64,000 nt of DNA from Anaerolineae bacterium (lineage in GTDB: Bacteria > Chloroflexota > Anaerolineae > Caldilineales > Caldilineaceae), in assembly GCA_030432295.1 (NCBI GenBank), contig JAUIHI010000018.1, forward strand, positions 1 to 64,000, read 5' to 3'. Shown piece after piece: positions 1 through 64,000 of this stretch (position 1 is its first letter; the number at the start of each line of letters is the position of its first letter). Made by a program: the position numbers and the translations under genes. Below the pieces are notes generated by a model, which searched no databases, was not told where the DNA came from, and was given only the letters and a program-made list of their open reading frames with translations.

Positions 1-125
1 CTGTGCCAACAAACTTTTCGCTTCCGTCTTGGACCTACTTGCTTCGGCCACCAACTGCCTTCGCAACCAAAACAATTTGCTTTCTGATGACCGATTTCTA
101 TTTCTAAAAACTTAGTTGGTTTTAC

Positions 126-464
126 TTAAGGAATTCCAACAGCTACGGCGTTTTCGAGACGCGTGCCCAGCTCTCGATGGCCCATTTGCTCGCTCGTCAG
201 CCCCCAAGCCGCCTTCAGATTCTCTCGATACCAAATCTGGTGCGATTTGGCTTCCGCATTGGAAGCCCCAACCGACAACGTGAATGTTGTGGCTGCGAAA
301 TCGACGCAACGGGCTACGTGCCACAGATGCCAGCGAACAGGGGGTGCCAAGGCACTGGGCAGCCAGCACAGTTGTTCCTCGTTCAGTTCTTCCACGGCTT
401 TCTGAAACATCCGATGTGTCTTGTGAATATGTTCCTGCAAGGATTCTATCGTCTTTGTGTCCAT
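126..464 (-). CDS. DinB-like protein, short at the C terminus
   Basis: DinB/DUF664-type helical-bundle protein of 112 residues. The hallmark segment WHLWHVARC (about residues 45-53) carries the two histidines expected near the metal site. The ATG at 464 follows a good AAGGAG ribosome site. Members of this family usually run 150-170 residues; this one stops about 40-50 residues early, just after the helix containing TSEQMG, so the last helix of the bundle is missing. The 125 bases beyond the stop stay open in the same frame but do not look like DinB. It lies 29 bases downstream of the methyltransferase gene on the same strand. Function unknown; either a shortened active protein or a decaying gene. 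Confidence 0.7.
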   Translation of the reverse strand: MDTKTIESLQEHIHKTHRMFQKAVEELNEEQLCWLPSALAPPVRWHLWHVARCVDFAATTFTLSVGASNAEAKSHQIWYRENLKAAWGLTSEQMGHRELGTRLENAVAVGIP

Positions 465-493
465 CTCACATCTCCTTGAAGCTATTCTTTGGT

Positions 494-1333
494 CTATTGG
501 TTCCAGCCCACGGCTGTACACCACGCGTCCGCGTAAAATGCGTCTGGATTGTCGGCCCATTCTCGCCAGGCTCTACTGATCTCCGGGATTTCGTCGGCTG
601 TTGCCAATCCGAGTCGCGTGAGCAATTCTACTGCGGATTCATTCAAAAGCCCGTTGGCGTTGATGTTTCCCCAGTAACGAACTGCTTCATCCGAGCCATA
701 TACTTCATAGTGCGCCGAAACTTCGATGTCAGCAAAGCCAACCTGTCGCAAAAGAGACTTGTGGTCCTTGCCGATTCTAGTATTCCCACCATTGGCTGCA
801 ATTACTTTTGAATATATGTCACGAGAGCGCAGCACAAGAGGAATGGCCGGAGCGATCACTTGCCCATCGCTATCCGGGTTACGGATACCTGCCACTCCGC
901 CCGGCTTAAGGACCCGTCTGATCTCCGTGAGCGCAGCTGTGGGGTCTCGCAGGTGAGACAATACAGCGTTGCTAAAGGCTGCGTCAAAGCTCGCATCTGG
1001 GAAGGGCAGTTCGTAGATCGAAGCCGTTTCGAAGCGCACGTTTTTGATTCCACGATTTGCGGCATCTTCCTTTGCTTGAGCAAGCTGGATTACATTGATA
1101 TCAATGCCAATGACTTCACCCGGCGCAACGGCTTCGGCCAGACCGATTGTGATCGATCCCGGTCCACAGCCGCAGTCGAGAAGTCGCATACCCGGCTGCA
1201 AATGAGGTAGCAGAAAGGCAGCTTGCCTCTCTGCTGTCCGCTTCGCCAAGTGCTGGGGCATGATCGCACTGGTTTGGTGGGTATAGTTTTCCCTCGTACC
1301 AGTGTCATCTTGTTCGTTTACTTTGTTCATCAT
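494..1333 (-). CDS. class I SAM-dependent methyltransferase
   Basis: 279 residues. Motif I, LLDCGCGPGSI at about residues 51-61, the acidic ribose-binding stretch VIGIDIN, and FDAAFSNAVLSHLRDP followed by VLKPGG are the standard landmarks of the Methyltransf_11/25 group that includes UbiE-like enzymes. The substrate cannot be told from sequence. Two in-frame ATGs (1333 and 1330) follow a GAAAGGA ribosome site. It is the second-last gene of a long minus-strand run that begins near 5488, between a CocE-type hydrolase and the DinB-like gene. Confidence 0.88.
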   Translation of the reverse strand: MMNKVNEQDDTGTRENYTHQTSAIMPQHLAKRTAERQAAFLLPHLQPGMRLLDCGCGPGSITIGLAEAVAPGEVIGIDINVIQLAQAKEDAANRGIKNVRFETASIYELPFPDASFDAAFSNAVLSHLRDPTAALTEIRRVLKPGGVAGIRNPDSDGQVIAPAIPLVLRSRDIYSKVIAANGGNTRIGKDHKSLLRQVGFADIEVSAHYEVYGSDEAVRYWGNINANGLLNESAVELLTRLGLATADEIPEISRAWREWADNPDAFYADAWCTAVGWNQ

Positions 1334-1381
1334 TCATTCCTTTCAGGCTATAAAGATAAGTTGTTGATGGCCGCTTGCGTC

Positions 1382-3160
1382 TTATCCCAACACTGGCAGA
1401 ATGACGTGAGACGGGCGCTGCACGTCGTGATAGATGCGGTTGACAGCGACCTGTCCCTCGCTTTCCTGGCCGATAGGCCCGCCTGTGTTGAGATTGCGGT
1501 CAAAGGCCGGGAAGTCGCTGCTGGTCACTGTCAGGCGCAGGCGATGACCGGCAGGGACGACGATAGAAAGGGGGAGCATTTCGATCTCGAAGCGTTCCGG
1601 CTTGTCAGGCTCCAGCAGTACCGGTGCGCTGGGCGAGTGGCGATAGCGTGCCCGCATTGTGCCACCCGACAGGATGACCGACGCTCCATCCGGGCGGACC
1701 ATTGTCAGCCGCACAATCCAGTCCGTGTCCGGCGCGCTGGACGCGGCGTGGAGGACAGTTTTGACGGGGCCAACCAGTGTGAGCGGAGCATCCAACGGCG
1801 GCGATGTATAGGTGAGCAGGCGATCCTCGACCGGTCGCTGGTCGAGTCCGATACCCATCGCGCCACCTCCGGCCAGGGAGGGAACCGGATCGGTCGGGTC
1901 ATAGGCGTAAATGTCCAACTCCTGGCCGTGGTTGGGCGGCGCATCGGTCAAAGCGCCAGAATCCAGATACCACTTCGTCGATGTGATCGGCGGCGGCCAA
2001 CTCTCGAAGCCCAACCAGCGGTCCGGCCCGATCAGATAGATCCAGACGACCGGATCGTCGCTCAGGTCGCCCTGGCCGTGCAGATGGGCGTCGTACCAGC
2101 GCTGGCGAAAGGCGAAAAAGTCCAGTTCTGCGTTGGGGCCAAATTCCAGCAGGCCGACGGGCTTGCCGTGGGTAGCCTGTGGCCCGTGGACCCAGGGGCC
2201 GATAATCAGCCGCTGTCCGACACGGACGTCGGCACTGGCGGCGCGGGACGCCATTGCGCTGAAGGCAGACAGAGTGCTTGTCACCAGGCCGTCGAACCAG
2301 CCGCCCAGATGACAGATGGGCACGCCTACCTGCTCCGCCCGCTGGGTCACATCGGCGCTTGCCGCTCGTGCATCGAGTGGCCCAAACCAGGCGTTGTAAT
2401 AGTCCGCTGTGCCGACAAAGAGAGGATGGGGGGAAAGCGGCAACTGGCGGAACGTCTCCGACACGGGCAGAAACGGGCTACCCGACGCCGCTGCCTGGGC
2501 TGTCTGCCATGCCCGCCGCCAGGTATCGACCAATTTCTGGGCCGGGGCGCGCTCTTCCGGCGCAAGAGCGTCGAGCCGATGTTCGGTCCAAGTGGCTGCC
2601 ACCATCTGAAACCCCAGCAGCGAACGGTTGACACTGCCAGTGGTGGTAACGTCGATCGGCCCTTCACGCACGAGCAGGGAGATCAGATGGGGCGGAGCTT
2701 CGACGGCTGTCTGGTAGGCCGTATAGCCGCTGATGGAACCGCAGATAGTGCCGACGCGCCCATCACACCAGCTTTGGACAGCGGTCCATTCCACAGTGTC
2801 ATAGCCATCACCGCTGGGCGAGCCGAGATCGAGGCCGAATTCCCCGTCGGAGCCGACGCAGCCGCGCAGCCCGGCGCTGAGTACGGCGATCCCCCGCGCC
2901 GCGTGATAGAGACCAGCCGGGCCGCTGCGATCTTCCAGACGCATGGGGCTGCGTTCCACCAGCACAGGGAACGGCCCCTCGCCCTCTGGTCGCCAGAGCA
3001 TCGCCGCCAGTTCGATTCCGTCGCTCATGGGGATGCGAAGCCCGCGCTCGATAATGACTTCGTGGGTGGGGGGTTGCGCTGTGGTTCTGTCGCCCGGTGG
3101 GGTGACGACGTAAGATTCCCACGGGGATTTTTTACGCTCAAATGTCGGATTCGTCAGCAT
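1382..3160 (-). CDS. CocE/NonD family serine hydrolase (X-Pro dipeptidyl-peptidase type)
   Basis: 592 residues, the usual size for the family. Near the N terminus is the conserved entry RIPMSDGIELAAMLWRP; the nucleophile serine is about Ser142 within TICGSISGY; the segment GPWVHGP in the middle carries the likely catalytic histidine; the C-terminal third is the jelly-roll (PepX_C) domain with RLRLTVTSSDFPAFDRN. Such enzymes cleave acyl esters or peptides (cocaine esterase, glutaryl-7-ACA acylase, X-Pro peptidase). I take the ATG at 3160, preceded by AAAGGAGA, not the longer reading to 3331, which lacks a ribosome site and is not family-like. No signal peptide is evident, so it is probably cytoplasmic. 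Confidence 0.88.
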   Translation of the reverse strand: MLTNPTFERKKSPWESYVVTPPGDRTTAQPPTHEVIIERGLRIPMSDGIELAAMLWRPEGEGPFPVLVERSPMRLEDRSGPAGLYHAARGIAVLSAGLRGCVGSDGEFGLDLGSPSGDGYDTVEWTAVQSWCDGRVGTICGSISGYTAYQTAVEAPPHLISLLVREGPIDVTTTGSVNRSLLGFQMVAATWTEHRLDALAPEERAPAQKLVDTWRRAWQTAQAAASGSPFLPVSETFRQLPLSPHPLFVGTADYYNAWFGPLDARAASADVTQRAEQVGVPICHLGGWFDGLVTSTLSAFSAMASRAASADVRVGQRLIIGPWVHGPQATHGKPVGLLEFGPNAELDFFAFRQRWYDAHLHGQGDLSDDPVVWIYLIGPDRWLGFESWPPPITSTKWYLDSGALTDAPPNHGQELDIYAYDPTDPVPSLAGGGAMGIGLDQRPVEDRLLTYTSPPLDAPLTLVGPVKTVLHAASSAPDTDWIVRLTMVRPDGASVILSGGTMRARYRHSPSAPVLLEPDKPERFEIEMLPLSIVVPAGHRLRLTVTSSDFPAFDRNLNTGGPIGQESEGQVAVNRIYHDVQRPSHVILPVLG

Positions 3161-3299
3161 TGATGGCTCTCCTTTGCGCTGCAAGTTGTATTGGTCTCTA
3201 TACTTTCTTCCACCAGTCAACAATTCTCGGCAAACTGCAAAATGCCGGGCGTGATCCGCGCCCGGCACTTTGTAGTACATCCATTCAGCCGCTACGGCA

Positions 3300-3626
3300 T
3301 CACCCCGCAGGCGGACGATACCCGGCACCAACGGCCATCTTCATCGCTTCCACGGCTTCGGCGGAGGTCAGGATGGCTACGGTCTTGACCGATGTGACTG
3401 CGCCGCCGGCCATGACGGCTATAGTCAGCGCCTCCACACTCATCTCATTGGGGTATTCCGAGATGAGATATACGCTGTGGGAGCCGACACCGAAATAGTA
3501 TTCCACCAATTTGCCGCCGACCGATTCGACGACGGCCCGATTGGCCTGGCCCCGATCACCCGGGTTTGCCACAAACGCAGCAAAGGCTTGAGGTGTCAGT
3601 TCGAGTTCTTGCAGATAGCGGGTCAT
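3300..3626 (-). CDS. GYD-domain small protein
   Basis: 108 residues resembling the GYD family (ferredoxin-like fold, about 100 residues, function unknown): an opening helix TPQAFAAFVANPGDRGQANRA-type segment, then VVESVGGKLVEYYFGVG and SHSVYLISEYP, the usual strand-helix order. A strong AAAGGAG precedes the ATG. It lies in a minus-strand run with two NIPSNAP-like proteins and two hydrolases, and such small dimeric alpha-beta-barrel proteins often accompany catabolic enzymes. No catalytic residue can be assigned. Confidence 0.75.
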   Translation of the reverse strand: MTRYLQELELTPQAFAAFVANPGDRGQANRAVVESVGGKLVEYYFGVGSHSVYLISEYPNEMSVEALTIAVMAGGAVTSVKTVAILTSAEAVEAMKMAVGAGYRPPAG

Positions 3627-3659
3627 AGGGAGCTCCTTTCGAGCGGGTAAGATATATTC

Positions 3660-4322
3660 CTAAGCTAGTTCCATCAGCAGATCGGCCACCTCCTGCGGGT
3701 GGGTTTCAGGAGCCAAATGGCCCACATCCAATTCCCGATAACGCCAACCGGCTGTGCGGGCGCGCTCCGCGATGTGTGGGGTTATCGGCGGGGAAGTCTG
3801 AGCGAAGCGTACATACGTGCGCGGCAGTTGGAGTGTCTGGGCCGGGTTTGTCAGGTGAATCGCCTGGGTAAAGGTTTTGAGGGGATGGTCAGTCTTGCGC
3901 GGCTGGGGTGGCTGATGGGGTACACGCCAACCATCGATAATCGGCAAGGAAACCTCTATGCCTCCCTGCCGCTCCCGATCCAGATCAGCTGTGGATTGGC
4001 CGTCCTTCGGCACAAAGGCGTCCAGATAGATGAGCTGAGAGATGCGCTGAGGAACGCGATCCGCCACGCCGGTCACGACCATTCCGCCGTAGCTGTAACC
4101 GACCAGCACAATTTCGTGCAGGTCTTCAAATTCCAGCACATTGACCACATCCTGAATGTGCAGGTCCAGGTCAACGTCTGGATGGGCCAGATGGACGCGT
4201 TCGCCTATGCCGGTCAGCGTCGGTGTATAGACCTTATGCCCCGCGGCCCGCATCAATCGCGCCGCGGGTTGGAAGTACCAACCGCCCGACCAACCGCCGT
4301 GTACAATCACAAAAAGTGCCAT
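3660..4322 (-). CDS. alpha/beta hydrolase (EstC-like esterase)
   Basis: 220 residues of a compact alpha/beta hydrolase. Oxyanion-hole HGG at residues 8-10, nucleophile elbow GYSYGG with Ser77, and a late histidine in DVGHLAPETHP near residue 200 form a plausible triad. The sequence resembles small esterases of the EstC/salicylate-esterase type. It follows a NIPSNAP-like gene after only four bases, with GGAAG inside that gene as its ribosome site, so the two are probably co-translated. Substrate unknown. Confidence 0.85.
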   Translation of the reverse strand: MALFVIVHGGWSGGWYFQPAARLMRAAGHKVYTPTLTGIGERVHLAHPDVDLDLHIQDVVNVLEFEDLHEIVLVGYSYGGMVVTGVADRVPQRISQLIYLDAFVPKDGQSTADLDRERQGGIEVSLPIIDGWRVPHQPPQPRKTDHPLKTFTQAIHLTNPAQTLQLPRTYVRFAQTSPPITPHIAERARTAGWRYRELDVGHLAPETHPQEVADLLMELA

Positions 4323-4326
4323 CGCG

Positions 4327-4617
4327 CTACACCACTTCCCAGATTTCGTTTGTTCCGCCGGACAAGTTCAGTTCGTTCCACATAGCCATTACATCTGCGC
4401 TTTCCGGCGCAGCGCGGTAGGAGGTCCAGAACTTATCGTAGTCAGCCAGCGTCTCAAATTCGAGTTCTAGCACCACTTGGTTGACTGTTCCGATGGACGA
4501 CTGCAATACCCGGAAGGGCGGAACCCAATCGAGATGGCTTGCGCCACTTTTCAGAAGCGCGATGGCCTCAGCTACGCGGCCCGGTTTGACCAGAGATGTG
4601 CGTCGATTGATCAGCAT
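4327..4617 (-). CDS. NIPSNAP-like small protein, copy 1
   Basis: 96 residues with the dimeric alpha-beta barrel pattern of NIPSNAP/ABM proteins: opening RRTSLVKPGRVAEAIALLK, middle VVLELEFETLADYDKFW, end GGTNEIWEVV. It is clearly paralogous to the 94-residue product of 5204-5488, which has the same start (NRRTS.AK) and end (GGTNEIW). The ATG at 4617 has an ideal AAAGGAGA site; the longer reading frame upstream is not supported. Function unknown; probable accessory or cofactor-free oxygenase-like protein of a catabolic operon. Confidence 0.75.
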   Translation of the reverse strand: MLINRRTSLVKPGRVAEAIALLKSGASHLDWVPPFRVLQSSIGTVNQVVLELEFETLADYDKFWTSYRAAPESADVMAMWNELNLSGGTNEIWEVV

Positions 4618-4785
4618 TGCTTTCTCCTTTTGATTGGCTGGGTACAGTCGGTTGATGCTACAGAAAATAGCGGGTTGCAGACACGATTCCGGGAATCGAC
4701 TAGACCTGCCAGGACATGCGCAGAATGTGTGGTCGATTCCCGGAATCAGCACCCCCAGTGGTTGCCCAAAGCGGTGAAACGACTG

Positions 4786-5100
4786 TCAGGGCCGCAGCGG
4801 CTCCGGGCTTAAGGGCGAGACATCCCACACGGAAATGTTTGTGTTGGAGATGCCCAAGGCTTTGGCCTCAGCGACCAGGCTGGTATAGACATCGGATCGC
4901 ACAAATTGCAGGGCATTGTCTATCGTGTCAAAGTCATAGGTCAGCAGCACGCCTGGCGTATTGGGCAGTAGATTGCGAAAACCCTGAAACGAACGGAGAC
5001 CCGGCGCTTTCAGAACTACATCGACAGTGCCCATAGCCCATTGGCCATAGGCTTCCAGATTGCTGGTGGGCAGGTCGTAACTTCCCAGTACAATAGCCAT
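4786..5100 (-). CDS. small NIPSNAP/ABM-fold protein
   Basis: 104 residues lying between the two paralogous NIPSNAP-like genes. It starts MAIVLGSYDLPTSNLEAYGQWAMG and contains LLTYDFDTIDNALQFVRSDVY, the strand-helix pattern of stress-responsive ABM-type barrels, but no family residue is decisive. An ATGATG pair occurs at 5103/5100 behind AAAGGAG; the second ATG has the better spacing. Probably co-transcribed with its neighbours. I cannot name a function. Confidence 0.65.
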   Translation of the reverse strand: MAIVLGSYDLPTSNLEAYGQWAMGTVDVVLKAPGLRSFQGFRNLLPNTPGVLLTYDFDTIDNALQFVRSDVYTSLVAEAKALGISNTNISVWDVSPLSPEPLRP

Positions 5101-5149
5101 CATTTGCTCCTTTGTGTGAATACTGCTTGTGAAAGTTTCCAGCAAGTGA

Positions 5150-5182
5150 GAAGTTCGACTTTTTCCGAAAAAGTCGAACTTC
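5150..5182. repeat. short perfect hairpin repeat, copy 1
   Basis: Two perfect 15-base arms, GAAGTTCGACTTTTT and its complement, around the loop CCG. The same core recurs at 25388-25421 (16-base arms, loop AG) and in imperfect form at 29661-29697. It sits between two co-directional genes. Confidence 0.85.
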
Positions 5183-5203
5183 TGATCGGCGCTGCCGCCG
5201 CGT

Positions 5204-5488
5204 CTACTCCAGTGTCCAGATTTCGTTTGTGCCACCGGGTTCTGTGATCTCGATCCAGCGACTCATAAACGTCGCAGCTTCGGGCGAGGCAGCCCACTCA
5301 TCCCAGGCGCGGTCCATCTCTGCCACGCTGGCGAACTCAATCTCAAACGCAATCGTATCGAAGGGAGCGTAGCGGGGACGATAGATCCGTTGGGTGTAAA
5401 TGTTGCTACTGACTGACTTCAATAAAGCGATGGCCTCGTTAAGGTATCCCGACTTGGCAATGGACGTTCGACGATTGACAACAATCAT
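5204..5488 (-). CDS. NIPSNAP-like small protein, copy 2
   Basis: 94 residues, paralogue of 4327-4617: opening NRRTSIAKSGYLNEAIALLK, middle IAFEIEFASVAEMDRAWDEW, end GGTNEIWTLE. The ATG at 5488 is preceded by CAGGAGGAAG, the strongest ribosome site of the cluster. It is the first gene of the minus-strand run that extends to the DinB-like gene. Together with its paralogue, the intervening ABM-type gene and the GYD protein it makes four small barrel-like proteins in 2.2 kb. Confidence 0.75.
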   Translation of the reverse strand: MIVVNRRTSIAKSGYLNEAIALLKSVSSNIYTQRIYRPRYAPFDTIAFEIEFASVAEMDRAWDEWAASPEAATFMSRWIEITEPGGTNEIWTLE

Positions 5489-5580
5489 TTGCTTCCTCCT
5501 GGGTTGGGTTGGTTGGGAAAAAGGGGTAAGACTTCTGAAAGATTGTACAACGACTTTGGCCGGGGAAAAGGGGCAATATC

Positions 5581-5690
5581 GGGGGGAAACAGGGGGAAAT
5601 TGGGGACTGGGGACTGGGGATCGGGGATTCGGAAACCAGTCCCCAGTCTCAAGTCCCCAATCCCCGATCTCCAATCCCCTTCCTTATCCA
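5581..5690. repeat. G-run/C-run inverted repeat
   Basis: A run of GGGGACTGGGGATCGGGG-type units is followed after a short gap by the complementary CCCCAGTC and CCCCGATC units, giving a long GC-rich inverted repeat with G-quadruplex potential. Related strings occur at 31737-31790 and 54650-54691. The last codons and stop of the 1240-residue ATPase gene lie inside it. Confidence 0.7.
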
Positions 5691-8600
5691 ACGCCGTTGC
5701 AGGTCGAGGAGGAAGCGGTGGCTGCGCTGCTCGTCCACGGCCAGCACGCCCTGGCCCACGAGAGCGGTCAGCACTTCGGCTGTCGTTTCTTGCTGCTCGG
5801 CGGGCAGGAGCGGGACGAGCGTCTGCGCCGTGACCGGCTGGCGGGCGTCGAGCAGGCGGGCCGCAGAGCGAGCCACCGCCATTTGCGCCGGGGAAAGCGC
5901 CCGCCAAAGGGCCAGCAGATGGGCTTCGGCCATCTCCAGCGCTTTGGGCGCGGCGGCCTCCACATCCTCCGTCGCCACAATCACCTGCTGGCCGCGGTTG
6001 GCGTCCAGCACCAGCCCGTGGCAGAGCACCTGCAAAAAGTAGGGGTGACCGCCCGTCAGTTGCAGGATTTTGTCCAGGGCCAGATCGTCGTAGTCCAAAA
6101 AACCCTGCACCGGCTCCACAATCAGCCGCCGGGCGTTGGACGGATCCAGCAGCCCCACCCGACGATGGGCCGCCCCGGAAAAGAGACCCGACCAGTGGGC
6201 CGGGGGCAGATCGGCCAGGCCATTGGTGCCCACAAAGACCCAGGCCAGTTGAGGCTCGTGCTGCACTGTATGGCGCAGAAAGCCGAAGACCTCCCCGCCG
6301 AGCAGCCCGCTCGCCACCCGCTGCTCCAACTCCTCAAATTCGTCCAACAGAAAGAGCAGACGCCGTTCGCCCAAAGCTTGCCGGGCCTGGGGCAGAAAAG
6401 TCTGGGTGAAGAATTCCGGACTCTCCGCTACGCCGCTGCTCTCCGGCGGCCAGGTGATCCCCAGCGGGCGGGCCGCTTCCGCCGCTATATCGAAAAGCAG
6501 ACTGCCCAGACCGGGCGTGTAGCCAATCCCCTGCACGTCCACATAAACTGGCACATAGACCGGCACAGTCGAGTCGTCCAGCGTCCCAGTCAGCCGGTTG
6601 AGCAGAGAGGTCTTGCCCATCCGTTTGGGGCCGGTCAGCACCACTGCTGGCGTCTCCGGCCCTTTGCCCAGAGAGGCGTGCAGAAAGGCCAGGTCGTCGG
6701 ACCGGCCCACAAAGAGCGGACTTTCGGCCCGCAGCGGCGCGCCGGTGACATACGGGTTGGGGATCGGGCGGAAGGGCTGACCGCTGCCCAGAGCCTCAAA
6801 GGGCAGGGCCACAGAATAGACCGCTCGCGGCTGACCGCTCTCCACAACCGTCAGCCGGAAGGAGACGCTGAAAGGGCCAGAGGCCGTCACCGTCACCGGG
6901 AAGTGCAGGCGCGCCCGCCCGCCGGGGGCCAGCCCACCCACCGCCACCTCCGCCAGCCCGCTGCGGACAGTTCCATTCGTTTCAATCGCGACGACGACCT
7001 CTTCCACCGCCCGCCAGCCTTCGTTGTGGACCTGTAGCACCAGAACGGTGGAACGGTGGGGCAACACCCGGCTGGTCAGGGGCAGGAGTGTGACCGCGAT
7101 GCGCTCCCGTTCCCGGCCCAGGGCGTCCACCAAAATCTGATTCCAACGGGCCAAAAGCGGGGTGATGACAGTTGTGGCCGGGGTCTCCGCCTGGGTGGCC
7201 TGGGTGTGGAGCGCGCTGCACAGGCTCAGCCCATCCACCAGATAGACCAGCCCGTCGTCCACTGTGGGACTGCGCCGGTGTTTGTCCAGGGCCAGGCCCA
7301 GGGGAGTCAGCCGTCGGACCCATTGGGCTGTCTCGGCAAAATAAAGCGACGCCTGCCCGCTGTCATCAGTTTCCAGCGCCGCCTGAATATCTTCCAGATT
7401 TTGCGCGGCCAGCCCGGCCAGACAGAAGGCCAGCACCGCCCGGTTGTCCGCGGTCTCGGATGCGTCGTCGGCGGTTTCGGCCAGATAGCGGTCGATGCGT
7501 TGCAGACCGGCCACTGCCGAAGCCGCGTCGTCCCGGCCATTGACGAGCAGATGGCAGCCTTCGGCCAGCAGACCCAACTCCGTCAAGCCGCGGCTGCGCA
7601 ACACCCCAGGCAGATGGCCCAACTCCTGGGCGGCCAGGGGATCGCCAACCGCCCGCTCGAAAAGAGCCAGCACCGCCGTCTGTAAAATGGCCGGGTCCTG
7701 GCTGCTGTCTGCCAACGCTTCGGCCTGGCCCAGGGGCGAAGCCCGGTGCTGCGCCATCCGCTGCTCCGACTCCACCAACTCGGCCACCAGCAGGGCCAAC
7801 GCGGCCTGATCCGCCATCCCGGCCAGCAGGGCCACATCCGCCCGTTCGTAGGGCTGGCCTGTGCGCCGGGGGCCGCAGAGCAGCACGCCCACCAATTCGG
7901 ACTGGTCGGCGCGCTGGGCCAGCAGGGGCACGAGCAGTTCCACTGCGCCTGCACTGCCCAACGCCACCGCTTCGCCCCGTTGCAGGCGCGGCCTGTGGCA
8001 GGCGAGCAATGCGTCGATCTCGCCAGACCTGTCAAGTGGGCGGACAACTCTATCCTGTCTGCCCAATGAATTCTCCCCGCCCACCTGACAGGTCTCTCCT
8101 ACAGCCAGCGCCACCCCTTCGCAGCCCATCAATTCCGCCACCCGGCTGGTCAGTTCATCGGCGATGGCTTCACTGGTCAGCCGGGTGCGCACGGACCGGG
8201 AGAAACGGGCCAGCTCGGCCTGAAAGTCGAGCCAGCGCCGGTTGAAGAGACGGTCGATGCGCCGCTGGGCAAAGCGGTAGATGGGCAGCAGAAGCAGGGC
8301 CGCGGCCAGCGCACTGGCCGCGGTAAACCAGTACGTGCCAAAACCGCTCAGACTGTCAAAGAGAACGCTGGAAACGACGACAATCAGCACATAGACCCCA
8401 AAACCGCCCGCGGTGAGCAGAGAATAGAGCGCGGTGCGGCGCAGAATAACATCGAAGTTCCACAACTGGTGACGCAAAATCGCCACCCCAAAGCCCAGGG
8501 GCAGAAAGAGGACGAGCAGAATGAAAACGGGATAGCGGCCGATATTGACGGCCAGGGTCAGCGCGCCGGGACCCTCCGGCGGAATCGTCAACGCATAGGA

Positions 8601-9371
8601 AAGAGAACGCACGACTTCGGCCACAAAGAGCATCACAAAGCCAAATGTGCCCGCCAAAATCTGCCGTTTCTGCAGGGGCGTGGCGTAGACTCGGTAGCGC
8701 TGGACCTGGGCCAGCACCCCTGCGGCGATCAGCGCACCGGTGAAGAGTGTCGACGCGATGGGCGTGCGCTCAAAGGAGGGGCCGGTTGGGTTGAAGGGCA
8801 GATCCGGGAAGATCACCCAAGCCGTCATTAGCGTGGCCGCAAAGACCAGCCCGGCCCGGGTCCAGCCGGGGGTGAAGCGGCCATCGGGGAAGACGAGGAA
8901 GGCCAGGGCAAAGGCGACCAGCAGCCCGAAAGCCTGCATCACTTCCAGGGGTTCGTACCAGAACGGCTGCACGGCGATCAGCGCGCCGTCGATGGCCGGC
9001 TCGGTCAGTCCGATGCAGAGCAGGGCGATGGCGATCATCACTGCCAGCCACTCGTCGGCCCGCTGGCGCACAATCAGCACCGACCAGACAAAAAAGAGGA
9101 GAGTCAGCAGCAGTTCCAGGAGTACGATATAGGCGGCGTAGTCGGCCACGCCCAGACCAGCGCTGGTCAACACCGCCCCTTCCAGCGGGTGAAGCTGCTG
9201 GTCTACGTATGTCACAGCGTCAGACGACCAGACTTCCGGGCTGGTCACCCGCAGCTCGGCAAAGCGCAGGGGCAGCCCGGCCACAGTGACATACACAGTC
9301 ACCAGTGCTACGGCTAGCCAGACGGCCAGGAGAAAACGCGCCAGCCAGCGCTGGGGTTTGGATTGTGACAT
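5649..9371 (-). CDS. multipass membrane protein with GAF and C-terminal AAA ATPase domains
   Basis: 1240 residues. Roughly residues 10-370 hold eight to ten hydrophobic segments like the sensory half of Chloroflexota histidine kinases; the linker RIDRLFNRRWLDFQAELARF and a GAF domain follow (about 390-545); then a helical middle, an Ig/CARDB-like beta domain (about 745-850), and an AAA_16-type ATPase whose Walker A is GPKRMGKTS (about 910) and Walker B LLFLLDEFEELE (about 1005). No kinase domain is present, so it looks like a membrane sensor whose output is a STAND-like ATPase. A palindromic repeat inserted in frame adds about 24 residues to the GAF domain, and the final residues KGIGDRGLGT are encoded by another repeat. 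The neighbouring upstream gene encodes a related ATPase with a DNA-binding domain. The start ATG has only a weak GAGG site. Confidence 0.85.
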   Translation of the reverse strand: MSQSKPQRWLARFLLAVWLAVALVTVYVTVAGLPLRFAELRVTSPEVWSSDAVTYVDQQLHPLEGAVLTSAGLGVADYAAYIVLLELLLTLLFFVWSVLIVRQRADEWLAVMIAIALLCIGLTEPAIDGALIAVQPFWYEPLEVMQAFGLLVAFALAFLVFPDGRFTPGWTRAGLVFAATLMTAWVIFPDLPFNPTGPSFERTPIASTLFTGALIAAGVLAQVQRYRVYATPLQKRQILAGTFGFVMLFVAEVVRSLSYALTIPPEGPGALTLAVNIGRYPVFILLVLFLPLGFGVAILRHQLWNFDVILRRTALYSLLTAGGFGVYVLIVVVSSVLFDSLSGFGTYWFTAASALAAALLLLPIYRFAQRRIDRLFNRRWLDFQAELARFSRSVRTRLTSEAIADELTSRVAELMGCEGVALAVGETCQVGGENSLGRQDRVVRPLDRSGEIDALLACHRPRLQRGEAVALGSAGAVELLVPLLAQRADQSELVGVLLCGPRRTGQPYERADVALLAGMADQAALALLVAELVESEQRMAQHRASPLGQAEALADSSQDPAILQTAVLALFERAVGDPLAAQELGHLPGVLRSRGLTELGLLAEGCHLLVNGRDDAASAVAGLQRIDRYLAETADDASETADNRAVLAFCLAGLAAQNLEDIQAALETDDSGQASLYFAETAQWVRRLTPLGLALDKHRRSPTVDDGLVYLVDGLSLCSALHTQATQAETPATTVITPLLARWNQILVDALGRERERIAVTLLPLTSRVLPHRSTVLVLQVHNEGWRAVEEVVVAIETNGTVRSGLAEVAVGGLAPGGRARLHFPVTVTASGPFSVSFRLTVVESGQPRAVYSVALPFEALGSGQPFRPIPNPYVTGAPLRAESPLFVGRSDDLAFLHASLGKGPETPAVVLTGPKRMGKTSLLNRLTGTLDDSTVPVYVPVYVDVQGIGYTPGLGSLLFDIAAEAARPLGITWPPESSGVAESPEFFTQTFLPQARQALGERRLLFLLDEFEELEQRVASGLLGGEVFGFLRHTVQHEPQLAWVFVGTNGLADLPPAHWSGLFSGAAHRRVGLLDPSNARRLIVEPVQGFLDYDDLALDKILQLTGGHPYFLQVLCHGLVLDANRGQQVIVATEDVEAAAPKALEMAEAHLLALWRALSPAQMAVARSAARLLDARQPVTAQTLVPLLPAEQQETTAEVLTALVGQGVLAVDEQRSHRFLLDLQRRWIRKGIGDRGLGT
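8025..8095. repeat. in-frame palindromic repeat inside the GAF domain
   Basis: Arms AGACCTGTCAAGTGGGCGG (8025-8043) and CCGCCCACCTGACAGGTCT (8077-8095) pair with one mismatch in 19. The insert is read through in frame (about residues 425-449 of the membrane-GAF-AAA protein) and adds a polar segment that starts ETCQVGGENS. Confidence 0.8.
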
Positions 9372-9432
9372 TAGCGGTTTGCCTCGAAAAATAGAACGCG
9401 GATGACGCGGTTACAATGAATCACGGCTCAGT

Positions 9433-9578
9433 GTAGGTTGGGTGAATGCCGCTACGGAAATGTGGGAAGCCCGCCCAACAACACAGGCATTCACCCAACA
9501 TTCACGCGCATCTGTTGGGTTCTCGCCGCTGATATGAAAGGGTATGCACCGATCTCCGGCGGCGAGAACCCAACCTAC
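9433..9578. repeat. double-hairpin element bounded by GTAGGTTGGGT, copy 1
   Basis: Outer ends GTAGGTTGGGT and ACCCAACCTAC. Inside are hairpin I (9437-9450 with 9486-9499, stem ending GAATGCC) and hairpin II (9514-9529 with 9559-9574, stem ending GCCGC). The same architecture with different distal stems is found at 37817-37984. It fills most of the gap between the two ATPase genes; I see no promoter there with confidence. Confidence 0.88.
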
Positions 9579-9662
9579 GCAATCAGCGACGGCTGACCCG
9601 AATTGCTCGTTGCCATCGCTCCGCGTGGGAACGCTTTGCAGACGCTCTGTGTCCCGCTGTTC

Positions 9663-10970
9663 CTATCGGTGTGGCGAGATGCGCTCGGCGGTGAGGGTGT
9701 AGCCGATGCCCCGGGCATTCTGAATCAGATGGCTCTGCTCGCCCAGCTTGCGGCGCAAGGACTTGACCACACTTTTCAGCCGCTCCAGATTGTCGGCTTT
9801 GCCGTCGTCCCCTGGCCACAGGGCCGACTGAATCGCGCTTTGGGTCACAGTCTCACCGGCCTGGACGGCCAGCAGGCAGAGCATCTGATATTCCAGACCG
9901 GTCAGCTCCAGATCGCGCCCGGCCAGCACCACCCGTCGCTGGGATACGTCGATGACCATCGGCGGCGTTTGCAGCAATCCCTCCACCGGCTGACGGGCGA
10001 GGAACGCAGCCAGCAACGGGGACAAAAAGTGGGCACTTTTGTCGAGCAGAGCCAACTCCCCCAACCGGCGGTGCAGACCGGCGGGCGCGCTTGTCAGATC
10101 GGTGGAGAGGGCAAGCTGTTTGCGGTCTGCCGGTTGCAGTTCGCCCCAGGCATAGCGCCAGTGCTCCTCGGCCTGGGTCAGAAATTCCCCACGCACCCGT
10201 TTCTGGCCGTCGGCGATCAGCGCACCGCTTTGTGCGTCCATCTGCTCGTAGGCGTAGAAGGCTCCGATTTGCATAAAAAAGGGATGGGGGCCGGAGAGGC
10301 TGAGGAGAAAATCGACAGTGGCGTCGGCAAAGGGAATGCCCGCCCGTGTGGAAAAATAGCGCAACATCGCCGCTGCTTCGGCCAGAGGAAAGGGGCGCAG
10401 GACGATTTGGGTGAAGATATTGAAGAAGGGGGAGGAGAGGGCTGTCGGCTCGGCAAAGGTCAGCCAGCCCAGAGAGCGGGCCGAGGCGGTGACAAAGACG
10501 ACCCGACCTGTGGAGGCCAGACTGCGCAGCCCAGAGAAGAAGCCCGCATCCAGCCGCGGGTTGGCGGCCAGACTCTCGAACTCATCCAGCAGCACAACCA
10601 GGCGTGCGCCGGGCGGGACAGCATTCAACACACCGGCGCGAAAGTGGCGGTAGTCCAGAGGATTCTCATTGGCCGGCGCGCCATCTCCGCCAATGGCTTC
10701 CAGCAGCAGCGCGTGCAGGCTGGCCGGGCTGGCCGCGGACCAGCCCTCGCAGTTGAAGTAGACATACCGATCCGCGCCATTTCCCACGCTGTTGGCGGAC
10801 ATCAGGTACAGCAGCAGCGAAGACTTGCCGATGCGCCGGGGACCCACCAGCGACACACTCTGTCCCAGTCCTAACAGCAGCCGCGCCTGCTCCACTTCGC
10901 CTGAGCGATTCCAGAAGAAGCGGGCGTCGTGGATGGGTCCGCGGTGGTAGAACGGGTTGTTGGGGTTCAT
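9663..10970 (-). CDS. AAA ATPase fused to an OmpR-type winged-helix domain
   Basis: 435 residues. N-terminal ATPase with entry NPNNPFYHRGPI, Walker A LVGPRRIGKSS (about 40-50) and Walker B LVVLLDEFESLA (about 122-133), the same AAA_16/STAND style as the 1240-residue neighbour. Residues about 335-430 form a Trans_reg_C winged helix: LTGLEYQMLCLLA, then VVKSLRRKLGE recognition helix and ARGIGYTL wing. It has no receiver domain, so ATP-dependent switching probably replaces phosphorylation in control of DNA binding. The ATG at 10970 lacks a clear ribosome site. It lies upstream of the membrane ATPase and divergent from the sulfatase. Targets unknown. Confidence 0.88.
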   Translation of the reverse strand: MNPNNPFYHRGPIHDARFFWNRSGEVEQARLLLGLGQSVSLVGPRRIGKSSLLLYLMSANSVGNGADRYVYFNCEGWSAASPASLHALLLEAIGGDGAPANENPLDYRHFRAGVLNAVPPGARLVVLLDEFESLAANPRLDAGFFSGLRSLASTGRVVFVTASARSLGWLTFAEPTALSSPFFNIFTQIVLRPFPLAEAAAMLRYFSTRAGIPFADATVDFLLSLSGPHPFFMQIGAFYAYEQMDAQSGALIADGQKRVRGEFLTQAEEHWRYAWGELQPADRKQLALSTDLTSAPAGLHRRLGELALLDKSAHFLSPLLAAFLARQPVEGLLQTPPMVIDVSQRRVVLAGRDLELTGLEYQMLCLLAVQAGETVTQSAIQSALWPGDDGKADNLERLKSVVKSLRRKLGEQSHLIQNARGIGYTLTAERISPHR

Positions 10971-11125
10971 TTGTCAGGTAGTATACACGCAGCCCTACGC
11001 ATGCGCAACGGCGAAAAAATGGATACAAATAGAAATCAGTAGCTTTCCCTATCGGCTGAAATTTGCTATAGTTATCCGTATTCGGTTCTCTCCATCAGCC
11101 ACCTCCCCTGAAGGAACTCAATCCC

Positions 11126-12577
11126 ATGCCCAACCGACCCAACCTGCTCTTTTTGATGCCCGACCAGCTCCGTCCGGATTTTCTGAGCTGCTATGGGGCA
11201 GACTTCATCGAGACGCCCCACATCGACAACCTGGCCGAACGGGGCATCCGTTTCGAGAAAGCCTATTCTACCCATCCCATCTGCGTGCCGGCCCGGGCCA
11301 GTCTGCTCACCGGCATCAACGCCATCCGCACGGGTGTGACCGACAACGGCCAGTGGCTGCGCCCGGACCTGGCCGAATGTGGCATCCACACTTGGCCCGA
11401 ACTGCTCAACCGCCAGGGCTACTACACCGCGGCCATCGGCAAAATGCACTTCTACCCCTGGGATATCGTCCACGGCTTCGGCTACCGGGTGGCCTGCGAG
11501 GACAAGCGCTGGATTCGGGTGCGGGACGACTACCAGGAATTTCTGCACAGCCGGGGACTGCGCAAGCTCCACGGCAACGAACATCCCGACTACCACGCGG
11601 GCAAAGGCGCGACCGTCAGCCCCATCCCCTGGGACGCCTCCTGGGATCACTTCGTGGGCAGCGAGGCCGTGCGCTTCATCGACGAATACGCGACCGAAGG
11701 ACCCTTTGCGGCGATGGTGGGCTTCCCTGGCCCCCACTGCCCCTACGACCCCACGCCGGAGTATCTGGAAAAGATCGACCCGGCCCAAATGCCCGCTCCG
11801 ATCCCGGCGACGAACACCCCGGCAGGGATGATTGAGGGCAATGTGCAGGGCAATCTGGGGGAATGGAATGGGGTGGATTACACAGAATTCAACGACGAGC
11901 ACAAGCGCAGAATCCGCACTCACTACGCGGCGCTGGTCAAACAGATCGACGACGAAATCGGGGGCATTCTGGCCGCGCTGGAACGCACGGGCCAGTTGGA
12001 GAATACGATTATCATCTTCGCCAGCGATCACGGCGACTATCTGGGCGATCACGGGATGATCGGTAAGAGCAGCTTCTACGAAGCCAGCACCCACGTGCCG
12101 ATGATTCTGGCCGGGCCGGGTATCAGTGGCCCCGCAGTCAGCCAGGAAATTGTGGCCCTGCTCGACGTGACTGCCTCTCTGCTCCACGCGGGGGGCGCGG
12201 AGCTGCCCGGCTATCTGGATTCCCGCCCTCTGCCCGGCCTGGGCGCGGAGCGCACGCCCCACGAAACGCTTTTCGGGGCCACCAGCAGCGGCTGGATGCT
12301 CTACGACGGGCGTTGGAAGTTGTGTAAGTACGCCACCGGGGATATTCTATTCTTTGACTTGGAAAGCGATCCGACGGAAGAACACAATCTGGCGGGCGAC
12401 CCGGCCCATCTGGAGCGCTATCTGGCAATGGACGCCGCACTTGCTCAGGAGTTGATGCGCTCCATCACTGCCGCCAACTCGGATCGCCGGGTCTACACCG
12501 GCAACAGTATGTGGAACGACGACGACTTCGGCAAGCGGGGCTGGCAGCGACGCTATCCCCAGCCGATTGAAGGATAG
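11126..12577 (+). CDS. type I sulfatase
   Basis: 483 residues of the alkaline-phosphatase-like sulfatase family. The formylglycine motif is intact: Cys53 in CVPARASLLTG, the C-x-P-x-R signature that must be oxidised by a sulfatase-modifying enzyme (not in this window). Metal ligands are suggested by MPDQLRPD near the N terminus and FASDHGDYLGDHG in the second half. No signal peptide, so it probably acts in the cytoplasm on imported sulfate esters. AAGGA lies ten bases before the ATG. The nearby beta-propeller glycosidase and dehydrogenases suggest use of a sulfated glycan, but this is inference. Confidence 0.93.
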   Translation: MPNRPNLLFLMPDQLRPDFLSCYGADFIETPHIDNLAERGIRFEKAYSTHPICVPARASLLTGINAIRTGVTDNGQWLRPDLAECGIHTWPELLNRQGYYTAAIGKMHFYPWDIVHGFGYRVACEDKRWIRVRDDYQEFLHSRGLRKLHGNEHPDYHAGKGATVSPIPWDASWDHFVGSEAVRFIDEYATEGPFAAMVGFPGPHCPYDPTPEYLEKIDPAQMPAPIPATNTPAGMIEGNVQGNLGEWNGVDYTEFNDEHKRRIRTHYAALVKQIDDEIGGILAALERTGQLENTIIIFASDHGDYLGDHGMIGKSSFYEASTHVPMILAGPGISGPAVSQEIVALLDVTASLLHAGGAELPGYLDSRPLPGLGAERTPHETLFGATSSGWMLYDGRWKLCKYATGDILFFDLESDPTEEHNLAGDPAHLERYLAMDAALAQELMRSITAANSDRRVYTGNSMWNDDDFGKRGWQRRYPQPIEG

Positions 12578-12594
12578 AGATTGAGGATCAGCGC

Positions 12595-12712
12595 CGGTTG
12601 AGTAGGCTGGGGCTGTTTCCAGCCGTATCGAAACCAAGCGGGTAGACTTGCTCAGACTCGTAGACCCGTTCGCTTGGTTTCGATACGCCTCGAAGACTCG
12701 GCTACTCAACCG
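12595..12712. repeat. structured palindromic element, copy A
   Basis: An 11-bp closing stem (CGGTTGAGTAG, 12595-12605, with 12702-12712) encloses a small hairpin GCTGG-GGCTGTTT-CCAGC (12606-12623) and a 17-bp stem CGTATCGAAACCAAGCG (12624-12640 with 12671-12687). Copy B at 15602-15746 keeps the loop GGCTGTTT but changes stem bases in a compensated way. Confidence 0.9.
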
Positions 12713-12787
12713 ACACTTACTGGCTGGGTATTATTCGTCGATTTTGTAAAGCGTGTGCTTGTCACCACCCCAAAACCGGGAGGCTCT

Positions 12788-13540
12788 GTGGAACTGCTCG
12801 CCCATTCTGTCAACAATTTTAACGGTGTGATTATCGACCCCACCCAACTGCCCGATGACCTGGCCGAGTTTCGGGAGCTGCTGGAGCTATCCATCGCCCA
12901 GTGGCGGGCCGACGGACGGCAGGTGGTCTGGATGGAAGCGCCCTCCCGCCAGGCCGCGCTGATCCCTCTGGCCGTGGACGCGGGCTTCAGCTTCCACCAC
13001 AGCCAGGACGGCTATTTGATGATGACTCTCCAATTGCAGGAGGGCGCGTTCATCCCCTACTACGCCACCCATTACATCGGCGCAGGCGGTGTGGTCATCA
13101 ACAGCCGCCAGGAGATTCTGGTGGTCTGCGAGCGCTTCCGCCGGGGCAACCGGCCCTACTACAAACTGCCCGGCGGCGCGCTCCATCCCGGCGAGCATCT
13201 GGTGGATGGGGTGATCCGGGAGGTGCGGGAGGAGACGGGTGTGGAGGCCAAATTCGAGTCCCTGGCCTGCTTCCGCCACTGGCACGGCTACCGCTACGGC
13301 AAATCCGACATCTATTTTGTCTGCCGCCTCTCGCCTCTCAGCGAAAAAATCGTGATGGACGATTACGAGATCGAAGAGTGCAAATGGATGCCCGTGGCCG
13401 AATATCTGGAAAGCGAACTGGTGGGTCTCTTCAACCGTCGTATCGTGCGCGCCGCCATCGAGAATCCGGGCATTCCGTCGGTCTGGGTGGAGGGGTATAG
13501 CGACCCGACAACCCACGAGTTCTTCTTTCCTGAGGGATGA
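12788..13540 (+). CDS. Nudix hydrolase with N-terminal pre-Nudix domain
   Basis: 250 residues from a GTG at 12788 behind GGGAGG. Upstream in-frame codons run into the palindromic element, so a longer start is unlikely. Residues 1-85 resemble the pre-Nudix domain of NUDT6-like proteins. The Nudix box at about 130-152 is complete: G-ALHPG-E-HLVDGVI-REVREETGV. Hydrolyses a nucleoside diphosphate linked to another moiety; the substrate is not evident. The C-terminal part carries DDYEIEECKWMPVAEYL, the usual last strand-helix of the fold. Confidence 0.9.
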   Translation: MELLAHSVNNFNGVIIDPTQLPDDLAEFRELLELSIAQWRADGRQVVWMEAPSRQAALIPLAVDAGFSFHHSQDGYLMMTLQLQEGAFIPYYATHYIGAGGVVINSRQEILVVCERFRRGNRPYYKLPGGALHPGEHLVDGVIREVREETGVEAKFESLACFRHWHGYRYGKSDIYFVCRLSPLSEKIVMDDYEIEECKWMPVAEYLESELVGLFNRRIVRAAIENPGIPSVWVEGYSDPTTHEFFFPEG

Positions 13541-13639
13541 GCTTTTGCTGGGTGCTCCGTCACCTTCGGGCATTACGGAGTACGCAGCACGCAGCAAACA
13601 CCACCACCGGATTTCCACCCCATCGGAGTTCACAATCCT

Positions 13640-14395
13640 ATGCAAATCGACCTTTCTGGAAAAATCGCACTCATCACTGGCGCGGCGGGCGGCATTGGCC
13701 GGGCCTGCGCCCAGACATTGGCCGAGGCCGGCGCGTTCGTCGTCGCTGTGGACCTCAACGAAGCGGGCGTGCAGGAAACGATTGACCTCATCGGCGGTGG
13801 ACGCAGCCGGGGGCTGGCTGTGGGATGCGATCTGCGCAGTCCCGAAGCTGTAACCGCCCTGCGTGACCGGGTGTTGACCGAAGCTGGCGGCGTGGACATT
13901 CTGGTCAACTGCGCCGGGCTGATCTCTTACCGCAAGGGCATCAACGCCGTCTCGGTGGACGAATGGGACCTGCTGCTGGACGTGAACCTGCGCGGCACGT
14001 TCCTCATCTGCCAGGCCTTCATCGACAGTATGAAAGAGCGGCGCAACGGGGCTATTATCACCTTCTCGTCCCTGGCGGCCCGGGTGGGCGGCATCGAAGT
14101 CGGCATCCACTATTCGGCTTCCAAAGCTGCCCTCATCGGCCTCACCCGCACCCTCGCCAAAGAGGGCGGACCCTACGGCATTACCGTCAACGCAGTGGCC
14201 CCCGGCGTCATTCTCACGGATCCGGTCAAACGGCAGGTGGGCGATCACGAGGACGACTACACAAAGTCGATCCCCCTCCAGCGACTGGGCCAGGCTCAGG
14301 ATGTGGCCAACGTCGTCCTCTTTTTGGCATCACCCCTCTCCAGTTATATAACAGGAGTGGTTCTCGACATCAACGGTGGGATGTATATGGGATAA
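13640..14395 (+). CDS. short-chain dehydrogenase/reductase
   Basis: 251 residues of a classical SDR. NAD(P)-binding TGAAGGIG at residues 13-20, NCAG in the fourth strand (about 93-96), catalytic Ser in FSSLAA and the YSASK active-site motif. Asp in VVAVDLN after the second strand favours NAD over NADP. Similar to FabG and gluconate/sugar dehydrogenases; the next gene is an Ldh-type hydroxy-acid dehydrogenase, which suggests sugar-acid catabolism. GGAG lies eleven bases before the ATG. Confidence 0.92.
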   Translation: MQIDLSGKIALITGAAGGIGRACAQTLAEAGAFVVAVDLNEAGVQETIDLIGGGRSRGLAVGCDLRSPEAVTALRDRVLTEAGGVDILVNCAGLISYRKGINAVSVDEWDLLLDVNLRGTFLICQAFIDSMKERRNGAIITFSSLAARVGGIEVGIHYSASKAALIGLTRTLAKEGGPYGITVNAVAPGVILTDPVKRQVGDHEDDYTKSIPLQRLGQAQDVANVVLFLASPLSSYITGVVLDINGGMYMG

Positions 14396-14543
14396 AAGTT
14401 GATGCGTGAGGAGTGATGCGTGAAAAAGGCCGGGTGATCTCTCGTTTCACCTTTCTGGTCGGCAAAAAAATCCGTGCAAATCCATACTATCCGTACAAAT
14501 CCGTGTCCTTTTTTCAAGGCAGCCACATCATACGAGGTGAAAA
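14396..14543. other. intergenic spacer with short near-repeats
   Basis: The 148-base gap holds GATGCGTGAGGAGTGATGCGT and phased ATCCGTGCAAATCC/ATCCGTACAAATCC copies. A similar phased string (ATCTGCGTAAATCTGCG) lies at 15772-15790. No gene or clear promoter is seen. Confidence 0.5.
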
Positions 14544-15590
14544 GTGAGCACAGGACCCACTCTGATTTCCGAAAGCAAACTCAATAAATTCGTCGTCGAT
14601 GTATTGGCGAAGGCGGGTGTCCCCGAAGCAGACGCGGCAGTTGTGGCCGATTGTCTGCTCCTGGCCAACCTCTCCGGCGTGGATTCCCACGGCATTGTGC
14701 GCCTGGCCCACTACATCCGCCGCCTGGAGAATGGCTCCATCAAGACCCATCCCACCCTGAACTTTGAACAGACAGCGCCTTCGATGGGCATTATGGACGG
14801 CGGCGACGGCCTGGGCCACGTCGTCACCAATCACGCCACCACAAAGGCTATGGAACTGGCTTCCGAATCCGGAACCGGCGTTGTCTCCATCCGGGATTCC
14901 AGCCACTTCGGCATGGCCGGATTCTACATTCTGCGGATGATCGAAGAGGGCTATATCGGCATCGCCATGACCGCCACGGACAAAATGCTCGTTCCCTTCG
15001 GTGCGAGGAAGGCCTTTTTTGGGACTAATCCCCTGGCCATCGGCTTCCCCACCAACGGCATTCCGGTGATGTTGGATATGGCGACGACCCTCACCGCCTG
15101 GGGCAAAGTGGCCCTGGCCCGTGTGGAAGGCAAACCCATCCCCGCTGACTGGGGGATCGACGCGGCAGGCAACCCCACCACCGACCCCAACGCCATCGCC
15201 GGGCTGCACCCCTTTGGCGGCTCCAAAGGCAGCGGGCTGGCGATGATTATCGACATCTTTTGCAGTGTGCTGGCTGGCCTGCCCTGGGGACCCCACATCA
15301 ATCTGATGTACGGCGAGATGGACCAGCCCCGCAAGCTCGGCCATTTTGTGATGGCGATTGATGTCAAGCGGCTGCTGCCCCTGGAATTCTTCAAAAGCCA
15401 TCTGGGCGCGATGCTGGAAGAGTTTTCTGCACTGCCCCCCGCCGAAGGCTTCAATCGGGTCTACTATCCGGGCCAGATCGAAGGGCTGAATCGGGAGCGC
15501 CGCCGGGCCGAGGGTTGTCCCGTCGATCCGGGGCTGTTCGCCGAGCTTTCCGAACTGGGCCAGCGTTTCGGTGTGCCCTTCCCCGGCTGA
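14544..15590 (+). CDS. Ldh-family (malate/L-lactate/ureidoglycolate type) dehydrogenase
   Basis: 348 residues of the Ldh_2 family, which uses an NAD-binding fold unlike ordinary Rossmann dehydrogenases. The catalytic-region histidine lies in SGVDSHGIVRLAHYI (about residues 50-64); the conserved segments SSHFGMAGFY and FFGTNPLAIGFP and the glycine-rich HPFGGSKGSGLA follow. GTG start at 14544 after GAGGTG. It oxidises or reduces a 2-hydroxy acid; which one is not evident. Its position after an SDR and before GlcF fits hydroxy-acid metabolism. Confidence 0.92.
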   Translation: MSTGPTLISESKLNKFVVDVLAKAGVPEADAAVVADCLLLANLSGVDSHGIVRLAHYIRRLENGSIKTHPTLNFEQTAPSMGIMDGGDGLGHVVTNHATTKAMELASESGTGVVSIRDSSHFGMAGFYILRMIEEGYIGIAMTATDKMLVPFGARKAFFGTNPLAIGFPTNGIPVMLDMATTLTAWGKVALARVEGKPIPADWGIDAAGNPTTDPNAIAGLHPFGGSKGSGLAMIIDIFCSVLAGLPWGPHINLMYGEMDQPRKLGHFVMAIDVKRLLPLEFFKSHLGAMLEEFSALPPAEGFNRVYYPGQIEGLNRERRRAEGCPVDPGLFAELSELGQRFGVPFPG

Positions 15591-15601
15591 TGATAACCGC
15601 T

Positions 15602-15746
15602 CAAGACCAGCGCCGGTTGAGTAGGTGGGGGCTGTTTCCCACCGTATCGAAACCTAGCGGGTAGACGCGTTCTTGCTACTCACTCGTTCGCTAGGTTTCG
15701 ATACGCTTCGAAGACTCGGCTACTCAACCAGCGCTCACTGGTCTTG
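15602..15746. repeat. structured palindromic element, copy B
   Basis: Closed by CAAGACCAG/CTGGTCTTG, with hairpin GTGGG-GGCTGTTT-CCCAC (15625-15642) and the 17-bp stem CGTATCGAAACCTAGCG (15643-15659 with 15689-15705). Compared with copy A, three stem pairs change on both strands while the 8-base loop and the 3' string CGAAGACTCGG are unchanged. Confidence 0.9.
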
Positions 15747-15837
15747 TGATCGTTCACATCCGATCTCCGCTATCTGCGTAAATCTGCGGTTTCTGCGCAA
15801 TCTGCGTCCCTATGAAATTTCCAAAGGAGTCTCCCCC

Positions 15838-17148
15838 TTGCGCCACGCCATCCCCGTTGAAGAACTCGGCCCCCAGGCCCACGCCATGGCCCACGCGGTG
15901 GAAGCCTGTGTCCACTGCGGTTTCTGCCTGCCCGCCTGCCCCACCTATTTGACACTGGGCGAGGAGATGGACTCGCCCCGCGGCCGCATTCTGCTGATGA
16001 AAGGGGTGCTGGAAGGTGAACTGGAACTGGCCGACGCTTTGCCCTATGTGGACCGCTGTCTGGGCTGCCTGGGCTGTGTGACCGTCTGCCCGTCGGGTGT
16101 GGAGTACGGCGAACTGTTGGCCCCTTTTCGCGCCCAGGCCGAGAAGCAGCGGGAACGCCCCCTGCTGGAAAAGATCACCCGGCTGATGGTCAACCAGACG
16201 CTGCCCTATCCGGGACGCTTCCGGGCCGCGGCGGCAATGGGCAAGCTGGCCCGTCCGCTGCAAGGAATGCTGCCCGCACCCATGCGTACAATGCTCGGCC
16301 TGTTGCCAGATGAAATGCCCGCCAGCCAACCCCTGCCGTCGCTGATTCCCGCCGAGGGGACACGACGGGCGCGGGTCGCGCTGCTGGCAGGATGTGTGCA
16401 GCAGGTGCTGGCCCCGGAGATCAACTGGGCGACTGTGCGGGTGCTGGCCCGCAACGGTGTGGAAGTGGTGATTCCCGAGGGCCAGGGCTGCTGTGGCGCG
16501 CTCTCTATGCACAACGGCGAAGGAGGCCAGGCCGAACGATTGGCCCGGCACAATCTGGGCATCTTCGATCTGGACGACGTGGACGCCATCGTTACCAACG
16601 CCGCGGGCTGTGGCTCCGGGATGCACGAGTATCCCCTGCTCTTTGCGGGCAGTGCCGACGAAAAGCGGGCCGAACAATTCGCGGCCAAAGTCCAGGACAT
16701 CAGCGTCTTTTTGGACAATCTGGGCATCGAAGCGCCCCCGGCCCTGGAAGCACCGCTCACAGTCGCCTATCACGACGCCTGCCACCTGGCCCACGCCCAG
16801 GGCGTGCGTGAAGCCCCCCGCCGTCTGCTAACAGCCATCCCCGGCGTCACCCTCGCGCCGATTGGCGAGGGCGAAGTCTGCTGCGGCTCGGCAGGCACCT
16901 ACAACATCGAACAGCCGGAATTGGCCCAGCAATTGGGTCAACGCAAAGCCAATGCTGTGGCCGCTACCGGCGCTGACCTGCTGGTCACCGGCAATATCGG
17001 CTGTATGACCCAAATCAGCAGCCATCTGAACAGACAGGGCAAACCCTTGCCCGTCCTCCACACAATTCAACTGCTCGACCGGGCCTACACCGGCGAACCC
17101 ACAGGGGCGACTTCCCGTGCCCCGCACAGAGAGAAAATTCCCGCATGA
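15838..17148 (+). CDS. glcF: glycolate oxidase iron-sulfur subunit (GlcF-like)
   Basis: 436 residues from a TTG behind AAAGGAG (eight-base spacing). Two [4Fe-4S] motifs: Cys24/27/30/34 in [12 protein letters not shown] and Cys74/77/80/84 in [12 protein letters not shown]. Two CCG domains follow, with GCVQQVL...GQGCCGALS and [11 protein letters not shown]...EVCCGSAG. This is the electron-transfer subunit of glycolate or related hydroxy-acid oxidases; the FAD subunits GlcD/GlcE are not in the window and may lie elsewhere. The next gene overlaps by ATGA, so translation is coupled. Confidence 0.9.
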
Positions 17149-17903
17149 TTTCAGTTCTTGCCATCGATCTGGACGAAACCCTTCTGCGCAACGACGGCAG
17201 CGTTTCCGAACGGACGCTCAAAGCCCTGGCCGCCTGGGAAGCCAGCGGACGGCGTGCGGTCATCGCCACCGGTCGCCCGCCCCGCAGCGCCCGCAAAATC
17301 CCCGATGCCCTGTTGCACCTGCCCTGTGTCTGCTACAACGGCGCAGCCATCTACGAGGACGGCGTGCAGCAGTACGCCCGCACGATTGCCGCTGCGGATG
17401 GCCGCTGGATTGTCGAGCGGCTGCTGGCGGCTGATCTGCCCGGTTTTGTCGGCATGGAGATCGACGACGTACTCTACGTCAACCGGCCCACGGATCGCTG
17501 GGGTCACGTCTACACACCCGACCTGCTGACAATGGCCGATCAGCCCGCGGCCAAGATTCTCCTTTCCATGCGAGACTATTTGCTGGCCGAACCCTCGATG
17601 GACGGCCTGCCCGACTCCTCCAGAGTCCTGCTTTCGGAAAAATACGATCTGGCCCAAATTATGCCCAACGGCTCCTCCAAGGCCACCGCTCTGCACTATC
17701 TGATGGATAGCTGGGGCATTACACTGAGCCACGTGGCCGCTTTTGGCGACGACGTCAACGACGTGGAAATGGTGGCAGAGGCCGGGCTGGGGGTGGCGAT
17801 GGACAACGCGGTAGCCGAGGTGAAAGCCGTGGCCGACCGCATAACCGCTTCCAACGACCAGGACGGCGTGGCGCTGGTGGTGGAAGAGTTGTTGGAGGTT
17901 TGA
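17145..17903 (+). CDS. Cof-type HAD phosphatase
   Basis: 252 residues. HAD motif [12 protein letters not shown] (nucleophile Asp near residue 8), motif II in [10 protein letters not shown], motif III Lys in NGSSKATAL and motif [12 protein letters not shown]. The CAP domain between is the Cof (C2B) type, acting on sugar phosphates or nucleotides. Starts by ATGA overlap with glcF and ends by overlap with the next acetyltransferase gene, so the three are one translational unit. Confidence 0.92.
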
Positions 17904-17905
17904 GA

Positions 17906-18412
17906 TTGGAGAACGGGTATCAGGTGCGGGCGCTGACACAGGGCGATGCAGAGCAGATCGCCCGCTGGCGCTATCCCGCCCCCTACGATTTCTATGACAG
18001 CGCGCCAGCAGATGCGTCGCGAGAATTGTTGGCGGCCACCGCGGCCTATTACGCAGATCCGCTCCACGCATACTTTGCCGTAGACGACGAGACCGGCAGC
18101 TTTCTTGGCTTTGGCTGCTTCGGTGTGGAGGCGCAAGTTTCTGGTTACGACTACAGCGAACAGGACGCCTTAGACATCGGCTTTGGGATGTGCCCGGATC
18201 GGGTAGGCGGCGGGCTGGGCAACGCGTTTCTGTCGGCCATTTTGTCCCACGGGCTGGCCGCCCACCGCCCCAGACTTTTGCGCGCCACAATCGCCACTTT
18301 CAACGAGCGCTCGGCCCACACTTTTCGGCGTGCTGGCTTCGTTCGGATTGCCACCTTCCGCAGGCGTATAACTCGCCCCACCGACTTTGGCGTTTATACA
18401 CGCGCGGCCTGA
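17906..18412 (+). CDS. GNAT acetyltransferase
   Basis: 168 residues. Acetyl-CoA-binding region around GMCPDRVGGGLGNAFLSAIL and the C-terminal ATFNERSAHTFRRAGF are typical of GNAT proteins of the RimJ/RimL style. A TTG at 17906 has GGAGG at the right seven-base spacing inside the preceding gene; a TTG at 17900 is also in frame but too close. Substrate unknown. Confidence 0.8.
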   Translation: MENGYQVRALTQGDAEQIARWRYPAPYDFYDSAPADASRELLAATAAYYADPLHAYFAVDDETGSFLGFGCFGVEAQVSGYDYSEQDALDIGFGMCPDRVGGGLGNAFLSAILSHGLAAHRPRLLRATIATFNERSAHTFRRAGFVRIATFRRRITRPTDFGVYTRAA

Positions 18413-18502
18413 AGTCTACGGCACAGGGATGTACAGATGGCTGGAACGCGCATAGGCCATCGAACAGTCAGCCACCCATTTGCCACAGAAGGAAACCCAC
18501 CG

Positions 18503-19561
18503 ATGGAAACGAATCGTTCATCCGCAAACGCACATCTCAGCGCGGCTTCCCGCCGGGCACTGGCCTACACACGCGGGCCGGAGTGGTTATGCGAATTTCG
18601 CGAGTCGGATTTGGGCGGCGACTTCGCCTACGAAGCGGGCGTCATCCGCCGGGACCCCAGCGCGGTGCTGCTCATCGGCGACACCTACTACGTCTGGTAC
18701 ACCCGGGGCGAGGGCGAGAGTGCCGGTTTCGGCACAGGCGACCCGTCCAAAAAAGTCTTTCCCTGGGATTTGACCGAAGTCTGGTACGCTACATCCGCAG
18801 ACGGCTGGGAATGGAAGGAGCAGGGGCTGGCTGTGGGCCGAGGCGCGCCCGGTTCCTTCGACGACCGGGCCGTCTTCACCCCGGAAATTTTTGCCCACGA
18901 CGGCAAATACTATCTGATCTACCAGGTGGTCAAAGCGCCCTACCTCCTGCGGGTGAAGGAATCCATCGCGATGGCCGTGGCCGATTCCCCCGACGGCCCC
19001 TGGGAGAAGCTGTCTACGCCGATTCTGCAACCCGCGGACAACGGCATCTGGCTGGGCGAGGAGGATGACCGCTTTCAGGTGATCGCCAAAGGCGACTTCG
19101 ACAGCCACAAAGTCCACGACCCCTGCCTGGTACACTTCAACGACAAATTCTACCTCTACTACAAAGGCGAGCAGATGGGCGAGGGGCGCAACTTCGGCGG
19201 ACGGGAGATCCGCTGGGGAGTCGCCATCGCCGATGAACCCACCGGGCCGTATGTCAAATCTCCCTACAATCCGGTCACAAATAGCGGCCACGAAGTCTGC
19301 GTCTGGCTCTATCGGGGTGGGGTGGCCGCGCTGCTCACCACCGACGGCCCGGAGAAGAATACGATCCAATACGCGGCGGATGGGATCAACTTTGAGATTG
19401 TGGCAGTGTTGAAGCGGACGCCCGAAGCGCTGGGTCCCTTTCGTTCTGCCCAGCCCGACGCCAGCCCGTTGGAAGGCATCCGCTGGGGACTCTGCCACGC
19501 CTTCCAGGACGGCTGGCAATATATCCGCCGCTTCGAGACGGTGCAGCGCAAGCCCCGCTGA
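18503..19561 (+). CDS. five-bladed beta-propeller glycosidase, GH117/GH43-like
   Basis: 352 residues with recurrent propeller strands ([34 protein letters not shown]) and conserved acidic residues ([20 protein letters not shown]). Segments such as [12 protein letters not shown] and [24 protein letters not shown] recall GH117 alpha-neoagarobiose hydrolases, so GH117-like is my preferred reading; GH43 is the alternative. No signal peptide, so it would act on imported oligosaccharides. ATG at 18503 follows AAGGA. The sulfatase 6 kb upstream suggests sulfated polysaccharides, which is inference. Confidence 0.65.
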
Positions 19562-19569
19562 TCAGACTG

Positions 19570-19687
19570 GAAGAGAGAGGGTCTACTGCAAAAAACGAGT
19601 TTTTTGTGCAGATTGCCCGGATTTCCAGGACTGATTCGGTCTCAAAAACTCGGTTTTTAGCCTTTTTGCAGTGGAGCCTCTCTCTTC
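19570..19687. repeat. long imperfect inverted repeat
   Basis: Outer arms GAAGAGAGAGG...ACTGCAAAAA and TTTTTGCAGT...CCTCTCTCTTC, with AAAAACTCGG/CGAGTTTTTT inside. It occupies the first third of the 343-base gap between the glycosidase and the DUF485 gene. In the remainder (19688-19890) I see AT-rich sequence but no gene and no convincing promoter. Confidence 0.75.
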
Positions 19688-19904
19688 GACGCCGACGCCA
19701 GCGATTACCCCCTTCACGGAAACCCCTCTCCTCTCGCCACACTTCCACAGGGATGAACTGCCGCAGTTCACTTGCCCGCAACACGAATACAACACGTTTG
19801 TGAAAAAATTTACAAAATGACCTTTTGTCATTCTCCCTACCCTCAATAAGCTGTTGCCCTCCCCCAAACCCACACATCCTCACACTACAGAAGGAGAGAT
19901 GCCA

Positions 19905-20198
19905 ATGTTTCACGAACCAGCGGCTCCATCCCAGAAAGACCCGGCTGGGCCATACAAAATGCGCCTCGGCATCTGGATGTTTGTCTTCTATTCCCTCTTC
20001 TACGCCAGCTTTGTGTTCATCAATCTGCTGAGTCCCCTGTCGATGGCAAAGATCGTCTTTGCCGGGCTGAACCTGGCAACGGTCTATGGCTTTGGGCTGA
20101 TTGTCGTGGCTCTGGCCGAGGCGCTTGTCTACGATTGGCTTTGCCGTCAAAAAGAAGCCCACTTTGCACGGATGGAAGAATCCGAAGATATCCAGTGA
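19905..20198 (+). CDS. DUF485 family membrane protein
   Basis: 97 residues with two transmembrane segments (WMFVFYSLFYASFVFINLL and VYGFGLIVVALAEALVYDW), the DUF485 layout. DUF485 genes (yjcH) regularly precede acetate/cation symporters, exactly as here. AAGGAGA at 19891 is eight bases before the ATG at 19905; the ATG at 19899 is too close. Inner membrane; probably a small partner of the symporter. Confidence 0.88.
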   Translation: MFHEPAAPSQKDPAGPYKMRLGIWMFVFYSLFYASFVFINLLSPLSMAKIVFAGLNLATVYGFGLIVVALAEALVYDWLCRQKEAHFARMEESEDIQ

Positions 20199-20234
20199 CA
20201 ACACAACACAAGCGGCAGTGGAAAGGGTAGCACT

Positions 20235-22136
20235 ATGGCAATCGTCGTCTTTCTCATTTTCGTTGTTTTTGTGGTCGGTCTTTCCCTCTATTTGGGCAAC
20301 AAAACCAAAACCGCCAGCGGCTACTACGCGGCTGGTGGTCAGATTCATTGGGGGGTGAACGGCATCGCCTTTGCCGGGGATTATCTGTCCGCGGCCTCCT
20401 TTCTCGGCATCTGCGGCCTGATTGCCACAGTTGGCTACGACGGCTTTCTCTATTCCATCGGCTATCTGGCCGGTTGGATTGTGGCACTTTTTGTGGTGGC
20501 AGAGCCGCTCAAACGGATGGGCAAATACACTTTTACCGATGCGATAGATGCCAACTACAATTCCAACGGCATCAAACTGATGGCAGCCATCAGCACACTG
20601 GTGGTCTCCGTCTGCTATCTCATCCCCCAGATGGTGGGCGCTGGCACACTGGTGGAGCCGCTGCTGGGTATTCCCCACGCCTGGGGTGTGGTGATGGTCG
20701 GCGCGATTGTGATTACAATTGTCGCCACCGCAGGTATGGCTTCTACCACTTATGTGCAGTTTATGAAGGGGGGGCTACTGGTGATCTTTTCCACTGTGCT
20801 GGTCGGCGCGGTGGTCATCCGGGGCCTCTCTACCCAGCCAGATCAGGACGGTCAGGTCCCCTTCTACGAATATACCCAACTCACGGCAACGCAGGCCGGA
20901 GCAGAAATTACGGTAGACGAAGCAGGCTGGGCGGTTCTGGAGCAGCAGGAAGTCAACGGCGGGCTGCGCTTTGTCAAACTTAGCCGGGATGGCACCGAGA
21001 GTTGGTGGTCGGTGGCTGAAGATGCGGGTATCCTTACCCTGCACGAGACCCAATCTGTGGTCGATAAAGCAGATGGCGCGTGGATCAACGGCGCGCTGGC
21101 TTCCGCCACCAATCAACTACGCCAGGTGGGCAATCTGGAGAAAATCCGCGGCGAGAGCGATGTGGAAACCGGCTCTCTATCCCTCTTTGAATTTTTAGCA
21201 ACCCTGACCGATAAGGATACAGTCGTCCAAAGCTGGAAGACAGCCAACTTTGTCAACGGCGACGGCGAGAAGGTCACCGTCTACTATGCCAAACGCGTGA
21301 CGGGCGACAAGCTCATGCGTCCCGGCCTCAAATTCAAAGTGGAGGGCACTTGGCTGGAACGGCTGGACTTCCTCTCGCTGATGCTGGCGCTCTTTTTGGG
21401 AACCGCAGCCCTGCCCCACATCCTCATCCGCTATTACACTGTGCCCAACCCGGCCAGCGCGCGCAAATCCACAATTGTGGCGATTGCCGCGATTGGTTTC
21501 TTCTACGTGCTAACCCTCTTTATGGGATTGGGCGCGATGGTGAACGGGGTTCTCAACCCGGCAGACAGCAATATGGCCGCGCCCCTGCTGGCCCGCTCCT
21601 TTGGCGAGCTGCTTTTCGCCATCATCTCCGCCATCGCCTTTGCCACCATTTTGGGAACGGTCAGCGGCCTGATCGTAGCTGCATCTGGGGCCATCGCCCA
21701 CGACCTTTTCGACCGTTATCTGAAAATTGAGATGGACGACAAACAGAAGGTGAGAGCCGGAAAAGTGTCGGCCTTTGTCATCGGCGGGATCGCCATTCTG
21801 CTCGGCATTCTGTTCAAAGGGGTAAACGTTACTTTTCTGGTGGGGCTGGCCTTTGCCGTGGCAGCCTCGGCCAATCTGCCCGCCATCACAATGCTGCTCT
21901 TCTGGAAGAAGACCACCGCCAAAGGCATCGCCGCCTCGATTACAGTGGGCATTGTCGCCTCCCTGGGCTTGATTGCCTTCTCGCCGGAACTCTACGCCAT
22001 TTACGGGCTGAACCCGCTGCACGCGCCAGTCCCGCTCAGCAATCCGGGCATTATCTCCATTCCCCTGAGTTTTATCACGCTGGTTGTGGTCTCCCTGCTC
22101 ACGCCCAAAGCGGAAGAGGTTGCGGTATTGGCCTGA
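20235..22136 (+). CDS. sodium:solute symporter, cation acetate symporter type
   Basis: 633 residues. The SSS-family start ASGYYAAGGQIHWGVNGIAFAGDYLSAAS and the run FLGICGLIATVGYDGF match ActP/MctC transporters, and DUF485 upstream supports acetate or another monocarboxylate as substrate. Unusually, a hydrophilic stretch of about 170 residues (roughly 195-370, beginning STQPDQDGQVPFYEYTQL and containing SWWSVAEDAG) interrupts the membrane segments, after which the LPHILIRYYTVPN motif resumes. ActP is about 550 residues, so the extra length is this insert. Confidence 0.9.
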   Translation: MAIVVFLIFVVFVVGLSLYLGNKTKTASGYYAAGGQIHWGVNGIAFAGDYLSAASFLGICGLIATVGYDGFLYSIGYLAGWIVALFVVAEPLKRMGKYTFTDAIDANYNSNGIKLMAAISTLVVSVCYLIPQMVGAGTLVEPLLGIPHAWGVVMVGAIVITIVATAGMASTTYVQFMKGGLLVIFSTVLVGAVVIRGLSTQPDQDGQVPFYEYTQLTATQAGAEITVDEAGWAVLEQQEVNGGLRFVKLSRDGTESWWSVAEDAGILTLHETQSVVDKADGAWINGALASATNQLRQVGNLEKIRGESDVETGSLSLFEFLATLTDKDTVVQSWKTANFVNGDGEKVTVYYAKRVTGDKLMRPGLKFKVEGTWLERLDFLSLMLALFLGTAALPHILIRYYTVPNPASARKSTIVAIAAIGFFYVLTLFMGLGAMVNGVLNPADSNMAAPLLARSFGELLFAIISAIAFATILGTVSGLIVAASGAIAHDLFDRYLKIEMDDKQKVRAGKVSAFVIGGIAILLGILFKGVNVTFLVGLAFAVAASANLPAITMLLFWKKTTAKGIAASITVGIVASLGLIAFSPELYAIYGLNPLHAPVPLSNPGIISIPLSFITLVVVSLLTPKAEEVAVLA

Positions 22137-22162
22137 GCGCGCCTCTTCCAGCGGGGCGGCCG

Positions 22163-22171
22163 TGCTATACT
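22163..22171 (+). promoter_or_regulatory. extended -10 promoter for the HD gene
   Basis: TGC-TATACT, an extended -10 element, about 50 bases before the start codon at 22223. No good -35 is visible. Confidence 0.4.
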
Positions 22172-22222
22172 GACGGTAGATAAGTATCAAGTCGGCCCTC
22201 TGCGCAGAATGGGGAGGCACTT

Positions 22223-22852
22223 TTGGTAACGGAAAAAATAACGTTACAACGCTGGCTGGCACTGATGGAGCGGCTGCGTCTGCCGCCCAGCCAGGCCACC
22301 TTTGACGAATTGCAGAAGGCATATACGGCTAGCGAACGTCACTACCACAACGACCGCCACATCGCCCACTGCCTGGCTGAACTGGACGCAGCCACACCCC
22401 ATATCCACGATCCCGACCCGATTGAGCTGGCTCTCTGGTTTCACGACGCGGTCTACGACTCCCATTCGGTCAGCAACGAGGCCGACAGTGCGCGCTGGGC
22501 GGTGGGCTTTCTCACCGATTGCCAGGCCGAAACGGAATTGAAGGATAAAGTCGCTGCCCTCATTCTCGCCACCCGCCACCAGCCAAGCGTACTGACTGTC
22601 CACCAGCAGTGGATGGTGGACATCGACCTCTCCAGTCTGGGGGCAGAGCCGGAGCAGTGGGCCGCCGACGATCGGGCCATTCGCCGGGAATACGCATGGG
22701 TTCCTGAAGTTGTCTTCCGACAGAAGCGGGCGGCCATTCTGCGCGGTTTTTTGGCGCGACCCGTCCTCTACGCTACGGACTATTTTCACAACAAATACGA
22801 AGCCCAGGCCAGGCTGAATCTTGCCAGCGCGATTCAAAGGCTGGAAAAATAG
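22223..22852 (+). CDS. predicted metal-dependent HD-superfamily phosphohydrolase
   Basis: 209 residues. Metal ligands are suggested by HYHNDRHIAHCLAELD (about 38-53), LWFHDAVYD (HD pair) and TRHQPS; this is the small HD family seen next to many housekeeping genes (COG4339). The start is a TTG after GGGGAGG. Substrate unknown. It is convergent with the aminotransferase and separated from it by a 43-base palindrome. Confidence 0.85.
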   Translation: MVTEKITLQRWLALMERLRLPPSQATFDELQKAYTASERHYHNDRHIAHCLAELDAATPHIHDPDPIELALWFHDAVYDSHSVSNEADSARWAVGFLTDCQAETELKDKVAALILATRHQPSVLTVHQQWMVDIDLSSLGAEPEQWAADDRAIRREYAWVPEVVFRQKRAAILRGFLARPVLYATDYFHNKYEAQARLNLASAIQRLEK

Positions 22853-22860
22853 CCACAAAA

Positions 22861-22903
22861 AACGAGAAGCGTGGGATCGTTCAACGATCCCACGCTTCTC
22901 GTT
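22861..22903. terminator. bidirectional terminator, near-perfect 43-base palindrome
   Basis: Two perfect 21-base arms (AACGAGAAGCGTGGGATCGTT and complement) around a single C. On the minus strand the stem is followed by TTTTTT, on the plus strand by TTT, which suits termination of both convergent genes. Confidence 0.8.
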
Positions 22904-22921
22904 TCACATCTCTTCGGTTTC

Positions 22922-24118
22922 CTACGCCGCCTCGAAATATCCCTTCAACCGCGCCAGCCCGGCCTGAATATCCTCCACCGAAATGCCCGAATAGGCCAGC
23001 CGGATGAAGTTGTTTTCCTTGCCCGGCAGGGGACGGCCAAAGTGCTTGCGGGTGCAGAAGGAGACATCCGTCTGTTCCAGCGCACCCCGCATCAGGTCGT
23101 TGACATCGGTCAGCCCCTTGCGCTCCATCACTTTGGAGACATTCGGGAAGAGATAGAAGGTGCTTTCCGGCGCGGCAATCGAAATGCCGTCGATTGCGTT
23201 GAGACCGGCCACTGCCGCGTCGCGCCGGGCGCGCAGGGTTTCCACAATCGCGTCGGGTCCGCTGGTGTCGCCGGGGATCGCGTCTACCAGCGCGTGCTGG
23301 ATAAAGTGGGTGGTGCAGGACTCGGCGTTTGTGTTCAGTTTGTTGAAGACGTCGATAACGGGCTTCGGCCCAATCGCCGCGCCCAGCCGCCAGCCAGTCA
23401 TCGCGAAGCGTTTGGAGCAGGTGTAGAGAATCACCGAGCGCTCCTGCATCCCCGGCAGGTTGACAATGCAGAGGGGATCGCCGCTATAGCGCATTTCGTA
23501 GTAGGCGTCGTCGCTGAGTACCCACAGATCGTTGGCAATCGCCAGTTCCGCCACGGCTTCCATCTCGGCCCGGCTGGACTGTGCGCCCAGCGGGTTCTGG
23601 TAGTTGTTGTAGATGATAGCGGTGGTGCGGGGCGTGATGCTGGCCTTCAGGCCGTCCAGGTCCAGGGCAAAGCCGGTGGGCGTCTCGTCATAGCCGTAGG
23701 GCACAGCCACCCCGCCCTGATACTCGATCTGGGATTCGTAGATGGGGTAGCCGGGGTTGGGGTAGAGCACTTCGTCGCCGGGGTTCATCACCGCGGCGAT
23801 GAATTTGCCGATGACCGGTTTGCCGCCGGGCTGGACGGAGACATTCTCCGCGCTGTAGTGGATGCCCCGTTTGCTGCCCACATCCTCGGCCAGGACCGCG
23901 CGCAGGGGGGCAATACCCGCGCCCGCACAGTAGCCCGTGTGACCGTCGGCGATGGCCTTTTTCGTGGCTTCTACAATATTGGTGGGCGTGGGCAGATTGA
24001 TGTCGCCCAGATGCAGGGGGTAGACTTTGTGGCCTTTGGCGGCCCAGGCCGCAGCCGCGGCAGAGACGGCAAAGGCGGTCTCTGTGCCCAGTTTGTCCAG
24101 TTGCTTTGCTAATTTCAT
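22922..24118 (-). CDS. class I/II PLP aminotransferase
   Basis: 398 residues, fold type I. The PLP lysine lies in TCSKRFAMTGWRLG; the cofactor-binding YNNYQNPLG and LSDDAYYEMRYSG precede it. The overall pattern matches aspartate/alanine or LL-diaminopimelate-type aminotransferases; the exact amino acid is not clear. ATG at 24118 with GAGGT upstream. It lies downstream of a flavoprotein on the same strand, separated by an inverted repeat. Confidence 0.9.
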   Translation of the reverse strand: MKLAKQLDKLGTETAFAVSAAAAAWAAKGHKVYPLHLGDINLPTPTNIVEATKKAIADGHTGYCAGAGIAPLRAVLAEDVGSKRGIHYSAENVSVQPGGKPVIGKFIAAVMNPGDEVLYPNPGYPIYESQIEYQGGVAVPYGYDETPTGFALDLDGLKASITPRTTAIIYNNYQNPLGAQSSRAEMEAVAELAIANDLWVLSDDAYYEMRYSGDPLCIVNLPGMQERSVILYTCSKRFAMTGWRLGAAIGPKPVIDVFNKLNTNAESCTTHFIQHALVDAIPGDTSGPDAIVETLRARRDAAVAGLNAIDGISIAAPESTFYLFPNVSKVMERKGLTDVNDLMRGALEQTDVSFCTRKHFGRPLPGKENNFIRLAYSGISVEDIQAGLARLKGYFEAA

Positions 24119-24145
24119 CGAATGACCTCGTAGAGTGTGTGATTT

Positions 24146-24211
24146 ACCACAAAGGCACGAAAGCACAAAGGAAAAGCAAGAAATTTCTTCGTGTCTTTGG
24201 GTCTTTGTGGT
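24146..24211. repeat. inverted repeat of ACCACAAAG type
   Basis: ACCACAAAG (24146-24154) pairs with CTTTGTGGT (24203-24211), enclosing CACGAAAGCACAAAG and TTCGTGTCTTTGG. A related half-unit (CCACGAAGACACAAAGACAC) is at 63331-63365. Confidence 0.7.
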
Positions 24212-25372
24212 TTAGATATTGCCCGATAGCCGTTGTTGAATACCCCGGCCCATCAGTTGGGCGGAGAGCCGGGCCGAAATCGTGAAACCGAAAAATAGTC
24301 CGAAGTCCTGCACAGCCGGTATGCTCGTCACGAACAGCCCCGGAATGTTCGTCTGCATTTGCTCATTCAGGCAGGGATAGCCGTTGGCTGTCGCCAACTC
24401 GGTCAGCAGATTTCCCGCGGCCAGCAGAGGAACCCGGCCCATCTCCACTTTGTAGCCGGTGGCGAAAAGCACCTGATCCACCGCCAATTCTGCGCCGCTG
24501 TCCAGGCGAATCTCCAGCGCACCGTCCGCGCTCTCCACGCATCCGGCCAGTTGGCTCTCCGGCCAGAGGCTGATTTCCGGGTGATCCAGCCGGGGGCAGA
24601 GCCAAGGTTCCAGCTTCAGCCGCCCTTCGGTCCAGAACCAGTGGTTGATGTCCGCCTTTTCCTCATCGCTTAAATCCCGAAACCAGGTGGGGTTGTCGGC
24701 CAGCCCGGCCACAATGCGGTTGGCCCGTCCCCAGTCCGATGGCTCGAAGCGGGGCGTGGGGTGACGGTAGCAGATGTGGACGTGGGCCGCGCCCGCCTCT
24801 CGCAGTAAAGCAGCGCTCTCGAAGGCGCTCTGGCGTCCGCCGATAATCAGCACCCGCTTGCCTGCCAGGGGCGCAAAGTCCACCAAATCTTTGCTGTGGG
24901 CATAGCGGCCTGGGGGTAGGAGAGCGGCCAAATTTTCAGGGATGTGGGCAAAGTTGCCAAAGCCCAGGGCCAGCACCACATTCGCCGCTCCAATCGTCTC
25001 GCCGTTCTCCATCTGCGCCAGAAAACCGTCGCCGGACCGGTCCAGTCGTTCCACCAGCGCTGGTTCGATTTTTAGATTCTTCTGCTCCTGAAACCAGCGG
25101 GCGTAGTCCAGGTAGAAGTCCAAGGAAAGCGGCTCCACATCCGCCGGAGTCTGGTTGCGGGTTGCCGTAAAGGCCTCAATTGTGTGGATGCCAGTCGGGT
25201 CCAGATGCCAGTCGCAGGCCGAGCGCAGGAGCATTCCCGCGGGCATATGGCTGCGCCAGAATGCCATCGGTTTGCCGACCACCAGATAGTCAACGCCATC
25301 GGCCTGGGCCTGGGCCGCCATGGACAACCCAAACGGCCCCGCACCGACAATCAACAGTTCAACCGAGCGCAT
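24212..25372 (-). CDS. FAD/NAD(P)-dependent oxidoreductase
   Basis: 386 residues. N-terminal FAD-binding [15 protein letters not shown] (about 6-20), a second dinucleotide site [17 protein letters not shown] in the middle, and the late [11 protein letters not shown] motif are the pattern of flavin monooxygenases and lysine/ornithine N-hydroxylase-like proteins. ATG at 25372 follows CGGAG. A short hairpin repeat separates it from the upstream thiolase gene. Substrate unknown. Confidence 0.88.
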
Positions 25373-25387
25373 TTCAGTCTCCGATGA

Positions 25388-25421
25388 AAAAGTTCGACTT
25401 TTTAGAAAAAGTCGAACTTTT
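25388..25421. repeat. short perfect hairpin repeat, copy 2
   Basis: Arms AAAAGTTCGACTTTTT and complement (16 bp), loop AG. Same core as 5150-5182, where the pair outside AAGTTCGAC is G:C instead of A:T. It lies between the thiolase stop and the flavoprotein start. Confidence 0.85.
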
Positions 25422-25424
25422 GAC

Positions 25425-26630
25425 TTACATTCGCTCAATCGCCACGGCCACCGCCTCGCCCCCGCCCAGGCAGAGAGAGGCGATGCCCCTCTGCAGGCCC
25501 CGGTCGTGCAGAGCGTGGACAAGCGTCGTCAGCAGCCGCGCACCGGTCGCGCCCAACGGATGGCCCAGGGCAATCGCCCCGCCGTTGACATTCACCTTCG
25601 CCCAGTCCCAGCCCGCATCGGACAGAGCGTAGCCGTTGGCCAGAATTTGAGCAGCAAAGGCTTCGTTGAGTTCGATCAAATCCACATCGGCCAGTATCCA
25701 GCCGATTTTGTCCAACAATTTGGTGATGGCCTTGGCCGGTACATCGAAGATGTATTTGGGTTCCACCGCCACCTGCGCGTAGCCGACTATACGGGCCAGA
25801 GGCGTGGCGCCGATGGCCGCGGCCTTTTTCGCCCCGGCGAACACCAGCGCAGCCGCGGCGTCGTTGAGACCCGGCGCGTTGCCCGCAGTCACCCGGCCGT
25901 CGTCCCGGAAGGCGGCGGGCAATCTCGCCAGTGCTTCCAACGAAGTGTCCCGGCGCGGTGACTCGTCCGTATCGACAACTGTCACCTGCCCTTTGCGCCC
26001 GGTGACGGCGACGGGTGCAATCTCCTTTTTGAACTTCCCGGCGTCGATGGCGGCAATGGCCTTGCGGTGGCTCTCCAGGGCGTGGCAGTCCATCGCCTCC
26101 CGTGTCACTTCGTACTTATCGGCGATGAATTCGGCTGCGTGGCCCATTGCCCAATCTTCAAAGGCACACCAGAGGCCGTCCACCACCAGCGCATCCCGCA
26201 GTTGGGCGCTGCCGTAGCGAAGCTGATTCATCCGCCCGTCCACCAGATGGGGCGCATTGCTCATACTCTCCACCCCGCCCACGACGAAGATATCACCGTC
26301 GCCCAGCCGGATGGCCTGGGTCGCCAGCATCGCCACTTTCAGGCTGGCTCCGCAGACTTTATTTACGGTCGTTGCACCGACGCTGACAGGTAGCCCGCCG
26401 TGGATGGCACACTGGCGGGCGATGTTTTGGCCCAACCCCGCGGCCACCACATTGCCCATCAGCACTTCGTCGATCTCTACCGGATCGGGCAGGTTGGCCC
26501 GCTCCACCGCAGCCCGTACAGCAGCCGCGCCCAGCTGGGCGGCGGAGAGTGTGCCCAGACTTCCCTGTAGTCGGCCCACAGGCGTGCGGGCTGCGCTGAG
26601 GATTACGGCATCGTCGGAAAAGTGGCTCAT
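25425..26630 (-). CDS. acetyl-CoA C-acyltransferase (thiolase)
   Basis: 401 residues, a standard thiolase length. Acylated Cys93 in NKVCGASLK, the GHPLGATG histidine segment and the second active cysteine in CLGGGEAVA near the C terminus are all present, as is the opening [11 protein letters not shown]. It could act in beta-oxidation or in acetoacetyl-CoA formation. ATG at 26630 lacks a strong ribosome site. It is divergent from fabH, so the 164-base gap probably holds both promoters. Confidence 0.95.
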
Positions 26631-26794
26631 CAGCAGAGTTTCCCAGAAAATGAGTGGAGTCGCTTCTCCGATTTTAGCATTCTTGCCGCGGCCCTGCAAT
26701 GATTGTGGGCTGTCACTCGCGTTTGGCGCTCCTATGCCGAGGAAGTACACTGAAGACCTTCCGCATGCGCGGCCCTAACTCCCAGGAGGAGACT

Positions 26795-27802
26795 TTGAAC
26801 AACGGCTACAAACCCATCTACGGGCAGATCACTGGCTGGGGTGCGTATGCCCCGGAGAAGGTGCTGACCAATCACGACCTGCCGCCGGAATTAGAGACCA
26901 GCGACGAATGGATCGTCCAGCGCACAGGCATTCGCGAGCGGCACATTGCCGCGCCCGACGAGACGACCTGTACCCTTTCCCTAAACGCCAGCCGGGCCGC
27001 GCTGACAAAGGCAGGCATCGGGCCGAAGGATCTGGACCTGATTATCGTCGCCACCTCCACGCCGGACCACCACACGCCGCCGGTGTCCAGCCAGTTGCAG
27101 CACGCACTGGGCGCGACGGATGTGCCCGCATTCGTCCTCGTCACCGGCTGCACAGGCTTTGTCTACGCGCTGAGCGCCGCCTATCAGTTCATCCAGACTG
27201 GCGCGTATCGCAATATTCTGGTGGTGGGGGTGGAGTTGCTCAGCCGCTTTGTGGACTGGTCCGACCGGTCCATGTGCGTGCTCTTCGGGGATGCTGCGGG
27301 CGCGGTCGTCGTCCAGGCCACGGATCGTTCGTGTGGGTTACGCAGCTTCGTCCTTGGCTCCGACGGCAGCCAGAGCGAGCAGATTATTATGCACGGGGGC
27401 GGTTCGGCCCGACCCTTCAGCCAGGAGGTGCTGGACAATCGCCAACAGTACGTGCAGATGAATGGGCGGGAGGTCTTCAAATTTGCCACGCGGGTCGTCG
27501 GTCCGGCCTGCGAACAGGCCGCGGCCCAGGCCGGTCTCTCTCTGGCCGACATCGACTGGATCGTGCCCCATCAAGCCAATCTGCGCATCATCCAGACCGC
27601 GGCCAAACTGATGGACTTCCCGCTGGAACGCTTTGTCGTCAACATTGACCGCTACGCCAACACCTCTGCGGCGTCGATTCCACTGGCCCTGACCGAAAAT
27701 CTCGACAGCGGGCGCATCCTGCCCACAGATCGGCTGATGCTCGTCGCCTTTGGCGCAGGGTTGACGTGGGGTGCGGCGGTGTTGGAGATGAGTCCGCAAT
27801 GA
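26795..27802 (+). CDS. fabH: 3-oxoacyl-ACP synthase III
   Basis: 335 residues from a TTG at 26795 behind AGGAGGA. The catalytic triad is complete: Cys119 in VTGCTGF, His259 in VPHQANLR and Asn289 in RYANTSAAS. FabH condenses acetyl-CoA or a branched acyl-CoA with malonyl-ACP to start fatty-acid synthesis. It is isolated from other fab genes but divergent from a thiolase. A perfect GAAA-loop terminator follows 28 bases after the stop. Confidence 0.92.
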   Translation: MNNGYKPIYGQITGWGAYAPEKVLTNHDLPPELETSDEWIVQRTGIRERHIAAPDETTCTLSLNASRAALTKAGIGPKDLDLIIVATSTPDHHTPPVSSQLQHALGATDVPAFVLVTGCTGFVYALSAAYQFIQTGAYRNILVVGVELLSRFVDWSDRSMCVLFGDAAGAVVVQATDRSCGLRSFVLGSDGSQSEQIIMHGGGSARPFSQEVLDNRQQYVQMNGREVFKFATRVVGPACEQAAAQAGLSLADIDWIVPHQANLRIIQTAAKLMDFPLERFVVNIDRYANTSAASIPLALTENLDSGRILPTDRLMLVAFGAGLTWGAAVLEMSPQ

Positions 27803-27830
27803 AATGCGCTGAGACTGATTCTGATATAGA

Positions 27831-27868
27831 AAAGAGTAGGGCCAGACGAAAGTCTGGCCCTACTCTTT
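27831..27868. terminator. bidirectional terminator
   Basis: Perfect 17-bp stem AAAGAGTAGGGCCAGAC with GAAA tetraloop and complement, between the convergent fabH and DUF3368 genes. Its last base is the first base of the DUF3368 stop codon. Confidence 0.85.
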
Positions 27869-28353
27869 CACTGCTCACCAGCAGATGCGAGGACTGTTGA
27901 GATCAGCACTTCGCTTGCCCGAAAACCGAAGGATCGCAAGCGATTGATTTCGCTGCCCACAGAGACAATCAGTCCATTTTCTTTGGCTGCGAGGAGTAGC
28001 CCAAGCGTTCCGATTGGCTGCAAACCGTTCCGCCGAGCAAAGCGTCTTGCGTCTAAATCGTCCAACACTACGTCGTCAATGCCCAACTCCAAAGCCAGAG
28101 TAATCACTTCTGCTTCGCCGGGATCGATAGAACGACCCACAACTTCCAAGAGGGCCAGTTGTGTGCAGGCACGCTCAACCAACCAGCCACCTAAAAGTAA
28201 CTCCACTTCTGCTGTGGCTGAATCTGGTGCGCTGCGCAATTCACCCAGTACGGTTGGAGGAATGAAGACTGTTTCAACGCTTTGTCGCAGAAGTTCCAAC
28301 CGGCCCAGTTTTGATAAAAATATCAGCGGCGCGGTATTGACGATCCGGTTCAT
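27868..28353 (-). CDS. DUF3368 PIN-like toxin
   Basis: 161 residues. NTAPLIFLSKLGRLELL at the start, PGEAEVITLALE, and VLDDLDARRFARRNGL with GTLGLLLAAK are the hallmarks of DUF3368, a PIN-like nuclease family. The acidic residues Glu in GEAE and Asp in LDDLDA would form the metal site. It overlaps its UPF0175 partner by ATGA, antitoxin first, so the pair is a toxin-antitoxin operon. Confidence 0.88.
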   Translation of the reverse strand: MNRIVNTAPLIFLSKLGRLELLRQSVETVFIPPTVLGELRSAPDSATAEVELLLGGWLVERACTQLALLEVVGRSIDPGEAEVITLALELGIDDVVLDDLDARRFARRNGLQPIGTLGLLLAAKENGLIVSVGSEINRLRSFGFRASEVLISTVLASAGEQ

Positions 28354-28619
28354 TGCGCTGTCAGTCGTCTGGCTGCCTCCACCTCGTGCTTCGCTTCCTT
28401 TGCGTCAAGATTGATGGCTGCCACCCCATATCGCTCCAGCAGATGCAGGAAGAGAACACGGGATATTCCTGCCAATTCAGCGGCTTTGCCCGATGTCAGT
28501 TTGCCCATATCGAAGAGTTTGACGGCAAGCACCATCTGCATTTCACGCGCGAAATCGTCGTCCGACATCTTGAATAGCAGCGGCAGATCGCTGGGAACTG
28601 TCAGCGTTAATTGTGTCAT
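28350..28619 (-). CDS. UPF0175 family antitoxin
   Basis: 89 residues with the UPF0175 pattern: AREMQMVLAVKLFDMGKLTSGKAAELAGISRVLFLHLL-type helix-turn-helix core and C-terminal tail. These proteins bind DNA and neutralise DUF3368 toxins. Ribosome site CAGGAG before the ATG. Probably autoregulates its own operon; I see no clear operator. Confidence 0.9.
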   Translation of the reverse strand: MTQLTLTVPSDLPLLFKMSDDDFAREMQMVLAVKLFDMGKLTSGKAAELAGISRVLFLHLLERYGVAAINLDAKEAKHEVEAARRLTAQ

Positions 28620-28654
28620 AGCTTCGGTACTCCTGTATCAAAGGCTGGGGCAGT

Positions 28655-29584
28655 TCAGCCCAACTTCACGTGCGTCAGCCAGTTCCACTTGTCCGGCGCG
28701 CCGTCTTCCACAATGCCAAAGAAGACTTCCTGCACGGCTTTGGTGATTGGGCCGCGCTTGCCATCGCCCACAGGCATCCGGTCCACCGAGCGCACGGGGG
28801 TGATTTCGGCTGCGGTGCCGGTGAAGAAGATTTCATCGGCCAGGTAGAGCATCTCCCGGCTCATGGACGCTTCCTTCACTTCGTAGCCCAAATCTTTGGC
28901 GATGGTCATCGCACTGTCCCGGGTGATGCCGCCCAGAATGCTGCTGGAGAGGGGCGGGGTGTAGATGACGCCCTTGTGGATGATAAAGATATTCTCGCCG
29001 CTGCCTTCGCTGATCTGACCGTTGCCGTCCAGGGCAATGCCTTCGCTGAAGCCATTATCTTTGGCTTCGATGACGATATTCTGGCTGGAAACGTACTGGC
29101 CGCCGATCTTCGCCATCGGGCTGAGCATATTGGGGGCCATCCGCCGCCAACTGCTCACCTGCACGTCGATGCCGTTTTCGATGGCATCTGTGCCCAGATA
29201 GCGTCCCCAGGGAACCGTCGCCACAATCGCATCCACCGGGCAGCCTCGGCCATCCACGCCCAAAGTGTTGTAGCCCCGGAAGACCAGCGGACGCACGTAG
29301 GCGCTGCGCAGTTTGTTGGCCTGCAAGACCCGAATCGTCACATCCATCCACTCGTCCACCGTCAGTGGGGAGGGGATGCGGGCCACTTTGCAGCTAAAGA
29401 GCAGCCGCTCGTAGTGCTCCCGCCCGCGGAAGATAGCAGGGCCGTCGGGGGTCTCGTAGGCCCGAATGCCCTCGAATGTGCTGCTGCCGTAGTGCAGCGC
29501 GTGGGTGAATACGTGGACCTGGGCCTGGTCCCACGGAATGATTTCGCCGTTCATCCAGATAAAGTCGGCCCGCATTTTCGCCAT
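28655..29584 (-). CDS. ilvE: branched-chain amino acid aminotransferase
   Basis: 309 residues, fold type IV PLP enzyme. Opening FIWMNGEIIPWDQAQVHV and HALHYGSSTFEGIRAY, then SEGSGENIF and FTGTAAEITPVRSVD, are the full IlvE signature; the PLP lysine is in SPMAKIGGQY. It performs the last step of Leu, Ile and Val synthesis. GAAGGAGA precedes the ATG. Stands alone; no other ilv gene is in the window. Confidence 0.95.
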   Translation of the reverse strand: MAKMRADFIWMNGEIIPWDQAQVHVFTHALHYGSSTFEGIRAYETPDGPAIFRGREHYERLLFSCKVARIPSPLTVDEWMDVTIRVLQANKLRSAYVRPLVFRGYNTLGVDGRGCPVDAIVATVPWGRYLGTDAIENGIDVQVSSWRRMAPNMLSPMAKIGGQYVSSQNIVIEAKDNGFSEGIALDGNGQISEGSGENIFIIHKGVIYTPPLSSSILGGITRDSAMTIAKDLGYEVKEASMSREMLYLADEIFFTGTAAEITPVRSVDRMPVGDGKRGPITKAVQEVFFGIVEDGAPDKWNWLTHVKLG

Positions 29585-29660
29585 GGGTGTTCTCCTTCGC
29601 TGTGGGACACGGGCGCTGTCGCATCCTGTGGGGGGAAGGGCGCGTCTGTGTCGGAATCGA

Positions 29661-29697
29661 TCCGAAGTTCAATTTTTATCGAAAGTCGAACTTCGGA
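29661..29697. repeat. short hairpin repeat, copy 3 (imperfect)
   Basis: TCCGAAGTTC and GAACTTCGGA form the outer 10-bp stem; the inner part (AATTTTTATCGAAAGTC) is imperfect. It shares the GAAGTTC..GAACTTC core with the copies at 5150 and 25388 and lies upstream of ilvE. Confidence 0.7.
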
Positions 29698-29777
29698 CAA
29701 GTCCAGCCATTATAGCCAGTAAAGGGGAGAAATGCTATTTTGCGGGGTTCGATTTTTGTCTACTTCGCCGTCGGTCT

Positions 29778-31979
29778 TCATTCGTTATAAATCCAAGGGA
29801 AATAGAGCGGGGGTGGTGTGCCGCCTGGTTCACCCGTCGGCTCGTCGGTCACAACCGTTTGCAGAGTGGCCGTGCGCAGAAGGCCCGGATAGACGGATGA
29901 AATATCCACAACTGTCACATTCGTCATGCCGATGCTGGTGGTCAGGGGGACGCTGACGGTAATGTGCAGGGTGGCGCTGATATTCGGCTGCAATGTCAGA
30001 ATCGATGGCCCTGCGCTCACGGCCCAGGTTTCGCTGCGAACCATCGCCGTCAGATTTTCCGTCTGCTGGCCCGTATTTGTCAGGGTCAATGTGTGGGTAA
30101 CTATCTGACCAGCGGTTGCATCGGCAGAGGCAGGCGACTGCTCCAATTCCAACCCCCGCTGGCCGTAGACCGTCACAAAGGCAGCGGCAGGCACGCCCCA
30201 ATTGCCCGCGCTGTCCTGGCTCTCGACAAAAAGAGTGTGCTGTCCCGGTGCCCAGCCTGTCGTGTCGATCAGCGCCGTCACTCCTTCGCTGGTGCTGTTG
30301 AAGCTGCCATCTGCCGGCGAAAGGGGATGGGTAGTGGTGCTCTCCCAGGAGGGGTTGTCCACCGAATAGCGGGCAGCCGCGATGGATTGGGTCGGCTCCA
30401 CGCCATAGCCATTGGCGTAGTAGCGGGTGTCGTCGGCGGTGGCCGTCACTGTCACCGGCTGGCCTACATCCACCTGAGAGGCAGAAAGTGCCACAGAAAG
30501 CGTGTCTGGTCCCGCGGCCAACTGATAGGGGCGACGGGCTGCTTTGGCGGCATAGAGCAGGCTATCCAAATTTTGTTGGAGAATTGAGTTCTCGAAGTAG
30601 GAGCAGCTTTGGAAAAAGGTAGTCCCCACTTCAAAAGTGTAGGTGGCGACGCCAAATTCGCCGTAGGCAAAATCGGTGGTGCTGCCATCCACCGCGTAGA
30701 GACAGTTGGAAGTGTTGCAGACGCTGTAGCGGTTGTGGTAGCCGAATTTGCGCCCCAATCGACGCAACTCCTGCATATTGGGCGCATCGCTGCCCGTATA
30801 ATCCCAGGAGTAGATGACCAGATTGCCGTAGGAATGGAGCGAAATGAAGACGCCGTTTGTATCAATCGGCGCGGCGTCGCTGATATTCGGTCCCCGCTGG
30901 TCGGCAAAGACGCTGCGCATATAACTCTCGATAGCCTGGACCTCCGGCTCGGAGCCGGGCGACCCACCCCGATAGATGACACTGCACGGGTCGCTGGAAG
31001 AGCAGCCAGACCCACACGTGCCCCACAGAAATGTGCTGTTGCGATTCAGGTCTACGCCATAGGAATAGGGCGCATTGTTGGGTGAAGAGCCACAGGTTGC
31101 GGGCCGATCCGTATTCTTGCGCCAGGAATAGCCCTGCTCGGCCCAGCCGCGACCGTCCGGGTTGGCCTGGGGGACGATGTGAATTTCGTTGTAGTCCAGC
31201 ATCCACGTGATGTCCGGGTCCACGCCGTAGCCCGCGACCAGCTTTTCGGCGAAGCGGGCGGCCAGTTCCGCGGGGGCGTATTCCCGGGCGTGGATGGCCG
31301 CGATCAGCACAAATTTGCCCTTTTCCGTCGCACTGGAATTTTGATTGGTCAGCACCAGTGCGTGGATGTCCGAACCCACGGGTCCACCCGGCGTCACTTT
31401 GTCGTAGCTGTTGCCGATGTCGATCCACTGGGCAATGGCCGGTTTGTCCGCGGCCAGTTGGGCCAGATCAGCGAAGGTTTCGCCGACGGTGCGGTAGCAG
31501 GCATAGCCGGGGATGCCAGTGGTCTGTGCGGCATCGCGGGCTGTGGGCCGGGAAAGTTCCGCCGTCTTTTCCTCGTCGATTGTCCAGGAATAGCCGAGCA
31601 GTTGCAGCCAGCGCTCCTGCCCCGGATAGATCAGCGCCACCGCTTCGCCCGTCTGCCGGTTGACCTCCCACACGTCCAGGTTGCCGGTCAGGGGGCGCAG
31701 GGCCTCGTCATCGGCAAAGGGGATGCGAATAACGACAGGGGATTGGGTATCTGAGACTGGGGGCTGGGGATTGGGCGAACGGCAGGGATCGGTGAAAGGC
31801 GCGGATTGTGGCGATGGGGGCAGATCGGTCGGGCTGGTCAGATCGGCCCGACAGGGGATGGCGTCCTGGGCTGGGGGTGCGGCGTGGAGACGCGCAGAAC
31901 CGTTCCACAACAGTAACGCCAGACCACACAGCAACACACACAGCGCCACGCGCGAGACCTGCCACTTGCCACCTGCCAC
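29778..31979 (-). CDS. secreted M14 zinc carboxypeptidase with C-terminal beta domains
   Basis: 733 residues. The N terminus has a positively charged start and a hydrophobic signal (VALCVLLCGLALLLW) ending near an AAP cleavage region. The M14 domain spans about 160-480: zinc ligands in AIHAREYAP (HxxE) and the later LHSYG histidine, with VPQANPDGRG, GVDLNRNS and the catalytic Glu in YTFEVG. The rest is two Ig-like/CARDB-type beta domains. A GTG at 31979 has GGGGAGG six bases upstream. Residues near 70-85 (SPNPQPPVSDTQSP) are encoded by a G-rich repeat. Extracellular peptide degradation is likely. Confidence 0.88.
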   Translation of the reverse strand: MAGGKWQVSRVALCVLLCGLALLLWNGSARLHAAPPAQDAIPCRADLTSPTDLPPSPQSAPFTDPCRSPNPQPPVSDTQSPVVIRIPFADDEALRPLTGNLDVWEVNRQTGEAVALIYPGQERWLQLLGYSWTIDEEKTAELSRPTARDAAQTTGIPGYACYRTVGETFADLAQLAADKPAIAQWIDIGNSYDKVTPGGPVGSDIHALVLTNQNSSATEKGKFVLIAAIHAREYAPAELAARFAEKLVAGYGVDPDITWMLDYNEIHIVPQANPDGRGWAEQGYSWRKNTDRPATCGSSPNNAPYSYGVDLNRNSTFLWGTCGSGCSSSDPCSVIYRGGSPGSEPEVQAIESYMRSVFADQRGPNISDAAPIDTNGVFISLHSYGNLVIYSWDYTGSDAPNMQELRRLGRKFGYHNRYSVCNTSNCLYAVDGSTTDFAYGEFGVATYTFEVGTTFFQSCSYFENSILQQNLDSLLYAAKAARRPYQLAAGPDTLSVALSASQVDVGQPVTVTATADDTRYYANGYGVEPTQSIAAARYSVDNPSWESTTTHPLSPADGSFNSTSEGVTALIDTTGWAPGQHTLFVESQDSAGNWGVPAAAFVTVYGQRGLELEQSPASADATAGQIVTHTLTLTNTGQQTENLTAMVRSETWAVSAGPSILTLQPNISATLHITVSVPLTTSIGMTNVTVVDISSVYPGLLRTATLQTVVTDEPTGEPGGTPPPLYFPWIYNE
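31737..31790. repeat. G-rich repeat inside the carboxypeptidase gene
   Basis: GGGGATTGGGTATCTGAG followed by ACTGGGGGCTGGGGATTGGG, related to the strings at 5581-5690. It is translated in frame into a Pro/Ser-rich linker after the signal peptide. Confidence 0.6.
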
Positions 31980-31988
31980 TTGCCACCT
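31957..31988. repeat. 14-base tandem repeat at a start codon
   Basis: ACCTGCCACTTGCC occurs twice (31957-31970 and 31971-31984) plus four bases. The repeat contains the GTG start of the carboxypeptidase and part of its ribosome site, so copy number would alter the start. Confidence 0.75.
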
Positions 31989-31991
31989 CCC

Positions 31992-33371
31992 CTACTTTTC
32001 CACCAGCATCCGGTCCACCGCCGCGGTCAACTCGGCCAATGTACTCACCTGCAAAATTGTATCGCAGATGGGCGCATATTCCAGCATATCGCTGTCGCCC
32101 GTGCCCCACATCATCGGCATCTCCGGGTTCAGCCACAGGGTGCGGCGGGCGCGACGGGCCATCATTCCAAAGATGTCCAGCCGGGGATCGTTGTAGTTGT
32201 TGCGCCCGTCACCCACCACAATCAGCGTCGTGCGGCTGTCGATGGTGTCCAGATAGTCGTCGGCAAAATCCTGCAAGCCGTTGCCCATATCCGTGCTGTA
32301 GTAGCCCGGCGGCATCCGCACGAGCACCTGGCCGATGGCCCCATTGGCATCGTTGCCCTGAAAGTCGGGGGTGATGTATTCCAGATGGTCGATGAAAGCG
32401 AAGGCGTGGGTTTTTGTGACCAAATCCTGCAATTCGTAGACCAGACTGAGCATCAGCTCCGAGCAGTAGCGCATGGATGTGCTGATGTCACAGATGACCA
32501 CCAGTTTGGGCTTGACTTTGCGGTCCCGGTGTTTGATATCGAAGGGGACGCTGCCGTGGCGCAGGTTGGCGCGGATGGTGGCTTTGGCGTCCAGTTGGCC
32601 GGTCTTAGCCCGCTTCTGGCGCAGGGCCACCCGGCTGCGCAGGAGCGAAGCCAGCTTGCGCACTTCCTTGCGCAGTTTGTGCATATCGTCGTCGGAGAGG
32701 GCGTTGAAGGGGCGGTCCATCAGCCCGTCTAGCGCATCTTCCGGGCGCTGCTCGCTCATATTCTGGGCAATCTGCTGCCCGGCGAACTGGCGCAACTGTT
32801 CTTCCAGCCCCTGCATATTGGCCTGGATCAACTGGCGCATCTGATCCATCCGCTGTTTGTTCATCCCCATCTGGGACATCAATTTGGCGATCTCATCCAT
32901 CGCCTTGCGCACTTCGTCGAACTGAAGCGCACGCTGCATCCGACGGGCCATCCACTCCCGATAGCGCAGATCGTCGGCCTGGTTCAGCCCCACCATCTGG
33001 CCGAGCTGCTCCAACTCCTCTTTGCTCAGTTGCTCGCCCCGCAGCAGACGTTCTAGCATCTCGCGCAGGTGTTCGCCGAACTGGCGCAGAGCCTCGGCCA
33101 GCATCGCGGCCTCTTCTTCGGTCAAATCTTCGGTCAGGTTCATCAGCGGTGGCGCTTCTGTGCCGTCGAAGAAGAGGGGGAATAGCTCCTCGAAAGTGCC
33201 CAAATCAGCGGCCTCTTTGACCAGTGTGGCGCGCAGGCTGAGTCGGAAGGCGTCCCGCTCCTGAATGCCCAGATTGTCCACCGCTCGGAAGGCATCCGCG
33301 CTCTCGGCCAGGCTGACCCGCACGCCACCAGAGCGGAGCGCAGCTATGAATTTGACGATGCGTTCTTCCAT
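31992..33371 (-). CDS. VWA-domain protein of the CoxE/ViaA type
   Basis: 459 residues. The N-terminal two thirds are helical and charged; the C-terminal von Willebrand A domain has an intact MIDAS, DISTSM, at about residues 320-325, then GRNNYND. With the MoxR ATPase gene just upstream on the same strand it forms the common MoxR-VWA pair (RavA-ViaA, CoxD-CoxE), thought to act as a chaperone or insertion system for metal centres or membrane complexes. ATG at 33371 with TGGAGG. The target is not evident from neighbours. Confidence 0.88.
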   Translation of the reverse strand: MEERIVKFIAALRSGGVRVSLAESADAFRAVDNLGIQERDAFRLSLRATLVKEAADLGTFEELFPLFFDGTEAPPLMNLTEDLTEEEAAMLAEALRQFGEHLREMLERLLRGEQLSKEELEQLGQMVGLNQADDLRYREWMARRMQRALQFDEVRKAMDEIAKLMSQMGMNKQRMDQMRQLIQANMQGLEEQLRQFAGQQIAQNMSEQRPEDALDGLMDRPFNALSDDDMHKLRKEVRKLASLLRSRVALRQKRAKTGQLDAKATIRANLRHGSVPFDIKHRDRKVKPKLVVICDISTSMRYCSELMLSLVYELQDLVTKTHAFAFIDHLEYITPDFQGNDANGAIGQVLVRMPPGYYSTDMGNGLQDFADDYLDTIDSRTTLIVVGDGRNNYNDPRLDIFGMMARRARRTLWLNPEMPMMWGTGDSDMLEYAPICDTILQVSTLAELTAAVDRMLVEK

Positions 33372-33386
33372 ACAAACCTCCAGAAA

Positions 33387-33440
33387 CGTGAAGCGTGAAA
33401 TGTGGGATCGGACACGGATCCCGCGTTTCACACTTCACCC
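33387..33440. repeat. imperfect inverted repeat between MoxR and VWA genes
   Basis: GTGAAGCGTGAAATGTGGGATC pairs imperfectly with GATCCCGCGTTTCACACTTCAC. It could attenuate the distal gene or be another dispersed palindrome. A 15-base direct duplication (TCAATTGTTGCG..CG) at 33460-33490 covers the MoxR stop. Confidence 0.6.
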
Positions 33441-33474
33441 GTCACAGTCACTCGTCACATCAATTGTTGCGCCG

Positions 33475-34446
33475 TCAATTGTTGCGTCGTCCGCCCCGTC
33501 GTCGCGGCTCGTCATCCCCAAACTCATCGGCGCGGGGTCGGGAAAGTTGCCGTTGTACTTTGCGCAGGTCGGTTTCGTGCTTCAGAAGGACGCTCATTGT
33601 GGTTTCCAGGGTTTTCTGGTCCAGGCTGGTCACATTGAGGGCCACCAGAGAACGCGCCCAGTCCAGGGTTTCGCTGATGCTGGGCGACTTGCGCAGGTCC
33701 ATCCCCCGCAGACGCTGGACCAGATCGACGGCCTGTTGGGCCAGTTTGGGGGCCAGTTCCGGCACTTTCAATCGGACAACGCCCAACTCCTGTTCCAAAT
33801 CCGGGTAGCCGATGAAGAGATAGAGACAGCGCCGTTTCAGGGCTTCGCTCAGTTCCCGGGTGTTGTTGCTGGTCAGCAGCACAATCGGCATGTGGATGGC
33901 GGATAGGGTTCCCAATTCGGGCACGCTCACCTGGAAATCGCTCAAAATTTCCAACAGAAAAGCCTCGAACTCGGCGTCGGCCCGGTCGATTTCGTCGATG
34001 AGCAGGACCACCGGCTCCTCACTCAGAATGGCCTGAAGTAGGGGGCGCTGAAGCAGAAAACGCATGGAAAAGAAGACGTCCTCTTCCCCAGCCAGACGAT
34101 CAGCGGCTTCGGTCAGATTGGCTGATCCGGAAAGGGTCTGGGCCAACTGGTCCCGCAATAGTTGGGTATAGAGTAGCTGCTTGGCGTACTCCCATTCGTA
34201 GAGCGCCTTTGTTTCGTCCAGCCCTTCGTAGCATTGCAGGCGGATCAGCCTGCGCCCGGTGGCGCTGGCGATGGCTTTGGCCAGTTCCGTCTTGCCCACA
34301 CCCGCGGGACCTTCGGTGAGCAGAGGCTTCTGCAATTGCTGTGCCAGAAAAGTCGTCGTAGCAATCTCGTCGTTGGAGATGTACTGCTGCTCGGACAGGG
34401 CGCTCTTTGTGTCGTCAATCGACTTGAACGTGCGTAGCTTCGTCAT
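33475..34446 (-). CDS. MoxR-family AAA ATPase
   Basis: 323 residues. Walker A GPAGVGKTE (about 46-54), Walker B VVLLIDEIDRAD (about 140-151) and sensor 1 VLLTSNNTRELSEALKRR are clear, the MoxR/RavA pattern. It couples ATP hydrolysis to remodelling, with the downstream VWA protein as partner. C-terminal tail is arginine-rich and disordered. CAAGGAG before the ATG. Confidence 0.93.
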   Translation of the reverse strand: MTKLRTFKSIDDTKSALSEQQYISNDEIATTTFLAQQLQKPLLTEGPAGVGKTELAKAIASATGRRLIRLQCYEGLDETKALYEWEYAKQLLYTQLLRDQLAQTLSGSANLTEAADRLAGEEDVFFSMRFLLQRPLLQAILSEEPVVLLIDEIDRADAEFEAFLLEILSDFQVSVPELGTLSAIHMPIVLLTSNNTRELSEALKRRCLYLFIGYPDLEQELGVVRLKVPELAPKLAQQAVDLVQRLRGMDLRKSPSISETLDWARSLVALNVTSLDQKTLETTMSVLLKHETDLRKVQRQLSRPRADEFGDDEPRRRGGRRNN

Positions 34447-34473
34447 GCGTCACGGCTCCTTGCGGCTCGAATT

Positions 34474-34701
34474 CTATGCGCTGGTAGAGGTGGATTCACT
34501 GACCTGATAGGCAGTTATTTCTTCATACAATTGATCCACAGTGGCATGAGCGAATGTTTCGTCCCGCCAGGCCAGATAGTCTCCACCTCCCGATTGCCAA
34601 ACTGCCCATAAGCGCACAAGTTTTGCGGGACTAAAACGCTCCATCAGCAGGCGATTGGCTTCCTGCATTATCTGCATATCTGGTACTACGGAAATACTCA
34701 T
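34474..34701 (-). CDS. small partner protein of the PIN toxin
   Basis: 75 residues: VVPDMQIMQEANRLLMERFSP then LVRLWAVWQSGGGDYLAWRDETF. Not a family I can name. It overlaps the PIN gene by ATGA and has its own GGAGG, so it is probably the antitoxin even though it lies second in the operon. Confidence 0.6.
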   Translation of the reverse strand: MSISVVPDMQIMQEANRLLMERFSPAKLVRLWAVWQSGGGDYLAWRDETFAHATVDQLYEEITAYQVSESTSTSA

Positions 34702-35168
34702 TGCACTGCCTCCATTTTTCGATCATCACTATCCCGGACGAATGTCATAGGATCAGTGACATTCAGTTTCGTGTCTCTTAGCTGCCCATAGCGTCGAATC
34801 AGCCGGTCATCACAGGTCAAGAGGAAATCAACCGATACCGATTCTGCACAAGCGACATGCAACGCATCCAATGCCTTGATTCCAAGCCCTTCAAGCACTG
34901 TCGCCCGTTGACGAATGGTCGGATTTACAGTCACGAATTCGCCTGCCAAAGCTGAGATTCGTCCTACCCAAGCCCTGCGTTCTGTGTGGGGATTTTTGCT
35001 TGTCTCGTAAGCGACAACCGATGAGGTCACGAGCACGCCTTCGCCCGCTTCTATCATTTGGAGAATGACCGAAAAAGCCATTGTTTCCAGCCAAATGCGC
35101 GGCTGTTGTTGATCATCGAAAGGTCGATTGTAAACGCTTGTATCCAAATAGATACGCACTGGCGTCAT
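34698..35168 (-). CDS. PIN-domain ribonuclease (toxin)
   Basis: 156 residues with the PIN acidic positions: Asp in IYLDTSVYNRPF, Glu in VAYETSKN, Asp in KALDALHVACAE and TCDDRL. Such proteins cleave RNA and act as toxins. ACGGAGGGG before the ATG. Here the toxin is the upstream gene of the pair, the reverse of the usual VapBC order. Confidence 0.85.
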   Translation of the reverse strand: MTPVRIYLDTSVYNRPFDDQQQPRIWLETMAFSVILQMIEAGEGVLVTSSVVAYETSKNPHTERRAWVGRISALAGEFVTVNPTIRQRATVLEGLGIKALDALHVACAESVSVDFLLTCDDRLIRRYGQLRDTKLNVTDPMTFVRDSDDRKMEAVQ

Positions 35169-35299
35169 ACACCCCTCCGTTTCTGAACAAAGTTTGTGCT
35201 GATAGTCTCATTATAGCACGTTCGCCGTCCGTAGTCAGCCACTCATTTGGGGTGGTTGGGAGAAATCCCCTAAACCCACCGGATTGAGGAACGATTCAG

Positions 35300-35328
35300 T
35301 TGCACTCTGCCCGACGGCGGGTTACAAT
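35300..35328 (+). promoter_or_regulatory. sigma-70 type promoter for the amidohydrolase
   Basis: TTGCAC (35300-35305), 17 bases, TACAAT (35323-35328). Transcription would begin near 35335, which rules out the upstream TTG at 35284 and favours the TTG at 35368. Confidence 0.6.
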
Positions 35329-35367
35329 TCTTTCCAGCACAGTCGCCCACACAGCCGAGAAACCGTT

Positions 35368-36540
35368 TTGCAACCCGATCCCCCCAGCGGCACACTGATT
35401 CTGCCCGACTATCTCATCGACATTCCTGGCGCGCCGCCCAAAGCCAATTGGGGCGTGCGGGTGTTGGAGGAACGCATCGACGCGGTAGCTTCCTGGGATA
35501 CTCTTATCGCCGCCTATCCCGAAGACGAGCAGTGGCGCGCGCCCAAGCAGGCGCTTTCCCCCGGCTTTGTGGACGCCCACACCCATCTCACCGCGCTCAT
35601 TGGCCACGGGGAAACCACTCTTGTCTGGCCGGAGATTGTGCTGCAACTGGACAGAGAGATGGTGGAGCGGACCGTCGAAAGCGCCCTCTATCACAGCCTG
35701 CGAGCCGGGACTACCACAGTGGGGGAATGCATACAGGCCCCCAGACTGCTGCCCGGCATTCTTCGCCAGGTGGCCGGGGTGGTGGAAAGCTGGGGTATGC
35801 GGGCGGCTCTGGCCTATCTTGCCAGCGAAGACAAAAGCTATGAAGCAGGGCAGGCCGGTCTGGCCGAAAACGCCGACCTGCTGGAACTTTGCAATCAGCA
35901 GCGGCGCTACCGCAACATCCACGCCTATGTGGCGGCAGAGAGCAGCAACGCCAGCGACCAGTTGCGGCAAGAGGCCGAGGCCCTGGCCTGGGACGCTGAG
36001 GCCCGTTGCCTCTTGCATACAGACAAAGCCGAGCAGGTCGTCTTTTGGATCGGTGGACGGGGACGGGTCTATACCCCCCTGCTCGACCTGCGTTATCTGG
36101 CCGAACCGGTGGATTGGCTGCTGCTCAGCGGGGAGGAGGAACTGGTGGGGCTGGGCAGCGACGGAGCCATCTTCGATTTCTTCCGGGTTATGCGCAGCGC
36201 CCGCCGTCTGAGCCGTTACCAACAGAGCCAGAAGCCCTTGCCTGCGTCCCACATCTGGCGACTGGCCACCAGCGGCGGGGCTGATGTATTGGGCCTGGAA
36301 AAGGTGGGCCAGCTACGCCCCGGCTGGCAGGCCGATCTGCAAATGATTGATCTGACTTTCCCCTCACCAGTGACAGCCGAGAATCTCTACGCCCAACTCT
36401 TGCGCTATGGCAGCAGCCAGAATGTGCAGGCGGTGATGGTGGCGGGACAGCTACTGGTGCTGAATGGGGTTGTGTTGGGCGTGGATGCGGCCGCGGTGCG
36501 AGAACGGGCGATTGAGGCGGCGAGGAAGTTGATTGGTTGA
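35368..36540 (+). CDS. amidohydrolase-superfamily protein
   Basis: 390 residues from a TTG at 35368. LSPGFVDAHTHL carries the HxH metal motif (about residues 68-70), ARCLLHTDKAE a later histidine, and GLGSDGAIFDFF the metal aspartate; SGGADVLGLEKVGQLRPGWQADL is the usual C-terminal return to the small beta domain. The VAHCP..N segment with the next metal histidine, present in guanine deaminase and chlorohydrolase relatives, is replaced by DWLLLSGEEELVGLG, so one ligand appears missing. Deaminase or related activity is possible but not certain. Its last codons and stop lie in a repeat. Confidence 0.8.
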   Translation: MQPDPPSGTLILPDYLIDIPGAPPKANWGVRVLEERIDAVASWDTLIAAYPEDEQWRAPKQALSPGFVDAHTHLTALIGHGETTLVWPEIVLQLDREMVERTVESALYHSLRAGTTTVGECIQAPRLLPGILRQVAGVVESWGMRAALAYLASEDKSYEAGQAGLAENADLLELCNQQRRYRNIHAYVAAESSNASDQLRQEAEALAWDAEARCLLHTDKAEQVVFWIGGRGRVYTPLLDLRYLAEPVDWLLLSGEEELVGLGSDGAIFDFFRVMRSARRLSRYQQSQKPLPASHIWRLATSGGADVLGLEKVGQLRPGWQADLQMIDLTFPSPVTAENLYAQLLRYGSSQNVQAVMVAGQLLVLNGVVLGVDAAAVRERAIEAARKLIG

Positions 36541-36608
36541 ACAGTTGATTGGTTGGCTGATTGTCCGGTGTCGATCTTCCCAATCAACTACTCAACCAGT
36601 CAACTGTT
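36527..36608. repeat. AGTTGATTGGTTG-type inverted repeat, copy 1
   Basis: Repeated AGTTGATTGGTTG units face CAATCAACTACTCAACC and CAGTCAACTG units. The stop codons of the convergent amidohydrolase and AlaX genes both come from the unit ends (TTGA). A longer copy is at 50252-50363. Confidence 0.8.
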
Positions 36609-37803
36609 GACTCACTTCGTGCCGCGCCATCGCCACCAATTCCTCCAACCGGCCCCCATCCACCCCGCCGCCCTGGGCAAAGTCGGGGCGACCGCCACCG
36701 CCGCCGCCAAAACGGGGCAGAATTGTGCGCAGCAGTTGGCCCGCGTGGAGGTCCACATCTGCCGAGCGGGCGAAGATGGCCGTGCCTTTGCCCTCCGCGC
36801 CACAGGCCAATAGCACCACAACCCGGGGATTTTCCACCAGCCCCGCGGCCAGTGTCTTCAATCCCGCGGGGTCCAGATCGGCCATCACCTGGGCCACCAA
36901 TCGCACATCGCCCACAGGCTCGGCTTCGGCCAGCAAGCCCTGCGCCCGATAGCCCAGCAATTCCTCCTGCATCACCCGCAGCAGGCGCTCCTGCTCCCTC
37001 ATCCGTTCTTGGCGTGTGGCCAGCAGCGTCGGCACATCTTCCACTGCCGTGTCGAGTAGCGCGGCCGCGTCGGCCAGCAGTTGACGGCGGCGACGGCTAT
37101 CTTCCACAGCCCGCGCCCCACACACAAAATAGACCCGGCTATTGTCCTTATTCCGCTCGACCCGCAGCAGAGAAATCGGGCCGATACTGCCTGTACTCGC
37201 CACGTGGGTTCCCCCGCAGGCAGACCAGTCGTAGCCATCAATTTCGACGATGCGAATCTTCCCCGTCACTTTGGGGGCGCGGCGCAGGGGGACGCTTGCC
37301 AGTTCGCTATCGCTGACTTCATAGGCCCGGATCGCCCGGTTCTCCCAGACGATTTCGTTGGCGTGACGCTCCACCGCGGCCAGCCCCTCCGCTGCCAGCG
37401 TTTCCCCGGCCAGGTCCACAGTGCAGAGTTCATCGCCAAAGTGGACGGAGACGGTCTCCAGCCCCAACAGCCGGTCGAAGGCCTGGGAGAGCAGGTGCTG
37501 GCCCGAATGCTGCTGCATGTGGTCGAAGCGCCGGGGCCAGTCGATGACGCCGACGACTTCTTCCGCGTCCGCTGGCAGTGGTCCGGCCAGCAGATGCAGC
37601 ACGCCCCCGTCTGCCGCCACTCGCACATCGATCACAGCCACCCCGTCCAGAGTTCCCGTGTCGTGGGCCTGCCCGCCGGAGGTGGGATAGAAGGCGGAAC
37701 GGTCCAGACGCAGGGTGGGATGACCGTCCACTTCGGCCCGCTCGGTTATGTGGGCGCTGAAAGTTCTGAGATAGGAATCGGTGTAGTAGAGGCGGGTGGT
37801 CAT
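36592..37803 (-). CDS. alanyl-tRNA editing protein (AlaX-L type) with DHHA1 domain
   Basis: 403 residues. The editing core has FYPTSGGQAHD, HxxxH in QQHSGQHLLSQ and CxxxH in CGGTHVASTG, the four zinc ligands of AlaRS-type editing. Residues about 240-300 are coiled-coil, and the C terminus is a DHHA1 domain with GGGGGGRPDFAQGGG. It hydrolyses Ser-tRNA-Ala or Gly-tRNA-Ala made by mistake. Convergent with the amidohydrolase; a 168-base double-hairpin element follows its start. Confidence 0.95.
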   Translation of the reverse strand: MTTRLYYTDSYLRTFSAHITERAEVDGHPTLRLDRSAFYPTSGGQAHDTGTLDGVAVIDVRVAADGGVLHLLAGPLPADAEEVVGVIDWPRRFDHMQQHSGQHLLSQAFDRLLGLETVSVHFGDELCTVDLAGETLAAEGLAAVERHANEIVWENRAIRAYEVSDSELASVPLRRAPKVTGKIRIVEIDGYDWSACGGTHVASTGSIGPISLLRVERNKDNSRVYFVCGARAVEDSRRRRQLLADAAALLDTAVEDVPTLLATRQERMREQERLLRVMQEELLGYRAQGLLAEAEPVGDVRLVAQVMADLDPAGLKTLAAGLVENPRVVVLLACGAEGKGTAIFARSADVDLHAGQLLRTILPRFGGGGGGRPDFAQGGGVDGGRLEELVAMARHEVSQQLTG

Positions 37804-37816
37804 AAGCGTTTGCTCT

Positions 37817-37984
37817 GTAGGTTGGGTTGTTTCGGCAGAAGGCGACGCTATCCAGCCTCAAAGATCGCGCCGAAACAACCCAACAGTCCCAGTAGAAACG
37901 TAACGAAAGGTGGGGCCGTGTTGGGTTCTCCCGGCGCTCGTTGCAGTGTAGACTATCATCCCCTGCCGGGAGAACCCAGCCTAC
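37817..37984. repeat. double-hairpin element bounded by GTAGGTTGGGT, copy 2
   Basis: Outer ends GTAGGTTGGGT and ACCCAGCCTAC. Hairpin I is 37821-37836 with 37869-37884 (stem ending TGTTTCGGC), hairpin II 37920-37935 with 37965-37980 (stem ending CCCGGC). Same plan as 9433-9578 with different distal stem bases. Confidence 0.88.
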
Positions 37985-37987
37985 AAT

Positions 37988-38866
37988 CTATCCGGCAAAC
38001 CGATAGGTCAGCGTACCGGTCACGCCTGGCTTGACGGAGAAGAGCGAACCGGCCAGGGGCTGTTTGGCCAGTGCAGCGGCGTCCAACTGCTGGGCCGCGC
38101 TGGTGATGAAGAGAGTGTCCAGCTTTTCGCCCCCAAAGGCACAGGAGGTGATCTGTCTGGCGGGCAGGTCGATCTGGTCGAGCAGTTGCCCGTTGTGGGG
38201 ATTCCAGCAGCGCACGCAGCCAGCGCCGTAGTGGGCAACCCAAAGATTGCCGTCGGCGTCGATTGCCATGCCGTCGGGTATGTTCATTTCACGCGGCACA
38301 GAGACCGCCACCCGTTCATTGCTGATGTTGCCGTTGCTGTTGTCGTAGTCGAAGGCGCGCACGCTGTAGGCCAAAGAGTCGATGTAGTACATCGTCTGCT
38401 TGTCCGCAGCCCAGACAATGCCGTTGGAGATGGCGATATTGCCCAGCATTTTGTGGACGGAGTGATCCGCGTCCATCCGGTAGAGAGTGCCCTGGGTGGA
38501 GGGCTTCTCGTAGGCCATTGTGCCCGCCCAAAAGCGCCCGGCGGGATCGCACTTGCCGTCGTTGAAGCGGTTGCCAGGCAGATGGCTCTCCGGGTCGCTC
38601 AGGATCGTCACCTTCCCGCTGGCCAGATCGTATTCGGCAAAGCCGTTGGCCAGGGCCAGCATCACCCCGCCGGAACGGCGCAGGACGACTGTGCCCACGT
38701 GCTGGCCCACGTCATAGCTGCGGTTCTGGCCGGTGGCCGGGTCGTAGATGTAAAGTGCGCTGGACAGAATGTCCACCCAATAGAGCACTTGGGCCTGTTC
38801 GTCCCACAGCGCGCCTTCGCCCACCAGGGCGCGGATGTCAACCAAAACCTTCACTTCTCTGGACAT
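37988..38866 (-). CDS. SMP-30/gluconolactonase-like beta-propeller
   Basis: 292 residues. GEGALWDEQAQVLYWVDI provides the metal Glu; PGNRFNDGKCDPAGRFWAGTM carries the Asn/Asp of the calcium site; NGIVWAADKQTMYYIDSL and PDGMAIDADGNLWVAHYG complete the SGL pattern. These enzymes open sugar lactones. AAAGGAGA before the ATG. Stands alone. Confidence 0.93.
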   Translation of the reverse strand: MSREVKVLVDIRALVGEGALWDEQAQVLYWVDILSSALYIYDPATGQNRSYDVGQHVGTVVLRRSGGVMLALANGFAEYDLASGKVTILSDPESHLPGNRFNDGKCDPAGRFWAGTMAYEKPSTQGTLYRMDADHSVHKMLGNIAISNGIVWAADKQTMYYIDSLAYSVRAFDYDNSNGNISNERVAVSVPREMNIPDGMAIDADGNLWVAHYGAGCVRCWNPHNGQLLDQIDLPARQITSCAFGGEKLDTLFITSAAQQLDAAALAKQPLAGSLFSVKPGVTGTLTYRFAG

Positions 38867-38914
38867 GGGGTTCTCCTTTTTGGGCTACGGCAAAGAAAGG
38901 TGACTTCCAAGCTA

Positions 38915-38990
38915 CCCCACCCTAGCCCTCCCCACATTGGGGAGGGAATTGGATCGGCTCCTCCCTCAATCTGGGGGAGGTTGGGTGGGG
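38915..38990. repeat. CCCCACCC-bounded double hairpin
   Basis: CCCCACCC (38915-38922) pairs with GGGTGGGG (38983-38990). Inside are CCCTCCCC-ACATT-GGGGAGGG and CCTCCC..GGGGAGG. It lies between the binding lipoprotein and the SMP-30 gene. Confidence 0.75.
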
Positions 38991-39025
38991 GTTGATAGTT
39001 ACAACGAAAGTATCATTCCGTTCCG

Positions 39026-40078
39026 CTAGGGAGCAGCCACAAGTGCCGCTACAATCGCCACCACATTATAGCGCATAAAATCCACATACGTGGCCGCGGG
39101 GCCATCGGCTGCACTCAAAGAGTCGGTGAAGATGGGCACGACCTGAATCCCCAAATCCTGGGCCAGTTGCTCGGCCTGGCGGGGGTTGACCGTCGAACCC
39201 ACGAAGATAGCTTGCACATTCTCTGCCCGAATCTGGTCCTGCAATTGGGCCAGATGTTGGGCAGAAGGCTCGGCCAGTGTGCTGGAGGAAGGGATGACCA
39301 GACCAACAATCTGAAAATCAAAATCCTGGGCAAAATAGGCCAATGTGTCGTGATCTGTAGTCAGCTTGCGCTCCTCTGCGGGAATTTGGCTGACAAGTGT
39401 CTCCAATTCAGCTTGCAGGCTGGCCAACTCTACCCGGTAGGCGGAAGCGTTGGCGGCATAGCTCTCCGCATTGGCCGGGTCTACGGCTGAGAGGCTATCC
39501 TCGATAGTGTGGGTCCACTGCTCCACAACGGCGATGCTCCACCAGGTGTGGGGGTTGCCGCCTTCGTGGTGGTGTTCCTCTTCTTCCTCCCCTTCGGCGT
39601 GTTCTTCCTCTGCCTCTTCCTCTGTAATCACCTCAACACCCACATTGACCGGAACCGTCTTGGCCTCGGCTTCCTCCAGAATCGATGCCATTCCTTCTTC
39701 CAGCCCCAGCCCATTGATAAAGACCAGATGGGCGTCGCTGATGGCGCGCAGATCGTCGGGCGTGGCCTGATAGCCGTGGGGGTCGGCGCCAGGCGGCAGC
39801 AGCGAACGCAGATCGACCGCATCCCCACCGATCTGCCCCACCACATCAGCGACAAGATTTGTCGTCGCCACCACCTGTAGCTTTTCGCCGTCCGCCAAAT
39901 TCAGTGCTGCCAGTTCCGGCAGGTGATCGCCTTCGTCTGTGTGCGTCTCTTCGGATACCGCCGGTGCATCGCTGGTCTGGCTCACCGGAGCGGCGGGTGC
40001 GGCAGGCGCGGCGGGCGCAGCACAGGCACTCAACAGTAGAAAAGAGAGAAGTACAATTGTCCAGATTTGCCGTCTCAT
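39026..40078 (-). CDS. metal ABC transporter substrate-binding lipoprotein (ZnuA-like)
   Basis: 350 residues. Lipobox LLLSAC with Cys19, then an Ala/Pro-rich spacer. Cluster A-1 landmarks follow: VVATTNLVADVVGQIGG, ADPHGYQATPDD with a metal His, a loop of Glu and HHH (EEEEEHHHEGG, about 165-175), NPHTWW, LTTDHDTLAYFAQDF and VFTD-type PIFTDSLS near the end. Suits zinc or manganese uptake. No permease or ATPase subunit adjoins it, so partner genes lie elsewhere. Divergent from the DUF318 permease with a shared operator-like palindrome. GAGGAA before the ATG. Confidence 0.93.
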   Translation of the reverse strand: MRRQIWTIVLLSFLLLSACAAPAAPAAPAAPVSQTSDAPAVSEETHTDEGDHLPELAALNLADGEKLQVVATTNLVADVVGQIGGDAVDLRSLLPPGADPHGYQATPDDLRAISDAHLVFINGLGLEEGMASILEEAEAKTVPVNVGVEVITEEEAEEEHAEGEEEEEHHHEGGNPHTWWSIAVVEQWTHTIEDSLSAVDPANAESYAANASAYRVELASLQAELETLVSQIPAEERKLTTDHDTLAYFAQDFDFQIVGLVIPSSSTLAEPSAQHLAQLQDQIRAENVQAIFVGSTVNPRQAEQLAQDLGIQVVPIFTDSLSAADGPAATYVDFMRYNVVAIVAALVAAP

Positions 40079-40181
40079 TAAAAAAATTCCTCGCGTTTAT
40101 TTGGTTCTGATTTAGGTTCAATCCCCCTATGGCGTATACTGGGATTGTCGTTGGCGGGTATATGAAAGCCCGCAGCGCGGC

Positions 40182-40199
40182 CAATTGTACCAACAATTG
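40182..40199. promoter_or_regulatory. operator-like palindrome between divergent metal genes
   Basis: CAATTGT-ACCA-ACAATTG. On the minus strand it contains TGGTACAAT (extended -10) for the lipoprotein gene; on the plus strand it is 11-28 bases before TATAAT (40210-40215). A metal-sensing repressor such as a Fur/Zur or DtxR relative is a natural guess. Confidence 0.5.
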
Positions 40200-40209
40200 A
40201 CGACTTCGC

Positions 40210-40215
40210 TATAAT
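40210..40215 (+). promoter_or_regulatory. -10 element TATAAT
   Basis: Perfect TATAAT in the divergent region upstream of the DUF318 permease. The -35 region (around 40187-40192) falls in the palindrome. Confidence 0.5.
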
Positions 40216-40290
40216 CTGGAACACTGGTTTTTTGTGCCCATTTGGCCAAATCGCCCGGATTTTCTGCCCTTTTTCAGGAGAAGACCATAC

Positions 40291-41373
40291 GTGTATACAC
40301 CGGCCAAGAGCGCTCTCCCCGAAGCTCTTCCCGACCCGGAGATTATTTCTGCACCGCCCACCAGAAAGCAGGGGTGGTTGCGCCTGTTGTTGCGTTGGGG
40401 GCTGCCCGTGCTGGCTGTGCTGGCCCTGTTGGCTGGCAACATTTCTTCCCCCCAGGCCCGGTTTTTTGTAACAGAGCGCTTTCAGACTTTTGTCACAATC
40501 TTTCTTGGCATCTTCATCGAAGCCGCCCCCTTTCTTCTCATCGGTTCGATTGTCTCCGGCTTTATCGATGTCTTTGTGGATCGGGAGCGCCTGGAGAAAT
40601 TGACGCCCCGCCAACCCCTGCTGGCTGCGCTGGCTGGCACTGGTCTGGGGTTGATCTTCCCCGTCTGTGAATGTGGCGTGGTTCCCGTCACCCGCCGGCT
40701 CTACGAAAAGGGCTTTCCCATCTCCACGGGCATTGCATTTTTGCTGGCCGCGCCTGTCATCAACCCGGTGGTGATTGCCAGCACCTGGGCGGCTTTTGGC
40801 TGGGGGCCAATCCTGTGGGGACGGATTGGCTTGAGCCTGCTGATTGCCTTTGGCGTCGGGATAATCTTCCAACTGGCAAAACCCGATGAACTGTTGCTGT
40901 CCGGCCTGCTGGAGCAGCGAACCCATCAACACAGCCACGGCGCGTCTCACCTGACCGGATTGGGCGCAAAGATCGCGCTGGCGTTGCGCCAGGCCGGTGA
41001 TGACTTTCTGGATATGGCCCGCTATCTGGTGGTGGGATCGATGCTGGCCGCGGCCATGCAGACCCTCGTCCCCCAGAACGCCCTGCTGGCTGTGGGCCAG
41101 GGACCTGTGCTGTCGGTCTTTGTATTGATGGCTCTGGCCTTTGTCCTGTCGGTCTGCTCTACTGTGGATGCGTTTCTGGCCCTGGCCTTCACCAGTACTT
41201 TTACCGGGGGCGCGATTGTCGGCTTTCTCACCTTCGGCCCGATGGTGGACATCAAAAGTTCGTTGATGTTTCTGGGCATCTTTCGGCGGCGCACAGTTGT
41301 CTATCTGATCCTGCTGCCCTTTGCCCTGTCCGCGCTCTTTGCTGTGGGCTGGAATTTTCTGGTGGGGGTCTAA
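40291..41373 (+). CDS. DUF318 family permease
   Basis: 360 residues from a GTG at 40291 with CAGGAG upstream; an alternative GTG at 40234 would place the start before the promoter-linked leader. About eight membrane segments; the family signature [15 protein letters not shown] (two cysteines) and [14 protein letters not shown] are present. COG0701 permeases include ArsP-type exporters. Here the next gene is TIGR03943, the pair found as YcgR/YcgQ, often linked to metal homeostasis. A His-rich loop (HQHSHG) lies before the second half. Confidence 0.88.
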
Positions 41374-41375
41374 CA

Positions 41376-42176
41376 ATGCTGGCGAATCTTCGTGTACAGA
41401 CCAGTCTCAAAGCGCTGCTGCTGCTGGGGCTGGGATTCTTCCTTTTCACCCGCTTGACCGGCGGAACCCTCTACTTTTACATCAGCGAACGTTTTGGCTG
41501 GCTGACACTGGTCGCCGCGCTGGGGCTCTTTCTGTTGGGGATCAGCTATCGAACAGGCCGACGCAACGAAGAGACAGAGGCCGGCGCGGGGTGTGAACAC
41601 GACCACGCGGACGGGCACGCGGGCCACGACTGCGCATGCCACGACCACACGGGCCACGACCACTCCATCGGTTGGGGTGGTCTGCTGATTGTGGCCTTGC
41701 CCATCCTCTTTGGCCTGCTCATTCCCCCCCGCCCGCTGGGGAGTACGGCGCTCGCTGCCCGGGAAATGAATGTGAGTGGCGTGCCATCCGCGCTGCCTGC
41801 GGCTGTGCAGGGGGCAACGGCCAAGGCCGATACCGAGCGCTCTGTATTGGATTGGGTGCTGGATTTCCAGGCCAGCGGCACGGATGGGGAGGATTTTGCC
41901 GGGCGCTCTGCCGATGTGATGGGCTTTGTCCACCGGGAAGCGGATGACCCGGCGGATGCCTTCTGGCTGACGCGCTATGTGGTGGGCTGTTGTGTGGTCG
42001 ATGCTATGCCCGTGGGCCTGCGGGTCGTCTGGCCCGATGCCCCCGCCCTGGAAGCGGACAGTTGGGTCCGCGTGGAAGGACAATTGGTGGAAAACATCAG
42101 CGCGGCCGCGCCCTGGCTGGAAGCCCAATCGATTGTCGTTGTCCCGCCACCCAACCAGCCCTACCTTTACCCGTGA
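41376..42176 (+). CDS. TIGR03943 family membrane protein
   Basis: 266 residues; two N-terminal membrane segments, a His-rich loop (EHDHADGHAGHDCACHDH, about residues 70-90), one more membrane segment and a soluble C-terminal domain with SADVMGFVHR and TRYVVGCCVVDAMPVGL. This matches TIGR03943/DUF1980, the partner of DUF318 permeases. It starts two bases after the permease stop. The His-rich loop suggests metal binding, probably zinc (inference). Confidence 0.88.
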   Translation: MLANLRVQTSLKALLLLGLGFFLFTRLTGGTLYFYISERFGWLTLVAALGLFLLGISYRTGRRNEETEAGAGCEHDHADGHAGHDCACHDHTGHDHSIGWGGLLIVALPILFGLLIPPRPLGSTALAAREMNVSGVPSALPAAVQGATAKADTERSVLDWVLDFQASGTDGEDFAGRSADVMGFVHREADDPADAFWLTRYVVGCCVVDAMPVGLRVVWPDAPALEADSWVRVEGQLVENISAAAPWLEAQSIVVVPPPNQPYLYP

Positions 42177-43306
42177 ACCCGGCAACACAGAGTCCCAATG
42201 TGAACCGTTCCATCTCCCGTTTTGATCTGGCCGTCTGGTCGGTTGTGCTGGCCTGTGGTCTGGTGATCGCGCTGGTGGCCCAACGCAGCGGCAGCGCTGC
42301 AGGCCAACTGCGCTTTCTCTACCTCACCGTCAACGAAATCGGCCAGAGCCAAATCCATCTGGCGATACTGGCCGATGAAAAAGCAACACCGGACTCGCGC
42401 AGCCTGACACCTGCTGACAACGCAGTCTGGGACTTCTTCCCCACGCCGGATGGCTCGTCGGTGATCTATTCTGTGGTGGGCGAACTGGGCATCAGCGATC
42501 TTTGGCAGGTCTCCTTGGCCTCTGGCCATACCACCCCGCTCCTCCCTTGCCCCGAAGCCGCGTGCAGCAATGGCCGCCTGGGGCCGGATGGACGTCTGCT
42601 TGTCTACACCCGACGCAACCTGACCGCTTTTACTGCCGCCTTCTTCAGCCCGCCCCGCCTGTGGGTGTTGGATACGGCATCGGGGGAAAACGCGGCGCTG
42701 TTCGCCGACGGTCAGCGCCTGGGGCTGGAGGCCCGCTGGTCCTTCGACGGTCAGTGGCTCAGCTTTGTCTCGCCGGAGCCTGCCGGATTGGGCATCTACA
42801 ATGTCAACGATGGCCGGGAAGCCCTCTTCACCAACGCAACCAACGAAGCGGGCGAGTGGAGTCCCACCGCGCCCTATTTCTTGACCACCTCCGCGTGGCA
42901 GCAAAACGAAGAATACGTCATCCATCTGATGCGGGGGGATGCGGAAAGCAGCGAACTTATCGACCTCAGCGGGGAAGATGCACTGGTCCAGGACAGCAGC
43001 GGCAACTTCTCCCCCGACGGCGAATGGATTGCCTTTCGGCGCAAATTGTTGACCGGCCCCCAGGCCACGCGGGGCAAACAGATTTGGGTAATGGCGAAAG
43101 ATGGCAGTGGCGCGTATCAGTTGACGGCTGATCCAGACGCAGATTTTGGTCCTCCGGTCTGGTCGCCGGATGGCCGCTATCTGCTGGCCCGGCGCTTTTC
43201 TCTGCAAGGCGCGCACAGCGGTCCCACCACCTGGCTGCTCGATATTGACCAAAAAGAAGCCCGGCTCCTGGTGGAGCCGGGCGATCAGCCGGTCTGGATT
43301 CCATAA
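42173..43306 (+). CDS. membrane-anchored WD40-like/TolB-type beta-propeller
   Basis: 377 residues. GTG at 42173 overlaps the TIGR03943 stop (GTGA). One N-terminal membrane segment (LAVWSVVLACGLVIALVA) and then repeated PD40-like strands such as LGPDGRLLVYTR, WSFDGQWLSFVS, NFSPDGEWIAFRR and WSPDGRYLLAR. The propeller is outside the membrane. Coupling to the metal genes is notable but function is unknown. It converges on the LysM gene with an 11-base gap. Confidence 0.8.
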   Translation: MNPATQSPNVNRSISRFDLAVWSVVLACGLVIALVAQRSGSAAGQLRFLYLTVNEIGQSQIHLAILADEKATPDSRSLTPADNAVWDFFPTPDGSSVIYSVVGELGISDLWQVSLASGHTTPLLPCPEAACSNGRLGPDGRLLVYTRRNLTAFTAAFFSPPRLWVLDTASGENAALFADGQRLGLEARWSFDGQWLSFVSPEPAGLGIYNVNDGREALFTNATNEAGEWSPTAPYFLTTSAWQQNEEYVIHLMRGDAESSELIDLSGEDALVQDSSGNFSPDGEWIAFRRKLLTGPQATRGKQIWVMAKDGSGAYQLTADPDADFGPPVWSPDGRYLLARRFSLQGAHSGPTTWLLDIDQKEARLLVEPGDQPVWIP

Positions 43307-43317
43307 ACCGGGGCTGG

Positions 43318-46300
43318 TTACTCCTCGGCTGTCGGCGCATCCGCAGGCACAAAGCAGACCTGCTGGGCAGCCAACGCCGGGTGATCGTAGCCGAATTGGT
43401 CTGTCACCTGCCACATCTCTGCGTTGTTGACGACTGCCTTCGTCACGGCTTCACAGGCGGCATTGGCGTCGCCATCGGCCAGGTAGGATTCCAGCCACTG
43501 GCTGGCGGCTGTGCTGTAATCGCTCTCCGGCTGGCCTGCGGTCAGCCCGGCCAGACTAGTCTGTGCGCTGGCCACATCCCCGCTCAGCGCCTGGGCCTGG
43601 ATCAGCCGGAAGCTGCCCAAGCCTTGCAGGAGAGTCAACTCTTTGGCCGCGTCCAGACCGAAAAGGCTGCACGGCTGTAGACTGCTCTCTTCCAGCGCGG
43701 CTTTGTAGAGGGCAATAGCCGGGGTATAGCTCAACACATCCGACGCCTGCAAGGCCACATCCGCCTCCACCAGACGCAGCCCCAGACAGTCGTTACCATC
43801 CGAATTGAGGTCATAGGTCCAGGCGATGCGACGGAAGGGCGCGGCGTCAATGCTCTGCCAGATTTCCGTGTGGGGTACGGTCAACCCGCCGCCCACTGTT
43901 CCGCTTACCCCACCTACCAGCCGCAGTTGGCGACCCTTGCCCGGTGTACCTCTGGTCACACTTTCCACTGTCACTTTCCCCGAGGCTAGGGCAGCGCCGG
44001 GCTGCACAGCCTGGGTATAGGTGCCGCTTTCCCCAATCCACGTCAGCCCCAACAGACTGGTCACACAGAAGGTGGAGCAGCTTTCCACCTGCCAGAGCAG
44101 GTCCGGTCGGGTGTCGCCGTTGGCATCGCCCACAAAGACCGGCGCGGGCTGGCCGAAGATGTCCGGCGCGAGCACCAGATCGTAGCCGCCGTCAGCATTG
44201 CCGTGGAAGAGGAAGAAGGCCCCATCCGCGCCGCCAGGCCCATAGCCCACATCGCTGATGATTGTGGGGAAGATGAGCAGATCGTCGATGCCGTCGCCGT
44301 TCATATCCCGCCGCTCCAGCGCTCCCCGGTCATCGGTCAGGGCATCGCAGGCCCGCAGCCAACTCCCCAGCGCTGACTGTGGCAAACCCGACTGATTCAA
44401 AATCTCTGGCAGCGTCTCTGCGTAGTCGTTGATGGCAACCGGACATTCGGGCAGATCGTCCAGAGAGACTGATTCTGCTGCGGGCGCGCTGGCGGCTGGC
44501 ACAGTGGATGATGGGGTTGGGCTGGTATCAACAGCTTCAGCCGCCGACTCTTGAGCCGCAGCCTCTTCAGGTGCAGCCTCTGTGGGCACACTCTCTTCGG
44601 GCGCAGCCTCTGCCACCGGGGCTGCCACTTCCAGAATCGGGCAGACGTCATCGGCGGTGAAGGTCGGGTTGGCGTAGCCGTAATCGGCCAGCACTTCGAC
44701 CGCGTCCGGGTTGGCCGTGACAAAATTCGTCACCAGCACGCAGGCCTGCACCGGATCACCCGATGCCTGATAAGCGTCCAGCCAGATGCGTCCCACCTGG
44801 GCGTAGGGCTGGGATGGGTAGCTGTCGGCCAACTGCTCGACGAGGGTCTGGGCGGTGGCAGATTCGCCTGTGTAGGCCGCAATCTGGGCCAGACGGAAGA
44901 AAGCGAAAGAGCGCAACTCGTCCAGTTCGTTGTCGTGGGTCCAGCAGGCGTTGTATTTGTTCTCAAATATTGCCTTTGAAAAGAGGCTCTGGGCCAGTTC
45001 AAAATCCAGGTCCACGGCAAAGGACCGGTTGGCGTCCAGAATCAGGTGATAGAGACAGGCGCTTTCGCCGTAGCTCTCGCGCAGCAGCGTATAGGGTGCG
45101 CCGTCGATGCTGGCCCACACTTCTGTGCGATCCCGCTGGGGACCGGCTCCCACACTGCCGTAGGTTCCGCCGCTCAATGTCAACTCTGCCCCGCTGCCAG
45201 TGGCCTCGTCCACATCGGCAATCTCAATTGTGGCCGCGGCCATTGTGATGGTTCCGTCGGTCCAATCCTGCCAGCCGCTGCCGTCCCAACTGCGCACGTA
45301 AAGGGTGTCGAAGCAGGTGCTGGCCCCACAGGTACTGTCCTGCCAGACCACATCGGCCAATCCGTCGTCGTTCACATCTTCTGTCTTCAAAAGGCCCACA
45401 CGGCCCGCCGCGCCAGCCACATATTCCTGGGTATAGCCGCCATCCGCTGTGCCATTGGCGATCAGTAGATCGCCCTGGCCGGCTGGGCTGCCGTCCTCTT
45501 CGGCCAGGCTATAGACAATCACCAGATCGTCCAGCCCATCGCCGGTGAGATCACCCAGCACCGGGCCGTCGCTGGCCAATCCGCAGGCAGCCAGAAACGC
45601 GTCCAGAAGTTCGCCGGAGCCGTTGTCCTGGTTGATCACATCCATCAGAGGCGTGGATGCAATCGCCAGATCGACCGGGCAGGCCGGCAGCGCGGAATTC
45701 GGGTCGTGGGTCGGGGTGGACGTTGGCACGTCTGTGGCGGTCGGCTCTTCCACTGGTGTCGGGGTTGGCTCATCCGTCGGTGTAGCCGTCGGTTCCGGGG
45801 TTGGCGTGTCCGTGGCCGTCGCTGTGGGCGAAGGGGTAGGAGACGGGGTAGAAGTTGGCGTATCCGTTGGCAGCGGTGTCGGCGTGGCCGTCGCTGTCTG
45901 GGTTGGATTGGGTGTGCCGGTTGCGGTCGGCTCTGTGGTGGACGTCGGCAGATCCGTCGGCGTCTCTGTCGGTGTAGCCGTCGGTTCCGGGGTCGGCGTA
46001 TCCGTAGGCACAGGTGTGCTGGTCGGGCTGGGGGTCGCAGTCGCTGTGGGGCGGCTCTGGGCCGGCGCGGGGATCAGCAGCCGGTCGCCCACATACAGCA
46101 CCAAATCCGGGCGCACATAGCGGGCGTTGGCCGCTTGCAGCAGAGAAGTTGGAATGTCAAAGCGGTCGGCGATAATCGTCCAGCCATCCCCGGCACGCAC
46201 ATCGTAGAACTCTTCCTCGGCCACCGGCGCGGTGGGAATGGTCAGCTTTTCGCCCACAATCAGCCAGCCGCTGGGCCGCACCGCCTGGGGATTGGCCGCC

Positions 46301-46497
46301 CGCAGTTCCTCGACCGTCAGACCCACCCGCTTGGCGACGACAGTCCAATTGTCGCCCACCTGAACGGTGTAGGTGTAGCTGCCCTCCTGGGCTGCCGCGG
46401 GCAGGGCCAGCAACAGGGCAAGCAGAGCGACGGTCAGCCAAAGCGACCAGCGCGCCAGAAAACCGCGTGATTGGATTCGAGCCAAGGACAGGTTCAT
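43318..46497 (-). CDS. secreted LysM protein with Pro/Thr linker and duplicated FG-GAP-like modules
   Basis: 1059 residues. Signal peptide ([17 protein letters not shown]) then two LysM domains (about 40-85 and 95-145, each with [11 protein letters not shown]- or [11 protein letters not shown]-type cores). A linker of about 125 residues is almost only Pro, Thr, Ser and Glu/Asp. Two homologous modules follow (about 270-600 and 690-1050), each with an FG-GAP/VCBS-like calcium pattern ([47 protein letters not shown]) and an end rich in Cys pairs and LESY/LDAY-type helices. Likely cell-wall anchored. ATG at 46497 with GGGAGT. Confidence 0.85.
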
Positions 46498-46541
46498 AGG
46501 GTACTCCCGGGGTGGCAACCAACGGATGGATACTCTGGCGT

Positions 46542-46570
46542 AGTATACTGCCAGTTGATTATTCTTACAA
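46542..46570 (-). promoter_or_regulatory. sigma-70 type promoter of the LysM gene
   Basis: On the minus strand TTGTAA (46565-46570), 17-base spacer, TATACT (46542-46547). The start codon is 45 bases on. Confidence 0.65.
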
Positions 46571-46617
46571 CCAGATGGAAAGGCCGAAGTAGAATCCCGG
46601 CAGCCCATCCGGGTTCG

Positions 46618-46626
46618 TGGTATACT
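46618..46626 (+). promoter_or_regulatory. extended -10 promoter of the TrmA-like gene
   Basis: TGG-TATACT upstream of the ATG at 46682; no clear -35. Confidence 0.4.
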
Positions 46627-46681
46627 GAGCGTGTGTAGAGTAACAGTATATCACCTTCCTTTTCGCCAGCCGAGCCGACCA

Positions 46682-48235
46682 ATGCCCCAGCCCATCGAAT
46701 TGACCCTTACGAAAATTGCCCCCGGCGGAGAAGCCGTAGGGATGCGGCCGGGTGATGCGCGCCCGGTTCTGGTGGCAGATGCCATCCCCGGCGAGCGGGT
46801 GCGGGTAGAAATCGTGGACAGCGACGACGAGCAGCAGTACGCCCGCCTGCTGGAAGTGGTGGAAGCCAGCCCGGATCGGGTGACGCCCCCCTGCCCCTAT
46901 TTTGGCCCACCCGCGCCGGTGAAACTGCCCGACGGCACGATTCTCAATCCCGACGCCGCGCCCCGCTGTGGGGGCTGCGTCTGGCAGCACATCAGCTACG
47001 AACGCCAGTTGGCACTGAAACGGGAGATTGTGGCCCGGCAGTTGGTGGCCCACAGCAGACTGGTGGAGGATGTGGTCGCACTGGGCGATCCCGCCCGGCC
47101 GGACGAGGACGCAGTGCTGGCTTTCGGCTATTGCACGGAGATGGATTTTGGCCTGGACAAGCGCGGGCGGCTCTGCCTGCCCGATCGCAACGGGGGTCTG
47201 CTGGCTGTGGACGAATGTCTGCTCCATCAGCCCCAACTGGCCCAACTCTTCGCCGCCTTTGCCCCGGACGAGGAGACAGACGAGGAGACGGGCACGGAGA
47301 CCGGCACGGCCCTGGCCGCGGAGTTGAGCGGCGTCTCCCTGGCCGTGGGCGGAACTGGGGATGAACTCTCTGCGGAGCACGGCGGCGCGCTGGTGCTGGA
47401 AAGCAGGCGGGGCGACGCACCCCAACTGGACCTGGACCTGCCAGTCAATGTCTTTCTGCGCCGACCCGCGGGAGACGAGGCTCAGGCTGATCTGCTGGTG
47501 GGGGAGTGGACCCACCGGGCCGCGGCTGGCGCGGCCACCCTCGCTGTCTACCCGACGCTGGGCGACCGCCGCTTCGTCTGGCCCCACGTCCTGGGCAACG
47601 AAGCCATTCCCACCATCGCCGCGGCGCTGCTGGAAGTCCAGCCCTTCGAATATCTGCTGGATGTGTGGGCGGGCTACGGCGTCAACGCGCTGGTTCTGGC
47701 CGAGGAGGTCGCCACAATTGTGGCCGTGGAGGAAGACCCCCTGGCTGGGGCTGCTTTGCAGTCCAATCTGGCCGGGGTGGACAGTGTGGACTTTCTGGGT
47801 GGCGCGCCGGATCGGGTGCTGAAAGAGATGATGCGGGACAACTATCGGGTCCACGCCGCGCTGCTCTCCCCGCCGGAAGTGGCGGACACCCTGCCCCTTT
47901 TCACCCACCTGCTCAAATTGGGCGTCACCCGTCTGGTCATCATCAGCGACGACAGCGCGGGGCTGGCCGGTTCTGTGGATGCCATCCAGGCCAGAGGCTA
48001 TGCGCTGAGCGCGATTCAGCCCGTCGATCTCCAGCCCCAGCAGGAGAGTGTGACGCTTATCGCCCGCTTCGACCGGCTGGCCGACGCCACTCCCGGCTAC
48101 GTCCCGCCTGAACCCCAATCCCGGCCACAATCACGACCAGCCCGACCACCGCGCTCGGAAGGATCGCCTCGTCGAGCCAGAAGTAGACGTACAGGAGGGA
48201 CAAAAAAGGGGTCAGGTACAAAGCGTTCGAGATGA
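46682..48235 (+). CDS. TrmA/RlmD-family protein lacking the catalytic cysteine
   Basis: 517 residues. An N-terminal TRAM domain (IELTLTKIAPGGEAVGM), a [4Fe-4S]-type cysteine set (CPYF, then CGGCVWQHISYERQL), and a Rossmann SAM-binding site (LLDVWAGYGVNALVLAEE) mark it as a uracil-C5 RNA methyltransferase relative. The catalytic motif DPPR is SPPE, and the nucleophile motif SCNPATLARD is replaced by ISDDSAGLAG, so the attacking Cys is absent, although the C-terminal PVDLQPQQESV end of the family is retained. A basic, Pro/Ser/Arg-rich tail of about 50 residues is antisense to the EamA gene. Probably catalytically dead or altered. Confidence 0.85.
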   Translation: MPQPIELTLTKIAPGGEAVGMRPGDARPVLVADAIPGERVRVEIVDSDDEQQYARLLEVVEASPDRVTPPCPYFGPPAPVKLPDGTILNPDAAPRCGGCVWQHISYERQLALKREIVARQLVAHSRLVEDVVALGDPARPDEDAVLAFGYCTEMDFGLDKRGRLCLPDRNGGLLAVDECLLHQPQLAQLFAAFAPDEETDEETGTETGTALAAELSGVSLAVGGTGDELSAEHGGALVLESRRGDAPQLDLDLPVNVFLRRPAGDEAQADLLVGEWTHRAAAGAATLAVYPTLGDRRFVWPHVLGNEAIPTIAAALLEVQPFEYLLDVWAGYGVNALVLAEEVATIVAVEEDPLAGAALQSNLAGVDSVDFLGGAPDRVLKEMMRDNYRVHAALLSPPEVADTLPLFTHLLKLGVTRLVIISDDSAGLAGSVDAIQARGYALSAIQPVDLQPQQESVTLIARFDRLADATPGYVPPEPQSRPQSRPARPPRSEGSPRRARSRRTGGTKKGSGTKRSR

Positions 48236-48986
48236 CGAAAGTGTCGCCGTTTTCCAGGGCCTTGAACCAGAAAACGTAGCTGATGCCGTTGACCAGCACC
48301 CCGTTGTAGAGCAGCCAGGGCCAGACCCCGGCAGAAGGCCACCTCACCCCCGGCCCCTCTCCTGCCAGAGAGGGGAGAAGGACAGTGGCTGTTACCGTCA
48401 GCAACGCCACACCGAAATAGACCGTCGCGCTGACTGTCTGGTCATAGCGGGCGCGCTTGCCCAGCACAGAAAAGAGGGCGAAGACGAAGGCCCCGGCCAG
48501 GGCCAGCAGGTCCCCGGCCAGGCTGGTGAAGGCGACGCTGACAATGCGCCCCTGGGTCACAATCACCAGCACGCCGAAAAAGCTGATGGCCACGGCCAGG
48601 ATTCTGCGCCCGGTCAACTTCTCGCCCAGAAGCACCACCGCCAGCAGGGAGACCAGAATCGGCCAGGTGTAGGCCAGAATGAAACCCTCGGCCGCGGTGG
48701 TCAGGGCAAATGCGCCGTAGAGCAGAATGTAGTAGAGATAGGCCCCCAGAAATCCCAGCAGCCCCATCCACCCGTAGTCTGCGACAGTGTAGTGGGCCAG
48801 CAGGCGCAGCTTCCCCTGTATCACCAGCACTCCGGCCAATACAACAAAGGAAAAGATAGTGGACCAGAAGAGCATCTGCACATTCGTCATTTCGACGAGT
48901 ATCTTTTTGGAGGCTACGGGAATCGAGGCCCAAAGGAGGATGCAGAGAGCCAGGTTGAGGTAGGAGATGCGTTGAGGTGCGGTCAT
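48057..48986 (-). CDS. EamA (DMT) family transporter
   Basis: 309 residues with ten hydrophobic segments in two EamA repeats (LALCILLWASIPVASKKIL; MGLLGFLGAYLYYILLYGAF; later NGVLVNGISYVFWFKAL and SALYLTPFLSLLYVYFW-like). Exports or imports a small metabolite. A dispersed repeat is inserted in frame after segment seven and adds LLPSLAGEGPGVRWPS, which reads unlike the surrounding family. The last 60 codons overlap the 3' end of the TrmA-like gene on the other strand. The start lacks a strong ribosome site. Confidence 0.88.
   Translation of the reverse strand: MTAPQRISYLNLALCILLWASIPVASKKILVEMTNVQMLFWSTIFSFVVLAGVLVIQGKLRLLAHYTVADYGWMGLLGFLGAYLYYILLYGAFALTTAAEGFILAYTWPILVSLLAVVLLGEKLTGRRILAVAISFFGVLVIVTQGRIVSVAFTSLAGDLLALAGAFVFALFSVLGKRARYDQTVSATVYFGVALLTVTATVLLPSLAGEGPGVRWPSAGVWPWLLYNGVLVNGISYVFWFKALENGDTFVISNALYLTPFLSLLYVYFWLDEAILPSAVVGLVVIVAGIGVQAGRSREWRRPAGRSGR
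48341..48376. repeat. in-frame dispersed repeat inside the EamA gene
   Basis: ACCTCACCCCCGGCCCCTCT-type unit with stem CCCCTCTC (48354-48361) - CTGCCA - GAGAGGGG (48368-48375). Such units are normally intergenic; here it is translated. Confidence 0.75.
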
Positions 48987-49115
48987 AGACGTGGGCGTTA
49001 TTGGGTATTGGATATTGGGCTGAGTCCATTGTAGATATTATCAGAAATAGGAATGGGGAGTAAATTGTAGTTTCAGGACGGTGCAATAATCGTCTCCTCT
49101 CTTCCTCCCCGACTG

Positions 49116-49124
49116 TGCTATAAT
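49116..49124 (+). promoter_or_regulatory. extended -10 promoter immediately before the TPR gene
   Basis: TGC-TATAAT ends seven bases before the ATG at 49131, so transcription would begin at about the A of the start codon. Confidence 0.6.
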
Positions 49125-49130
49125 CCCCTT

Positions 49131-50255
49131 ATGTATCTCGACCGCGACTACACGCCCCGCCGCCGCAAAAATCGCAATTGGTTCTGGTGGATTGCCATTT
49201 TGGGCTTCATCGGCTCCTATTTTTACGCTCGCCAGCCCGAGTGGCTGGTCAATCAGCCCCTGCAACCGACGCCGACACCCACCCGCAGCGCGCTTTCCTG
49301 GCAGGCCGAGGCCGAAATCTATCACAAAACCGGTGACTACGCCGCGGCCATCGCTGCCTATCAGGTGGCCGCGCAACTGGAACCGGAGAATCCGGACCCA
49401 CTGGTGGCCCAGGCGGAAATGTATATGACCGATCGGCGCATCACCGAAGCCTATGAACTGGCGGCCCAGGCCGTGGCTGTCAGCCCCGAAAATGTACCCG
49501 CCCTCAATATCTACGCCCGCGCCCTGGACTGGCAGGGCGACTACGAAACCGCCATCAACGCCGCCTTTGACGCGCTGGACCTGCAACCGGAGAATCCCAC
49601 AACCCTGGCGATTCTGGGCGAAATCTACAGCGATGTGGGCAACTGGTCCCGCGCCCAGGACTATATCGACCAGGCGCTGGCTATCGATCCCCGCCACGTA
49701 CTGGCCCTGCGCAACCAGGCCGTTCTCTACGAATTGCAGGGGGACTACGAGCGGGCCATCGACATTTTCAAACAGGCCATCGCCATTGCGCCCGACGCAC
49801 CGGACCTCTACATCGAATTGGGCCGCCAATACCAGGCGCTCAACGAGTGGGACGAGGCCCTTGCCAGCTACAACGCCGCGGTCGATGTGGCCGCCACCGC
49901 CGTCACTCTGGACGCGCTGGGCTGGGGACTCTATCTAAGCAGTGATACACTTCAGGCTCAGCGGGAACTGCGCAAAGCGGTAGAACTGGACCCGGAGTAC
50001 GGTCCGGCCCTGGCCCACCTGGGCATGGCCTATTACGCACGGCGCAACTACGAGGAAGCCGCACCCACCCTGGAAAAGGCCGTAACGATTCTGGGCGACG
50101 ACTCCCGTATCGAGTACTATTATTCGTTGGGGCTGGCCTACATCTATAAGAAACCCGAAGAGTGCGACAAAGCACAGGTCTGGCTGCTCAAGTCTCTGGA
50201 AATCGATCCCGACACACCACCCGCGCTGGAAGGTCTGCGCCTCTGTCAGGAATAG
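49131..50255 (+). CDS. membrane-anchored TPR protein
   Basis: 374 residues. A basic N terminus (YTPRRRKNRN) and one membrane segment (WFWWIAILGFIGSYFYA, about 17-33) precede a Pro/Thr linker and eight or so tetratricopeptide units (AAIAAYQVAAQLEPENP, AINAAFDALDLQPENP, AIDIFKQAIAIAPDAP and others). Inside-out topology is likely: N terminus cytoplasmic, TPRs outside. No ribosome site precedes the ATG, and the -10 box ends seven bases upstream, so the mRNA is probably leaderless. A scaffold role is likely but the partner is unknown. Confidence 0.88.
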   Translation: MYLDRDYTPRRRKNRNWFWWIAILGFIGSYFYARQPEWLVNQPLQPTPTPTRSALSWQAEAEIYHKTGDYAAAIAAYQVAAQLEPENPDPLVAQAEMYMTDRRITEAYELAAQAVAVSPENVPALNIYARALDWQGDYETAINAAFDALDLQPENPTTLAILGEIYSDVGNWSRAQDYIDQALAIDPRHVLALRNQAVLYELQGDYERAIDIFKQAIAIAPDAPDLYIELGRQYQALNEWDEALASYNAAVDVAATAVTLDALGWGLYLSSDTLQAQRELRKAVELDPEYGPALAHLGMAYYARRNYEEAAPTLEKAVTILGDDSRIEYYYSLGLAYIYKKPEECDKAQVWLLKSLEIDPDTPPALEGLRLCQE

Positions 50256-50363
50256 TTGATTGGTTGACTGGTTCATTAGTTGATTGGATAGCTCGTGGGC
50301 ATCCGATCTACCGATGAACCAATCAACTACTCAACCAATCAACTATTCACCCAATCAACTACC
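50252..50363. repeat. AGTTGATTGGTTG-type inverted repeat, copy 2
   Basis: Units AGTTGATTGGTTG, TAGTTGATTGG and complementary CCAATCAACTACTCAACCAATCAACT span the whole gap between the TPR and SLC13 genes; the TPR stop TAG is the first base triplet of the repeat. Confidence 0.8.
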
Positions 50364-50365
50364 CT

Positions 50366-52009
50366 ATGGCCTATCAACGCTCCCGACTCAAATCATCCCT
50401 CCCCCGCCAGGTGACCCTGGGCGAATCCAGGCGACCGCGCACGCCCAACGGCGACGACGAGACGCCCAGCCATTTGCAGCCGCTGGTGGCCCCGCCCCGG
50501 GACGAACAGGCCATCCGCGACCGGGCCGCCACCCGCACAGTCGCCAGCAAACGGCGTATCCAGCGCCGGGTGACTCCCCTGGAAGTGTTGCAGCAGCCAC
50601 TTCAGGCCAGCGTGCGCAAAGTCTTCGATCTGCGCAAACTGCTGATTGTGCTGGGGCTGACCGGTCTGGTGTTGATCCTGCCCACGCCGGAAGGACTCAG
50701 CGAGACGGGCCACAGAGCACTGGCCCTCTTCGTCTTCACCGGCACAATTCTGGCCCTGGAACCCGCTCCCCTGCCCATCGCCGCGCTGCTGGTCCCGGTC
50801 ATGCAGATCGCCCTGGGCATCGATACGGCAAACAAAGCCTTCGCGCCATTTGGCACACCGGTGGTCTTTCTGATTTTGGGCAGCCTCTTTTTGGCCGAAG
50901 CCCTGCGCAAACACGGCCTCACCCGTCGCCTGGCCCTCTACGCCATCCTCCTCAGCCGGGGACGCTTTGACTATCTGCTGCTGGGATTGATGGCGATTAC
51001 CGGCGGGCTGAGTATGTTTGTGCTCAATACAGCCACTGCGGCCGTGCTGATCCCGGTTGCGATCACCATTGCCCAGCAGATCCCCCGCCCGGAGGATGGA
51101 CGCAAGGCGCTGATTGTTCTGATGTTGGCGATTGGCTACAGTTCCAGTATCGGCGCGATTGCCACAATTATGGGCAGCGGGGAGAACGCGATTGCCAGTG
51201 GCCTGTTGGCTTTGGATGGCTCATTCGGCTTTATCGATTGGATGAAATATGGGTTGCCCATCGTCCTTCTGCTGCTGCCGATGATCTGGCTGATTCTGCC
51301 CCGCATCTTCAAACTGCCTCGGCTCACCATCGACCTGCAACCCGCGGCCCAGGAGATCGAGCGGCTGGGCCGGCTGACCAACCCAGAGCGGGAAATTATT
51401 GGCGTGCTTATCCTTTCTGTGACCCTCTGGGTGGCTGGTTCCTCCCTCGAAACCCTTTTCGGCCTGCCTCCCACCCTCCTGAGCAGTGCGGTGGTGGCGA
51501 TTGGCGCGGTGGCCCTGCTCTCCCTGGAAGAGATTATCAACTGGAACGATCTGCGCGGTGTGAACTGGGGCATCTTTTTCGTGATTGGGGCTGGTCTGAC
51601 TTTGGGGGATGCGTTGACCAAAACCGGCGCCAGCGTCTGGTTTGCCGATCTGCTGGCCCCCACTCTGCAACAGATGCCCTATATTCTGGCGCTGGCTGTG
51701 CTGATTCTGCTGGCCTTTAGCATCACCCAATTTATCAACAACGTGCCCCTGGGCGCGATTCTGACGCCGGTGCTGATTACGCTGGCCCAGGCCACAGACA
51801 CCGACCCGGCCAGGCTGGTCATCCCGACGATCTTTGCCGTGGCCCTCTCCTTCACCCTGCCCAGCGGCTCGGCCCGGATGACACTGATTGCTGTCACCGG
51901 TGCGGTGGAGGGCAAGGATATGATTCGTTCCGGGCTGATCGTCGGCTTGGCCTGTGCGGCTGTGCTGCTGATCTTTTTTACGCTGTTGAGTACGATTGGT
52001 TGGATCTGA
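50366..52009 (+). CDS. SLC13-family anion transporter
   Basis: 547 residues. After an unusual hydrophilic N-terminal extension of about 85 residues (basic, Pro-rich) come eleven or so membrane segments. Family marks include ALEPAPLPIAALLVPV, the SNT-like LNTATAAVLIPVA and NNVPLGAILTPVL. SLC13/DASS proteins carry dicarboxylates, sulfate or similar anions with sodium. It begins just after the repeat, with no strong ribosome site. The Rossmann protein follows after 49 bases. Confidence 0.88.
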   Translation: MAYQRSRLKSSLPRQVTLGESRRPRTPNGDDETPSHLQPLVAPPRDEQAIRDRAATRTVASKRRIQRRVTPLEVLQQPLQASVRKVFDLRKLLIVLGLTGLVLILPTPEGLSETGHRALALFVFTGTILALEPAPLPIAALLVPVMQIALGIDTANKAFAPFGTPVVFLILGSLFLAEALRKHGLTRRLALYAILLSRGRFDYLLLGLMAITGGLSMFVLNTATAAVLIPVAITIAQQIPRPEDGRKALIVLMLAIGYSSSIGAIATIMGSGENAIASGLLALDGSFGFIDWMKYGLPIVLLLLPMIWLILPRIFKLPRLTIDLQPAAQEIERLGRLTNPEREIIGVLILSVTLWVAGSSLETLFGLPPTLLSSAVVAIGAVALLSLEEIINWNDLRGVNWGIFFVIGAGLTLGDALTKTGASVWFADLLAPTLQQMPYILALAVLILLAFSITQFINNVPLGAILTPVLITLAQATDTDPARLVIPTIFAVALSFTLPSGSARMTLIAVTGAVEGKDMIRSGLIVGLACAAVLLIFFTLLSTIGWI

Positions 52010-52058
52010 TCTGTTCGTCGGGTTGTCACTCCGCCGTACACGTTGCAAGGAGGCAGTC

Positions 52059-52406
52059 ATGCGTATTTGGTTGATTGGAGCGGGCGCGACTGGCGCGGCA
52101 ACCCTGCGCCAGCTTCAGAAACACCCGGACTTGACAGTGGTGGTGAGCGATCTCTCCCCCAACCCGCTGGCCGTGCGCGAGGGGCTGATCGACAAAGTCG
52201 ACTATCTGGAAGCGGTAAACCCGGTCAATGTCAACCAATTGGCCCGACGCATCCGCCCAGACCTGATTCTGATCTCACCACCAGAAGGAGGCGTGGGGCT
52301 GGGCGCGCTGGAAGGCGGGCAGGCCCTGGCCCAGGCGCTCAACTACGAAATCAGCACACGCAGCGACTATCCGGTCATCGTTCTCTCTGTGTCCAACACC
52401 CGTTAA
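52059..52406 (+). CDS. small Rossmann-fold protein
   Basis: 115 residues consisting of little more than a TrkA/saccharopine-dehydrogenase-like N-terminal nucleotide-binding unit: MRIWLIGAGATGAATLRQL, then VVVSDLSPNP and IRPDLILISPPEGGVG. AAGGAGG precedes the ATG. It lies between an anion transporter and an NB-ARC-type ATPase; a nucleotide-sensing role is conceivable. Confidence 0.75.
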   Translation: MRIWLIGAGATGAATLRQLQKHPDLTVVVSDLSPNPLAVREGLIDKVDYLEAVNPVNVNQLARRIRPDLILISPPEGGVGLGALEGGQALAQALNYEISTRSDYPVIVLSVSNTR

Positions 52407-52416
52407 TCTTCCAACT

Positions 52417-54606
52417 ATGCCCACCAGACACCAGGCCGCCGGGCCAGCAATTGCTCACAATTTAGGCGTCTACCGTCTCACCGGCTTCACCGGACGCAAC
52501 GCAGAACTGCTCACCCTGCGCGATTGGCTGACCGACGACAGCGGTCAGGCCGCGCTTGCCATCAGCGGTGGCCAGGGCAACGGCAAAAGCACCATCGCCA
52601 CCGCCGTAGCCTGGAACACCATCCACCACTTCCCCGACGGGGTGATCTGGGTGGGCGCGGCCGGCGGTTCCAGTTTTCGGCTCTATGATATTGTGCGCAC
52701 CCTGGACACAGTGCTGGGCACAACTCTGACCCGTGTCAGCAAAGAGCGCTGGGGCATCGGCATTCTGGAGCAGCTTTATCGCCGCCGTCGCCTGCTGATT
52801 CTGGACGAGCTTTCGGGCGCCACCGACGACGAAATCCGTACACTGGTGGACATCATCAGCCACCTGCACGAATCTGGTGGACGCTCCCGCATTCTGCTCA
52901 TCGACCGGGACATCAACCCGGAAATCGTCGGATTGGTGGGGGCGCATCACCTGCACCTGGGCGGTCTGACTCTGGCCGAGAGTGTGGAATTTGTGGGTCG
53001 TCGTGCGCCGGAAGATGCACGCAGCACGGCCCTGCGCTATGTGGAGGAGTTGCACGCGGCCACCGGTGGCCGCGCCCTGGCCATGCGTCTGGTAATGGGG
53101 CTGCTGCTGGACTACGGCGCGTGGGGGGAACTCAGCGGCGCGCTGGCCGAGTTGCCCACCTTCAACGACGCCCTGAGTATGCCCGAACTGGCCGCCTTTG
53201 CCGTGGAAAACTTTGCGGCCTTCTGGCCCCAGGCTGGCCCCCTGTTGGATCGGCTGGTGAGCGCGGCTGGTGGCGCCTCGTTCAGGGCGCTGCGCGAACT
53301 TTTCTGGGGCGATCTGGGCGCAGAGGAGGAATTTCAGGAGACCCTGCAAGCGCTGGTTGCCCGTGCTCTGGTGGAGGAGAACAACTTCACCCAGCGTATT
53401 GTCGTGCAACCGGTGGTGCGTCGCTATCTGGCCCAGGGCGCGGTGATGTTGGGCGAGGAATGGAACCGCAGCCACGCGGCCTACTATCTGCGCTATGTCC
53501 GTCGCTATCAGGAAATTCCTCTGCAACGCTGGAATGAACTCGACCCGGAATGGGGCAACACCCATCTGGGCGCGGATTGGCTGAGTACCCGCATCGAGCG
53601 CATCTGGCGACAGCCTGCAATTGCCCTGGTACGGGAACCCCTGGAAAAGACAGGTCTGCCCGAAGTTGTGATGGATTCGCCAGAGGCGCAGGCCGATCTG
53701 CGCTTGATGCGGAACTATGCGCTTGCCCTGGCCCACTACGCATTCTGGCGTCACCCACCGGGAATTCTGCGCTGGCTCTCGGCTGGCGCGGTTGCTGCGT
53801 TTGCCCTGGGCGACATCCGGGACTTCGGCTGGCTGTTGACAAACATTGGCCGCCAACTCTTCTTCACCGGCGAAGTGGAAGCGGGTGTGGAATGGCTGGA
53901 GCGGGCGCTGCGTATCTTCGACGAGAAGGATATGCTGATGGAGATGGCCTATGTCCACACAGATTTGGGCACATCCCTGCGGGTGATGGACGAACCCCGT
54001 CCCGCGCTGGACCAGTTCTGGCTGGCCTTTGAAGCGGTGGCCCAACTGGGCGATCAGCGATCCCTGGCCACCGCCTATATCAATCTGGGCAGCGCCTATT
54101 TCAGTATGAACAACTACGAGAAGGCCATCGAGCAGCAGCGCAAAGCCCTGCGGATTGCCCTGCGCCTGAACAATCCTCAGCTAACAGCCAGCGCCCACAA
54201 CAATATGGGGCTGGCCCTGGAAGGAATGGAGCGCTTCAACGACGCCCACCAGGCCTATCGGAATGCCCTGGCCGTCTTCCAGCAGATGGCAGACCAGGCA
54301 GGCATCAGCACCTGTTACAACAATCTTGGCTCGGTGGCCTATGCCCGCCAGGACTTTGAAGAAGCCCTGCAATGGTATGAGAAGGACCTGGCGCTTTCCG
54401 AGCAGCGGGGCGCGTGGATGGACGAAGCCGCCACCCTGCACAATCTGGGCCACGTGGCCCTGGAGCAGAAGAACCACGCCCAGGCCCGCAGCTACTTCGA
54501 GCGCAGCCGGGACCTTTACGCCGCGTTCCAGCTTGCCGACTACGTGACCGAAGAGAGCGATATGTTGGAATATGTGGCTTCCCTGGCAGAGGAAAGCGAT
54601 GAATAG
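52417..54606 (+). CDS. NB-ARC-like STAND ATPase with TPR repeats
   Basis: 729 residues. Walker A SGGQGNGKST (about 50-59), Walker B LLILDELSG (about 128-136) and RILLIDRD as sensor-like site; then winged-helix region (ending VRRYLAQGA) and at least six C-terminal TPRs from about residue 480 (ALRIFDEKDMLMEMAYVHTDLG, SLATAYINLGSAYFSMNNYEKAIEQQRKAL-type units and LHNLGHVALEQKNHAQAR). Typical of signal-transducing NTPases that oligomerise on ligand binding. Begins ten bases after the Rossmann gene, so probably the same operon. No DNA-binding domain seen. Confidence 0.88.
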   Translation: MPTRHQAAGPAIAHNLGVYRLTGFTGRNAELLTLRDWLTDDSGQAALAISGGQGNGKSTIATAVAWNTIHHFPDGVIWVGAAGGSSFRLYDIVRTLDTVLGTTLTRVSKERWGIGILEQLYRRRRLLILDELSGATDDEIRTLVDIISHLHESGGRSRILLIDRDINPEIVGLVGAHHLHLGGLTLAESVEFVGRRAPEDARSTALRYVEELHAATGGRALAMRLVMGLLLDYGAWGELSGALAELPTFNDALSMPELAAFAVENFAAFWPQAGPLLDRLVSAAGGASFRALRELFWGDLGAEEEFQETLQALVARALVEENNFTQRIVVQPVVRRYLAQGAVMLGEEWNRSHAAYYLRYVRRYQEIPLQRWNELDPEWGNTHLGADWLSTRIERIWRQPAIALVREPLEKTGLPEVVMDSPEAQADLRLMRNYALALAHYAFWRHPPGILRWLSAGAVAAFALGDIRDFGWLLTNIGRQLFFTGEVEAGVEWLERALRIFDEKDMLMEMAYVHTDLGTSLRVMDEPRPALDQFWLAFEAVAQLGDQRSLATAYINLGSAYFSMNNYEKAIEQQRKALRIALRLNNPQLTASAHNNMGLALEGMERFNDAHQAYRNALAVFQQMADQAGISTCYNNLGSVAYARQDFEEALQWYEKDLALSEQRGAWMDEAATLHNLGHVALEQKNHAQARSYFERSRDLYAAFQLADYVTEESDMLEYVASLAEESDE

Positions 54607-54649
54607 CGAATGGTGAAAGCCAGGTGTGAATTGTAAACGGGTCGTCCAG

Positions 54650-54691
54650 CGCCCAATCCCCCGGTCTCCGCTCCCTCAATCCCCAATCTCT
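54650..54691. repeat. C-rich repeat string downstream of the STAND gene
   Basis: CCCAATCCCCCGGTCTCCGC and CCCTCAATCCCCAATCTC, the complement of the GGGGATTGGGG strings at 5581 and 31737. Confidence 0.5.
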
Positions 54692-54725
54692 AACACAACG
54701 CTTATCATTTTTGGCCCTGACGGTC

Positions 54726-54754
54726 TTGCCAACACCGAAAAAGTGGGGTACACT
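54726..54754 (+). promoter_or_regulatory. groES-groEL promoter
   Basis: TTGCCA (54726-54731), 17 bases, TACACT (54749-54754), immediately ahead of the CIRCE element. Confidence 0.8.
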
Positions 54755-54764
54755 GTTTTGCGGG

Positions 54765-54791
54765 TTAGCACTCTCACCCTTTGAGTGCTAA
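54765..54791 (+). promoter_or_regulatory. CIRCE operator (HrcA site)
   Basis: TTAGCACTC - nine bases - GAGTGCTAA, an exact match to the CIRCE consensus, placed over the expected transcription start. HrcA would repress groESL here. Confidence 0.97.
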
Positions 54792-54871
54792 CTCATTTTG
54801 TGAAGAAAGTTCGTCTTTCTATTTGTCTATTTATCAATCCCACAAGTTGGTACGAGTCGAGGAGGATGTGT

Positions 54872-55162
54872 ATGAATCTGCGACCTTTGGGTGACCGCAT
54901 GGTCGTCAAGCCCACCGAGCAGGAAGAAGTAACGTCGTCGGGTATCTATCTGCCCGAAACCGCCAAAGAGAAGCCCCAGCAGGGCAGTGTCATCTCTGTC
55001 GGCCCTGGCGCCCGGGACGAAGACGGCGACCGGATCGCCATGGACGTCAAGGTTGGCGACCTGGTGATGTATGCCAAGTATTCCGGCACGACAATCAAGA
55101 TCAGCGGGACAGAGTATCTGATCTTGAAAGAGAGCGATGTTCTCGCCATTGTCGAAAACTAA
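54872..55162 (+). CDS. groES: co-chaperonin GroES
   Basis: 96 residues, opening [29 protein letters not shown] and ending DVLAIVEN. The mobile-loop GIYLPETA and dome loops are in place. The ATG at 54872 has GAGGAGG at six-base spacing; an earlier ATG at 54866 is too close. Forms the heptameric lid of GroEL. Controlled by CIRCE/HrcA. Confidence 0.98.
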
Positions 55163-55238
55163 GACAAAGCGAGACCGGATGATAGTGGCGTAACCGCCAG
55201 ACCAAAAAGCGATTCGTAACTGTTTAGAGAGTACCTGA

Positions 55239-56903
<1,665 letters not shown>

Positions 56904-56941
56904 TCCCATTTGGGAGTACATCGCTGTAACCAGCAGTTTAC

Positions 56942-56977
56942 AAAGACGCCGGGGGCTTTTGTCCTCCGGCGTCTTTT
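56942..56977 (+). terminator. rho-independent terminator of groESL
   Basis: AAAGACGCCGG and CCGGCGTCTTT form a perfect 11-bp stem followed by TTTT. Confidence 0.9.
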
Positions 56978-57006
56978 GATTGGAGATTCAGAGAATGGGT
57001 TGGCTG

Positions 57007-57015
57007 TGGTAAAAT
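57007..57015 (+). promoter_or_regulatory. extended -10 promoter for the toxin-antitoxin genes
   Basis: TGG-TAAAAT, 44 bases before the ATG at 57059. No clear -35. Confidence 0.35.
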
Positions 57016-57058
57016 GCGTTGGCGGTGATTTGTTTGCGTTGTTTGCGAGGAGTTGAGT

Positions 57059-57283
57059 ATGTCAATTGTTCAGGATCCAACTGTTTTGCGGGGCAAACCG
57101 GTGATTGCAGGAACGTGAATTCCCGTTTCACTGATATTGAATTTGTTGGCAAACGAGTATTCGTTTGACAGAATCGTGCAGGCGTACCCACATCTTTCTT
57201 TTACTAATATCCGAGAGTGCTTAGAATTCGCCAGTTTGCGGCTGGAAAATGAAGAGGTGTACGAGTTGTCTGGTGTTGGATGA
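57059..57283 (+). pseudogene. DUF433 antitoxin with an in-frame TGA
   Basis: AGGAG, then ATG and codons for MSIVQDPTVLRGKPVIAGT, TGA (57116-57118), IPVSLILNLLANEYSFDRI and VQAYPHLSFTNIRECLEFA. This is a DUF433 protein in one frame of 74 codons. The family has Arg after GT (GTRIPV), so one CGA to TGA change explains the stop. The second half has no start signal of its own. DUF433 proteins are antitoxins of DUF5615 nucleases; no such partner is adjacent. Confidence 0.88.
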
Positions 57284-57319
57284 TGACAGCAAGACCAACG
57301 ATTGAAGAGGGCGAATACG

Positions 57320-57643
57320 ATGACCGCAGTCAGCACGCTAGACAAAATCAGACGATTAGAAAAATATATAGCAATCCAAGAAGGTACAGATACGGTTTTT
57401 GATTTGGCGCTGGACAAATTGCTAAATCGGGAAGTAGTGCGTCTCGAACAGATGCAGGATGAATTGCAAGGTGAATTGGTGGAGTTTGAGCATACGTATG
57501 GACTGGAATCACAAGCGTTCTACCGTCAATATGAGGAAGGCAAATTAGGGGACGCTACCGATTTTGTTGAGTGGTCCTCGACTGTTGAGATGGTGAATAA
57601 CATCGAACAACAACTAAGGCTCCTACAAAATTCTGAGCAATGA
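57320..57643 (+). CDS. small antitoxin-like protein paired with the TumE-like gene
   Basis: 107 residues, mostly helical: STLDKIRRLEKYIAIQEGTDT, FDLALDKLLNREVVRLEQMQDEL, FYRQYEEGKLGDATDFVEWSS. It ends by ATGA overlap with the next gene. The order and overlap fit the antitoxin of a two-gene toxin-antitoxin module. Not a family I can name with certainty. Confidence 0.65.
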   Translation: MTAVSTLDKIRRLEKYIAIQEGTDTVFDLALDKLLNREVVRLEQMQDELQGELVEFEHTYGLESQAFYRQYEEGKLGDATDFVEWSSTVEMVNNIEQQLRLLQNSEQ

Positions 57644-58029
57644 ATCCGTCTATCGCTGCCTATTTTGACGATATAGAGTCTCTATTGATCAGCAATGGGA
57701 CTGTAAATTCGTTTCGTGTCACGAGCCGGCAGGTCTCCCTGACCGATGGTAAGTATCGGGTGAAACTTACACTCGTTGATGGTTCGGCGGCAGAGTTCTT
57801 CGTTTATGTTATGGAGTCAGGCGGGCAAATAGTGGTCAAAAAGTACAGCTTTCATTGGCAGAACCCGGATGGGGTTTTGCTCCGTCGCTGGGACAATGCA
57901 CCTCATCATCCGAACTTGCCTGGCAAACCCCATCATGTCCATTTACCCGATGGAACAATTGATGGAATGTCAAACGTGCCCGACACTATTTTTGTGCTTA
58001 GCCAAATCGAAAAGCAAATTAAACAGTGA
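57640..58029 (+). CDS. TumE-like (DUF6516) toxin candidate
   Basis: 129 residues with [46 protein letters not shown] and [11 protein letters not shown]; the H-rich [17 protein letters not shown] segment is the feature I associate with DUF6516/TumE. It overlaps its upstream partner by ATGA and its stop overlaps the GTG of mnmA (GTGA). Toxicity is inferred from family and gene order. Confidence 0.65.
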
Positions 58030-59168
58030 GTAATTCAAATCTTGTCCCCAACGAAACAACCGTCGTCGTCGCTATGAGCGGCGGCGTAGACAGCTCTGTG
58101 GCCGCGACCTTGCTCGTGGAACAGGGCTACAACTGCATTGGGGTGATGATGCGTTTGTGGGCCGAGACGGGCGCGGGCGAAGGCTCCACCAACAAATGTT
58201 GCAGCCTGGAAAGCGTCAACGACGCCCGCCGGGTAGCGGACCAGTTGGGCATCCCATTCTATCTGATCAATGTGGAGCAGCCCTTTAAGCAGAATGTTGT
58301 CGATCTTTTCATCGACGGCTACAGCGCGGGGCTGACCCCCAACCCCTGCCTGGCCTGCAATCGCCACATCCGTTTCGACTATCTGCTCAACTACGCCCGG
58401 CGTCTGGGCGCGGACTATCTGGCCACTGGCCACTATGCGCGCCTGCGCCGCCAGCCCGACGGGACAGTTCACCTGCTGGCCGGGGTGGACGCGGGCAAGG
58501 ATCAGAGCTACGTCCTCTCTGTGATGGGCCAGGACGAATTGCAGGATGTCCTCTTTCCCATCGGCGACTACCCCAAGTCCGAAGTGCGGCAGATGGCCGC
58601 CGCGCAGGGGCTGCCCATTGCCAGCAAGCACGACTCGATGGACCTCTGCTTCCTGGCCGACGACGACTATCGCCGCTTCTTGCAGGACTGGGCACCCGCG
58701 GCTATGCAGCCGGGGCAGATTGTGGATCGCGCGGGCAAAGTTCTGGGCGCTCACAACGGCCTGCCCAACTATACAATCGGCCAGCGCAAAGGGCTGGGGA
58801 TCGGTGGCGTGGCCGAGCCGCTCTATGTGCTGGAACTGGATTCCACGCGCAACGCGCTGGTGGTGGGCACGCTGGACGAACTGGGCCAGCGTGAACTGCT
58901 GGCAACCGGCGTCAACTGGACGCTGGACACGCCCGTGGCTGACGGCTATCGGGGCCAGTGTAAAATTCGCTATCGCAGTGTAGCCGCAGACTGCACACTC
59001 TATCCCCAGCCGAACGGGGACGTGCGGGTGCTCTTCGACGCGCCCCTGCGGGACATCACCCCCGGCCAGGGCGCAGTCTTCTACAACGGGGATCACTGCC
59101 TGGGCGGGGGCATTATCGCCCGGGAGCCGCAACGAATTCCCGACATCCCACTCATTCCAGCTATCTGA
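58026..59168 (+). CDS. mnmA: tRNA-uridine 2-sulfurtransferase MnmA
   Basis: 380 residues. PP-loop SGGVDSS (18-24), nucleophile Cys108 in NPCLACNRH and second Cys208 in SMDLCFLAD, plus [10 protein letters not shown], match MnmA, which thiolates U34 of Lys, Glu and Gln tRNAs. Start is a GTG overlapping the toxin stop, without a strong ribosome site, so translational coupling is likely. Two small membrane-protein genes follow. Confidence 0.96.
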
Positions 59169-59176
59169 GTCACCCA

Positions 59177-59437
59177 ATGGCTGCCCTGCTCAACCCCACA
59201 CTCCTATTGGCGATTCTGCTGGCAATCGGCTATGCCAGTCTTTTCCATCTGTGGACAGGGCGCAGTCTGCGCGATCTGCTTGTCTATCTGATTGCGGCAG
59301 GCGTGGGTGTGGCCATAGGACAATGGATTGGCGGCACGCTGGGGCTGAATCTGCTGCGCATCGGCCAACTGCACACAATCGAAGTAACCGTCGGCGCATT
59401 TCTGGCCCTGTTTATCGTCCGTACCTTCGAACTGTAG
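59177..59437 (+). CDS. small membrane protein
   Basis: 86 residues with three hydrophobic stretches (LLLAILLAIGYASLFHLW; LLVYLIAAGVGVAIGQWIG; VTVGAFLALFIV). Unknown function. Starts nine bases after mnmA, no strong ribosome site, so likely coupled. Confidence 0.75.
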   Translation: MAALLNPTLLLAILLAIGYASLFHLWTGRSLRDLLVYLIAAGVGVAIGQWIGGTLGLNLLRIGQLHTIEVTVGAFLALFIVRTFEL

Positions 59438-59449
59438 AAGGAGTCTGCT

Positions 59450-59827
59450 ATGATCAGCGGAACTATCCGCGATGTGGCCATTATTTTTGTGGCCCTGGAA
59501 ATCCTCATTCTCAATGCCCTGCTGATTGTGCTTGTCTGGCAGGTCTGGCGGCTGGTCAAGATGATCCAGACCGAAGTTAAACCGATCATCAAGGACACCC
59601 AGGAAACAGTGGGCACTGTGCGGGGTACAGCGGATTTTGTCACTACCAATGTAGTGGACCCGGTGGTGAAGACGAGCAGCAAACTGGCAGGTTGGCGGCG
59701 CTCGGCCAGTGTCCTGCGCGACGAAATGCGGGCGACAGCCAGCCAGATCAACCCATCCGCGCCGAAACGGGCGGGCGCGCCTTCGCCTGGGAACAAGACA
59801 GACGGGCCAGTGACCAGTGACCAGTGA
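59450..59827 (+). CDS. single-pass membrane protein with coiled tail
   Basis: 125 residues: one membrane segment (VAIIFVALEILILNALLIVLVW) then an amphipathic charged region (LVKMIQTEVKPIIKDTQETVGTVRGTADF) and a Pro/Ala tail. Resembles DUF948-type proteins. GAAGGAG before the ATG. Confidence 0.75.
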   Translation: MISGTIRDVAIIFVALEILILNALLIVLVWQVWRLVKMIQTEVKPIIKDTQETVGTVRGTADFVTTNVVDPVVKTSSKLAGWRRSASVLRDEMRATASQINPSAPKRAGAPSPGNKTDGPVTSDQ

Positions 59828-59842
59828 GCAGTGGGTGTTGCA

Positions 59843-60415
59843 ATGAACTATTGGCAGAATGATCAGGTTCGTCTACGCGGGATCGAAGCCGACGATGCAT
59901 CACTTTTCTGGACCTGGAACCAGGACAGCGAAGTGGCCCGCAATCTCGACTTTATCTGGCCGCCTGTCTCGCTGGACTCGGCCCGGGCCTGGACGGAGAA
60001 GCAGGCCCAACACCGGCTGGAAGAGGACCGTTTCCATTGGGTCATCGAAAATTCCGCTGGGGAGACAGTCGGCTCCATCAATACCCACCACTGCGAACCC
60101 CGCAACGGCACTTTTATGTATGGGGTTCACATCGACCGGATCCATTGGGGCCAAGGCTATGCAACCGCAGCCATTCAACTCGTACTGCGCTACTACTTCC
60201 ATGAGATGCGCTACCAGAAAGTGACGGTCAGCGTCCACAGCGATAACCCCCGCTCGGTGGCACTCCACGAGAAATTGGGCTTTGTGCGCGAAGGAACCTT
60301 TCGCCGGATGCTCTACACCGGCGGCTGTTATGTGGATGTGCATTGGTATGGGATGACGCGGGAAGAGTGGGAAGAACAAAGCGGCTACCAGACCGTCTCG
60401 ACTTCTGAAAGCTGA
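59843..60415 (+). CDS. GNAT acetyltransferase (RimJ/RimL type)
   Basis: 190 residues. VRLRGIEADDASLFWTWNQD at the start and IHWGQGYATAAIQLVLRYYF plus VHSDNPRSVALHEKLGFVREG are the acetyl-CoA-binding and C-terminal motifs of RimJ/RimL acetyltransferases. Ribosome site weak. Its 3' end overlaps the convergent PIN gene by 31 bases. Confidence 0.88.
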   Translation: MNYWQNDQVRLRGIEADDASLFWTWNQDSEVARNLDFIWPPVSLDSARAWTEKQAQHRLEEDRFHWVIENSAGETVGSINTHHCEPRNGTFMYGVHIDRIHWGQGYATAAIQLVLRYYFHEMRYQKVTVSVHSDNPRSVALHEKLGFVREGTFRRMLYTGGCYVDVHWYGMTREEWEEQSGYQTVSTSES

Positions 60416-60786
60416 ATGCGACGATCCCGGCTGATGAGGGGAACGCCCAGATGGAGGGCTGTGGCAGCGATAATGCGGTCGGGCATATCGGGGACAGAGG
60501 CTCTTTCCACCGACGCCATTGCCCTGGATATTGACATATCGAGAGGGATTTCGACTATTAGAGCGTCTGCTTTCTGCAACTCTGTCGCAAGCACTTCGAG
60601 GGTAGTCGCAGGGATACGCCCTTTTTCCAGCAGATATACGATTTCAACAAACGTAACCGATGACACTGCGATCTGCTCACCGGTCTCGGCGGCACGGTTG
60701 AACTGAGATAAAGCAAGCGCCGATAAATGTGGGTTGTTGAAGAGATACCAAATAACCGCGTGGGTATCAGCAACGGCAAGGATCAT
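60385..60786 (-). CDS. VapC-like PIN toxin
   Basis: 133 residues. Acidic residues of the PIN fold in AVADTHAVIWYL, SSVTFVEIVYLLEKG and MPDRIIAATAL. Preceded by its antitoxin gene with a one-base overlap (TGATG), the normal VapBC order. Confidence 0.9.
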   Translation of the reverse strand: MILAVADTHAVIWYLFNNPHLSALALSQFNRAAETGEQIAVSSVTFVEIVYLLEKGRIPATTLEVLATELQKADALIVEIPLDMSISRAMASVERASVPDMPDRIIAATALHLGVPLISRDRRIQLSEVETVW

Positions 60787-61100
60787 CAGAAATCCTCTCG
60801 CGGAAAGTTTGCAAGCATTTCCCGGCGTGATTCATCAATCTCCTCTTCTGTCGGCCCTGGCCCCAAATTCGCCAACAAGCCATGCAAGGAGCGACTCTCT
60901 TTCGGAGGACTCTGGGGTGTCGTCAAGGGCAGTGTCGCTTCCGACAATTGTGCGGCAAGCCGTTGAATCACCTGTAACTGTTCTGTGAGTGCCAATCGAG
61001 AAGCTAAAGTCAACACATATTCGATGCTCGGCTGTCCAACCGGTGTGGTTGTATAGGTGGCAGCCGATTCCTGCATAGTCGAAGCCTGTACATCTTCCAT
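60786..61100 (-). CDS. antitoxin of the VapC-like toxin
   Basis: 104 residues. Start at the ATG at 61100 behind AAAGGAGGA. The first half lies in a helical region (IEYVLTLASRLALTEQLQVIQRLAAQL); the end (EEEIDESRREMLANFPREDF) is the type of C-terminal tail that inserts into a PIN toxin. DNA binding is not evident from sequence. Confidence 0.75.
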   Translation of the reverse strand: MEDVQASTMQESAATYTTTPVGQPSIEYVLTLASRLALTEQLQVIQRLAAQLSEATLPLTTPQSPPKESRSLHGLLANLGPGPTEEEIDESRREMLANFPREDF

Positions 61101-61168
61101 CACTTCCTCCTTTTATCCAACACAATCTGACCGTATTTTACATCATTCCACCTTACGGCGCAACTGCT

Positions 61169-62407
61169 TTGCTCAACCTGACACTCCACCAAATTGAGAT
61201 CGGTGACTGGGCTGCCTTTGTGGAGGAGAGCCGCACCCGGCTGGGCGGAGCAGATAACCCAGCCCTGATGCCCAGTCACTATTTGAACGTCACTTTGCCC
61301 AAAATTGGCGGCTATGGCTTGACAGTGCAGAGGGACGGACAGGCCTCTGGCTATGGCTATCTCTTCCCCCGCCAGATGGATGGGGATGTGCCGGTCTATA
61401 CCCTGCGCTATCATCCGCTGCCCGGCGCGACGCGGGTTGACCCAGACACTTTGACCCGCCAGACTGCTATCCTTCTGCCTGGGGAAGCGAGCGTCGTTTT
61501 CTACGATCCCGACGCGGCCCACAGCTACCCGACCAGCCATCGGCTGATCTGCGATCTGGACTTTGGCCGGCCCAGCGCGTCCGAAGCCGCAGATGCGCGC
61601 TCGATCCAGCAGGTGGTCTGGAACAATCCGCCGGAGGCACTCTACCCGGCGGATATGTACAGTGCCGAATTCCGATTGGGTACTGGTCTGGTAGCCCGAT
61701 GCGCAGGCCAGACCGCGGCTTTCCTTTTTGGAATGACCAAATTTGGTGGGGTCGATCTGCCCCTGCTCTGGCAGGAACAGCTACGTCACCGGGTGCGGCT
61801 GGAATCCCAGACAATGGGTGTCCTGCCCGCCTTCCGAGGACGTCACATCGCCTTTCTGCTCAAGAAAATTCAGGCAGAAGAGGCGGGGGAAAAGGGCATC
61901 GACATCATCAATTGGACCGCCGACCCCCTCCAATTCCCCAACGCCGCGCTCAACTATACCCGGCTGGGCGCATTTGTCTATCAATTTCACCCGGCACTCT
62001 ACGCCTTTCACAACGAACTCAATCAGGTGGCGGCCTCCCGTTTCAGCCTGACCTGGCTGCCGGGAAGCAGTCGGGTGCAGGAACGACTGTCGGGTCGATA
62101 TACCGCGGCCCGGCTCGATCTGGCAGAACAGCCGGGGATTGTGCGGGTAAACTCCGGGCCAACAGCCACCAATTTCAATGTCCAGTCAGCAACGATTGCT
62201 TTTGAAATCCCCCCAGACTGGACGGCATTGCAACAGCAGGACATCTGCCTGGCCCGGCGTTGGCGAGAGACGACAGACCGGCTCTTTGCAAGCTATTTGG
62301 GTATTGGGCATGGCCAGTATATCATCACCGACGCGGCCACAGAAGGGCCACGGCGCTTTCTCGTCGGCCAGCGCGTGACAGAAAATCTGCTGGAATCACT
62401 CCTCTGA
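61169..62407 (+). CDS. GNAT-superfamily protein, COG3375-like
   Basis: 412 residues from a TTG, no clear ribosome site. The C-terminal half has LESQTMGVLPAFRGRHIAFLLKKIQ and IDIINWTADPLQFPNAALNYTRLGAFVYQF, the conserved core of the COG3375 acyltransferase group. The N-terminal 180 residues look like a second, degenerate GNAT-like domain. Substrate unknown. Next gene starts thirteen bases later, probably co-transcribed. Confidence 0.75.
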   Translation: MLNLTLHQIEIGDWAAFVEESRTRLGGADNPALMPSHYLNVTLPKIGGYGLTVQRDGQASGYGYLFPRQMDGDVPVYTLRYHPLPGATRVDPDTLTRQTAILLPGEASVVFYDPDAAHSYPTSHRLICDLDFGRPSASEAADARSIQQVVWNNPPEALYPADMYSAEFRLGTGLVARCAGQTAAFLFGMTKFGGVDLPLLWQEQLRHRVRLESQTMGVLPAFRGRHIAFLLKKIQAEEAGEKGIDIINWTADPLQFPNAALNYTRLGAFVYQFHPALYAFHNELNQVAASRFSLTWLPGSSRVQERLSGRYTAARLDLAEQPGIVRVNSGPTATNFNVQSATIAFEIPPDWTALQQQDICLARRWRETTDRLFASYLGIGHGQYIITDAATEGPRRFLVGQRVTENLLESLL

Positions 62408-62419
62408 AAGGCACTTTTT

Positions 62420-63328
62420 ATGAATATCCCTCTCGCCTCTCTGCAAGTCATCGGTGTGCGCTATGTGGGCGACCGGCCCGCGGCTGGCGACGAACGGGCG
62501 CTGGACGCTTATGTCGCCGCCGGTGTCTACGACGCAGCCGGTGCATCCCTAACCGTCGCCGAACCCCGCTTCCCCGAAGCAGAGCGCACGGACGACAAAG
62601 AAATGAATCTGGGCCTGATCAACGGGCAGATCGCCGACGCAGTGGCCGCGGCCCGGTGGGAGGATCGGGCGTTGCTGATGACCGGCGGCAACTGCACCCA
62701 CATCACCGGCATTCTCGGCGGATTGCAGGATGCCCACGGCCCTGACCTGCGGGTCGGGCTGGTCTGGTTCGACGCCCACGGGGATTTCAATACGCCCAAT
62801 ACGACCATCACCGGCAGCCTGGGCGGGATGCCCGTGGCTGTCTGCGCGGGGCTGGCCTTTCCCCGCTGGCGAGAAGGTTCCCATATCGTCGCGCCCCTGC
62901 CCACAGACCGGATTGTGATGGTAGATGTGCGCAATCTGGACCCGGCTGAGGAGCAACTGGTGCGGGCCGTGGGCATACCGGTCACCTCTCCCGCGGACGG
63001 CTTTCCCGGCGATCCCTTGGGACTGGCCATCAACGCCCTGGCCGAGCGCTGTGACGCCCTCTACCTGCACATCGACGCCGACATTCTGGACGAGCGCTAC
63101 ACGCCGGATCACTCGACGAAAGAACCCAACGGCCCGGATATGGCGCAGGTGCTGGCTGCGGTGGAGCAGGTGATGGCGACGGGCAAAGTCATCGCCTTTG
63201 CGGTCGTCTCCGTCTACGCGGGCGGGCCGCACCGGGAGATCGACGTAGCCAGCGGGTTGGAATTGATCCGGGGCGGGCTGGCAAGCTGGCGACGCCACGG
63301 CGTGCCTGAACTATTGCGAAAAAACTGA
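62420..63328 (+). CDS. arginase/agmatinase-family hydrolase
   Basis: 302 residues. Manganese-ligand segments are present: GGNCTHITG (in place of the common GGDHS), VWFDAHGDFNTP (D-A-H-x-D) and HIDADILDERYTP (D-x-D). The change in the first segment to an Asn-Cys-Thr-His arrangement keeps the His. Acts on a ureohydrolase-like or formimino substrate; not necessarily arginine. AAAGGCACTTTTT precedes the ATG, so the ribosome site is weak. Confidence 0.88.
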   Translation: MNIPLASLQVIGVRYVGDRPAAGDERALDAYVAAGVYDAAGASLTVAEPRFPEAERTDDKEMNLGLINGQIADAVAAARWEDRALLMTGGNCTHITGILGGLQDAHGPDLRVGLVWFDAHGDFNTPNTTITGSLGGMPVAVCAGLAFPRWREGSHIVAPLPTDRIVMVDVRNLDPAEEQLVRAVGIPVTSPADGFPGDPLGLAINALAERCDALYLHIDADILDERYTPDHSTKEPNGPDMAQVLAAVEQVMATGKVIAFAVVSVYAGGPHREIDVASGLELIRGGLASWRRHGVPELLRKN

Positions 63329-63330
63329 AC

Positions 63331-63365
63331 CACGAAGACACAAAGACACGAAGAAAAGCAAAAAC
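63331..63365. repeat. half-unit of the CCACGAAGACACAAAG repeat
   Basis: CCACGAAGACACAAAGACAC followed by GAAGAAAAGCAAAAAC. It matches one arm of the inverted repeat at 24146-24211. Confidence 0.6.
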
Positions 63366-63411
63366 TTCCTTAACCCGCTGTTCTGGCGCAAACAATAAAG
63401 GAGAAGAATCA

Positions 63412-64000
63412 ATGACTCAACCCTTCCACATCGGCGTTTCGTCCGATTTCCGCACAGACGTGCCCGGCGCGCTGGAGCCTGTGCTGGCCCGCATCCTCGA
63501 CCCCCTGCCCCACGTCACTTGGGCCTACTACGACTCGCCGTCGGATGGGGCGGTCTCCCCCGGGGCCATTGCCGACTGCGACGGGGTGATTGTGCTCTCT
63601 TCCACCTATCGCGCCGAATCCTTCACCGGCAGCGACAGGTTGGCAATCGTCGCCCGCTGGGGGGTGGGCTACGACCGCATCGACACCGCCGCGTGTACGG
63701 CCAACGACGTGCTGCTGGCGATTACTGTGGACGCGGTGCGCCGTCCGGTGGCCGAAGCGATTGTCACCCTTCTCCTGGCCCTGGCCAAGAAGCTGCCCGC
63801 CAAAGATCGCATTGTGCGCACAGGCCGCTGGGACTTGAGGGCGGAGACATTCGGCCTGGGGCTGACGGGCAAGACCCTCGGCTCAATCGGCGTGGGCAAT
63901 ATCGGCGGCGAGATGTTCCGCCTCTTTGCCCCCTTCGACTTCGGGCGGCGCATCGCCTACGACCCCTACACCACTCCCGAACGGGCGGCATCTCTGAATG
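63412..64000 (+). CDS. D-isomer specific 2-hydroxyacid dehydrogenase, cut by window end
   Basis: 196 residues visible. RWGVGYDRIDTAACTANDVLL and RPVAEAIVTLLLALAKKL precede the NAD site GVGNIGGEMF (Gly-x-Gly-x-x-Gly). This is the phosphoglycerate-dehydrogenase-like family; the catalytic Arg-Glu-His region is beyond the window. AAAGGAG before the ATG. The gene continues past base 64000. Confidence 0.9.
   Translation, partial: MTQPFHIGVSSDFRTDVPGALEPVLARILDPLPHVTWAYYDSPSDGAVSPGAIADCDGVIVLSSTYRAESFTGSDRLAIVARWGVGYDRIDTAACTANDVLLAITVDAVRRPVAEAIVTLLLALAKKLPAKDRIVRTGRWDLRAETFGLGLTGKTLGSIGVGNIGGEMFRLFAPFDFGRRIAYDPYTTPERAASLN

Follow-up and report, generated by a model that had tools for sequence, protein, structure and literature searches.

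The Ssn family comprises site-specific, single-stranded nucleases of the GIY-YIG type, which in Neisseria are accompanied by NTS repeats and have a role in natural transformation. The Ssn/NTS pair is probably the closest known system to the pairing of hairpin repeats with nuclease genes described below, and the two may overlap. Each combines a small GIY-YIG protein with a repeat, which in the case of Ssn/NTS has hundreds of copies.

The architecture of such repeats is best compared with that of the REP/REPIN elements. GTAG REPs of Escherichia, Pseudomonas and Stenotrophomonas are intergenic, carry GTAG at the hairpin foot, form head-to-head dimers around a variable spacer and number in the tens to hundreds (PMC3733652, PMC3116915, PMC8266576), usually paired with RAYT transposases (PMC3733652, PMC8266576). 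For the CGTC REPs of alpha-Proteobacteria, Neisseria and others, head-to-head palindromes have been reported without a dedicated transposase (PMC3733652).

Here, we describe two palindromes in a window of 64,000 nucleotides (the whole stretch of DNA analysed) from a Chloroflexota genome. A sequence-only reading of this window had stated that no known family fits them, which holds for the exact sequence. Their architecture, in contrast, is the known one of REP/REPIN, with GTAG at the hairpin foot, head-to-head halves around a variable spacer, intergenic placement and many copies; what differs is the partner. That is, no RAYT gene flanks the repeat and many hosts lack a Y1_Tnp match, while a GIY-YIG gene adjoins it instead. 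Unlike in GTAG REPs, moreover, a longer fixed core extends on both sides of the hairpin (GTTGAGTAG and CGTATCGAAAC), placing GTAG inside a larger stem. With CGTC REPs the family shares the head-to-head palindromes and, on plasmids, CGTC repeats likewise flank GIY-YIG genes; tag and stem sequence are different, as is the subtype of the plasmid GIY-YIG protein. The hallmarks of CGTC REPs (a CGTC tag by an 8- to 9-bp stem, a loop of 4 to 5 nt and a CCA tail) were absent, the core here being GTTGAGTAG / CGTATCGAAAC. We consider the element to be a miniature REPIN-like mobile repeat whose half-units probably act as folded single-stranded DNA, with a small UPF0213-type GIY-YIG nuclease as the most likely partner.

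Two palindromes of a multicopy family

Both palindromes lie where the sequence-only reading had placed them. Copy A (GATCAGCGCC ... GACACTTACTGGC; positions 12586..12723, plus strand) matched a sequence model with an E value of 1.9e-35 and was aligned with 27 other copies; copy B (GACCAGCGCC ... AGCGCTCACTGGTC; 15605..15742, plus strand; E 2.3e-34) is part of the same alignment. The left half-unit of copy A (12597..12634, plus strand) fits the core pattern exactly, reading GTTGAGTAG, then GCTGG, GGCTGTTT and CCAGC, then CGTATCGAAAC. Its hairpin, with the stem GCTGG/CCAGC, occupies 12606..12623 on the plus strand and is supported by covariation across copies. The right half-unit (12677..12710, minus strand), again an exact match, encloses CCGAGTCTTCGAGG between GTTGAGTAG and CGTATCGAAAC. 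Similarly, copy B has a left half-unit with an exact core (15616..15653, plus strand), a covariation-supported hairpin with the stem GTGGG/CCCAC (15625..15642, plus strand) and a right half-unit that fits the core pattern around the hairpin CCGAGTCTTCGAAG (15695..15728, minus strand). As had been noted, both left stems enclose the loop GGCTGTTT. Closing arms (GCGCCGGTTGAGTAG / CTACTCAACC) are likewise common to the two copies, as are the CGTATCGAAACCNAGCG stem and the CGAAGACTCGG string. The loop had been called fixed; it is the same in copies A and B but semi-conserved across the genome (KGCTKTTT). Folded as DNA, the two copies reached z scores of -6.1 to -7.7 against 200 shuffles, none of which equalled them.

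Copy A begins about 9 nt after the stop codon of a gene that is sulfatase-like by sequence (11126..12577, plus strand, from the ORF list), whose orthologue was located at its end in five genomes of the genus. Copy B follows at about 15 nt the stop of a gene resembling malate/lactate dehydrogenases (14544..15590, plus strand, likewise from the ORF list), and the orthologous junction is present in four genus genomes.

A and B are no lone pair. Using a sequence-only model built from 28 own-genome copies, we found about 90 full or near-full copies of about 137 nt each in this genome, dozens of which were also recovered by a DNA search. The half-unit pattern gave 140 matches here and its reversed version 1. 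Related copies were present in all six genus members examined; elsewhere in the family and class the distribution is patchy, and of 400 genomes sampled across the phylum no more than 20 contained the exact core. A scan of genome contigs for GTTGAGTAGN{2,32}CGTATCGAAAC returned at least 118 stretches, those listed belonging to Chloroflexota, Actinomycetota (Microbacteriaceae, Gordonia, Aeromicrobium), Spirochaetota (Treponema), Gallionella and Poribacteria. Among the matches listed, 28 genomes carried between 1 and 175 core copies each, the maximum being that of Treponema bryantii, and the reversed pattern had no match in any of these 28. Across these other genomes, GTAG stands directly 5' of the hairpin, as GTTGAGTAG followed by the hairpin, in at least 149 half-units from at least 118 loci.

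The half-unit as the selected fold

The element is laid out as GACYAGCGCC, GGTTGAGTAG, hairpin 1, CGTATCGAAACCNAGCGGGT, a variable stretch of 20 nt, ACCCGTTCGCTNGGTTTCGATACG, hairpin 2 and CTACTCAACCGGCGCTCACTGGTC. Its two halves are inverted half-units, each of the form GGTTGA-GTA-hairpin-GTA-TC-ga-AACC. Folded alone as DNA, a half-unit forms a GGTTGA/TC(ga)AACC stem that opens into a symmetric internal loop (GTA/GTA) and is capped by the hairpin; GAGTAG and CGTATCGA are among its segments. The hairpin is modular, as many copies have AGAATCCnnnGGATTCTG as hairpin 2, or other inserts, with the arms unchanged.

Compensatory changes had been claimed both for the hairpin and for a 17-bp stem. In the hairpin they are real, as seen in the 28-copy alignment, in the inserts of other genomes and in T. 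bryantii; hairpin 1 pair 24-37, for example, covaries between GC (16 copies) and TA (12 copies). The claim failed for the 17-bp stem. Its A-T/T-A difference (columns 52 and 94) is not covariation, given that the 28 copies comprise A-T in 15, C-G in 1, T-A in 1 and unpaired bases in 11. Nor did the long stem hold up as a selected structure: a co-change of GGTT/AACC to GATT/AATC preserves the half-unit fold but breaks a long-stem pair, so that the full palindrome, when folded, has C.A at that place and, in its closing stem, mostly G.T. At half-unit pair 96-129, 20 of the 28 copies have GC and the other 8 have AT, with no exception. Overall, 98.3% of cells were paired in the half-unit fold versus 96.2% in the full palindrome, counts that do not represent independent events because the copies are related. 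What covariation supports is the half-unit fold with its modular hairpin, not a swap in the 17-bp stem.

Outside its own phylum, the core GTTGAGTAG...CGTATCGAAAC encloses many unrelated hairpins. Conservation beyond the core is gone within about five bases, making for a sharp core edge. Among the matches listed, we compared 119 distinct inserts of other genomes, most of which belong to other phyla or classes. The foot pair was Watson-Crick in 97% of these inserts, where 42% would be expected, and each of the four pair types was represented. In T. bryantii NK4A124, each of the first three stem positions was Watson-Crick in 95%, and only 3 GT and 1 AC were seen in 286 cells. The loops of this strain were GNA closed by C-G in 67 of 100, and never the complement TNC; the preference is weaker in the inserts of Actinomycetota and Chloroflexota. 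Mini-hairpins of the d(GCGAAGC) type are exceptionally stable as DNA, and together with the one-sided choice of GNA over TNC this suggests that folded DNA is under selection on one of its strands. The T. bryantii hairpins thus fit folded single-stranded DNA rather than RNA. Of the three possibilities initially raised (folded RNA, single-stranded DNA or a mobile palindrome), RNA is disfavoured by the Treponema copies, in which G.U-type pairs are nearly absent and the GNA loops are of a DNA type. In line with this, the palindromes had no Rfam match up to an E value of 1.

Intergenic placement and turnover

As judged with a crude gene finder, all 34 groups of own-genome copies lie outside predicted ORFs, with a median distance of 62 nt from the upstream stop, and divergent gaps are rarely occupied. 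Such placement just past stops, between co-directional or convergent genes and away from divergent promoters, would suit a structured RNA, or an element of 3' ends, that is under selection behind genes, be it a terminator, an mRNA stabiliser or an attenuator. So would the other palindromes often seen in orthologous slots, as though any hairpin would serve. We nevertheless regard this explanation as unlikely. Besides the missing Rfam match, the paucity of G.U-type pairs in T. bryantii and the GNA triloops favourable in DNA, half-units occur in either orientation relative to tandem genes, and a role at 3' ends would leave unexplained both the fixed asymmetric core and the adjacent nuclease gene.

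The comparison of orthologous sites gave evidence for turnover. Where copy B adjoins its upstream gene, four further genomes of the genus had four different, unrelated palindromes; at the copy A junction, five other genus genomes had a decayed left half (1), other palindromes (2) or none (2). Such variety indicates that the element comes and goes and that these slots accept other palindromes. The view of a multicopy palindrome selected for folding is thereby borne out, by turnover at orthologous sites as well as by the compensatory changes in the hairpin.

In its own genome, half-units are paired in plus/minus orientation, and solo half-units persist. The terminal inverted arms GACCAG...CTGGTC and the intergenic dispersal might suggest a miniature inverted-repeat element (MITE), its terminal inverted repeat being recognised by a DDE transposase. 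However, the flanks of 77 elements had no bases in common and gave no sign of a target-site duplication (of many tests, the best reached z 2.6), and we saw no transposase gene with such ends. Persisting solo half-units also argue against it, and the freely varying hairpin is not accounted for by a DDE end recognised through its sequence, all of which makes this origin highly improbable. An integron attC site was rejected as well: GTTGAGT fits GTTRRRY, yet the geometry is inverted.

The surroundings of the repeats were searched in other ways, too. We looked at solo halves in the own genome for an autonomous element with a gene between the halves of one copy and found none, and an all-against-all BLAST for recurrent neighbour families returned common families only. 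There was a slight excess of methionine genes among repeat neighbours. In genomes with low copy numbers (Gallionella, one Treponema, Agreia), the neighbours were ordinary genes only.

Candidate partner enzymes

Given the GTAG tag, a classical REPIN mobilised by a RAYT (Y1, IS200/IS605 superfamily), in cis or in trans, has to be considered. The element resembles GTAG REPs (PMC3733652, PMC8266576) in having GTAG at the hairpin foot, in being arranged in head-to-head pairs between genes, in its many copies and in the lack of target duplication, and the own genome has seven Y1_Tnp matches. Against this stands the search for a RAYT or IS200-type transposase that had been suggested along with the palindromes, which covered the own genome together with 10 relatives, as well as 25 further genomes that bear the repeat, and found none flanked by half-units. 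Specifically, none of the 37 Y1_Tnp match loci in the own genome and ten relatives had a flanking half-unit; the locus L032 was flanked by a different repeat. Fifteen of the 25 repeat-bearing genomes, T. bryantii included, lacked any Y1_Tnp match, as did G002, a genome 74% complete with more than 50 copies. Two individual Y1 proteins were rejected as partners, one (L242) lying 1.6 kb from a repeat and the other (L175) only 0.1 kb away but with its own palindromes on both sides. A RAYT as general partner of the half-units is largely refuted, and mobilisation by this route appears improbable.

A small GIY-YIG (UPF0213-like) gene, by contrast, adjoins half-units in eight genomes of three phyla: T. 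bryantii, two Anaerolineae, the own genome, the same-class genome G041, Microbacterium, a member of the Micrococcales and Homoserinibacter. The T. bryantii gene is an ORF of 97 aa with a half-unit on either side, the two being arranged head-to-head. Used as query against the 16,904 ORFs of all loci, this ORF retrieved four further loci, all adjoining half-units (an Anaerolineales bacterium, the own genome, G041 and Homoserinibacter). Among 20 regions picked only for closely spaced half-units, three had a GIY-YIG gene (Anaerolineae, Microbacterium, Micrococcales). The own-genome gene (L296; G000:C12, about 52,984-53,289) sits between two copies of the element. In this genome and the two Anaerolineae, the TGA stop of the gene falls within the next unit, in its GGTTGAG arm or a near match to that arm.

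The proteins match the Pfam family GIY-YIG PF01541 with E values of 5.9e-16 to 3.1e-17 and also UPF0213 structures. Five of them, across three phyla, are 52-61% identical to the own-genome protein. The latter has Lys in place of a Glu conserved in its relatives (KKQVQGW vs EKQVQGW), a substitution suggesting that this copy may be inactive; the copies of G041 and Homoserinibacter are interrupted. By sequence, the UPF0213 proteins BH0048 (1zg2) and EF2693 (1ywl), both deposited as hypothetical proteins, have the same type of GIY-YIG domain; we know of no repeats beside either of them. As a caveat, all these chromosomal loci were selected through the repeat, several through repeat clusters, and when such loci are considered by themselves the probability that the adjacency arose by chance is only about 4e-4. 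As for genomes with more than 50 half-units, the nuclease was shown only in the own genome and T. bryantii, the search having covered the ORFs of repeat loci. Viral contigs contained no relative of the nuclease, and phages gave partial GIY-YIG matches only.

Plasmids offered a test from the protein side. We selected 20 plasmid GIY-YIG genes by protein search alone, one query being an alpha-proteobacterial GIY-YIG sequence composed as a probe rather than taken from a database, and then read their flanks. The same repeat flanked both sides of 11 of the 20 genes, whereas the same rule applied to control pseudo-genes gave 1 of 27 and 3 of 150. CGTC/GTC-tagged repeats were found at the GIY-YIG genes of Novosphingobium, Sphingobium, Azospirillum, Neorhizobium and Shinella, and the remaining nine plasmid genes include housekeeping-like UPF0213 genes.

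The frequent placement of a GIY-YIG gene beside half-units hints at such a nuclease, rather than a REP transposase of the usual kind, as the enzyme that acts on the repeats as single-stranded DNA. We propose that a half-unit would fold on the strand reading GTTGAGTAG...CGTATCGAAAC when single-stranded, for example on the lagging-strand template or in DNA entering the cell. The nuclease would recognise the fixed core and nick the hairpin in its single-stranded state; repair or recombination at the nick might then copy or move the repeat, sometimes together with the nuclease gene, into intergenic sites. More tentatively, small GIY-YIG nucleases could be the general mobilising or maintaining partners of RAYT-less REPs, the GTTGAGTAG/CGTATCGAAAC family and CGTC REPs alike, a generalisation we would sooner doubt than assume.

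The mobilisation of CGTC REPs was left open by a 2013 survey (PMC3733652). Our analysis offers a candidate partner for them, and equally for a hairpin family common to Chloroflexota, Actinomycetota and Spirochaetota. If the proposal is true, these nucleases would constitute a second enzyme class spreading hairpin repeats via single-stranded DNA, linking REP biology to single-strand-specific GIY-YIG nucleases and providing many natural enzyme/target pairs.

Repeats at the genomic GIY-YIG and Y1 genes

The small UPF0213-like GIY-YIG nuclease gene of this genome, the proposed partner of the half-units, is surrounded by a cluster of three elements (L296 1339-2190, on contig C12 of G000), the two outer of which share a variant form of the right arm that is long and includes GCCGCCAGACGTTGGTGGGAAGGTCGTTTGTT. 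A Y1 (RAYT-like) gene on contig C24 (L032, G000:C24:362610-365942) lies among many copies of a repeat of its own, GTAGGYGACCTTCCGGGAAGAGGCC, which bears no relation to the REPIN-like element.

The copy B gap and methionine-gene neighbors

The intergenic gap that holds copy B (window 15591-15838) and its orthologs L327, L328, L329, and L331 represent five species of the genus, each with its own unrelated palindrome. The palindrome found at the copy B junction in genome G006 resembles the ATCCGTGCAAATCC...ATCCGTACAAATCCGTGT repeat at window 14465-14515. Methionine genes, assigned by sequence as O-acetylhomoserine sulfhydrylase-like and MetH-like, adjoin half-units unusually often (loci L190, L213, L259, L280, L360, and L168), an excess that may reflect chance among common families.

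Palindromes beside plasmid GIY-YIG genes

CGTC-tagged REPs, according to a published survey a class without a transposase (PMC3733652), lie on both sides of plasmid GIY-YIG genes at L386, L387, L392, L393, and L398. On Methylobacterium and Sphingomonas plasmids (L383, L384, and L385), GIY-YIG genes adjoin palindromes whose TGAG...TCGAA core resembles that of the half-units but whose arms are different from theirs; these perhaps belong to a wider superfamily.
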